This document shows positions 1-34,364 of a DNA stretch of 34,364 nt, in pieces. Numbering within the stretch: position 1 is the stretch's first letter; every line of letters starts with the position of its first letter. The notes below the pieces were generated by a model. The model did not search any database. It was given only the letters and a program-made list of their open reading frames with translations, and was not told the DNA's origin. Origin of the DNA: Acholeplasmataceae bacterium (GTDB lineage: Bacteria; Bacillota; Negativicutes; Acidaminococcales; Acidaminococcaceae); assembly GCA_012517145.1 (NCBI GenBank), contig JAAYVM010000118.1, positions 1 to 34,364 on the forward strand, read 5' to 3'. A program made the position numbers and the translations under genes.

Positions 1-19
1 ACCAACCTTTTTGTTTTTA

Positions 20-781
20 TTACTTATGAGCAGCAACCGTATTGCGCAGTTTGCCGATACCTTCGATATCCACAACTACTTCGTCCCCTACCTGCATTTC
101 GCCGTTGCCGAAAGGTGTACCTGTCAGAACGAGGTCACCGGCGTCCAGCGTCATGCTTTGGGAAATATAGCTCAAGATTTCATAAGGATTGTACACCATG
201 TCGCTGGTACGGGCATCCTGCTTCAATTCGCCATTCAAATATAGTTTGATGGAAAGGTCTTCAGGATTAAGCTGTGTTTCAAGCCATGGTCCCAGTGGAC
301 AGAAGGTATCAAAGGATTTACTGCGCAGCCACTGGCCTTCTTTGAGCTGCAGGTCGCGAGCAGTAACGTCGTTAGCGCAGGTATAACCAAGAATGTATTT
401 GTGCGCTTCTTCCGGTGTAACATCCTTCATTTTCTTTTTGATGACAATGCCAAGTTCTGCTTCGTAAAAAAGCTTCTTGGTCTGCGGCGGATAGATGATG
501 GCCGCATCAGGTCCTATTACAGTATGTGCCGCCTTCGTGAAAAGAATCGGCTCCGCTGGAACCTCCATGTTGATTTCTTTGGCGTGCTCCCTGTAATTCA
601 AGCCAACGCAAATTATCTGCTTTGGTACGCAGGGGGCCAGCAGTTTCACGTGTGACAAAGGAAATACTTCGTCAGTCAGCTGCCAGAAGGTATCAAGAGA
701 TCCATACACTGTTCTTACCTTTTCGCCTTCGATAATCCCAATTTTTGCTCTGTTGTTGACTTCAAACCTAACACATCTCAT
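20..781 (-). CDS. Fumarylacetoacetate hydrolase family protein
   Basis: This 253-residue protein belongs to the FAH superfamily of Mg-dependent enzymes that hydrolyse, isomerise or decarboxylate acylpyruvate-like and beta-keto acids. The FAH core starts near residue 50. The segment YEAELGIVI supplies the metal ligands Glu107 and Glu109, and CANDVTARD supplies Asp138. GLNYREHA (60-67) and LTGTPFGNG near the C terminus are also typical of the family. The short N-terminal domain and overall length fit the 2-hydroxyhepta-2,4-diene-1,7-dioate isomerase / fumarylpyruvate hydrolase branch, but the exact substrate cannot be read from the sequence. The ATG is preceded by AAGGTG at good distance. The PHP gene ends only 11 nt upstream, so the two are probably cotranscribed. 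No aromatic-degradation genes are nearby, so a metabolite-repair role such as oxaloacetate or acylpyruvate clean-up is as likely as catabolism. Confidence 0.9.
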   Translation of the reverse strand: MRCVRFEVNNRAKIGIIEGEKVRTVYGSLDTFWQLTDEVFPLSHVKLLAPCVPKQIICVGLNYREHAKEINMEVPAEPILFTKAAHTVIGPDAAIIYPPQTKKLFYEAELGIVIKKKMKDVTPEEAHKYILGYTCANDVTARDLQLKEGQWLRSKSFDTFCPLGPWLETQLNPEDLSIKLYLNGELKQDARTSDMVYNPYEILSYISQSMTLDAGDLVLTGTPFGNGEMQVGDEVVVDIEGIGKLRNTVAAHK

Positions 782-792
782 CTCTTACACCT

Positions 793-1569
793 TCATTCTT
801 CCATGATTTTCATTTTTCTATCCTGAAAATAAACAGGAACCAGGCTGACATCATCGGCCATCTTCTTGGCGACCGCCATACGTCTGCCAACATGCTCCTT
901 GTAGTGAGCATCTGAACCCAGGGAAATATATCTGCCTCCCAGCTGTTGGTATCGCTGGTAAAGAATCTGGAGCGTCTCAATGGCTTTCAGCGAGTCAAGC
1001 CTTCTGGTATTGATTTCGAGAACCTTGCCGCCGTCAATCAAAAGCTTAAACAGTTCGTCCCACAAGGTAGGAAACTCTTCATAATAAAGTTCCTGATCCT
1101 CATACGGCATATAGCGGCAGATATAATCAATATGGCCAAAAATATCAAAGTCACGATATAAACGCACGTTGGCAATAGAATCTTCTAGGAATTCTTGCAC
1201 TGCTTCGGCTTTTGTAATGCCTTTATAAGAATTAGGCTCGTACAGATCCCTGCCATTCACACAGTGCATTGAGGCAATAACACAATCAAAAGGATGTGCC
1301 TTGATCAGGGCTTCGTCCTTACTGACAGTATGCTTCTGCATGCCGACTTCAATTCCCAGAAGAACGCTGTCAGACCTATATACATTAAATTGTTTAAAGT
1401 AATCATCAACGTCAAACAAGAAGGCATAAGGATTTGTAGGATAGTCATAATCCCAGTGCTCAGTCACGATCATACCGACATTGGCTTTCCGTGCTGCCCG
1501 TATGGCTTCACTGATATTCATTGATGAATCTGTTGAATAATCACAATGTGTGTGCGAATCAAAAAGCAT
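793..1569 (-). CDS. PHP-domain phosphoesterase (histidinol-phosphatase HisJ-like)
   Basis: This 258-residue protein has a PHP (polymerase and histidinol phosphatase) fold, a metal-dependent phosphoesterase barrel. The metal-binding motifs occur in order: DSHTHCDYS at residues 4-12, TEHWDYDYP near 36, GIEVG, ASMHCVNG, DIFGHIDYICRY and SLGSDAHYKEHVG near the C terminus. This set is typical of HisJ-type histidinol-phosphate phosphatases, which release phosphate in the penultimate step of histidine synthesis. No other his genes are visible here, so the assignment as the true histidinol phosphatase is moderate; related PHP proteins act on other phosphoesters. GGGAG lies 8 nt before the ATG. The gene precedes the FAH-family gene by 11 nt on the same strand. 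It is the first gene after the ychF terminator. Confidence 0.85.
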   Translation of the reverse strand: MLFDSHTHCDYSTDSSMNISEAIRAARKANVGMIVTEHWDYDYPTNPYAFLFDVDDYFKQFNVYRSDSVLLGIEVGMQKHTVSKDEALIKAHPFDCVIASMHCVNGRDLYEPNSYKGITKAEAVQEFLEDSIANVRLYRDFDIFGHIDYICRYMPYEDQELYYEEFPTLWDELFKLLIDGGKVLEINTRRLDSLKAIETLQILYQRYQQLGGRYISLGSDAHYKEHVGRRMAVAKKMADDVSLVPVYFQDRKMKIMEE

Positions 1570-1637
1570 TTTCTTTTCTCCCTTGCTAACGATACCTTAT
1601 TATAACAAATTTATTCGAAATTGCACGCAATTTAAAG

Positions 1638-1672
1638 AAAAAAAGGCAGCGCGGCCAAAGCCACACTACCTT
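1638..1672 (-). terminator. Rho-independent terminator of ychF
   Basis: Read on the minus strand, a roughly 13-bp stem with several G-U pairs and a short TTTG loop is followed by seven Ts. It starts just 5 nt after the ychF stop codon. Confidence 0.85.
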
Positions 1673-1677
1673 GTGTG

Positions 1678-2784
1678 TTAAACGTTGAAACGGAATTCGA
1701 CGACATCGCCGTCCTGCATGACATAGTCCTTGCCCTCAAGACGCACCAGGCCTTTTTCACGAGCAGCAGCTTTGGAACCGCAAGCAACGAGATCCTTGTA
1801 GGAAACAATTTCTGCTCTAATAAAACCTCTCTCAAAATCGGTATGAATCTTACCTGCAGCTTGAGGAGCTTTGGTGCCACGCACAATGGTCCAGGCACGT
1901 ACTTCGATTTCGCCGGCCGTTATATAGGCCATCAGGCCAAGCAGTTTGAAACCTGCTTTGATGATTCTGTTCAGGCCAGGTTCTTCCAGTCCTGCCATAG
2001 CCAAAAATTCCTGTGCTTCATCTTCCGGCAATTCGGCAATCTCAGCCTCCATCTTAGCGGAAACAGCAATTGACTCAGCGCCTTCTTCAGCAGCATATTT
2101 TTGGACTGCCTGCACAAAAGGATTCTTCTCGGCATGCGCAACTTCGTCTTCGGCCACGTTCGTAATGTACAGGATAGGTTTCAACGTTAAAAGCTGTAAA
2201 GCTTTTACGAATTCCTTTTCCTCGTCTGTCAGATCAATACGGCGGGCAGGAATTGCTTCACCCAGACCTGCCAACACTTTTTCCAAGGCAGCTTTTTCCA
2301 GCGGTACTTTCTTGTCGCCGGCTTTCAGGAGTTTACCAAGGCGTTCGATGCGCTTTTCGACGCTCTCCATGTCAGCCAGGCAAAGCTCGGTATTAATTAT
2401 TTCAATGTCACGCAAAGGATCAATCGTGCCTTCTACGTGGGTAATATTGCCATCCTCGAAACAACGCACTACCTGTGCGATGGCGTCAACTTCGCGGATA
2501 TGTGCCAAGAATTTGTTGCCAAGGCCTTCACCTGTTGAAGCGCCTTTGACCAAACCTGCAATATCAACAAAACGCATTGCTGCCGGCACAATCTTTTTGG
2601 CTTTGACCATATCGCTCAAAACTTTTAAACGTGTATCTGGAACATCAACAACGCCGACATTCGGCTCTATAGTACAAAATGGATAATTGGCTGCTTCCGC
2701 GCCGGCTTTGGTAATAGCATTAAACAACGTGCTCTTGCCAACATTCGGCAAACCAACAATCCCTACTTCTAAATTCGTGCTCAC
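1678..2784 (-). CDS. ychF: Redox-regulated ATPase YchF (OLA1 family)
   Basis: This is a TRAFAC-class P-loop NTPase of 368 residues. GLPNVGKSTLF near the N terminus is the Walker A motif, FVDIAGLVKGAS the G3 region, and NVAEDE stands in place of the GTPase NKxD motif, which is why YchF/OLA1 proteins prefer ATP over GTP. A central helical insertion follows the G domain, and a TGS domain fills about the last 85 residues (AAGKIHTDFERGFIRAEIV onward). The family binds ribosomes and is linked to stress and redox control of translation. An ATG exists at 2790 but sits only 2 nt from AAGGAG; the GTG two codons later has an 8-nt spacing and gives the usual N terminus MSTNLEVGIVG, so I chose 2784. The gene is probably monocistronic: it has a terminator downstream and a possible promoter upstream. 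Confidence 0.95.
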   Translation of the reverse strand: MSTNLEVGIVGLPNVGKSTLFNAITKAGAEAANYPFCTIEPNVGVVDVPDTRLKVLSDMVKAKKIVPAAMRFVDIAGLVKGASTGEGLGNKFLAHIREVDAIAQVVRCFEDGNITHVEGTIDPLRDIEIINTELCLADMESVEKRIERLGKLLKAGDKKVPLEKAALEKVLAGLGEAIPARRIDLTDEEKEFVKALQLLTLKPILYITNVAEDEVAHAEKNPFVQAVQKYAAEEGAESIAVSAKMEAEIAELPEDEAQEFLAMAGLEEPGLNRIIKAGFKLLGLMAYITAGEIEVRAWTIVRGTKAPQAAGKIHTDFERGFIRAEIVSYKDLVACGSKAAAREKGLVRLEGKDYVMQDGDVVEFRFNV

Positions 2785-2817
2785 TAACATCTCTCCTTAA
2801 ATTTTATCTGATATATA

Positions 2818-2846
2818 ATTTTACTTCATCGAAGGATATTGTGCAA
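2818..2846 (-). promoter_or_regulatory. Possible ychF promoter
   Basis: On the minus strand TTGCAC, a 17-nt spacer and TAAAAT lie about 30 nt upstream of the ychF start. The -10 box is a good match and the -35 box a weak one. Confidence 0.35.
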
Positions 2847-3048
2847 CACTTGGAACACTTACCGCTTTCCCTTCATGACTCACAATCCATTTTGACTCAA
2901 GACATAGTATATATTGGCAAGGCTTGAAGAGTTCCTCTGGCTACTTCCACACGCGACAATTCGCCTGCAAGCAGTCGGTCGCTGATGTGCAGAAAGCCCG
3001 TTACTTCTTTAAGCCCTTGCCTTTCCTGATACTCGGGGAGCACTAGTT

Positions 3049-3064
3049 TATTTCCCGGGAAATA
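3049..3064. promoter_or_regulatory. Candidate Noc-binding site (NBS)
   Basis: TATTTCCCGGGAAATA is a perfect 16-bp palindrome lying 9 nt after the GNAT stop codon. Its 14-bp core is identical, as I recall it, to the Noc-binding consensus defined in Bacillus subtilis (ATTTCCCGGGAAAT). A Noc homologue with the matching DNA-specificity residues is encoded at 14303-15178. The site is not placed like an operator, since it lies downstream of one gene and far from the next promoter. That fits the dispersed, non-promoter placement of NBS sites. Confidence 0.7.
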
Positions 3065-3072
3065 CTGATTCT

Positions 3073-3573
3073 TCAGATTTTTTTATATTCTTTCAGCTGC
3101 AGCGTATAAAAGGCCAGACTGAGCCATTGGTCAAATTTGTAGCCCACATTGTGAGTCACACCGGCCAGTTCAAAGCCCAGTTTTTCACAAAGTTTTTTAC
3201 TGGCTGCGTTGCCATAACTGATGCAGGCCAATGCAGTATAAAGCTCATAGTTCTCCAGTTCCTTAAGCAATGCTTTCATAATTTCCATGCCACGCCCGCC
3301 ACCACAGTGTGCCTGATCAAAATAAGCGGACAACTCGACAGAAACATTAAAAGCCTCCCTCTCTCGGAACTTGCCGGCATAAGCATAACCAATTACTTCC
3401 CCATTTTCTTCATACACCAGCCAGGGAAACTGTGCAGATATTTTATTGATCCTTCTCAGCATCTCTGCTTCGTCAGGCAAAGTTATTTCATAAGTAATGG
3501 TAGTATTTGCTACATACCAACTGTAAATTTCTGTAATTCTTTTGGCGTCCTCCGGACATACCGCACGAATCAT
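3073..3573 (-). CDS. GNAT-family N-acetyltransferase (phosphinothricin acetyltransferase-like)
   Basis: This 166-residue acetyl-CoA-dependent N-acyltransferase has the GNAT fold. It begins MIRAVCPEDAKRITEIYSWY as in the Pat/Bar subgroup. A Gly-rich acetyl-CoA loop (QAHCGGGRGMEIM) occurs near residue 90, and ISYGNAASKKLCEKLGFELAG near residue 120 is the motif B region. VGYKFDQWL near the end is also typical of this subgroup. The natural substrate is unknown; relatives act on methionine sulfoximine, phosphinothricin or other amino compounds. GGGGG lies 7 nt before the ATG. The stop codon follows a run of seven A residues, and the -1 frame stays open for about 60 further codons past the stop (see findings). 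Length compared with the family says the 166-residue form is already complete. Confidence 0.85.
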   Translation of the reverse strand: MIRAVCPEDAKRITEIYSWYVANTTITYEITLPDEAEMLRRINKISAQFPWLVYEENGEVIGYAYAGKFREREAFNVSVELSAYFDQAHCGGGRGMEIMKALLKELENYELYTALACISYGNAASKKLCEKLGFELAGVTHNVGYKFDQWLSLAFYTLQLKEYKKI

Positions 3574-3610
3574 TATGACACCCCCATCAGCTTATACTTT
3601 TGGTTAAGAT

Positions 3611-3658
3611 AAAAAGACCCCCGATCAACGGCCTTGTTAAGAACCATATCCCGGGGGT
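3611..3658 (-). terminator. Terminator after the DUF951 gene
   Basis: On the minus strand ACCCCCG pairs with CGGGGGT across a loop of about 28 nt, followed by CTTTTT. It lies about 30 nt after the DUF951 stop and probably ends the liv-CBS-DUF951 transcript. Confidence 0.7.
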
Positions 3659-3689
3659 TAGGCAGGGCATTTTTAATACAGCAGGAATA

Positions 3690-3899
3690 CTAAAGCATAT
3701 TTTCAGGGTTAGCAGATTCGAGAATGCATTTGACACCTTTTTCAAACTTAGGACGAGGAATCATCACGAAGCGTCCACAGCCGCGGCATTTCAGACCGAA
3801 GTCGATACCGGTGCGCGTGATTACCCATTCGTATGATCCGCAGGGGTGCGCTTTTTTCATGCGAACTACATCGCCAACTGAATATTGAACTTTATCCAT
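3690..3899 (-). CDS. DUF951 domain-containing protein
   Basis: This is a small 69-residue protein beginning MDKVQYSVGDVVRMKKAHPC. The pattern of DVVRMKKAHPCG, then W, then CRGCGR and the C-terminal FEKGVKCIL is the DUF951 signature found widely in Firmicutes, often next to the ychF or parB region. The CxxC plus a third Cys suggests a small metal-binding or beta-barrel protein that may bind nucleic acid; the function is unknown. The ATG at 3899 is preceded by GGTAAG and starts 7 nt after the CBS-ACT stop. A longer reading frame with an upstream ATG would overlap the CBS gene and lacks family similarity, so I rejected it. It is the last gene before a terminator. Confidence 0.85.
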   Translation of the reverse strand: MDKVQYSVGDVVRMKKAHPCGSYEWVITRTGIDFGLKCRGCGRFVMIPRPKFEKGVKCILESANPENML

Positions 3900-3906
3900 A
3901 AACGAC

Positions 3907-4569
3907 TCACTTACCGTTATTAGCTTTAACGGTGCTGATGTCTTTAATGGTGTAACCCGCTTGTCTGATTTCTTCAATCACATCCAAGCAATGTGTCAAA
4001 TCTGCGCGAATCATTATTTCAGCACTGTCAGGCCCTTTAGTACGGGAAACAGCAGAAATAATATTAATGCCGCGTTGTTTGAAAATGTTGGCTATGTCGG
4101 CCAGAACGCCTACCTTATCTGTAGCATCTACGGTGATTTTGGTAGAAGTCTTGGCAAAACCCATGATATCCACAAATGCTTTAAATACATCGCTATCCGT
4201 AATAATTCCACATAGCTTGTTATCAACATCTACAACCGGCAGAGCACCGATTTTGTTGGTATACAACTGATTAGCCGCCTCTTCAATTTCGGCTGTGTCA
4301 TTGACCGTAATAACTGTCTTCGTCATAACGTCTCTGACTTTTAATTTGGAAAGAAGGTAATTAGCCTCAAATTTGGAAAGAGTAGTAGCCTCAGAAGGTT
4401 CACTGCGCCCTACGTCGCCATCAGTAATGATGCCCTTGATTCTTTTGATATCATCAACAACAGGCAGTCTTCTGATGTTTTTGTTGCGCATTAACTCCCT
4501 TACTTCCAGAATTGTTTTGTCTTCTTCTGTAGTAATTACATTGGGTGTCATTAATTCTCTTACGATCAT
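3907..4569 (-). CDS. CBS-pair and ACT domain protein (AcuB-like)
   Basis: This protein has 220 residues. Two CBS motifs (about residues 5-60 and 80-130) each end in the typical IITDGDV or IITDSDV. A C-terminal ACT domain (about 140-215) contains VGVLADIANIFKQRGINIIS. CBS pairs usually bind adenosyl nucleotides, and ACT domains usually bind amino acids, so this is a small-molecule sensor of the AcuB type with no catalytic domain. A GTG three codons upstream sits right on the AGGGAG; the ATG at 4569 has better spacing. It follows livF by only 26 nt, which suggests cotranscription with the branched-chain amino-acid importer. Regulation of, or response to, amino-acid status is an inference from this context. 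Confidence 0.88.
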   Translation of the reverse strand: MIVRELMTPNVITTEEDKTILEVRELMRNKNIRRLPVVDDIKRIKGIITDGDVGRSEPSEATTLSKFEANYLLSKLKVRDVMTKTVITVNDTAEIEEAANQLYTNKIGALPVVDVDNKLCGIITDSDVFKAFVDIMGFAKTSTKITVDATDKVGVLADIANIFKQRGINIISAVSRTKGPDSAEIMIRADLTHCLDVIEEIRQAGYTIKDISTVKANNGK

Positions 4570-4595
4570 TAAAACCACGCTCCCTTTGTCATTGT

Positions 4596-5300
4596 TTAAC
4601 CGCCTAAATAAGCCTTGCGGACAGCTTCGCTGCTTGCCAGCTCTTTTGCTGTACCAGCCAGGGCAATGCGTCCTGTTTCCAAAACATAAGCTTTATCTGC
4701 AATGGACAGTGCCATGTTTGCATTCTGCTCTACAAGAAGAACGGTTGTGCCGCTCTCATTGATTTCTTGAATAATATGGAAGATTTCCTTAACCAAAAGT
4801 GGTGCAAGACCCATAGATGGTTCGTCGAGAAGCAAGAGGCGCGGACGGCCCATCAAAGCGCGGCCCATAGCCAGCATTTGCTGCTCACCACCGGATAAGG
4901 TACCGGAAACTTGTTCTTTACGTTCCAGCAGTCTTGGGAATTTCTTGAAGACGTCTTCCAGATCTTTGGCAATTTCATCTTTGTCGCTGCGCAGATAAGC
5001 ACCCAGTTCCAGATTTTCCATAACGGTCATGTTCGCGAAAACGCGACGGCCTTCCGGAACCTGGCAAAGGCCCATGCCGACAATCTTATGTGCAGACATA
5101 CCTTCGATATGGTTATCCTCAAATAATATTGTACCATTTTTTGGTTTTAAAAGACCGGAAATAGTACGCAGTGTAGTAGATTTACCTGCACCGTTCGAGC
5201 CTACCAAAGTGACGATCTCACCTTTGGCTACCTGGATGCTGACTCCTTTAATGGCGTGAATAGCACCATAATATACATCAATATTATCGACTTTTAGCAT
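4596..5300 (-). CDS. livF: Branched-chain amino-acid ABC transporter ATP-binding protein LivF
   Basis: This 234-residue ABC ATPase is cytoplasmic and pairs with LivG to power import. Motifs: Walker A GSNGAGKSTT near residue 34, signature LSGGEQQMLAMGRALM near 136, and Walker B LLLLDEPSMGLAP near 157 followed by LLVEQNA. The motif EPSMGLAPLLV and the short length are characteristic of LivF rather than LivG. The ATG overlaps the livG stop codon (TAATG), with GAGGAGG inside the end of livG, indicating translational coupling. It is the last transporter gene, and the CBS-ACT gene follows at 26 nt. Confidence 0.95.
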   Translation of the reverse strand: MLKVDNIDVYYGAIHAIKGVSIQVAKGEIVTLVGSNGAGKSTTLRTISGLLKPKNGTILFEDNHIEGMSAHKIVGMGLCQVPEGRRVFANMTVMENLELGAYLRSDKDEIAKDLEDVFKKFPRLLERKEQVSGTLSGGEQQMLAMGRALMGRPRLLLLDEPSMGLAPLLVKEIFHIIQEINESGTTVLLVEQNANMALSIADKAYVLETGRIALAGTAKELASSEAVRKAYLGG

Positions 5301-6070
5301 TATGATACCTCCTCGCCCAAATATGCTTCGATTACGCGTTTATTATTCTTGATTTCTTCCGGAACGCCGTTAGCTATACAGAAGCCGTATTCCAGAACAT
5401 AGATTCTTTCGCAAACATTCATGACCAGGCTCATATCATGCTCAATCAAAAGTATGCTGAGCTTGAACTCATCACGAATCCATCTGATCATTTCCATCAA
5501 TTCATGAGTTTCCTGCGGATTCATACCTGCAGCAGGTTCGTCAAGCAGCAATAGCTTAGGTTGAGTTGCCATGGCACGAGCAATTTCCAAACGGCGCTGC
5601 TCACCATAAGGAAGGTTTTTAGCTTGCTCATCGGCCTTACCATCAAGCTTGAATATTTTCAGCAATGACATTGCCTTATTAGTTATTTCTTCCTCTTCGT
5701 TAAAATACCTGCCAAAACGCCAAATAGCTTCCGGCAAAGAATATTGAACGTGCATATTATAGGCAATTTTAACATTATCAATAACAGAAAGCTCGGAGAA
5801 CAGTCTGATATTCTGGAAAGTACGGGCCATACCCATGGCAGTTACCTGATAAGGTTTTTTGCCGTTGACGAGATTTCCTTCAAATGTAATGGTGCCTTCA
5901 GTAGGTTCATAAACACCTGTCAGCATGTTGAAAGCAGTAGTTTTACCTGCGCCGTTCGGTCCGATCAGACCGATCAATTCGCCTTTATTGATTTCCATGG
6001 AGAAGTTGGAAACGGCACGCAGACCGCCGAACACCATAGATACGTTATTTACCTTCAGCAGTTCTTCCAC
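5300..6070 (-). CDS. livG: Branched-chain amino-acid ABC transporter ATP-binding protein LivG
   Basis: This 256-residue ABC ATPase is the partner of LivF. Walker A is GPNGAGKTTAFNMLTG near residue 36. The signature region is NLPYGEQRRLEIARAMA, with the LivG-type YGEQ in place of SGGQ. Walker B is LLLLDEPAAGMNP followed by LLIEHDM. TFQNIRLFSELSV and the C-terminal IEAYLGEE are LivG hallmarks. Translation starts at a GTG 8 nt after a perfect AGGAGG. The start lies inside the 3' end of livM, giving a 26-nt overlap, so the genes are likely coupled. Confidence 0.95.
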   Translation of the reverse strand: MEELLKVNNVSMVFGGLRAVSNFSMEINKGELIGLIGPNGAGKTTAFNMLTGVYEPTEGTITFEGNLVNGKKPYQVTAMGMARTFQNIRLFSELSVIDNVKIAYNMHVQYSLPEAIWRFGRYFNEEEEITNKAMSLLKIFKLDGKADEQAKNLPYGEQRRLEIARAMATQPKLLLLDEPAAGMNPQETHELMEMIRWIRDEFKLSILLIEHDMSLVMNVCERIYVLEYGFCIANGVPEEIKNNKRVIEAYLGEEVS

Positions 6071-7004
6071 TGTTGTCGCCTCCTAACTTAAACATTTTGA
6101 GGCTCAGTTCTTTGTTGCCGAACAAGCCTTGTGGACGGTAAAGCATCAAGACAATCAAAGTGATTGAATAGATTACCATACGCCATTCAGGATATTCTGC
6201 CAGGAAGGCTGAAATACCGGTTAGAAGGACAGCACCTGTGATAGCGCCGCTCATGCTGCCCAAACCGCCCAAAACGACCATGGTCAGGATGTCGAAAGAA
6301 CGCATGAAAGTAAAGGAAGCCGGATGAGCAATATAGAAATAATGGGAGAACAACACACCGGCAGTACCTGCAAACGCAGCGCCGATAGTGAAAGCCATAA
6401 CTTTGTATTTAGTAGTATCAATACCCATGGTTTCCGCCGCGATTTCGTTTTCACGAATTGCGAGGCAAGAACGGCCAGGAGCTGAATTGATAAAGTTTTT
6501 GATGAAGAAGATGACAAAGATACCTACCCAGAAAACCCAGGCAAAATTTGTTTCACGTGGAATACCCATGAGACCGGATGCACCGCCTACGTACTCGATA
6601 TTCAGAATACAAATACGGATGATTTCGCCAAGTCCCAATGTAGCGATAGCAAGGTAGTCACCATTCAGGCGCAAGGTCGGCAAACCAATCAGGAAGCCGA
6701 GGAGACCTGCACAAAGAGTACCAACTATTAATGCCAGTTCAAAAGGAAGGCCGAGCTTTACGGTTATAATAGCACCGGTATAAGCGCCTACTGCCAAAAA
6801 GCCTGCATGGCCGATAGAAAATTGTCCTGTATAGCCGTTGATCAGGTTCAGACTGACTGACAGGATAATATTAATGCCAATCAGGACGATGTTCAGTTCC
6901 CAGAATGGCCCGATAATCTCAAACATAATTAATAGCTGCATAACAGCAAACAAAACAAAACAACCCAATAGGGACATGATGTCTTGTTTTCTAATATTAT
7001 TCAT
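6045..7004 (-). CDS. livM: Branched-chain amino-acid ABC transporter permease LivM
   Basis: This protein of about 319 residues is an integral inner-membrane permease with many hydrophobic segments. SLNLINGYTGQFSIGHAGFLAVGAY and LRLNGDYLAIATLGLGEI are diagnostic for LivM, as are GLMGIPR and the FRSFDILTMVVLGGLGSMSGAITGA region near the C terminus, which carries the ATPase-coupling loop. A GTG at 7013 overlaps the end of livH; the ATG at 7004 is better placed relative to AGGTGA, so I chose it. LivM forms the translocation pore with LivH. The coding sequence contains a 14-of-16 match to parS at 6549-6564. Confidence 0.93.
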   Translation of the reverse strand: MNNIRKQDIMSLLGCFVLFAVMQLLIMFEIIGPFWELNIVLIGINIILSVSLNLINGYTGQFSIGHAGFLAVGAYTGAIITVKLGLPFELALIVGTLCAGLLGFLIGLPTLRLNGDYLAIATLGLGEIIRICILNIEYVGGASGLMGIPRETNFAWVFWVGIFVIFFIKNFINSAPGRSCLAIRENEIAAETMGIDTTKYKVMAFTIGAAFAGTAGVLFSHYFYIAHPASFTFMRSFDILTMVVLGGLGSMSGAITGAVLLTGISAFLAEYPEWRMVIYSITLIVLMLYRPQGLFGNKELSLKMFKLGGDNSGRTAEGK

Positions 7005-7013
7005 CACTGTCAC

Positions 7014-7910
7014 CTACACTTTCTCGCGGATATTTTTGCCCAGAAGACCGGATGGTTTATAGAGCAAAATAAGAATCAGGATACCAAAGGCTGCAGCATC
7101 ACGGAAGGTTGAGGAGAAGAAACCACTGACCATTGCTTCAACAACACCCATGATAATGCCGCCAAGCATTGCACCTGGGATAATACCGATACCACCGAGA
7201 ACAGCGGCAACGAAAGCTTTCATACCTGGCATCATACCCATCAAAGGATCAATGGAATTGTAATAGATACTTACAAGTACACCAGCTGCTGCTGCCAGAG
7301 AAGAACCCAGAGCGAAGGTCATGGAGATGACCTTGTCGATATTGATACCCATCAATTGTGCTGCGTCCATATCAAAAGATACTGCACGCATTGCCTTACC
7401 AGCTTTGGTGTGGTTAACAATATAGGTCAAAGCTGCCATCAGTACCAGTGCGCTGCCCAAAATAACGATTTGCTGGCTGTTAATTACAAGACCAGCAACG
7501 TTGTAGACTGTCGCATCAAAAACCGCTGGGAAAGTACGTGGTTGAGGTGTAGCAATCAAAATCATGCCATACTCGAGAAAGAAAGATACGCCGATTGCCG
7601 TAATCAAAATTGCTATACGCGGTGCATTACGCATCGGCCGATAAGCAACGCGTTCAATGACAATACCGGCTACCGCGGCTGCTGCCATGGCAAAAACAAG
7701 TGCCGGTAAGAAAGACAAGCCCAACATGGTGGTTGCTACAAAGCCGAAATAAGCGCCAAGCATGTAAATATCGCCGTGAGCGAAGTTTATCAGCTTTATA
7801 ATACCGTAAATCATTGTATAACCAAGTGCAATCAAAGCATAAATACTGCCTAATGATACACCGTTAATCAATTGTTGCACAAATTGGTGCAAAAATGATC
7901 CCATATCCAT
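7014..7910 (-). CDS. livH: Branched-chain amino-acid ABC transporter permease LivH
   Basis: This 298-residue membrane permease starts MDMGSFLHQFVQQLINGVSL. The phrases GSIYALIALGYTMIYGIIKLINFAHGD and FVAAVLGGIGIIPGAMLGG are typical of LivH. The protein is almost entirely hydrophobic, with about eight membrane segments. GGGGG precedes the ATG by 9 nt. An attenuator-like hairpin lies between the livK stop and this start, so expression may be lower than that of the binding protein. livM follows essentially without a gap. Confidence 0.95.
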   Translation of the reverse strand: MDMGSFLHQFVQQLINGVSLGSIYALIALGYTMIYGIIKLINFAHGDIYMLGAYFGFVATTMLGLSFLPALVFAMAAAAVAGIVIERVAYRPMRNAPRIAILITAIGVSFFLEYGMILIATPQPRTFPAVFDATVYNVAGLVINSQQIVILGSALVLMAALTYIVNHTKAGKAMRAVSFDMDAAQLMGINIDKVISMTFALGSSLAAAAGVLVSIYYNSIDPLMGMMPGMKAFVAAVLGGIGIIPGAMLGGIIMGVVEAMVSGFFSSTFRDAAAFGILILILLYKPSGLLGKNIREKV

Positions 7911-7929
7911 AAATTTTAGCCCCCTGCCT

Positions 7930-7969
7930 AAAAAATAACTTTAGTGGGTCGTCTTATGCACGGCCCACT
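7930..7969 (-). terminator. Attenuator-type hairpin between livK and livH
   Basis: On the minus strand a 10-bp stem (one G-U pair) with a 7-nt loop is followed after 7 nt by a run of six Ts. A partial terminator here would allow more binding protein than permease to be made from one transcript. Confidence 0.6.
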
Positions 7970-7977
7970 GAATAAAA

Positions 7978-9147
7978 TCAAGGATTAATCTTGGTTTTGA
8001 AAACCTGTGCTCCATCTTTGTATTCGATGATAACAGCACTCTTAACCGGGTTGTGTTGTGCGTTGAACGTTACGTTACCGGAAACACCGCTGAAGCCGGC
8101 TGTTTTTGCCATTGCATCTTTAATCTTCACGGTATCTACTGCATTGGCAGTCTTGATTGCATTGATTACGAGAAGTGCGGAATCATAAGCAAGAGCTGCG
8201 AAAACGTCAGGTTTTTCATTGTAAGCTTTTTGATAAGCTGCAACGAAATCCTTGTTCAGTTGAGAGTCATCATCAGGTGAATACAAGCTTGAGAAGTAAG
8301 TATTGTTCAAAGCTGCTTTGCCTGCAATTTCAGGAAGCTTTGCGCTATCCCAGCCATCGCCGCCTGCCATAGGAACATTCAATCCCATTTCGCGAGCTTG
8401 TTTAACGATCATGCCTACTTCCTGATAGTAGCCAGGAACATATATCATATCCGGATTAGAAGCTTTAATCTTTGTCAAAGTTGCTTTGAAGTCAGTATCT
8501 TTTTGGAGATAAGATTCTTCAGCAACAATCTTGCCGCCGCCCTTAGTGAAGGCTTCTTTGAAGAACTGTGCCAGTCCTTTTGCATAATCTGAAGAATTAT
8601 CTACCAGAATTGCAACGTTTTTAGCGTTAATCTTATCCTTAGCAAAGGTAGCCATTACAGTACCTTGGAAAGGATCGATAAAGCAGGCGCGGAACATGAA
8701 ATCTTTTGTTTTGCCGTCTTTATCAACTGTTACATTCGGGTTAGTACCCATTGGTGTGATTGCCAAAACTTTAGCACTGGTGTTGATTGAAGTTGCTGCA
8801 ATTGAAGCTGATGATAGGTTCGGGCCGATAACGGCGATAACCTTGTCTTGCGCTATCAGTTTTTGCATAGCATTGGTTGCTTCGGCTGCTTCTGATTTGT
8901 TATCGGCAACTACAAATTCAATCTTTTTGCCGAGTACGCCGCCTTTAGCATTTGCTGCGTCAATCGCAAGCTTGATACCATTTTGAGCTGACTTGCCATA
9001 GCTTGCGCTGCCGCCGGTCATTTCGAGGTTGCCACCAATCTTAATGGTATCGCCTGACCCCTTTTTGTCGCCGCCGCAACCTGTAAGTGCAGTTGCCAGC
9101 AGCATGCCAATACATGCTACCGATAAAACCTTACGCATTTTTTTCAT
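7978..9147 (-). CDS. livK: Branched-chain amino-acid ABC transporter substrate-binding lipoprotein LivK
   Basis: This 389-residue type I periplasmic binding protein (Leu/Ile/Val-binding family) is exported. It has a basic N terminus, a hydrophobic core and a lipobox ending LTGC with the lipid-anchored Cys at residue 24. The mature part begins after a charged linker with DTIKIGGNLEMTGG; AVIGPNLSSASIAA and YVPGYYQEVGMIVKQAREMG are family features. It should be anchored outside the cytoplasmic membrane and deliver ligand to LivHM. GGAGGGG precedes the ATG. It is a close paralogue of the upstream binding protein at 9351-10526. The two share almost every motif, including ATSG/NLSS ligand-loop differences that may change specificity. 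Confidence 0.95.
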   Translation of the reverse strand: MKKMRKVLSVACIGMLLATALTGCGGDKKGSGDTIKIGGNLEMTGGSASYGKSAQNGIKLAIDAANAKGGVLGKKIEFVVADNKSEAAEATNAMQKLIAQDKVIAVIGPNLSSASIAATSINTSAKVLAITPMGTNPNVTVDKDGKTKDFMFRACFIDPFQGTVMATFAKDKINAKNVAILVDNSSDYAKGLAQFFKEAFTKGGGKIVAEESYLQKDTDFKATLTKIKASNPDMIYVPGYYQEVGMIVKQAREMGLNVPMAGGDGWDSAKLPEIAGKAALNNTYFSSLYSPDDDSQLNKDFVAAYQKAYNEKPDVFAALAYDSALLVINAIKTANAVDTVKIKDAMAKTAGFSGVSGNVTFNAQHNPVKSAVIIEYKDGAQVFKTKINP

Positions 9148-9274
9148 TTGTCTTTCCCCTCCAATGTTTTTAATGAAGAAAATTTATCATCAATCCCACC
9201 CGTTGTGGCATTCAGCCAGTCTCTCTCTATCGGTTTCAGGATTAATTTCATAATAAAACAAGGTGACTTAGACT

Positions 9275-9329
9275 AAAAAATAATAAATCCAGCGACGAAT
9301 CGAAGAAAGCTTCAATCCGGCGCTGGATT
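9275..9329 (-). terminator. Terminator after the upstream livK paralogue
   Basis: The arms AATCCAGCG and CGCTGGATT enclose a second, imperfect inner stem and are followed on the minus strand by TATTATTTTTT. It starts about 20 nt after the stop codon of the upstream binding-protein gene, so that gene can form a separate short transcript. Confidence 0.85.
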
Positions 9330-9350
9330 GAGTGTACTAATAATTTAAGA

Positions 9351-10526
9351 CTAGAGCGTGATCTTTTCTTTAAAGGTCTGTACGCCGTCTTTCAATTCGA
9401 TAATTACAGCTCCGGAAATCGGGTTGTGTTTATCGTCATAAGTAACTTTACCGGTGGCAACCTGCAGATCCTTGGTTTTAGCCATTTCAGCCGCAACCTT
9501 GACACCATCAGTTGTGCCAGCGCGTTTGATAGCTTCAATAACAATCATTGCTGCATCATAGCCATGAATTGCGAAGTTATCTGGTTCAGCATTAAACATT
9601 GCTTTGTAGTTCTTGATGAATTTTTGAACGCTTGGTTCTTGGTCTTGTGCAGAATATGCGCTGCAGAAGTAAGTGCCATTAAGAGCAGCAGGGCCTGCGA
9701 TTTCAGCAAGTTTAGGAGAATCCCAGCCGTCAGATCCGAGCATTGGGCAAGTCAAACCGATTTCACGAGCTTGTTTAATGATCTTTGCAACTTCTTCATA
9801 GTAAGCTGGTACATAGATAGCTTCTGGATTGGTTGCTTTAATCTTAGTTAAAGAAGCTTTGAAGTCAACGTCTTTAGCAAGGAAAGCTTCGCTGGCAACT
9901 ACTTTGCCGCCGTTCTTTTCTAAAGTCTTGGTAAATACTGCGGTCAGGCCTTTGGAATATTCACTGGAAGAATCATAGAGAATTGCAACATTTTTAACCT
10001 TCAGGGTCTTATTTGCAAACTCAGCCATTATTTGACCCTGGAAAGGATCGATGAAGCAAGCACGGAATATGAATGGTTTAGTCTTTCCATCTTTAACAGT
10101 AATATTTTCTGCTGTAGCAACTGGTGCCATTAAAGGAATCTTATTGTCAGTAACAATCTGGGATGCCGCAGCTACAGAACCGCTGGTAGCAGGTCCAATT
10201 ATTGCAACTGCTTTGTCTTTGGTTACTAATTTTGTTACTGCGTTGCCTGCTTCTGAAGGCTCGGACTTGGTATCACTTTCAACAAGTTTAATCTTCTTGC
10301 CATTAATGCCGCCGGCTTTATTTACTTCATCTACTGCCATCTTAACACCGGATAAAGTTGACTTACCATAGTTGGCCACGCCACCGGTCAATTCGAAGGC
10401 TGCGCCAATAACTATCTCGTTACTATTGGCTGCATCTTTCTTTTTGTCGCCACCGCAACCTGCGACAACGGAAGTCATAAATACTGCCGTACAGGCTACG
10501 CCGACAATTTTTTTCCAAGATTTCAT
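9351..10526 (-). CDS. Branched-chain amino-acid ABC transporter substrate-binding lipoprotein (second LivK)
   Basis: This 391-residue lipoprotein begins MKSWKKIVGVACTAVFMTSV and has the lipobox VAGC with Cys24. It belongs to the same type I periplasmic binding fold and is clearly a paralogue of the adjacent LivK, with shared blocks such as FIFRACFIDPFQGQ, ASLTKIKATNPEAIYVP and GLTCPMLGSDGWDSPKLAEI. AIIGPATSGSVAAAS contains the Ser/Thr cluster that usually contacts the ligand amino group. AAGGTG lies 7 nt before this ATG. A frame extending 22 codons further upstream has no signal-peptide logic, so I rejected it. The gene has its own consensus promoter and its own terminator, so it is expressed separately from livKHMGF. 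It may serve the same permease with a different ligand. Confidence 0.93.
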   Translation of the reverse strand: MKSWKKIVGVACTAVFMTSVVAGCGGDKKKDAANSNEIVIGAAFELTGGVANYGKSTLSGVKMAVDEVNKAGGINGKKIKLVESDTKSEPSEAGNAVTKLVTKDKAVAIIGPATSGSVAAASQIVTDNKIPLMAPVATAENITVKDGKTKPFIFRACFIDPFQGQIMAEFANKTLKVKNVAILYDSSSEYSKGLTAVFTKTLEKNGGKVVASEAFLAKDVDFKASLTKIKATNPEAIYVPAYYEEVAKIIKQAREIGLTCPMLGSDGWDSPKLAEIAGPAALNGTYFCSAYSAQDQEPSVQKFIKNYKAMFNAEPDNFAIHGYDAAMIVIEAIKRAGTTDGVKVAAEMAKTKDLQVATGKVTYDDKHNPISGAVIIELKDGVQTFKEKITL

Positions 10527-10664
10527 TTGTTTCACCTTTTCTTTCCCCTGTTCGTTTTTGATTGCAATTAGTGTTTTCACCTGTAAAAACAAAAAAGAAA
10601 AAAATCTTACATACTTTTTCCAGTTTTACAGATAAAAAGACCATCTTGTAATCACTTGCTTTTC

Positions 10665-10694
10665 ATTATATGTAAGACTTCACACTTTTGTCAA
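10665..10694 (-). promoter_or_regulatory. Sigma-A type promoter of the second livK
   Basis: Minus strand: exact TTGACA, an 18-nt spacer and exact TATAAT. The 5' leader would be about 130 nt. Both boxes match the consensus perfectly, predicting strong constitutive transcription unless an operator intervenes. Confidence 0.85.
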
Positions 10695-11074
10695 TATTTT
10701 TTTTGCTTTTTAATACAAAATGAGCAACTTTTTTTGTAAAGTTTGTACATTATTTTTCAATTATTTCAAATTGTGCATCCAAGAAATACAAATATATTTA
10801 TATATTATTACTTTTTTTGTTAATGTACTCTATCAGACACATTTTACCTGCTTTTGCAGGTTTTCGTCCAAATAATGCGGACGCTTTGTTGATTATACAG
10901 TATTCTGTATTTTTATTATGGAAAATATAGCTTATTTCTTAATTTCTTTAAAACATTAATCTATTTTTGTTTATTTTGCTTTTTGAGGACATTTTGCTCA
11001 TTTCACGAAGAAATGCAAGCAACTTTTATTTAAACCGGCTTACAGCTGATTTTAGAGGCCGGTTTTTCGCACGT
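10695..11074. other. AT-rich intergenic region with small hairpins, no gene recognised
   Basis: About 380 bp separate the livK2 promoter from the DUF4446 terminator. I find no credible reading frame here. It holds a hairpin ACCTGC/GCAGGT (10846-10861) and next to it CGTCC/GGACG (10865-10883). It also holds a 6+6 inverted repeat ATACAG-4-CTGTAT (10895-10910) and an AAACCGGC/GCCGGTTT pair (11033-11068). A TATAAT on the minus strand lies just before the first two hairpins. This could be a small structured RNA, but nothing here matches a family I know. Confidence 0.4.
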
Positions 11075-11106
11075 AAAAAAACCGCCTGCAAAGAATTTGC
11101 AAGCGG
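11075..11106 (-). terminator. Rho-independent terminator after the DUF4446 gene
   Basis: Minus strand: CCGCTTGCAAA, loop TTC, TTTGCAGGCGG, then seven Ts. It lies 30 nt after the DUF4446 stop codon and should end the parB-DUF554-DUF4446 transcript. Confidence 0.92.
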
Positions 11107-11135
11107 ACTGCCTTGATAGTGGCTTATTGAATGTT

Positions 11136-11621
11136 TTATTTGTTTAAAGCTTCCAGCTCTTCTTTAGACAATGCATAATCTGACTTGCCTGCCTTAATCG
11201 GTTTAGCATAACACCTATTTTCATCGCGTCCAAAAATGCTGGAAAAAACTACACCATCTTTTCTTTCATCGAGCAATGCAACTGAGTAACTTAAATCACT
11301 GCCGGTATCATCAAAGGCATTAAATCTTACAACGCCCACCTTCTGTACGCAATCCTTTAACTGGTCACGCAGGCCATTGCAGCGGTCGTTCAATTTTTCC
11401 ATTTCAATTCTACCGGAACGCACTTCGCTTAAGGTTTCTGTTAAAAGTTCACCGATATCAACATTATCTGTGCCTTGAGTAAAGAAATCATATTTTTCCT
11501 GCAGTTTTTTGACTTTCTTCCCTGATCTTATTAACATAACCGCCTGAATAATTATCAGAAGGAGCATCACGGCAATTACAGCCGCAATATTTTCATTGAG
11601 CATTAAATTTATATTTTCCAT
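11136..11621 (-). CDS. DUF4446 family membrane-anchored protein
   Basis: This 161-residue protein has one N-terminal membrane helix (about residues 12-33), a basic stop (RSGKKVKK), a helical middle part, and a C-terminal domain with the DUF4446 signature VGVVRFNAFDDTGSDLSYS, SSIFGRDENRCYAKPI and a final KEELEAL. The family is widespread in Firmicutes and is usually found close to parB; the function is unknown. It follows the DUF554 gene by 15 nt and precedes a strong terminator, so it is the distal gene of the chromosome-partition transcript. The helix-coil-domain layout suggests a membrane-tethered protein facing the cytoplasm. Confidence 0.85.
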   Translation of the reverse strand: MENINLMLNENIAAVIAVMLLLIIIQAVMLIRSGKKVKKLQEKYDFFTQGTDNVDIGELLTETLSEVRSGRIEMEKLNDRCNGLRDQLKDCVQKVGVVRFNAFDDTGSDLSYSVALLDERKDGVVFSSIFGRDENRCYAKPIKAGKSDYALSKEELEALNK

Positions 11622-11636
11622 TATTTCCTAGTCTCC

Positions 11637-12347
11637 TCATTTGAAAAAAGCGAATAGTTCCGTCACAAACCCTGCGGCTATAATGGCTGGCAGCATGTTC
11701 GCAATTCTTATTTGTACAAGCTTCAGCATATTCAAACCAATTGCTATGATCAGTATGCCTCCTGTTGCAGTCAACTCTGCCAAAAGTGCCGGCGTCATGA
11801 TTGCTTCCATAGAACCGGCCAACAATGTAATCGTTCCTTGGTAAATTGCCACGCTGAGCGCAGATAATGCAACGCCAACACCCATATTTGCTGCAAAAAT
11901 GATTGCTGTTATGCCGTCAAGTATCGATTTGGCATAAAGTGTAGAGGCATCTCCTGTTAAACCTTCCTGAATACTGCCGACAATTGCCATTGCTCCTACG
12001 CAGTAAATAAGACTGGTTGCGACAAATCCATGCCCTATGATTGCTGCCGCACTATTTTTTTCATTATCCTTTGTCAGCTTGGCGCCAATCCAGCTGCCAA
12101 AGCGATTCAATGCCTTATCAATATCAAAATACTCCCCTATTATCGACCCAGCCACTAAACTTATAATTACTATAATAATATTATTTGTTTTCATTTCCAT
12201 CTGGATACCGATAACCGTAACCGATAAACCAATGGCATGCATTATTGTTTCCTGCCACCTGTCAGGCAATCCCTTCCGCAGGACGAGACCTAAAGCCGCG
12301 CCGGCAAGAATTGCGGCAGCATTAACAACTGTCCCCATACCGATCAT
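11637..12347 (-). CDS. DUF554 family membrane protein (YdfK-like)
   Basis: This 236-residue, strongly hydrophobic protein has about seven membrane segments. It starts MIGMGTVVNAAAILAGAALG; the phrases KGLPDRW, GEYFDIDKALNRFG, GFVATSLIYCVGAMAIVGSIQEGL and SILDGITAIIFAANMGVGVALSA are typical of DUF554. The transport function is unproven. Gly-rich helices and an internal similarity of its halves suggest a channel or carrier. The ATG at 12347 follows AAAGGAA at good spacing; a start nine codons earlier has no ribosome site. It lies between parB and the DUF4446 gene, an arrangement recurring in Firmicutes, which suggests cotranscription rather than a shared function. Confidence 0.88.
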   Translation of the reverse strand: MIGMGTVVNAAAILAGAALGLVLRKGLPDRWQETIMHAIGLSVTVIGIQMEMKTNNIIIVIISLVAGSIIGEYFDIDKALNRFGSWIGAKLTKDNEKNSAAAIIGHGFVATSLIYCVGAMAIVGSIQEGLTGDASTLYAKSILDGITAIIFAANMGVGVALSALSVAIYQGTITLLAGSMEAIMTPALLAELTATGGILIIAIGLNMLKLVQIRIANMLPAIIAAGFVTELFAFFK

Positions 12348-12402
12348 CGCATATTTCCTTTCTGCTAAGACCACCAGTTCATTATTCTCAATTTATAAAA
12401 AC

Positions 12403-13380
12403 TCATACATTAAGTTTTTGTATTTTTTTCAAAGAACTATCAAGTGCTTGAGCCCTTTCCTCCAATAATTCGTAAATTCTCTCCAAATCATCCAAGGAAT
12501 AATACTCTATCTCGATTTTGCCACTTTTCTCAGTCTTTTTGACCACTTTGACCTTAGTTCCTAAAACTGACATCATTTTATTTTGGAAATCAGCGTAAAA
12601 AACATCCGGACTTTCTTTCGCCTTGGTCGTTTTAGTCTTTTTAACGCTATTTTCCTTTTTCTCCTGTACCGGTTCATCCTCAATCAAAGATTCAATGTCG
12701 CGGCCTTCTTTATATTCTTTGACGACATCCTCTACTTTGCGGACGCTCCAGCCTTTGGTAATTATTGTCTGGGCAAGCAAAATTTGTTTTGCCTCATCTT
12801 CTATTACCAATAGCGGTCTTACTTGTCCTAAAGTCAGCTCTTCTTTGGAAATATATTCACGTATTTTAGCAGGCAGATTCAAAAGCCTGAGGATATTGGT
12901 GACTGCAGTACGGCTGCGGCCTAATTTTTTTGCCGCATCAGCCTGTGTCAGCTGAAGTTTGTCCATCATCGCTTTTATTCCCTCGGCCTCTTCCAAAGGG
13001 TTGAGATCATGACGTTGAATATTCTCTATCATGGCTACTTCCATCATAGCTTCTTCGTCATAATCGCGTATCACAACCGGTACAGCTTTCAGACCTGCAG
13101 TTTTGGCCGCACGCCAACGCCTTTCACCGGCAACAATTTCGTAACGATTGCCGCTTTTGCGTACGATAAGCGGCTGGATTACGCCATGTTGTTTGACGGA
13201 GTCTACTAACTCCTTCATTTTCTCAGGTTCAAAGACTTTACGCGGTTGATAGGGATTCGGTACTAAGTCCGTTACATCAATTTCTTGTTTAACTTCATTT
13301 TCCGCTACTTCCGCACTTACATCTTCGGTGCTGCCGAAAAGAGCCTCCAAGCCTTTGCCCAAACCAGCGCGTTTATTCAT
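12403..13380 (-). CDS. parB: Chromosome partition protein ParB (Spo0J)
   Basis: This 325-residue CTP-dependent DNA clamp binds parS and spreads. It starts MNKRAGLGKGLEALFG, the N-terminal motif (LGKGL) that stimulates the Soj ATPase. The CTP-binding domain contains NPYQPRKVFEP and GERRWRAAK, followed by MIENIQRHDLNPLEEA. The helix-turn-helix is LTQADAAKKLGRSRTAVTN. At the four positions known to separate ParB from Noc it has Arg (RSRT), Ile, Asn and Gly (LTLGQ), which is the ParB side at the first and fourth. The C-terminal dimerisation domain follows a charged linker rich in Lys. The ATG overlaps the soj 3' end by 8 nt and AGGAGG lies 8 nt upstream, so soj and parB are coupled. Confidence 0.95.
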   Translation of the reverse strand: MNKRAGLGKGLEALFGSTEDVSAEVAENEVKQEIDVTDLVPNPYQPRKVFEPEKMKELVDSVKQHGVIQPLIVRKSGNRYEIVAGERRWRAAKTAGLKAVPVVIRDYDEEAMMEVAMIENIQRHDLNPLEEAEGIKAMMDKLQLTQADAAKKLGRSRTAVTNILRLLNLPAKIREYISKEELTLGQVRPLLVIEDEAKQILLAQTIITKGWSVRKVEDVVKEYKEGRDIESLIEDEPVQEKKENSVKKTKTTKAKESPDVFYADFQNKMMSVLGTKVKVVKKTEKSGKIEIEYYSLDDLERIYELLEERAQALDSSLKKIQKLNV

Positions 13381-14134
13381 CTCCGATAACCTCCTGTGCC
13401 AATTCTTGATAAACCTGTGCACCTTTGGACTTGGCATCATAAACAATGACAGGCTGTCCGTGGCTTGGTGCTTCGCTTAATCTGATATTGCGCGGTATTA
13501 TCGTATTGTACATTTTAGCATTGAAGTATTTCTTTACTTCACCAACAACATCACTGGAGAGATTAGTACGCGCATCAAACATCGTCATAACCGCTCCTTC
13601 AAGTTTCAAGGCCGGATTGAGATTGCGTTGTACCAGCTGAATGGTATTCATCAATTGAGTTACGCCTTCTAAGGCATAGAATTCACATTGAATTGGAACC
13701 AATACAGAGCTCGCAGCGGTAAGCGCATTTAAAGTCAAAAGTCCTAATGACGGTGGGCAGTCAATCAAAACATAATCATATTCATGTTTAACCCTGTCCA
13801 AGGCACGTTTCAATCTGCCTTCCCTGCTCATTACGGAAACAAGCTCAAGTTCGGCGCCAGCAAGTTGTATGGTGGCCGGCAGAACCCATAGGTTCTCATA
13901 TTCGCTCTTCATTATGACTTCTGACATCGGTGTGCCATTAATTAAAACATCATAGATGCATTTTTTTATATAATTTTTTTCAAAGCCAAGGCCACTGGTA
14001 GAATTGCCTTGTGGATCACTGTCTATCAGTAATACCTTGCGGCCCTTAGCTGCCAGGCAAGCTGCCAGGTTTACAGCGGTTGTTGTTTTGCCAACGCCGC
14101 CTTTCTGGTTTGCAATGGCGATTACTTTAACCAA
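13373..14134 (-). CDS. soj: Chromosome partition ATPase Soj (ParA)
   Basis: This ParA-type deviant Walker ATPase of about 253 residues dimerises with ATP on DNA and drives segregation with ParB. It also controls DnaA in Bacillus. IANQKGGVGKTTTAVNLAA is the P-loop with the signature Lys; DSDPQGNSTSGLG and VLIDCPPSLGLLTLNAL are the switch motifs. Near the C terminus, IPRNIRLSEAPSHGQP is typical of Soj. Three in-frame starts are close together: GTG 14143, ATG 14140 and TTG 14134. AGAGG lies 8 nt before the TTG but only 2 nt before the ATG, so I favour TTG, giving MVKVIAIANQKGG. Between this start and noc lies a parS palindrome. Confidence 0.93.
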   Translation of the reverse strand: MVKVIAIANQKGGVGKTTTAVNLAACLAAKGRKVLLIDSDPQGNSTSGLGFEKNYIKKCIYDVLINGTPMSEVIMKSEYENLWVLPATIQLAGAELELVSVMSREGRLKRALDRVKHEYDYVLIDCPPSLGLLTLNALTAASSVLVPIQCEFYALEGVTQLMNTIQLVQRNLNPALKLEGAVMTMFDARTNLSSDVVGEVKKYFNAKMYNTIIPRNIRLSEAPSHGQPVIVYDAKSKGAQVYQELAQEVIGDE

Positions 14135-14238
14135 GACCATCACCTCTCATTCGTTCCATTAGTTAATATTGTTTTACCGACTACTATATTCTACCATAAT
14201 TTATGCTTCATATATTAAAAAATATCATTTTGCCAAAG

Positions 14239-14276
14239 AAAAAAGTCAATGTTTCACGTGAAACATTGACTTTTTT
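14239..14276. promoter_or_regulatory. parS: parS site inside a 38-bp perfect palindrome (also terminator-like)
   Basis: TGTTTCACGTGAAACA at 14250-14265 is identical to the parS consensus. The symmetry continues perfectly on both sides through GTCAA/TTGAC to A6 and T6 ends, making 19-bp arms without a loop-forming spacer. The T run after the stem on either strand makes it look like a bidirectional terminator. It lies between the noc stop and soj, which are both transcribed leftward, so in RNA it would end the noc transcript. Confidence 0.95.
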
Positions 14277-14302
14277 ACTTTAGCTTGGTTCTATAAAAGA
14301 TA

Positions 14303-15178
14303 TTATGAGTGCAATTTTGATTTCTTTGTATTCTTAATATGGAGAGTGACAATAACATCATCACCTTCCAGCTTTTGTTCAACCTTGACCGGAATGCCGG
14401 AAACTTCCATATTTTTAGTAATTTGTTTAATGCTATTCAGATAGATCCTGACATCCTGGATAATCATCAATCTCTTAGTTTTCTTAAGCTTAGCTGAATC
14501 CTGATGCTCTTCAATATAATGTTCAATGTACTTTTCAGCTTGTCTTACATTGTAACCGTTCTTTGTAATTTCATCAATAACATTAATTTGATCTTCTTCA
14601 GTGGTAAGTCTGAGCAAAGCACGCGCATGTCTTTCAGTCAGTCCCTGTTCTTTTAACAGCTTCCTTACCCTCTCTGTCAATTTCAGAAGACGCAGCTTGT
14701 TGGCAATAGTAGATTGCTTCTTACCGACACGACTCGCCATTGATTCCTGAGTAAGATGGAACTGGTCCATCAGTTTCTCATAACCATCAGCTTCTTCCAA
14801 ATAATGCAGGTCTTCTCGCTGCAAGTTTTCGATTAACGCAATCTCAGCAATTTGCTGAGAAGTATAATCACTGATTATAACCGGCACCAGAGACAGATTA
14901 GCCAGCTTGGAAGCGCGCAGTCTGCGTTCTCCAGCTATCAGCATATACCGTCCGTCACCCATAGGTGCAACCAGAAGCGGCTGCAATACACCATATTGGC
15001 TTATGGAATGCGCTAGTTCGGCCAAGGCTTCAGGCTCAAAATGTTTACGTGGCTGATACGGATTAGCTTCGATATTCTGCACCGGAACCTGAACAACACT
15101 AACTTCTGCTGAAGCTGAAACATCTTCCCCTAAAAGATTCGCTGCATCTAGATAAGCAAATTCATCATCAATAACCAT
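14303..15178 (-). CDS. noc: Nucleoid occlusion protein Noc (ParB family)
   Basis: This 291-residue ParB-family protein has the CTP-binding domain (NPYQPRKHFEP, IAGERRLRASK, LIENLQREDLHYLEEA). Its helix-turn-helix and linker contain KKQSTIANKLRLLKL and LTERHARALLRL. Against the Caulobacter ParB numbering used for specificity work, these give Gln173, Lys179, Lys184 and Arg201, the Noc set for NBS binding. The separate ParB at 12403-13380 makes a duplicate role unlikely. B. subtilis Noc begins with a basic amphipathic helix that binds membrane. Here the first 30 residues (MVIDDEFAYLDAANLLGEDV) are acidic, and the upstream in-frame sequence offers no such helix. GGGAGGGAG precedes the ATG by about 8-11 nt. 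The gene follows rsmG by 23 nt, the standard Firmicutes position for noc. Confidence 0.93.
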   Translation of the reverse strand: MVIDDEFAYLDAANLLGEDVSASAEVSVVQVPVQNIEANPYQPRKHFEPEALAELAHSISQYGVLQPLLVAPMGDGRYMLIAGERRLRASKLANLSLVPVIISDYTSQQIAEIALIENLQREDLHYLEEADGYEKLMDQFHLTQESMASRVGKKQSTIANKLRLLKLTERVRKLLKEQGLTERHARALLRLTTEEDQINVIDEITKNGYNVRQAEKYIEHYIEEHQDSAKLKKTKRLMIIQDVRIYLNSIKQITKNMEVSGIPVKVEQKLEGDDVIVTLHIKNTKKSKLHS

Positions 15179-15201
15179 ACTATCAGGCTCTCCCTCCCCT
15201 A

Positions 15202-15915
15202 TTACAGTGGCTGCTTTTCCGGCAATCCAGCTTTACGCGGATATTTAGCCGGAGTTCTTTTGATCCTACGGATTTTTATAATCGCTCTGCCATCATCGAG
15301 ACCAGGGAGTTTGACTTCTTCCGCAGAAACAATTTCTCCTCCCAAAATACTAACAGCAGTAAGGCCTTCAGTAATCTCTTCCTTAAATTTCGAACCTTTC
15401 ATCGCAATGAAATAGCCGCCCTGTTTGACAAGCGGCAAACAGTACTCAGACAAAACGGATAATCTTGCTACAGCGCGTGCGGTTACTAAGTCATATTTCT
15501 CTCGGTGATCCTTGTTTTGTCCTGCATCCTCTGCCCGCAAATGAACACAGGAAATATCTTCGAGTCCGAGCCTCTCGATAACAGTCTGCAAAAACTTCAG
15601 CCTTTTAGCCAAAGAGTCCAAAAGTACTACTTTTAATTCAGGACAATAAATTTTGAGAGGAATGCCGGGAAAACCAGCGCCTGTGCCAACATCAGCCAGC
15701 AATTTCCCAGGAAATATCTTTTCGTCATAAGCCAACAGCGAATCAATGATATGTTTAACGGCAACTTCTTCAGGTTCGGTTATTGCAGTCAGATTCATAA
15801 CCTTATTGGTCTCAATCAAAAGATCAAAATACAAGGAAAACTGTTCCAACTGTTTTTCAGTAAATACCAGTCCAGCTTCCTTCCCTTTACTGATCAAAGC
15901 CTCCAAAAAAGTCAT
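15202..15915 (-). CDS. rsmG: 16S rRNA (guanine527-N7)-methyltransferase RsmG
   Basis: This 237-residue SAM-dependent methyltransferase (GidB) modifies G527 in the 530 loop of 16S rRNA. NKVMNLTAITEPEEVAVKHI is the N-terminal RsmG signature. DVGTGAGFPGIPLKI (near residue 78) is the SAM-binding glycine loop, and TARAVARLSVLSEYCLPL a further conserved block. It ends with a basic tail. The ATG overlaps the mnmG stop codon (ATGA), with GGGAG 9 nt upstream inside mnmG, so translation is probably coupled. Loss-of-function changes in this family give low-level streptomycin resistance; here all motifs look intact. Confidence 0.96.
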   Translation of the reverse strand: MTFLEALISKGKEAGLVFTEKQLEQFSLYFDLLIETNKVMNLTAITEPEEVAVKHIIDSLLAYDEKIFPGKLLADVGTGAGFPGIPLKIYCPELKVVLLDSLAKRLKFLQTVIERLGLEDISCVHLRAEDAGQNKDHREKYDLVTARAVARLSVLSEYCLPLVKQGGYFIAMKGSKFKEEITEGLTAVSILGGEIVSAEEVKLPGLDDGRAIIKIRRIKRTPAKYPRKAGLPEKQPL

Positions 15916-17789
15916 TTTGTTTTCTCCCTTCGGCTGGCAGCATCAAGAAAAATCATCAAAACATTGACATCAGCCGGCGAAACACCAGAGATACGCGATG
16001 CCTGACCAATGGAGTTTGGACGTACTTTATCAAGCTTCTCGATAGACTCGAGAGAAAGCTCCTTAATTTCATGGTAATCAATATCAGGAGGAATCAACTT
16101 ATTTTCCAATTTTAGGGCACGTTCAACTTCCTGCCTCTGCTTAGCGATATAGCCTTCATATTTAGCGTGAATTTCCAGCTGCTCAGCAACAACAGAAGAA
16201 AGTTCCGGCAAATCAAACGCCTTGGCAAGTTTGGCATAATCAAGTTCACTGCGCCTCAAAAGCTCCAACATCGAAATACCTGAACGCAGAGGCACTGTAT
16301 TTAAAGCAGCTAATTTCTTTTGTACCTCTTCAGTCGGTGCAATGTTCATATGGCCCATTTGGTAAAGCATTCTTTCCAGCAAGTCGCGCTTAGCAGTAAA
16401 CTGGCTGTAGCGATAATCATCAACCAGACCGAGCTGGCGTCCCTTTTCAGTGAGACGCAGATCCGCATTGTCCTGACGAAGCAGTAAACGATATTCAGCA
16501 CGCGAAGTCATCATGCGATAAGGTTCATTAGTACCCTTGGTAACAAGGTCATCAATCAAAACACCGATATAAGCATCGCTTCTGCCTAAAACAAAGGGTT
16601 CGTTACCTTTAATTTTCTGCATAGCGTTAATCCCTGCCATTAAACCTTGCGCCGCAGCCTCTTCATAACCGCTGGTACCGTTGGACTGTCCGGCAGAAAA
16701 CAAACCGGAAATATGTTTATGTTCTAGTGAAGCTTGCAGCTGCAAAGGATTCAAACAATCATAATCAATTGCATAACCTGCACGCATCATTTTGCAATTT
16801 TCCATACCGGGAATGGTCTGCATAAAGGCAACCTGCACATCCGCAGGCAGCGAAGAAGACATTCCCTGTACGTAAACTTCATTGGTCCTGAGACCCTCAG
16901 GCTCTAAAAAAAGCTGATGGCGTTCCTTATCAGCAAATCTGACGATTTTAGATTCGATAGATGTACAGTAACGAGGCCCTACTCCCTCGACCAAACCGGT
17001 AAACATACCTGATTTGCCGAGATTATCCCGAATGATCTGATGTGTATGTTCATTGGTATAAGTCAGCCAGCAAGGAAGCTGCTCTCTTGTATCAATCTTG
17101 CTTATGAAGGAAAAATTGCGGGTAACTTCGTCCCCATATTGCGGTTCCATCTTGCTGTAATCAAGACTGCGGGCATCTACACGTGCCGGTGTACCGGTCT
17201 TGAAACGCATCAGTTCCACGCCATGTTCCTGCAAAGAAGCCGAAAGCCTGGTAGCAGAACGCAACCCGTTCGGACCGGACTCATAATTCACTTCACCATA
17301 AACAATCTTACCACGCAAATAAGTGCCTGTTGCCAAGATCACACATTTGGCTTCAAACACCTCTCCTGTTTCTGCTTCAACACCGACAACCTCGCCGTGA
17401 GATACAAGCAATTTATCAATCATCAGTTGTTTGACATCAAGATTTTCTTCATGCTCAACTATTTCTTTCATAATGGTATGATAATACGGCTTATCAGCCT
17501 GCGCACGCAAAGCATGCACTGCATAGCCTTTACCGGTATTCAACATGCGCATCTGGATACACGCTTCATCAGCGGACAAACCCATCTGACCGCCCAAAGC
17601 ATCGATTTCACGTACTAAATGACCCTTAGCCGGTCCTCCTACCGAGGGATTACAAGGCATAAGGGCTATATTATCAAGCGAAAGAGTCGCCATCAAAGTT
17701 TTACCGCCAAGACGTGCCGAAGCCAAAGCAGCTTCTACACCGGCATGGCCGGCACCGACAACAATTACATCATATTTTCCACTAATCAA
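15912..17789 (-). CDS. mnmG: tRNA uridine-5-carboxymethylaminomethyl(34) synthesis enzyme MnmG
   Basis: This 625-residue FAD/folate enzyme (GidA) works with MnmE to install the cmnm5 group on U34 of tRNAs reading NNA/NNG codons. The N-terminal Rossmann motif is VVGAGHAGVEAALASARLGG. PCNPSVGGPAKGHLVREID (about 47-65) and GLRSATRLS are conserved blocks. Near residue 375 AGQSNGTSGYEEAAAQGLMAG closes the FAD site, and the C-terminal helical domain contains the EQLEIHAKYEGYI block that binds MnmE/tRNA. Translation starts at TTG, 6 nt after AGGGA; no ATG is available near it. It follows mnmE by 22 nt and overlaps rsmG by 4 nt. Confidence 0.97.
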   Translation of the reverse strand: MISGKYDVIVVGAGHAGVEAALASARLGGKTLMATLSLDNIALMPCNPSVGGPAKGHLVREIDALGGQMGLSADEACIQMRMLNTGKGYAVHALRAQADKPYYHTIMKEIVEHEENLDVKQLMIDKLLVSHGEVVGVEAETGEVFEAKCVILATGTYLRGKIVYGEVNYESGPNGLRSATRLSASLQEHGVELMRFKTGTPARVDARSLDYSKMEPQYGDEVTRNFSFISKIDTREQLPCWLTYTNEHTHQIIRDNLGKSGMFTGLVEGVGPRYCTSIESKIVRFADKERHQLFLEPEGLRTNEVYVQGMSSSLPADVQVAFMQTIPGMENCKMMRAGYAIDYDCLNPLQLQASLEHKHISGLFSAGQSNGTSGYEEAAAQGLMAGINAMQKIKGNEPFVLGRSDAYIGVLIDDLVTKGTNEPYRMMTSRAEYRLLLRQDNADLRLTEKGRQLGLVDDYRYSQFTAKRDLLERMLYQMGHMNIAPTEEVQKKLAALNTVPLRSGISMLELLRRSELDYAKLAKAFDLPELSSVVAEQLEIHAKYEGYIAKQRQEVERALKLENKLIPPDIDYHEIKELSLESIEKLDKVRPNSIGQASRISGVSPADVNVLMIFLDAASRREKTK

Positions 17790-17811
17790 AATCTATCCCT
17801 CTCATTAACAC

Positions 17812-19194
17812 CTATTTGCCAACACAGAATCTGGCAAAGATTTCATTGATAATTTCATCGCTCACAGTATCGCCGGTAATAAAACCGATTGCTTCCACTG
17901 CATTACGCAAATCAATGATAATGCAGTCATAAGGCACATGATTGCCAGCCGCAGCTAACGCATCACTTAAAGCAGAAGAAGCCTGCTTCAACAGATACTC
18001 ATGCCGGGCATTCTGCACATAGATACCTTCTTCCAGTTGACCGCCTGCGCCGTAAACATATTTCTTCAGCCAGGCAATGAAATCATCAACACCTTCGGAA
18101 GTCATGGCAGAAAGCTGCATAATATTTTCTGCACCAAAATCAGCTTTTAGAGCTGCTAAATCAATCGCCTGAGTCAAATCGCTCTTATTCACTATTATAA
18201 CATAAGGCTTTTCCCTGACAGCCTCTAATATATCCCTATCTTCATCATGAAGACTTTCGGCACCGTCAAGCACAACAACCGCCAGTTCAGCCTCTTCCAG
18301 GATTTTTTTCGTCTTGGCAACGCCAATTTTTTCTACATAATCATCGGTATCACGAATACCGGCCGTGTCGGTAAGCACTAACGGAATGCCATCAATCAGC
18401 AATTGTTCTTCAATGACGTCACGCGTAGTGCCAGGTATTTCAGAGACGATAGCCCGTTCTTCACGCAATAAACTGTTTAATAAACTGGACTTGCCGACAT
18501 TCGGCCTGCCAATGATGACAGTCTTCATGCCTTCCCGCATTATTTTGCCTGTATGGGCGTTATTAAGCAACAGCGAAATTTCACTCTGCACGTCATAAAT
18601 GGTATTTTTTACATTGAGAAACGTAACTTCTTCTATATCTTCTTCCGGGTAATCAATAACAGCTTCCAGATTAACAATAATATCTAAAAGACGTCTGCGT
18701 AATAAACCAATTTCCTTGGAAAGCTGCCCCTGCTGCTGACGTAAAGCAAGTTTCAAAGAAACCTCGCTGCGGGCTTTAATAATATCCATGACCGCTTCAG
18801 CTTGTGCCAAGTCGATCCGACCATTTAAAAATGCTCTTTTCGTAAACTCTCCCGGTTCTGCCGGCCGGGCACCAGCTTCATAAGTCAACGAAAGAATTTT
18901 CTTCAAAGACTGAATACCGCCATGAGCCTGAATTTCTACCACATTTTCTGCGGTATAAGAATGCGGGGAACGCATAAAAACAACTAGAGTTTCATCTACT
19001 ATCACACCATTGCCATCCACAATATGGCCATAGACCAGAGTATTAGGCGGGTACTTTTCAAGTCGTTTACCAGAAGCAGCCTTGAAAATCCTATCCGCAA
19101 TTTCACAACTTCTGGGGCCGCTTAACCTTATTATGCCTATAGCTCCTTCGCCCAATGCTGTTGCTACGGCACTGATAGTATCATCTACAAACAT
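17812..19194 (-). CDS. mnmE: tRNA modification GTPase MnmE
   Basis: This 460-residue GTPase (TrmE) is the partner of MnmG. The N-terminal domain (1-118) begins MFVDDTISAVATALGEGAIG and contains the formyl-THF binding region PGEFTKRAFLNGRIDLAQAE. The helical domain carries the G domain, with Walker A GRPNVGKSSLLNSLL from residue 229, EIPGTTRDVIE, DTAGIRDTDDYVE and NKSD. The C-terminal motif is FCVGK, whose Cys is the conserved one of the C(I/L/V)GK ending. GGGAG lies about 10 nt before the ATG. It sits between jag and mnmG in the conserved rpmH-to-noc gene string. The inverted repeat upstream is weak and may not stop readthrough from jag. Confidence 0.97.
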   Translation of the reverse strand: MFVDDTISAVATALGEGAIGIIRLSGPRSCEIADRIFKAASGKRLEKYPPNTLVYGHIVDGNGVIVDETLVVFMRSPHSYTAENVVEIQAHGGIQSLKKILSLTYEAGARPAEPGEFTKRAFLNGRIDLAQAEAVMDIIKARSEVSLKLALRQQQGQLSKEIGLLRRRLLDIIVNLEAVIDYPEEDIEEVTFLNVKNTIYDVQSEISLLLNNAHTGKIMREGMKTVIIGRPNVGKSSLLNSLLREERAIVSEIPGTTRDVIEEQLLIDGIPLVLTDTAGIRDTDDYVEKIGVAKTKKILEEAELAVVVLDGAESLHDEDRDILEAVREKPYVIIVNKSDLTQAIDLAALKADFGAENIMQLSAMTSEGVDDFIAWLKKYVYGAGGQLEEGIYVQNARHEYLLKQASSALSDALAAAGNHVPYDCIIIDLRNAVEAIGFITGDTVSDEIINEIFARFCVGK

Positions 19195-19221
19195 TTTGCT
19201 TCTTCTCCCTTAAAAGTAATA

Positions 19222-19252
19222 GACCCAGTAATATCAATAATATCACTGGGTC
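19222..19252 (-). terminator. Inverted repeat between jag and mnmE
   Basis: GACCCAGT and ACTGGGTC pair across a 15-nt AT-rich loop. On the minus strand it is followed by TATTACTTTT, not a clean T run, so any termination would be partial. Confidence 0.4.
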
Positions 19253-19258
19253 GAAAAT

Positions 19259-19996
19259 TTATTTCTTCAATTCGATGGCAACTCTGCGATAAGGATCTTC
19301 ACCCTCACTCAAAGTATTCACCCTGCTATCATTCTGCAGTGCCATATGGATAATCTTGCGTTCATGTGGATTCATCGGTTCCAGGACGACCCTATCTCCT
19401 GACCGTTTAACTCTTTCGGCCAAGCGCAAAGCAAGTCTCGTCAAGGTATGAGCCCTACGCTCCCTGTAATCCTCAATATCAATCATAATGCGGATACGTT
19501 CTGCTGAATTTTTGTTAGCTACCAAATTTGTCAGGTACTGCAATGAATCAAGAGTCTGACCGTGTTTACCGATCAAAATTCCCATGTCAGCACCGTGTAA
19601 TTTAAAAGTAACTACTCCATCTTCTTTGCTGACAAATTTCTCCATCACAACTTTGATATTCATCGAAGCAAAAATTTTCAAAAGAAATTCTTTAGCCATT
19701 TTAATGGCTTCATCATTATTAACAATATTCTTAGATTGTTTAGTTTCCCCTACAGCAACCACATTTTCAGTTTCCTTCAAAGCTTCCGCAGGTTTTTCTT
19801 CTTCTTTTTCTTCCCCTTTTACAGCTTTTAAAGTTACTTTTATTCTGGCTTTACGACCACCAAACAAGCCAAACAAGCCATCCTTAGCCTCTTCAAGAAT
19901 TTCTACATCCACATTTTCTCTGGTTGTATGTAATTCAGCAAGAGCAGCTTCCAATGCTTCATCGACTGTTTTGCCGGTCATTTCAATAGAACCCAT
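19259..19996 (-). CDS. jag: RNA-binding protein Jag / KhpB
   Basis: This 245-residue protein starts MGSIEMTGKTVDEALEAALAEL, the Jag-N domain (about 1-55, ending GLFGLFGGRKARIKV). A charged, low-complexity linker (about 60-100) follows. Then come a KH domain (about 105-180) with GADMGILIGKHGQTLDSLQYL and an R3H domain (about 185-245) with RERRAHTLTRLALRLAERV and MNPHERKIIHMALQ. Jag/KhpB proteins bind many RNAs and, with KhpA, affect cell division and envelope synthesis in Firmicutes. GGGGGAG lies 5 nt before the ATG. It follows yidC by 22 nt, the usual partnership. Linker composition differs from the rest but this is normal for the family. Confidence 0.95.
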   Translation of the reverse strand: MGSIEMTGKTVDEALEAALAELHTTRENVDVEILEEAKDGLFGLFGGRKARIKVTLKAVKGEEKEEEKPAEALKETENVVAVGETKQSKNIVNNDEAIKMAKEFLLKIFASMNIKVVMEKFVSKEDGVVTFKLHGADMGILIGKHGQTLDSLQYLTNLVANKNSAERIRIMIDIEDYRERRAHTLTRLALRLAERVKRSGDRVVLEPMNPHERKIIHMALQNDSRVNTLSEGEDPYRRVAIELKK

Positions 19997-20018
19997 TACT
20001 ACTCCCCCTACCTACAAA

Positions 20019-20651
20019 CTATACGGCAACTTTTTTCTTATTCATCAAAGCTTGTTGAGCAATCTGCATAAGGTTCATAACAACCCAGTAAAGCACAAGG
20101 CCTGCTGGGAAAGTAAAACTGATATAGCCGATGAAAAGAGGCATGAAATACAGCATAACTTTATTTTGCGGGCTACTGGTATCAGGCATAGACTGCTTTG
20201 ACTGGATAAAAGTAGTTAATGCAGACAAAACCGGCAGGATATAGTATGGATCAGGCAAAGAAATATTTTGCATCCATAGGAAACTATTAGGTCCTACATA
20301 TTCAAAATCCCTTATACCATAAAAAATACCTATCATTATCGGCATTTGAACCAAAAGTGGCAAACAACCGGCAAGTGGGTTAATCCCTTGCTCTTTGTAC
20401 AATTCAGCCATTTTTTGATTTAATAGAACTTTGTCGTTTTTATACTTTTCCTGTACAGCTTTCATCTTCGGCTGTAATTCCATCATCGCCGTAGTAGAAG
20501 CAATTTGTTTGGCAGTCAAAGGATAAAGTATGACTTTTACAATTATGGTCATGATAATAATAGCCAGACCATAGTTCGGAATACCAATCATCGCAGTAAA
20601 GTTATACATAATAGTTACAACCTGTTGTACAAGCGAACTCAGAAAATCCAA
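20019..20651 (-). CDS. yidC: Membrane protein insertase YidC (SpoIIIJ/OxaA type)
   Basis: This 210-residue insertase inserts proteins into the membrane alone or with Sec. The family core is complete: MIGIPNYGLAIIIMTIIVKVILYPLTAKQ with the conserved hydrophilic-groove Arg/Lys region, the charged cytoplasmic loop with MMELQPKMKAVQEKYKND, then GCLPLLVQMPIMIGIFYGI, and two C-terminal membrane segments with GLVLYWVVMN. It lacks the large extracytoplasmic P1 domain of proteobacterial YidC, and I see no signal peptide with lipobox, unlike Bacillus SpoIIIJ. The longer frame starts with TTG at 20666, but that codon lies inside the AGGAGTG ribosome site; the TTG at 20651 is 7 nt after it, so I chose 20651. 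Confidence 0.94.
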   Translation of the reverse strand: MDFLSSLVQQVVTIMYNFTAMIGIPNYGLAIIIMTIIVKVILYPLTAKQIASTTAMMELQPKMKAVQEKYKNDKVLLNQKMAELYKEQGINPLAGCLPLLVQMPIMIGIFYGIRDFEYVGPNSFLWMQNISLPDPYYILPVLSALTTFIQSKQSMPDTSSPQNKVMLYFMPLFIGYISFTFPAGLVLYWVVMNLMQIAQQALMNKKKVAV

Positions 20652-20693
20652 AATATCACTCCTCAAATCAAAATCTTTATTTTAGCAAACCCG

Positions 20694-20900
20694 CTAAACA
20701 GGATCATAGCCACCGGGGTGAAACGGATGGCATTTGGCAATTCGTTTGATAGCTAACAAGACGCCACGTAAAACCCCTTTTTTTTGAATAGCTTCAATCG
20801 CATACTGTGAACAAGTAGGATAAAAACGACAGGTCGGCGGAAATAAAGGTGAAATAAACAACTGGTAAAAACGAATAAGCAAAATACACAATGTTTTCAT
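20694..20900 (-). CDS. yidD: Membrane protein insertion efficiency factor YidD
   Basis: This 68-residue protein begins [20 protein letters not shown], an amphipathic N terminus. It contains the family signature [15 protein letters not shown] and a [12 protein letters not shown] ending, with three conserved Cys residues. It acts at the inner face of the membrane, assisting YidC-mediated insertion. The ATG at 20900 is 8 nt from GAGGT; a TTG five codons earlier would include that site in the coding region. It lies between rnpA and yidC, the universal order. Confidence 0.95.
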
Positions 20901-20911
20901 CCAATAGTACC

Positions 20912-21271
20912 TCAATTCAATAAACCTGCTCTTTTGGCCAATCTCATAAATACACGGTCATAAGTATTGTAATCAGCAGCAATTAGTTTCTTTCTTGCTA
21001 CCCAGACTATATGAGAACCTGCCTTTAGTTCATGTTTCCTGTTGCGGAATACTTCTCTCATCATTCGCTTAACATGATTTCTCAAAACAGCATTGCCCAA
21101 TTTCTTGCCTACGGCGAGCCCAATCTGAACCCTCTCCGAAGGAGACGTCAATACATAAATAACTGACAACGCATCAACTACAGAACGGCCGCTGTTATAA
21201 ACAAGCTGAAAACCTTTCTTTGATTTGATACGTTCCATTCTTCCAAATTTAAATCTTCTAGTTTTTTCCAA
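20912..21271 (-). CDS. rnpA: Ribonuclease P protein component RnpA
   Basis: This small basic protein subunit of RNase P helps the catalytic RNA mature tRNA 5' ends. [21 protein letters not shown] is the RNR signature that binds the RNA. The core begins with [18 protein letters not shown]. The start is uncertain. A GTG/ATG pair near 21313 lies within the preceding hairpin terminator and has no ribosome site. ATG 21292, TTG 21271 and ATG 21238 are possible. TTG 21271, giving about 119 residues, has a weak GGGTG upstream and keeps the basic N-terminal segment [13 protein letters not shown] usual for the family. The stop is 11 nt before yidD. Confidence 0.9.
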
Positions 21272-21294
21272 AATATTCACACCCGACCGCATGG

Positions 21295-21324
21295 AAAAAA
21301 TAGGCCACATCACTGCGGCCTATT
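21295..21324 (-). terminator. Terminator/attenuator between rpmH and rnpA
   Basis: Minus strand: AATAGGCC, 10-nt loop, GGCCTATT, then a total of eight Ts. It starts 7 nt after the rpmH stop codon and should make rpmH mRNA much more abundant than the rnpA-onward message. Confidence 0.88.
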
Positions 21325-21330
21325 TGAATA

Positions 21331-21465
21331 TTATGCAGACAATCTCTTTCTGCCTTTTGCACGTCTTCTTTTAAGGACTGTTTGACCGCCCAAAGTTTTC
21401 ATTCTTTCTCTAAAGCCGTGCGTTCTCTTTTTCCTAGTATTATTAGGTTGAAAAGTACGTTTCAT
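21331..21465 (-). CDS. rpmH: 50S ribosomal protein L34
   Basis: This 44-residue, very basic protein begins [20 protein letters not shown] and ends in the family's [14 protein letters not shown]34 binds the 23S rRNA in the large subunit. AAGGAGG precedes the ATG by 8 nt. The longer frame starting at 21516 has no family similarity upstream of MKRTFQ. It is the first gene of the leftward gene cluster beginning at the origin, with a perfect consensus promoter at 21536-21564. The terminator directly after it separates its abundance from that of rnpA. Confidence 0.97.
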
Positions 21466-21535
21466 TCCGTTATACCTCCTTGCCACACACGTAGTTTTAC
21501 CAAATTTATCATTCATTCATTTGATAGCTATACCG

Positions 21536-21564
21536 ATTATATGATAGCTTTCATATACTGTCAA
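21536..21564 (-). promoter_or_regulatory. rpmH promoter
   Basis: Minus strand: exact TTGACA, a 17-nt spacer, exact TATAAT, an ideal sigma-A promoter about 70 nt upstream of the rpmH start. Confidence 0.92.
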
Positions 21565-21596
21565 GAATAAAACCATTACAATAATAACAAAAAAAC

Positions 21597-21646
21597 AAAA
21601 AATCCAGATATTTATCCACACCTGTGGATAAATATCTGGATTTTTT
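21597..21646. promoter_or_regulatory. 50-bp palindrome with two head-to-head DnaA boxes
   Basis: TTATCCACA (21612-21620) and its complement TGTGGATAA (21623-21631) are two exact DnaA boxes separated by CC. The symmetry extends perfectly on both sides to 24-bp arms, ending in A4/T4 or longer runs. It sits between the divergent rpmH promoter and dnaA. It could be part of the origin (a bipartite upstream box cluster), an autoregulatory site for DnaA, or a bidirectional terminator insulating the two promoters. A near-box TGTTGATAA follows at 21656-21664. Confidence 0.9.
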
Positions 21647-21764
21647 CCACCGTCCTGTTGATAAGTCCATTGCCCTTTGATAGAATAAGTGTGCAGTGTT
21701 ATTTCTAGAACGCAAGTTAATCACAGTTTTTTAGCAAATTGTTGAAAATGTCCATACTTTGTCG

Positions 21765-21794
21765 TTAATTTGTTTATAAATACTATCGTATAAT
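21765..21794 (+). promoter_or_regulatory. Possible dnaA promoter
   Basis: TTAATT, an 18-nt spacer and an exact TATAAT (21789-21794) lie about 40 nt upstream of the dnaA start. The -10 box is strong and the -35 box poor, which fits a regulated promoter beside DnaA boxes. The remaining upstream stretch (21647-21764) contains nothing else I recognise. Confidence 0.45.
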
Positions 21795-21833
21795 TCTGCT
21801 ACTCAACAAATCTAAATTGAAAGGATGGATAGA

Positions 21834-23234
21834 ATGCAAACGAATAACTTGGCCGACGTTTGGGACGAATTTTTAGGGTATGTTAATAATAACAGCAAAA
21901 ACCCAGGATACGTCAACTGGATTAAAGCCGCCCTACCTTTGTCCATGAACGAGGATACCTTCGAAATAGGTGTAGAAAAACTATTTATCAAGGAATGGAT
22001 CGAATCACGTTATTCGGCTGAAATAGAAAAAACTCTTTCTACTCTGACCGGCAGACCTCTTAATTTAATTGTAACAAATATGGATACACCAAAAACTGAC
22101 GAAGCTGTTAACTACAAACCAGAAATAGTAGTTGAAGAACAGCCTGCGGCCGGCAAGCAGGAAAAGAACAGCGTCAATAATGAATCCATAAGAGTTTCTT
22201 CGGAAAATTTCGAAAGCAATCTTAATTCCAAATATCTCTTTGAAAATTTCGTTATAGGCAATTCTAACCGCTTTGCCCATGCTGCTGCACTCGCGGTAGC
22301 AGAAGCACCGGCAAAGGTTTATAATCCCCTCTTTTTGTATGGCGATGTTGGTCTTGGCAAAACACACTTGATGCATGCCATTGGCAATCGTGTTAAACAA
22401 AAATATCCGGAAATGAAGGTCCTCTATATTTCCAGCGAAACTTTCACGAACGAAATGATTTTTTCTATTCAAAAGAATTCCATGGAAGCTTTCCGCAATA
22501 AATACCGCAATATTGACTGCCTTTTAATTGACGATATCCAATTTCTGCGTAAAAAAGAAAGTACACAGGAAGAGTTTTTCCATACCTTTAACGCTCTGCA
22601 CGACGCCAACAAACAAATAATCATCTCCAGTGACCGTAAACCAAAAGAAATTGAGACTCTGGAAAGCCGCCTGCGTTCACGTTTTGAATGGGGCCTGACA
22701 GCTGACGTCCAGGCACCTGACCTCGAAACCAGGATGGCAATTTTGAGAGAGAAAGCCGATCGCGAAGATATCATCATCCCAAATGATGTCATTCTTTTCA
22801 TTGCTTCTGCTATCGAAACTAATATCAGAGAAATTGAGGGCGCCTTTACAAGAGTATCCGCCTATGCTTCGTTCAACGGCGGCAAAATTACTCTTGAAGA
22901 AGCTAAGAAAGCTTTGTCAGAGTTAAACAATGAAAACAATAATAAACATATATCGGTTGAAGAAATTCAAAAGGTTGTTGCCAACTATTACAAGATAAAG
23001 AAAGAAGATTTTCTGGCTAAAAAAAGAACCCGTAATGTTGCCTACCCACGTCAAATTGCTATGTATATCTGTCGTGAAATGACAGACTACTCTTTGCCGC
23101 GTATTGGAGAATTTTTCGGCGGCCGTGATCATACTACTGTTATTCATGCCTGTGAAAAAATAGGCAAGGAGCGCAGGGAAGACGCTGAACTGGAAAAAAT
23201 CATCAAATCTTTCATGGCACAGCTAAAAAAATAA
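21834..23234 (+). CDS. dnaA: Chromosomal replication initiator DnaA
   Basis: This 466-residue AAA+ initiator opens oriC and recruits the helicase. The order is domain I (about 1-85, MQTNNLADVWDEFL), a variable linker rich in Glu/Asn (about 85-130), and the AAA+ domain III with Walker A GDVGLGKTHLMHAIG near residue 170 and Walker B LLIDDIQFL. Domain IV at the C terminus carries the DnaA-box helix-turn-helix, CREMTDYSLPRIGEFFGGRDHTTVIHACEKI. Walker A has Asp where Bacillus has Gly at the second position, which is probably neutral. The frame allows an ATG at 21825, but it abuts AAGG; the ATG at 21834 has AAGGA 8 nt upstream and gives the usual N terminus, so I chose it. Upstream lies the DnaA-box palindrome, downstream the DnaA-trio region. 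Confidence 0.97.
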   Translation: MQTNNLADVWDEFLGYVNNNSKNPGYVNWIKAALPLSMNEDTFEIGVEKLFIKEWIESRYSAEIEKTLSTLTGRPLNLIVTNMDTPKTDEAVNYKPEIVVEEQPAAGKQEKNSVNNESIRVSSENFESNLNSKYLFENFVIGNSNRFAHAAALAVAEAPAKVYNPLFLYGDVGLGKTHLMHAIGNRVKQKYPEMKVLYISSETFTNEMIFSIQKNSMEAFRNKYRNIDCLLIDDIQFLRKKESTQEEFFHTFNALHDANKQIIISSDRKPKEIETLESRLRSRFEWGLTADVQAPDLETRMAILREKADREDIIIPNDVILFIASAIETNIREIEGAFTRVSAYASFNGGKITLEEAKKALSELNNENNNKHISVEEIQKVVANYYKIKKEDFLAKKRTRNVAYPRQIAMYICREMTDYSLPRIGEFFGGRDHTTVIHACEKIGKERREDAELEKIIKSFMAQLKK

Positions 23235-23251
23235 CCTCGTCTGTATAAACC

Positions 23252-23455
23252 TGTTCATAAGGACGATATAAGCTGTTAGCAAACGTGTTGATATCTTAAT
23301 ACCAGTTTTTCACTGTTTGTATGTGCATAAAAAACTCAGCTTTATAAACATTTTGTCCAAAGCCGAAACGAAGGCAGAATCTGTTCTCAACATGTTTATC
23401 AACATATCCACAGGTCCTACTACTACGGCTACTAAGTTTTTTATATTATTTAGGC
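23252..23455. other. oriC: Origin of replication oriC (DnaA boxes, DnaA-trio, unwinding element)
   Basis: The dnaA-dnaN gap contains several DnaA-box-like sites: TGTGCATAA at 23322-23330 (one mismatch), TTATCAACA at 23396-23404 (one mismatch) and ATATCCACA at 23404-23412 (one mismatch, abutting the former). Weaker ones are at 23252-23260 and 23342-23350. Directly after the last box comes GGTCC, then trinucleotide repeats CTACTACTACGGCTACTAA (23417-23435), then the T-rich stretch TTTTTTATATTATTT. This box / GC patch / TAC-repeat / AT-rich order is the basal unwinding system described for Bacillus, with DnaA-trios guiding single-strand loading. Confidence 0.9.
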
Positions 23456-23483
23456 AGTAATAATAAACCAGGGGGTCTTAAAA

Positions 23484-24599
23484 ATGAGATTTACTTGTAA
23501 AACATCAGTTCTTGCAAAAGCAGTACAAACTGCTAAAAAGGCAATTTCTTCTAATCCTAGCACTCCTATTTTTTCCGGAATCCATTTAATTGCTTCTTCA
23601 AACCAACTGGAAATACAAGCTATGGACTTAAACATGGCTATTGGCTGCCAAATTGAAGCTAATGTTGCTGAGAATGGCAACATCGTTATTCCTGCAAAAT
23701 ACTTTTCTGATTTACTTGCTACTTTGCAGTCAGAAGAAGTTAATATTTATAAAAACACTGATGAATCAACTGTTACCATTGAATCTGGCAAAGCAAACTT
23801 TCAGATAGTCCTGATGGATGAAAATGATTATCCTGCTTTTCCTTCAGTAGATGGTGAAGAGAAACTGATTATTTCTGACGAAGTAATGAAGGATTTAATC
23901 AAAAAAACCATATATGCCCGCTCAACTGATGAAACCAGACCTCTTTTTACAGGCATTTTGTTTGAAAAGAAAGGTTCTAATGTAACTTTTGTTGGCACTA
24001 ACACTCACAGACTAGCTATTAAAACGGTTGAAGTAGAAAATAGTGAAGAAAAAGATTTTTCAATGATTATTCCAGGACGTTTATTGACTGAAGTAGTTAA
24101 TAATCTGAACTCAGATTTGCCGCAATCTGTAGTAATATCTCTGCATAACAGACAAATCATTATCAAAATCGGCAAAACTACCATTGTTTCCAGCCTGGTA
24201 GAAGGAGAATTCCCAGATTACAGAAGGGTTATCCCGCCAAAATTTGAAATTAAAACCAAAGTTAATATTAAAGAACTTGAAGGAGCTGTGAAAAGAGTAT
24301 CGCTCTTTTCTGCAGATGGTGACTACAGCATCGTAAAGATTAGTGTCAAAGCAGCAGAAATCATTGTTAACTCCAGCAGCAATGATGTTGGTAAAGGGCG
24401 TGAATCTGTGAGCTGCGTTACTGAAGGCGCCAGCTTGAATGTTGCTTTTAACGCCAGATATATTCTTGATATCTTAAAAAATATTGATGCTGAAGAAGCA
24501 ACCATAGAGCTCAATAATTCTTTAAGTCCTGTTTGCATCAAACCAGTTAGTGAAGAAAACTATCTCTACATAGTTACTCCTGTCAGAGTAGTATTTTAA
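23484..24599 (+). CDS. dnaN: DNA polymerase III sliding clamp, beta subunit
   Basis: This 371-residue protein has three repeated clamp domains of about 120 residues each and forms the ring that tethers polymerase III and other enzymes to DNA. It starts MRFTCKTSVLAKAVQTAKKAI; VSSNPSTPIF-like residues follow (AISSNPSTPIFSGIHL). The middle domain has DETRPLFTGILFE and NTHRLAIKTVEV, and ISLHNRQIIIKIGKTTIVSSLVEGEFPDYRRVIPP is characteristic. It ends in LYIVTPVRVV. AGGGGG precedes the ATG. Between dnaA and this gene lies the oriC unwinding region; yaaA follows by 10 nt. Confidence 0.97.
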   Translation: MRFTCKTSVLAKAVQTAKKAISSNPSTPIFSGIHLIASSNQLEIQAMDLNMAIGCQIEANVAENGNIVIPAKYFSDLLATLQSEEVNIYKNTDESTVTIESGKANFQIVLMDENDYPAFPSVDGEEKLIISDEVMKDLIKKTIYARSTDETRPLFTGILFEKKGSNVTFVGTNTHRLAIKTVEVENSEEKDFSMIIPGRLLTEVVNNLNSDLPQSVVISLHNRQIIIKIGKTTIVSSLVEGEFPDYRRVIPPKFEIKTKVNIKELEGAVKRVSLFSADGDYSIVKISVKAAEIIVNSSSNDVGKGRESVSCVTEGASLNVAFNARYILDILKNIDAEEATIELNNSLSPVCIKPVSEENYLYIVTPVRVVF

Positions 24600-24609
24600 G
24601 GGGAAAAAA

Positions 24610-24834
24610 ATGGAAAAAATTAAAATAGGGATCAAAACTGATTACATAACATTTTCTAACCTGATGAAATATGCAGGTGTTCTGCAAACCGGCGGACAAG
24701 CTATCGAATTGATTGAAGCCGGCTTGGTAACGTTGAATCAAAAACCAATTACGGAAAAAAGAAAGAAAGTATATCCCGGTGATATCGTTGTAATCAAGGG
24801 ACAGTACGAGATTATTGTTGAAACGGAAGAATAA
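24610..24834 (+). CDS. yaaA: S4 domain-containing protein YaaA
   Basis: This 74-residue RNA-binding S4-like protein has the core FSNLMKYAGVLQTGGQAIELI...GLVTLNQKPITEKRKKVYPGDIV. Small S4 proteins between dnaN and recF (Bacillus YaaA) may act on the ribosome and are implicated in 50S assembly, though this is not well defined. AAGGGG lies about 6-7 nt before the ATG. It ends 2 nt before the recF start and so is translationally linked to it. There is no catalytic domain. Confidence 0.92.
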   Translation: MEKIKIGIKTDYITFSNLMKYAGVLQTGGQAIELIEAGLVTLNQKPITEKRKKVYPGDIVVIKGQYEIIVETEE

Positions 24835-24836
24835 GC

Positions 24837-25967
24837 ATGAAAATTCAACAAATTTCTTTAATTAATTTTAGAAATTATCAAAATTTGAATTTGCAGATAG
24901 ACGGCTTAGTCAACGTTTTTTATGGCAATAATGCTCAAGGAAAGACGAATATTTTAGAGAGTATTTTTTATTCGGCTTTCGGTATGTCTCACAGAACAGG
25001 CAATGAAGACGATCTGGTAAAAATGTCCTGTCGTGAGATGGCAGCAGAAGTTACTTTTAATAATCTTTATGGTGACCATACTTTGAGAGTCAAAAGGCAG
25101 AATGTTTGCGAACGAATGAAAAAGCAAATCAGTCTTGATGATAATGTTATAAAAAGCAAAGAACATTATGGGACTCTGAATGTGGTAATGTTTTCTCCGG
25201 AAGATTTACAGATAGTCAAAGGGGAACCAGCACTCAGAAGACGGTTTCTTGATATGGAAATAGCTCAGACTAACCGCTATTATTATGGCCTTTTAGTAAA
25301 ATATAACCGAGTTCTTCAGCAACGAAATAAATTTTTGAAAGACGCACGGGAAAATGTTTTGGACCACGCGCAGTTAGAGGTCTGGAATAAAGAGATTGCA
25401 AATGTTGCAGCTGAAATTATTACATTAAGGCTTAAAGTCCTTAAGAAAATTAACAGTATAGCTGGAGCTATCTATAAAGAAATAACCAACCAAAAGGAAG
25501 AATTAGTGGTCAATTATGAGTTGAAAACTAATTCTTCTGCTATTATTTGTTCTCAGGAAGATAGTTTGGAATGCTGGCGTGAATGGTATTTGGCGAGGCT
25601 TAGGGAAAGACAGACACTTGATGTTTTACGCGGCAGCACAGGTATCGGGCCGCATCGCGATGATCTTTCCATTACCGTTAATGAAAATAATTTAAGAGCC
25701 TTCGGCTCCCAGGGGCAACAAAGAAGCGGTGCGCTTGCATTAAAGCTTGCGGAAATGGAATATGTAAAAAAAGAAGCCGGTGAGTATCCGGTTTTGCTGC
25801 TTGATGATGTGATGAGTGAGTTGGACAGTGAACGAAGGAAACAAATACTGAACTTCATTGACGGCAGGGTTCAGACTTTTATTACGGTTAACGATAAGAA
25901 TCTTATACCTGAATTGGCATGCAACAGGTATTTTTGTGTCAGTGAGGGTTCAATCTGCGAGGGTTAA
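24837..25967 (+). CDS. recF: DNA replication and repair protein RecF
   Basis: This 376-residue SMC-like ATPase loads RecA at gaps with RecO and RecR. The Walker A motif GNNAQGKT (30-37) follows MKIQQISLINFRNYQNL. The ABC-type signature is AFGSQGQQRSGALALKLAE near residue 285, and Walker B is VLLLDDVMSELD near 320. The end NYFCVSEGSI-like (RYFCVSEGSI) is normal for RecF. The weak ribosome site GGAAGA is inside the end of yaaA. The GTG of the next gene starts 2 nt after the stop, so the whole dnaN-gyrB string is probably one transcript. Confidence 0.96.
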   Translation: MKIQQISLINFRNYQNLNLQIDGLVNVFYGNNAQGKTNILESIFYSAFGMSHRTGNEDDLVKMSCREMAAEVTFNNLYGDHTLRVKRQNVCERMKKQISLDDNVIKSKEHYGTLNVVMFSPEDLQIVKGEPALRRRFLDMEIAQTNRYYYGLLVKYNRVLQQRNKFLKDARENVLDHAQLEVWNKEIANVAAEIITLRLKVLKKINSIAGAIYKEITNQKEELVVNYELKTNSSAIICSQEDSLECWREWYLARLRERQTLDVLRGSTGIGPHRDDLSITVNENNLRAFGSQGQQRSGALALKLAEMEYVKKEAGEYPVLLLDDVMSELDSERRKQILNFIDGRVQTFITVNDKNLIPELACNRYFCVSEGSICEG

Positions 25968-25968
25968 T

Positions 25969-26850
25969 GTGAAACAAATAGCAAAAACCATATTAAAAAT
26001 TGTAAAAAGCAAAACTGGCAAAGAAAAGTTTCTGGTACATTATCTCGACAATTGCTGGCTGGAGATTTGCGGTGCCAATATTGCCAAACATTCCAAACCT
26101 AATCGCATCGAGAGAGGAATTTTATTTGTTAATACGGATAGTTCTGCCTGGTCACATAACTTATTGATGATGAAGCCTCAGCTTTTAGGCAAAATTAAAC
26201 AGAATATGAATGAGATAGGTTCCTTGAGAAATACTGACCTTATCATCAAAGATATTATGTTTTTTAACGGTACTATTACCCTAAAAAACATACAGGAAGA
26301 GAAAGAGATTGAGCCTAAATTAGCCTATGCGCCGTTAAGCGAAGAAGAAAAGGCAGAAATAGAGAAAAAAGCTTCGCAGTTGTCTGATCCGGAAATAAGA
26401 AGTATTTTTTGCAGAATTATGCAGGACGACAAAAAACGCAAAAAAGCTGTCCTTGAAAATTCCAAAAGACAATGCAAAAAATGTGGTGTACCAATTATGG
26501 GAGATGATTATTACTGCCCTGCCTGCGAGAGAGAAAGAAAGAGTGCTTTACGGCTTAAAATTGCTGAAATTTTGCATTCTGCACCTTGGTTATCCTACGA
26601 GGAGTGTATAAATTACGTTAATTGTGATAAAATGTTATTCAGCGAAATTAAATCAAACATCAGAAGTAAGGTTTATTTAAAAATAGCCGGGGAAGAATGC
26701 AATGCAGAAGATAAAGTTTTTGCAACTTTGCTGGAACTTGGTATAGTACCGGAAAAACTGACGGATGAATTGATTGAAGAAACGGTTGAAAGACTGCGGA
26801 GGAATATTTATGTATCTTCATCTGGGAGCAGACTGCGTAGTAAAGAATAG
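25969..26850 (+). CDS. DUF721 (DciA-like) protein with C-terminal zinc ribbon
   Basis: The start is a GTG 5 nt after GAGGG, one nt beyond the recF stop, giving about 293 residues. The earlier ATG in this frame would lie inside recF and lacks a ribosome site. Residues about 5-105 resemble DUF721, the fold of DciA, the ancestral loader of the DnaB replicative helicase: WLEICGANIAKHSKPNRIERGILFVNTDSSAWSHNLLM. A charged helical middle part (about 110-165) follows. Then CKKCGVPIMGDDYYCPAC (about 165-182) is a zinc ribbon, with a final all-alpha tail of about 110 residues. DUF721 proteins next to recF are known in several Firmicutes, but helicase loading is an inference here, and the zinc ribbon and tail are extra to DciA. 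Confidence 0.8.
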   Translation: MKQIAKTILKIVKSKTGKEKFLVHYLDNCWLEICGANIAKHSKPNRIERGILFVNTDSSAWSHNLLMMKPQLLGKIKQNMNEIGSLRNTDLIIKDIMFFNGTITLKNIQEEKEIEPKLAYAPLSEEEKAEIEKKASQLSDPEIRSIFCRIMQDDKKRKKAVLENSKRQCKKCGVPIMGDDYYCPACERERKSALRLKIAEILHSAPWLSYEECINYVNCDKMLFSEIKSNIRSKVYLKIAGEECNAEDKVFATLLELGIVPEKLTDELIEETVERLRRNIYVSSSGSRLRSKE

Positions 26851-27076
26851 CGATATAGTGGGAATTTTCAGCCTGCTGGATAAAAAAGCAAATATTTACG
26901 AAGAATTTGTCCGCCCTAACCTTGGAAAATATAAGGTTGTTGATCTGTCCGGTGATATTTTCCCATCCAGCTGTATAGTTACTAAGGATACGTTGTATTT
27001 ATCAGGCATTTCACCAGGCACACTGAAGCGGCGCAAAGAAGAAGACTTCGGATTAAACGCAGTTTACAAAAGATAA
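26810..27076 (+). CDS. remB: Extracellular matrix/DNA-binding regulator RemB (DUF370)
   Basis: This 88-residue protein starts MYLHLGADCVVKNSDIVGIF and contains FSLLDKKANIYEEFV and VTKDTLYLSGISPGTLKRR, features of the DUF370 family. The Bacillus protein YaaB/RemB occupies the same place between recF and gyrB. RemA/RemB form ring-like DNA-binding proteins; RemA activates biofilm matrix genes. The ATG has GGAGGA 4-5 nt upstream and lies inside the 3' end of the DUF721 gene (41-nt overlap), which suggests coupled translation. An earlier start within the frame is not supported. Confidence 0.88.
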   Translation: MYLHLGADCVVKNSDIVGIFSLLDKKANIYEEFVRPNLGKYKVVDLSGDIFPSSCIVTKDTLYLSGISPGTLKRRKEEDFGLNAVYKR

Positions 27077-27083
27077 ATTTTAG

Positions 27084-29021
<1,938 letters not shown>

Positions 29022-29036
29022 GACAGGGAGATACTC

Positions 29037-29345
29037 ATGAAAATTAAGAGAAATTTATCAGATGCTGATATGCTGAAAGGTTTCAAAGAAGCGCATAGTT
29101 TCGAAACAGAAATTCTTGAAGACAGCCAAGCTGATAATTCTTTGCGCAGACCAAATAAAGCTGCTAAACAAGGCAAAGAATTATTGCTGCCGGCAGAAGC
29201 ACAGGAAAAATTAAATAAATATTTGCTGGAATTAAGCATGGAATGGTTTAAAAACGGTAACGGTGAAGTTGAATGGAAGGTCTTGAAGGAAAAAGATCAG
29301 ATCATCATCAAGCCGGCGCCGAGTAAGAGAAAGGCAGTAAAGTAA
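29037..29345 (+). CDS. Hypothetical protein between gyrB and thiN
   Basis: This 102-residue protein starts MKIKRNLSDADMLKGFKEAH. I do not recognise a family. The composition is charged and helical, with no Cys, no signal peptide and no membrane segment. Residues about 50-75 (LLLPAEAQEKLNKYLLELSMEWFK) look like amphipathic helix; the C-terminal part (GEVEWKVLKEKDQIIIKPAP) is beta-like and ends in a basic tail KRKAVK. GGGAG precedes the ATG, which is 15 nt after gyrB, and thiN follows after 3 nt, so it is coexpressed with gyrB and thiN. It is intact and codon use looks like its neighbours, so it is probably a real gene. Confidence 0.75.
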   Translation: MKIKRNLSDADMLKGFKEAHSFETEILEDSQADNSLRRPNKAAKQGKELLLPAEAQEKLNKYLLELSMEWFKNGNGEVEWKVLKEKDQIIIKPAPSKRKAVK

Positions 29346-29348
29346 GTT

Positions 29349-30059
29349 ATGAGCAAGTTTGATCTTAATTTACCGCAGGGTATTTTAAGTTTATGTCAGT
29401 TTAAACAGGAAAAAATCATTGTGGTTGCCGGCGGGCGCAGGCCTGAAATGGTCTGGCTGAAGGAAGTTGCGTCTACCAAGAAAATCTTTTGTGCCGATCG
29501 CGGTATTGATTATTGCTATGAAGCTGGTATCTTACCTGATTTTCTCTGTGGGGACCGCGATAGCGGCAGTCAGGAAAACTGGCTTTCAGCACAAAATGAC
29601 GGGGCTATAATTAAAACTTTTGCTCGCGAAAAAGACGATACCGATTTGCAGTTACTTTTGAAAGAAATTCCTGAAAATAGCTGCGTCGTGGCCACAGGTA
29701 TCTGGGGCGGCCGTTTTGACCACCTCTATGCCAATATTTTTAGTCTGCTAGCATGTAAAAAGAAAAAAGATGCTACGATTATTCTTGCAGACCACGAAGA
29801 AATCATGGTTATACTGGGGGCAGGAGAGCAAGTAACGTTTGTTCCGACACAAAAACCTACGGAAATATCACTTTTACCTTTCGCCAGTGAAAGCAAAGTA
29901 TCAATCTCTGGTGTAAAATGGCCGCTGAATGGGGCAGTTCTGTCGCAGAACCATCCTTATGCAATTAGTAATGAGTTAATTGCTGAAGCAGTAACAGCTG
30001 GTTGTGAATCAGGATGCAGCGGTTTTTATTTAAAATTTATGAAAACGATTTTGCGGTAA
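29349..30059 (+). CDS. thiN: Thiamine pyrophosphokinase ThiN
   Basis: This 236-residue kinase transfers pyrophosphate from ATP to thiamine to give thiamine diphosphate. Motifs: CADRGIDYCYEAGILPDFLCGDRDSG (about 41-66), which is the substrate and metal region; KDDTDLQLLL near 95; and TGIWGGRFDHLYANIFSL near 116-133. All are typical of the TPK domain. The C-terminal beta-sandwich domain ends ...AVTAGCESGCSGFYLKF, with a weak Cys pair. It follows the hypothetical gene at 3 nt and has no thi genes nearby, so it probably acts as salvage kinase. The thiamine importer is not in the window. Confidence 0.92.
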   Translation: MSKFDLNLPQGILSLCQFKQEKIIVVAGGRRPEMVWLKEVASTKKIFCADRGIDYCYEAGILPDFLCGDRDSGSQENWLSAQNDGAIIKTFAREKDDTDLQLLLKEIPENSCVVATGIWGGRFDHLYANIFSLLACKKKKDATIILADHEEIMVILGAGEQVTFVPTQKPTEISLLPFASESKVSISGVKWPLNGAVLSQNHPYAISNELIAEAVTAGCESGCSGFYLKFMKTILR

Positions 30060-30091
30060 TGCAATGAATCCAAAGCAGAACGAGGAGAAAC

Positions 30092-30859
30092 ATGGAACAA
30101 TACGACCCAGCAACAATGGTATTTTTGGTTATTGCCGCTTTTATAGCGTCTTTTATTGATTCAACAGTCGGCGGAGGCGGACTGATTTCTACACCTGCTC
30201 TTCTCGCGACCGGTATGCCGGTGAGTTTTGCTTTAGGTACCAACAAGGTCGCCGCAATGATGGGCTCTTTTACCAGTGTGGTTGCTTTTTGGCGTGCCGG
30301 CAAAATTCAAAAAAAAGTAGTTTTGTATCTGATGCCTCTTTCTTTCATAGGGTCAGCCCTTGGTGCTTACATAGTGTATTTATTACCGGCTGCGCTTATG
30401 AAAAATATTATTGTTTTCATGTTGGTTGCTGTAGCTATCTATACGTACAGACGCAAAGATTGGGGCGACGTTTCGAATGTCAAGGAATTTGGTGCCGGTA
30501 TTTTGACGGCGACAATTTTGACGGCATTCGGTCTCGGCTTTTATGACGGTTTTTTTGGACCGGGTACAGGTTCTTTTCTAATTTTTGGTTTTTTATTTTT
30601 GGGTTATAATTTTGTGACGGCGGCAGGCAATGCCAAAGCACTGAATTTTGCCAGCGGTGCCGGTGCTTTAGTTTCTTTCGCCATGAGCGGTACTGTATAT
30701 TGGGTTTATGGTCTTGCTATGGGTGTTTCCATGATTTTCGGCGCGATTTTTGGTTCGAGAATGGCTATCAAGCATGGTGCCAGCTATGTCAGACCTCTTT
30801 ATCTATGTGTCACGACAATCCTGATTGGCAAGCAGATATATGAATTATTATTTAAATAA
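30092..30859 (+). CDS. TSUP family permease (TauE/SafE-like)
   Basis: This 255-residue hydrophobic protein with about eight membrane segments has the TauE/SafE layout of two repeated halves. ASFIDSTVGGGGLISTPALLATG (about 20-42) and its repeat-like partner DGFFGPGTGSFLIFGFLFLGYNF (about 152-174) are family marks, with ALGTNKVAAMMGSF between them. Transporters of this family export or import sulfite, sulfonates or small organic anions; the substrate here is not evident. GAGGAG lies 5 nt before the ATG, and the gene begins 32 nt after thiN. Its place between gyrB and gyrA is an insertion relative to Bacillus, where these genes are adjacent. Confidence 0.9.
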   Translation: MEQYDPATMVFLVIAAFIASFIDSTVGGGGLISTPALLATGMPVSFALGTNKVAAMMGSFTSVVAFWRAGKIQKKVVLYLMPLSFIGSALGAYIVYLLPAALMKNIIVFMLVAVAIYTYRRKDWGDVSNVKEFGAGILTATILTAFGLGFYDGFFGPGTGSFLIFGFLFLGYNFVTAAGNAKALNFASGAGALVSFAMSGTVYWVYGLAMGVSMIFGAIFGSRMAIKHGASYVRPLYLCVTTILIGKQIYELLFK

Positions 30860-30892
30860 CAGCAGTCAAAAAATATAAAGGTTGGTGGTAAA

Positions 30893-33331
30893 GTGGAGTT
30901 AGAGGAAGGTAAGGTTTTGCCTGTCTGGATAGAAGACGAAATGAAGAAATCCTACATCGACTACGCAATGAGTGTTATTGTTCAGCGTGCACTGCCGGAT
31001 GTACGTGACGGCTTGAAGCCTGTGCATCGTCGTATTCTTTACGCAATGCAGGAAGCTGGTATGAGCTCCAATAAGCCATACAAAAAATCGGCTCGTATCG
31101 TCGGTGAAGTTCTTGGTAAGTATCACCCTCACGGTGATTCTTCGGTTTATGAAGCGATTGTACGTTTGGCGCAGGATTTTTCCACCAGATATCTTTTGGT
31201 AGACGGTCATGGTAACTTCGGTTCTGTCGATGGTGACTCAGCAGCGGCAATGCGTTATACAGAAGTACGTATGGCCAAGATAGCTGAAGAGATGTTGGAT
31301 GACATTGAGAAAGAAACCGTCGATTTTGTCCCGAACTATGACGAATCTTTGAAGGAACCAAGCGTTTTGCCTGCCAAAATTCCAGCGCTTTTGATAAATG
31401 GTTCTTCAGGTATCGCAGTTGGTATGGCTACCAACATTCCTCCGCATAATCTTTGCGAAGTAATAGACGGCCTGATCATGCTGATTGACAATCCGGAGGT
31501 TGAAATACCGGAATTGATGACAGCAATCAAAGGGCCGGATTTCCCAACCGGAGCCATGATTCTGGGTAATGAAGGTATTAACAGTGCTTATACTACCGGG
31601 CGCGGTGTTGTGAAAATAAGAGCTAAGGCTCATATTGAACCGATGCCGAAAAACAAAAGCCGTATTATTGTGACGGAATTGCCATACCAGGTCAACAAAG
31701 CACGTTTGATAGAAAATATTGCTCAATTAGTACAGGAAAAAATCATTGACGGCATCACTGATTTGCGCGATGAAAGTGACCGTAAGGGTATGCGTGTAGT
31801 TATAGAACTACGTCATGATGTTGTTCCTGACGTTATTCTCAACCAATTATACAAACATACCAAGATGCAGGATTCTTTCGGTATCATTATGCTGGCTCTG
31901 GTCAAGGGACAGCCTATGGTCCTGAACCTGAAACAAATTCTTGAATATTATCTTGAGCATCAAAAAGAAGTAATCGTCAGAAGAACGCGTTATGAACTTG
32001 GTAAAGCCAAGGAACGCGCCCATATTCTGGAAGGTTTGAAAATAGCGCTTGATCATCTGGATGAAGTTATTACGACTATTCGTAACAGTGCTAACGCTGA
32101 AACTGCCAAGGCAGCTTTAGTTGAAAAATTTGCTTTGAGCGAGCGCCAGGCGCAGGCAATCCTCGATATGAGACTGCAGCGTTTGACAGGTCTCGAACGT
32201 AAGAAAATCGATGACGAATATATTGACGTACTTGAAACTATTGATTGGCTTAATAGTGTTTTGGCTGACGAATATAAAGTGCTTAATATCATCAAAGAAG
32301 ACATGCTGGAAGTAAAAAAACGTTTTGGCGACGCTCGCCGCACAGAATTAACAATTGATACCAGCAATATCGAAATATCAGATTTGATTGCTGAAGAGGA
32401 TATCATCATCACTATCAGCCATCAGGGATATATTAAACGGCAGAGCCTCGATACTTTCCATAATCAGAAACGCGGCGGCAAAGGTCTGAGGGGTGGCAGC
32501 GGCAAAAAGGTTGATGACTTTATTGAACATCTGATGCTTGGATCTACTCACAGCAATATACTGTTCTTTACCAATAAGGGAAGGGTATATCGCCAGAAGG
32601 GCTACGAAATTCCGGAAGGCAGCCGTACTGTGAAGGGCACTTCCATAGTCAATCTTCTACCTTTGGAAGGCGGCGAAAAAATTACTGCGGTCATTCCGGT
32701 AAAAGAATTCATGGATAATCAATTCCTATTCATGGCTACCAACCGTGGTACCGTTAAGAAGACGACACTGACTGATTTTGACAGCACGAGAAAAATTGGG
32801 TTGAATGCCATAACTCTTGATGAAGGAGAAGACCTGATCGACGTTAAATTGACTGACGGACACTCCAGTATTATCCTGGCTACCCGCAATGGTCTGGCTA
32901 TTCATTTCAGTGAGGACGATGTTCGTCCAATGGGAAGAACGGCGCATGGCGTTCGCGGCATCCTGCTTGGTGTTGATGATATTGTTGTTTCCATGGATAC
33001 AGTTCCCGAAAATGGAGAAGTTCTGACTGCTACCGAAGAAGGTATGGGCAAACGCACGATGATCAGTGAATATCGCGTACAGACCCGCGGCGGCAAGGGC
33101 GTTATCAATCTTCGTGTTACTGAGAAAACCGGTCATGTAGTAGGGGCATTGGTTCTCTTGCCACAACAGGAAATTATCATGGTAACGGCGGCTGGTCTGA
33201 TCATCAGACTGACAGCGGACGGCATTTCAAAATTCGGGCGCAACGCTCAGGGCGTCAAACTGATTGATCTTAATGACAAGGATAAAGTTGTTGCCATAGC
33301 AGTTGTTGAGGAAGAAGACGAAGAAGAATAA
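30893..33331 (+). CDS. gyrA: DNA gyrase subunit A
   Basis: This 812-residue subunit breaks and rejoins DNA. It starts with GTG, and [22 protein letters not shown] follows. The winged-helix domain has the catalytic Tyr122 in AAMRYTEV. The quinolone-resistance region reads [15 protein letters not shown], giving Ser83, Ser84 and Glu87 with the E. coli numbering. The C-terminal beta-propeller contains the GyrA box QKRGGKG, needed to wrap DNA, and ends in an acidic tail. It is thus gyrase, not topoisomerase IV. Only 33 nt separate it from the permease, but a GGTGG before the GTG is a weak ribosome site. A terminator follows 5 nt after the stop. Confidence 0.97.
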
Positions 33332-33336
33332 ATTTT

Positions 33337-33364
33337 AACGGGGGTATTATTTACCCCCGTTTTA
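33337..33364 (+). terminator. Rho-independent terminator of gyrA
   Basis: The arms AACGGGGGTA and TACCCCCGTT with a 5-nt loop are followed by TTTT, starting 5 nt after the gyrA stop. Confidence 0.92.
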
Positions 33365-33518
33365 TCTGTGAACATGGGACAAAAATAAGCCCGGCAGGAC
33401 TTGGAAAATAAATTTATTCTATTTTTGTAAATTTTGTGATAGAATACAGTTGCATTTTTATATAGTTTGATTGTTTTGAATCAAATCTTTATTTTAAATC
33501 TATTGAGGATGTGAAGTA

Positions 33519-34364
33519 ATGAGTTGTCTAAAAGAAACGGATGTTGTCGTTATTGGCGGCGGTATCATCGGTACAGCTATCTTACGCGAGTTATCAAAGT
33601 ATGACATCAGAAGCGTACTTGTCGAAAAGGAACCAGACCTCGCGGCTGGGACTACAAAGGCTAACAGTGCTATTTTGCATGCAGGCTTTGATGCTCCGAT
33701 TGGCAGTATGAAGGCGATTATGAACGTGCGTGGTAATCATCTTTATCACGAACTGGAGGACCAGCTTGACCTGGATATCCAATGGACAGGATCTTTGGTT
33801 GTTGCTACTAACGAAGAGGAGTTGGCTACCCTTTCCGAATTGTTGGAACGCGGCATCAAAAACGGTGTTAAAGGTCTTGAAATTTTATCGCCTGAGCAGG
33901 TTTTGGCAAAAGAACCAAATCTGACGCAAAACGTTACCGGTGCTCTCTGGGCTCCTTCTGCAGGTGTCTGCTGGCCGTTTGCCATGGCGCTTGCTTTTGC
34001 TGAGTGTGCTGTGCAAAATGGTGCGGAAGTCATTACTGATTGCCGCGTAGAAGGTATTGACGTAGAAAATGGTCAGGTTGCCGCAGTCAGAACGAACAAA
34101 GGCGTTATCAAAACCCGCTATGTAATCAACGCCGCCGGTCTTTATGCTGATGCCATAGCTAATATGGCCGGAGACAACAGCTTCACAATTCATCCCCGCA
34201 AGGGCGAATATATTTTGTTCGACAAAACAGCAGGCGCTTCGATGGTCAATGGTGTAGTTTTCCCGACACCGACCAAGACTTCGAAGGGCATCCTGGTCTG
34301 CACAACAACTCATGGCAATACCTTTATCGGACCTAATGCTGAAGACTTAGAAGATAAAGACGAC
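33519..34364 (+). CDS. FAD-dependent oxidoreductase (GlpA/LhgO-like), 5' part only
   Basis: This frame is open from ATG 33519 to the window end (282 codons) and is cut by the edge, so the full length is unknown. It begins MSCLKETDVVVIGGGIIGTA, a Rossmann FAD-binding motif. AAGTTKANSAILHAGFDAP (about 45-63) is the DAO-type substrate/FAD region, and YVINAAGLYADAIANMAGD (about 204-222) the second FAD-contact block. Relatives are the anaerobic glycerol-3-phosphate dehydrogenase GlpA and 2-hydroxyglutarate oxidase LhgO. Many bacterial versions carry a C-terminal [2Fe-2S] domain, which would lie outside this window. GAGGA lies 9 nt before the ATG. The 187-nt gap before it contains the gyrA terminator and an AT-rich stretch without a strong promoter match. 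The gene starts a new transcript. Confidence 0.9.
   Translation, partial: MSCLKETDVVVIGGGIIGTAILRELSKYDIRSVLVEKEPDLAAGTTKANSAILHAGFDAPIGSMKAIMNVRGNHLYHELEDQLDLDIQWTGSLVVATNEEELATLSELLERGIKNGVKGLEILSPEQVLAKEPNLTQNVTGALWAPSAGVCWPFAMALAFAECAVQNGAEVITDCRVEGIDVENGQVAAVRTNKGVIKTRYVINAAGLYADAIANMAGDNSFTIHPRKGEYILFDKTAGASMVNGVVFPTPTKTSKGILVCTTTHGNTFIGPNAEDLEDKDD

Follow-up and report, generated by a model that had tools for sequence, protein, structure and literature searches.

To our knowledge, most work on NBS, the sites to which the nucleoid occlusion protein Noc binds, has concerned Bacillus and Staphylococcus. SlmA of Escherichia coli, an unrelated TetR-family protein that recognizes an unrelated DNA word, is no relative of Noc. 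The SlmA-SBS system is nevertheless similar in that nucleoid occlusion depends on DNA sites, which also have a similar distribution (PMC4331003). The terminus of the Bacillus chromosome is free of NBS, which turns Noc into a timer (PMC4331003). Membrane binding and nucleoid occlusion by B. subtilis Noc require an N-terminal amphipathic helix, which is disturbed when its flanking positive charges are inverted or negative charges are introduced on its hydrophobic face (PMC4331003; PMC8429893). Noc is a paralog of the clamp protein ParB (Spo0J), and four residues switch ParB from parS to NBS: Q173 reads the adenine at position 1 and R201 the cytosine at position 6, whereas one lysine, be it K179 or K184, is enough for binding to NBS (PMC7383237).

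The window analysed here is a stretch of 34,364 nucleotides (contig JAAYVM010000118.1) from a genome that carries the name Acholeplasmataceae bacterium and is assigned to Acidaminococcaceae in GTDB. It contains a candidate NBS in the following setting:

3049 to 3064, no strand: NBS-like palindrome TATTTCCCGGGAAATA, matching the consensus at 16/16 positions, between a GNAT gene and ychF
3073 to 3573, minus strand: GNAT-family acetyltransferase gene, with its stop codon 9 bp before the palindrome
1678 to 2790, minus strand: ychF GTPase gene (TIGR00092, 501 bits), downstream of the palindrome
2818 to 2845, minus strand: possible ychF promoter, TGCACA-16-TAAAAT, by consensus match only, about 205 bp from the palindrome
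21825 to 23234, plus strand: dnaA, a marker of the origin region

Read directly from the window, TATTTCCCGGGAAATA is its own reverse complement, as the preliminary description had claimed, and is identical at all 16 positions to the NBS consensus TATTTCCC-GGGAAATA (PMC7383237). It has the A at position 1 and the C at position 6 that are characteristic of NBS, in contrast to the G and A found at these positions of parS. We predict, with a probability of roughly 0.87, that Noc, whose gene lies 11 kb away, is loaded onto the chromosome at this palindrome, because near-perfect sites are in excess genome-wide, the site is conserved in position, such sites co-occur with noc and are depleted at the terminus in relatives, and this Noc has the specificity residues Q, K, K and R (hereafter QKKR).

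Given that the palindrome starts 9 bp past the GNAT stop codon and could form a short hairpin, it might instead be part of the transcription terminator of that gene. However, no run of T follows it on the minus strand, folding is no better than that of shuffled sequence on either strand (z = -0.91 and -0.04), a scan for terminator patterns calls none there, and the palindrome recurs in other genomes without a preceding GNAT gene. With both the folding and the pattern scans negative, this candidate was rejected, and its probability is negligible.

The frequency of the motif was assessed in the 2.47-Mb draft genome (220 contigs) from which the window derives, using the 14-mer ATTTCCCGGGAAAT as the search word and Markov models of order 0 to 5, trained on a 428-kb genome sample with the sites masked, for the expectations. 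The genome contains one exact site, seven one-mismatch sites and 15 two-mismatch sites, compared to 0.011-0.017, 0.45-0.89 and 8.7-17.3 expected, respectively. At one mismatch or less, 8 sites are thus observed against 0.46-0.90 expected (P = 5e-6), and the seven one-mismatch sites alone, leaving out the palindrome itself, are also significant (Poisson P = 4e-5). The preliminary description had named such a count among the observations that could overturn its proposal, and the proposal survives it. The reversed control word yields a single match at two mismatches or less in this genome, and of the 16 bases directly adjoining the 14-mers, to which the search was blind, 10 are those of the 16-bp consensus (P = 0.005). 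Counting motifs within the window alone proved uninformative (4 matches at up to three mismatches, with 2.2 expected). The near-perfect sites are fewer here than the approximately 70 Noc-bound NBS of B. subtilis (PMC4331003), which however were counted by binding, not by pattern, and may be imperfect.

These counts bear on the most general alternative, namely that the palindrome arose by chance or is the site of an unrelated protein and is common through base composition or codon usage. The two-mismatch class, with its 15 sites in this genome, shows no excess, and some of the sites encode ordinary tetrapeptides, FPGK or ISRE, both of which are compatible with this explanation. Nevertheless, only 0.01-0.02 exact sites are expected per genome, and the comparative data presented below, in which exact sites follow noc, a control palindrome sharing its core is rare and an intergenic copy is conserved amid diverged flanks, render such an origin very improbable.

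A survey of 252 Negativicutes genomes, all at least 90% complete, identified exact sites in 60 of the 80 genomes that encode noc (173 sites) but in only 21 of the 172 genomes that lack it (26 sites); the reversed control word is found in none of the 252. The correlation is clustered by family, with whole families devoid of noc, so that these counts are not phylogenetically independent. The exact sites in genomes without noc fit a chance origin, although other causes can be proposed for some of them. In genus g13, which belongs to the same family but lacks a detectable noc (G023, G061, G062, G064 and others), 5 exact sites are present in 8 genomes and are possibly relics of a recent loss of noc, whereas in the outlier G206, also with 5 exact sites, the noc gene may have been missed.

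The distribution of the sites along the origin-to-terminus axis, with dnaA as the origin marker, was examined in 8 complete or near-complete chromosomes of noc-encoding relatives from 8 genera. The 85 near-perfect sites fall into the four quarters from origin to terminus as 22, 28, 31 and 4, that is, in these 8 relatives (the genome of the window being a draft in 220 contigs) the terminus-proximal quarter holds 4 sites where 21 are expected (P = 7e-7). By contrast, the control palindrome TTATCCCGGGATAA, which has the same CCCGGG core, matches only 5 times in the 8 genomes, and 4 of these matches are in the terminus quarter. The scarcity near the terminus known from Bacillus, for which the preliminary description had suggested looking, is thus reproduced in the relatives. 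The same description considered an exact copy so close to the origin to be of note, a view that we do not share because in the relatives NBS occur throughout the first three quarters of the chromosome and are scarce only in the last one.

The region upstream of ychF provides evidence of positional conservation. In the nearest relative, G009, the identical 16-bp palindrome is located between a GNAT gene and ychF, 79 bp before ychF, and the 40-bp flanks of the two palindromes are only 25% and 33% identical. One-mismatch copies are found directly upstream of ychF in G004 (-79), G022 and G010 (both -111) and G038 (-139); G038 belongs to another family, and the preceding genes differ at all four of these sites. 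This recurrence speaks for a conserved, predicted loading site next to ychF.

Such a strong association with one gene, in six genomes, could also indicate an operator through which a transcription factor, or Noc itself, regulates ychF. The distances to the ychF start, however, vary (79, 79, 111, 111, 139 and 273 bp), and the site is positioned above the likely promoter rather than on it; in the relatives, the sites 79-139 bp upstream of ychF precede the probable -35 box by some 9-70 bp. Furthermore, seven of the eight near-perfect sites are elsewhere in the genome, with six of the eight within coding genes, many relatives that encode noc have no site at ychF (Phascolarctobacterium faecium G002 as well as G018, G001 and G016), and operators would not be expected to leave a gap at the terminus. 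An operator is therefore an improbable primary function. Because the palindrome precedes ychF, a regulatory side effect of a Noc loading site on this gene may exist. The statement in the preliminary description that the palindrome is not a promoter operator by position thus has only partial support, as the palindrome is upstream of ychF, by 260 bp in the window compared to 79-139 bp in the relatives. A 47-codon open reading frame on the minus strand of the intergenic region after the palindrome was considered as a regulated gene and discarded, given that it has no counterpart in G009, where only 79 bp separate the site from ychF.

The gene for the predicted partner protein is located in a neighborhood that includes a second candidate site:

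15702 to 15715, no strand: second NBS-like site ATTTCCCAGGAAAT, with one mismatch, inside rsmG and about 530 bp upstream of noc
15202 to 15915, minus strand: rsmG, the host gene of the second site, with 24 bp between its stop codon and the start of noc
14303 to 15178, minus strand: noc, encoding a ParB-family protein of 291 amino acids that starts MVIDDEFAYLDA and has the recognition residues QSTIANK..K..TERHAR
14250 to 14265, no strand: exact parS, TGTTTCACGTGAAACA, the site of the paralogous ParB
13373 to 14143, minus strand: parA (soj), identified by the Walker-type N-terminus AIANQKGGVGKTTTAVNLA and by position
12403 to 13446, minus strand: parB (spo0J)

The noc gene, about 11.2 kb from the palindrome, lies between rsmG and parA-parB, so that the gene order rsmG-noc-parA-parB is the same as in B. 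subtilis. The encoded protein scores 307.3 bits against TIGR04285, slightly below the cut-off of 315, compared to 230.8 bits for the ParB of the window. It reads GKKQSTIANKLRLLKL...TERHARAL, with Q173, K179, K184 and R201, all four NBS-specificity residues; the assertion that a Noc with the Noc-type residues is encoded 11 kb away was thus accurate. Q173, K179 and R201 are retained in all 41 Noc proteins examined, whereas the ParB of the window has R173 and G201. Alignment with Noc and ParB structures locates the CTP-pocket motifs GERRLRA and ENLQRED in the window Noc, and these correspond to the GERRxRA and ENLQRE sequences of the B. subtilis protein. The closest homolog (77%) comes from a MAG labelled Acholeplasmataceae, followed by Phascolarctobacterium and Succiniclasticum. 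This order of affinity suggests that the host is a member of Acidaminococcaceae (Negativicutes) and that the Acholeplasmataceae label is wrong. Noc proteins of the QKKR type are also encoded by Sporomusa-like Negativicutes and many Clostridia, that is, Noc is not confined to Bacilli; our search of the literature found no account of Noc in Negativicutes or Acidaminococcaceae.

Two side observations concern this gene neighborhood. The ParB of the window contains an unusual recognition segment, LTLGQVRPLL, where ParB proteins usually read GHAR. In addition, both the Noc and the ychF regions of a public MAG labelled Acholeplasmataceae (L136, JAAYIB010000007.1) are Acidaminococcaceae-like, and this label is probably wrong.

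In G009 (exact), G021, G018, G028 and G001, counterparts of the site in rsmG precede noc by 527-543 bp. All rsmG copies encode FPGK, yet they do so across two codon frames, which hints at selection at the DNA level. Codon choice could be partly responsible for the sites in rsmG (FPGK) as well as for those within noc itself (ISRE), and with such plausible peptides encoded, both groups of sites were set aside as indecisive with respect to DNA-level selection. The sites within noc are a feature of other Negativicutes families (L072, L076, L077, L083, L084, L173, L175 and L176), in which an NBS located at approximately +657 to +675 relative to the start of noc encodes (I/F)SRE in a variable linker.

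While the DNA-reading part of Noc is uniform, its N-terminus is not. The basic N-terminal amphipathic helix is absent in all 25 Acidaminococcaceae Noc proteins examined, that of the window and those of loci L046-L069, and each of the 25 begins instead with an acidic peptide (charge -1 to -6) around (D/E/Q)D(G/E)F, in fuller form (D/E/Q)D(G/E)Fxx(V/I/L)L. The N-terminus of the window Noc, MVIDDEFAYLDAAN, has a charge of -4 and no membrane helix of the Bacillus type; Phascolarctobacterium Noc begins with MFVDDGFSVLDT. There is neither room nor a start codon for a longer N-terminus in the window, where rsmG ends 24 bp upstream. In contrast, the Noc proteins of Sporomusa/Pelosinus-like Negativicutes, members of the same class with the same DNA specificity residues and NBS, retain a helix of the MKxFARFFGL type (for example, MKSFARFFGL; charge +1 to +3 in 11 genomes). 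Many clostridial Noc proteins start right before the conserved domain. As judged from these sequences, Acidaminococcaceae have kept the DNA half of the Noc system but lack the known effector half. Because none of the 25 proteins has the basic helix, nucleoid occlusion of the Bacillus type does not follow from the presence of the sites, and of the original suggestion that this organism employs the Bacillus word for nucleoid occlusion, the identity of the word stands, whereas the process itself is no more than a possible function here, because the helix on which it depends in B. subtilis is missing.

We infer a mechanism in which the initial steps are analogous to those in Bacillus and Geobacillus. 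A Noc dimer would read the site through Q173, contacting the adenine at position 1, and R201, contacting the cytosine at position 6, with the help of K179 and K184; CTP binding would then convert the dimer to a closed clamp able to slide along the flanking DNA, and each site would seed a local Noc-DNA complex. With sites everywhere but near the terminus, Noc would mark DNA that has not yet reached the end of replication. The output in Acidaminococcaceae is unlikely to be that of Bacillus unchanged, because the membrane-targeting helix is replaced by the acidic DGF-type peptide, which we would expect to dock a partner protein rather than the lipid bilayer. As a tentative proposal, to which we assign somewhat less than even odds, the DNA-reading half has remained unchanged since the split from Bacillus, whereas the membrane half was exchanged for an acidic docking peptide, such that NBS-loaded clamps act via a protein partner, possibly of the divisome or the initiation machinery, and not by pulling DNA to the membrane.

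If confirmed, the presence in another bacterial class of an identical DNA word that likewise avoids the terminus would support the view that the map of sites serves to time replication. That one family has lost the membrane hook would open to direct test whether Noc acts essentially by recruiting DNA to the membrane, or whether this is just one among several effects of a shared clamp that loads onto DNA.

Additional sites of related sequence were detected outside the family or with mixed features. An NBS-like site, either ATTTCCCGGGAAAT or CTTTCCCGGGAAAT, is common to clostridial relatives about 3.6 kb upstream of noc (L202, L203, L207, L209, L210, L212 and L215). Finally, TATTTCACGTGAAATA, at positions 29474-29489 of contig C50 of G000 (L011), is a hybrid that combines a parS-type core with NBS-type flanks.

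Follow-up and report, generated by a model that had tools for sequence, protein, structure and literature searches.

Two facing DnaA boxes in a 50-bp perfect palindrome between rpmH and dnaA probably mark a control site in an Acidaminococcaceae genome

Results

A perfect palindrome encloses two DnaA boxes

The spacer between the rpmH and dnaA genes of Acholeplasmataceae bacterium GCA_012517145.1 (here genome G000), placed by GTDB in the Acidaminococcaceae, carries a 50-bp perfect palindrome built around two DnaA boxes that face each other, and this palindrome with its paired boxes is probably a real control site, not an accident. It lies in contig JAAYVM010000118.1, whose 34,364 nucleotides are referred to below as the window. 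The features of the locus are collected in Table 1.

Table 1 Features of the rpmH-dnaA locus and the downstream spacer, with positions in the window
Feature	Position	Strand	Evidence
rpmH, ribosomal protein L34, 44 aa	21334..21465	-	Pfam PF00468
Putative rpmH promoter, TTGACA-17-TATAAT	21564..21536	-	sigma-70 consensus, 12/12 matches, 17-base spacer
Perfect inverted repeat, 24-bp arms, CC center	21597..21646	.	repeat search; hairpin z-scores
Left outer arm, 15 bp, A-tract at outer end	21597..21611	.	covariation with G009
DnaA box TTATCCACA, left half of head-to-head pair	21612..21620	+	box search; conservation
DnaA box TTATCCACA, right half, 2 bp from left box	21623..21631	-	box search; conservation
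Right outer arm, 15 bp, T-tract at outer end	21632..21646	.	covariation with G009
Third DnaA box TTATCAACA, with the putative dnaA promoter's -35 inside it	21656..21664	-	box search
Putative dnaA promoter, TTGATA-17-TAGAAT	21658..21686	+	promoter scan; pattern count in class spacers
dnaA	21825..23234	+	Pfam PF00308, PF08299, PF11638 (all three DnaA domains)
DnaA box(es) then CTACTACTACGGCTACTAAG, read as DnaA-trio unwinding element of the downstream half-origin	23396..23434	+	dnaA-dnaN spacer sequence, nearly identical in G009

The repeat search returned arms of 24 nt each (21597-21620 and 21623-21646), 100% complementary and with 2 nt between them. The palindrome reads AAAAAATCCAGATATTTATCCACA-CC-TGTGGATAAATATCTGGATTTTTT, and its central 20 bases are the two consensus DnaA boxes, head to head and 2 bp apart. 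An initial annotation made from the letters of the window had described two perfect facing boxes in a 50-bp palindrome between these genes, with arms free of mismatches and ending in A/T runs, and both descriptions were borne out by the repeat and box searches. Folding gave hairpin z-scores of about -10 for the plus-strand RNA, about -9 for the minus-strand RNA, and about -10 for single-stranded DNA.

Several simple origins for the palindrome were considered and rejected. Perfect palindromes with arms of at least 12 and a loop of at most 8 numbered two in the window versus none in 20 order-1 random copies, and this control, with the length and perfection of the arms, ruled out a chance palindrome. 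No part of the window matched Rfam at the gathering score, which led us to reject a known RNA family. A mobile or repeated element was likewise rejected, as a search of the genome allowing up to two mismatches located the arm sequence at no other site; with three mismatches it occurred in two places. The portion of the open-licence literature covered by our search yielded no account of this palindrome.

Promoters and origin architecture around the palindrome

The two flanking genes are transcribed away from each other, with the palindrome between them. The putative rpmH promoter, nearly identical in the nearest relative examined (G009, DnaA 84% identical), starts 33 bp to the left of the palindrome and is without a DnaA box. 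On the right side, 10 bp from the palindrome, is the putative dnaA promoter, whose -35 element lies inside the third DnaA box; the starts of the right palindrome box and of this -35 box are 33 bp apart, or about three helical turns. The pattern TGTTGATA-N17-TANNNT was found in 25 of 74 class spacers (24 on a stricter count, since the G003 match is doubtful, consisting of the palindrome's own right box and a doubtful -10) versus none at N16 and none at N18. The 74 cover only genomes with a parsed spacer, with 700 bp of upstream sequence standing in when no rpmH was located, and four of the rows do not represent genomes of their own (three second dnaA copies and the second G070 row).

Consensus DnaA boxes beside the putative dnaA promoter are what an autoregulatory site would contain, and a -35 element lying inside a DnaA box would look like the layout expected of a dnaA promoter repressed by DnaA. 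In B. subtilis and in other bacteria, DnaA has been shown to regulate its own gene (PMC8203912). It had been proposed at the outset that the facing boxes repress both divergent promoters. For dnaA such repression is plausible because the putative promoter is so close and has its -35 inside a DnaA box; for rpmH the proposal found no support, given the distance of its promoter and the lack of a box there.

The dnaA-dnaN spacer contains TTATCAACATATCCACAGGTCCTACTACTACGGCTACTAAG, a stretch with a DnaA box plus CTA repeats that is nearly identical in G009. We take the repeats to be a putative DnaA-trio. The minimum of the cumulative GC skew falls in the same stretch. DnaA boxes are present on both sides of dnaA, with the trio-like unwinding element on one side, and the locus resembles the bipartite origin of B. 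subtilis because both the trio-like repeats and the skew minimum lie in the dnaA-dnaN spacer. The likeness extends to the upstream half-origin of B. subtilis (oriC1, the incA/incB region), which also has DnaA boxes in the rpmH-dnaA spacer with the unwinding element behind dnaA. The two halves of the B. subtilis origin loop together (PMC13220808).

The pair of boxes is shared by one clade

The only perfect DnaA boxes in the window are the two in the palindrome. Over the 2.47-Mb genome perfect boxes were not enriched (16 versus 24 for the reversed control), and the exact pair TTATCCACANNTGTGGATAA occurred once versus zero for the control pattern. Across the phylum the exact pair was found in 12 of 398 genomes versus none for the control pattern, and in 8 of the 11 pair genomes besides G000 the fetched stretch carried dnaA or rpmH.

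The family sample began with 59 genomes, from which 8 without a DnaA match at 1e-60 and 4 others (G013, G069, G072, and G073) were subtracted to give 47; the second dnaA copies G029b, G035b, and G064b, whose starts are guessed, and the genomes G038 and G039 from other families are likewise left out of the count. Of these 47 Acidaminococcaceae genomes, 15 have two head-to-head boxes exactly 2 bp apart at a distance of 160-215 bp upstream of dnaA, by a search that allowed one mismatch per box at spacings of 0-8 bp and slightly more at a spacing of 2, a rule that favors 2 bp and under which alone the G011 pair was detected. The 15 are G000, G009, G020, G007, G003, G011, and all nine genomes of genus g13 (Acidaminococcus). 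In the other 32 the 2-bp pair was not found upstream of dnaA, and the pair is therefore not essential to the family; G012 has a pair spaced by 6 bp and farther from dnaA.

Conservation at the same place is confined to one clade. In a 56-row tree of DnaA, a branch supported at 100/98 has all 14 of the pair genomes represented on the same side (G007, which has the pair, was left out because its dnaA is cut by a contig end). The distribution of the pair requires one change on this tree, a result given by 0 of 500 shuffles. By hand count, 100 relatives held 48 exact head-to-head pairs at spacings of 0-8 bp, with 20 at 2 bp, 11 at 3 bp, and 11 at 5 bp, although these come from related genomes and are not independent. 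One further head-to-head pair, in Bacterium UASB270 (L042, position 3735), is independent and lies about 230 bp before dnaA; it has 10 further complementary bp per side, and the arms there resemble further boxes.

That the two boxes could hold a DnaA dimer, as first suggested from the letters, is supported indirectly by the 2-bp spacing kept across the clade and by the pair preference of E. coli DnaA, which was modeled on tandem boxes. E. coli DnaA binds in vivo mainly to box pairs 2-3 bp apart, and the double DnaA box described there likewise consists of two 9-mers separated by 2 bp, at which two DnaA molecules are expected to bind (PMC11317965). The likeness is one of spacing and not of orientation, since the E. 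coli pairs were modeled in tandem whereas the Acidaminococcaceae pair is inverted. Bacillaceae loci (L013, L017, and L018) also have head-to-head boxes, but theirs are 3 bp apart and have 0-1 complementary outer bp; in G000, by contrast, every perfect box of the spacer belongs to a single 2-bp pair, which lies within a long perfect palindrome.

In Acidaminococcus fermentans (G023), of the same family, a head-to-head pair with 2-bp spacing stands about as far from dnaA, but its outer arms are only 8 bp and the species has two dnaA genes. Two dnaA genes and two origins have been reported for this species, and its DnaA box clusters have already been counted; the accessible text of that report (PMC4403523) does not describe the pair as a palindrome. 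G023, G029, G035, and G064 (L152-L155) each have two tandem dnaA genes with several 2-bp head-to-head DnaA pairs between them, and in all four the first dnaA apparently lacks its N-terminal part.

The outer arms covary between two genomes

Among the 15 pair genomes, long perfect outer arms were found only in G000, where they extend 15 bp past the boxes, and in G009, where they extend 17 bp; the other 13 have 1-8 perfect outer pairs. Long arms were looked for through the rest of the pair clade and not found. In G009 the pair stands at the same distance from dnaA, and the palindrome is 54 bp and without a loop, its arms continuing through GGG/CCC past the A-tract.

Comparison of the 15 outer pairs of G000 with those of G009 showed six pairs changed on both sides, none changed on one side only, and none broken. 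Nine pairs were unchanged, five of them in the A-tract. The 100 bases to the left of the palindrome are 86% identical between the two genomes. When arms were simulated as diverging independently by 40%, 82 of 200,000 simulations retained at least 13 of the 15 pairs. The both-sided changes and the simulation therefore suggest that the arms are held for complementarity, and they would be maintained for pairing rather than for their letters, either by selection or by hairpin-templated correction, between which two genomes cannot distinguish. At the outset a specific function had been called unlikely should relatives show only single scattered boxes or lack conserved outer arms. Relatives in the clade carry the pair and not scattered single boxes; long outer arms, however, occur among these relatives in G009 alone, where they covary.

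The symmetry of the arms might be purely mutational upkeep, in which hairpin-templated correction perfects any imperfect palindrome and the both-sided changes need no selection. Correction of quasi-palindromes in this way is a known process, and the restriction of long arms to two genomes suits it. We nevertheless regard it as unlikely, as the A5/T5 ends stay constant while inner pairs change, and 29 of the 39 other long palindromes surveyed in this genome lie in tandem or convergent gaps, which a pure mutation bias would not pick.

The main rival to arms that act in transcription is a role in DNA pairing, with the arms kept so that a cruciform is extruded by negative supercoiling arising between the divergent promoters or so that single-stranded hairpins with one DnaA box per stem form as the origin opens. 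The DNA hairpin of the palindrome is stable (-21.8 kcal/mol, z -9.7), and the extension to 54 bp in G009 exceeds what a terminator needs. There is also a precedent in the A-site of the ABC primosome, a DnaA box in a hairpin stem that loads helicase in vitro in E. coli (PMC6127211). Our folding places a DnaA box in a hairpin stem in the same way, but the A-site is known from single-stranded templates in vitro. We consider this DNA-level role improbable, because the trio-like element lies about 1.8 kb away behind dnaA and the DNA of the palindrome is not known to be unwound, and because 13 relatives retain the pair without long arms. Moreover, helicase loading in B. subtilis proceeds via DnaD, DnaB, and DnaI and not directly from DnaA (PMC13220808).

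The palindrome resembles a terminator in shape but not in place

The genome has many palindromes of this kind: 40 with perfect arms of at least 12 were found in the 390 kb surveyed, and the rpmH-dnaA palindrome is the second longest. The longest, at L282 12024-12092 (G000:C8), lies between convergent genes, and its arms are 31 bp each and perfectly complementary. Most of the 40 have an A-tract on the left and a T-tract on the right, as in bidirectional terminators, and the rpmH-dnaA palindrome shares this design. Besides the 29 in tandem or convergent gaps, the other 39 include eight that fall within called ORFs, one at an edge, and one called divergent (L282:4518), which seems to follow a gene, a plus-strand stop codon apparently standing just before it. 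The rpmH-dnaA palindrome is thus the only one of the 40 judged to lie between divergent genes, where placement relied on a crude ORF list with a 60-aa minimum and, with rpmH (44 aa) below that minimum, the divergent assignment of this palindrome was made by hand. Palindromes are common in the genome; what is unusual here is the DnaA pair inside and the divergent location.

The initial annotation had held that the element, as RNA, would act as a terminator on either strand. Its shape agrees with this, as a stable hairpin is flanked by an A-tract and a T-tract, but its place does not, since no gene ends on either side. The terminator scan called the palindrome on the minus strand and listed none on the plus strand because the T run there is part of the stem. 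The standing of an ordinary terminator was lowered on these grounds, as the palindrome follows no gene and the other long palindromes are mostly at gene ends.

A plain bidirectional terminator, in which the DnaA boxes would be accidental to a shared A/T-rich palindrome, accounts for the A-tract/stem/T-tract design common to the long palindromes of this genome and for the terminator-like minus strand. It leaves unexplained a pair that ranges wider than the arms, most of the 15 genomes that carry it being without long arms, that sits away from gene ends, and that is the only exact 2-bp pair in the genome; we judge it very unlikely. Uptake-sequence terminators of Neisseria and Pasteurellaceae offer a parallel in which a protein-recognized word in inverted repeat forms the hairpin stem, but these number in the hundreds and stand at gene ends (PMC1852404), unlike the single-copy palindrome between divergent genes examined here.

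parS sites in palindromes

The second palindrome in the window (14239-14276) is perfect and 38 bp long, with a consensus parS at its center and A6/T6 ends, and lies between a ParB/Noc-type gene (14303-15178, minus strand) and a ParA gene (13373-14143, minus strand). In several relatives (L200, L203, L204, L209, and L216) parS is likewise in a hairpin, with different arms, and a partition site in a terminator-like hairpin therefore recurs. Exact parS sites were numerous in genus g16 (40 in G061, 23 in G032, 35 in G026, and 19 in G015) versus 0-5 in other genera of the family. The g16 copies are scattered over contigs (loci L217-L219 and L248-L269), and in 9 of 23 inspected G061 and G032 sites a G3-5ACAT word followed parS by 9-11 bp, as if part of a dispersed element.

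Discussion

On balance, it is somewhat likely that the palindrome is an operator for a DnaA dimer, located beside the dnaA promoter and in the upstream half-origin, and that the flanks of this operator have turned into a paired structure that probably acts as a bidirectional terminator or insulator. The pair with its conserved spacing and clade, the promoter layout, and the both-sided changes are seen in the sequences themselves, from which the binding of DnaA, repression, looping, and termination are predicted. The box centers are 11 bp apart, about one helical turn, and two DnaA molecules could therefore sit on the same face of the DNA. DnaA bound to the pair would repress its own promoter, whose -35 element lies in a DnaA box about three turns away. 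The pair may double as the strong site of the upstream half-origin, and when occupied it would be a possible anchor for contacting the presumed unwinding element downstream of dnaA.

In the lineage of G000 and G009, the flanks would then have extended into long arms that pair with each other and end in A5-6/T5-6. Around the operator these arms probably serve as a bidirectional terminator or insulator, which would stop stray transcription between the divergent promoters; we read them so because the A/T ends stay while the stem letters drift.

The operator and the hairpin might instead be two states of one DnaA-gated switch. The same 50 bp would be a double-stranded DnaA dimer site when relaxed or occupied, and a hairpin when free, coupling the level of DnaA, local supercoiling, and rpmH-dnaA transcription at the origin. 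The free state would be either a cruciform, formed under the negative supercoils of the divergent promoters, or an RNA terminator. Covarying arms around unchanging boxes are the trace such a switch would leave, although we hold this reading to be rather doubtful.

Most work on DnaA autoregulation and the architecture of half-origins has been done in E. coli and Bacillus. Because this clade has a single inverted DnaA pair with strict spacing, it offers a natural operator of great simplicity, where few changes would suffice to test dimer binding, spacing, and promoter control. The covarying arms suggest maintenance beyond contact with DnaA at this spot in at least two genera, and with arms maintained in this way, a link between DnaA binding and a hairpin or terminator would be directly testable.
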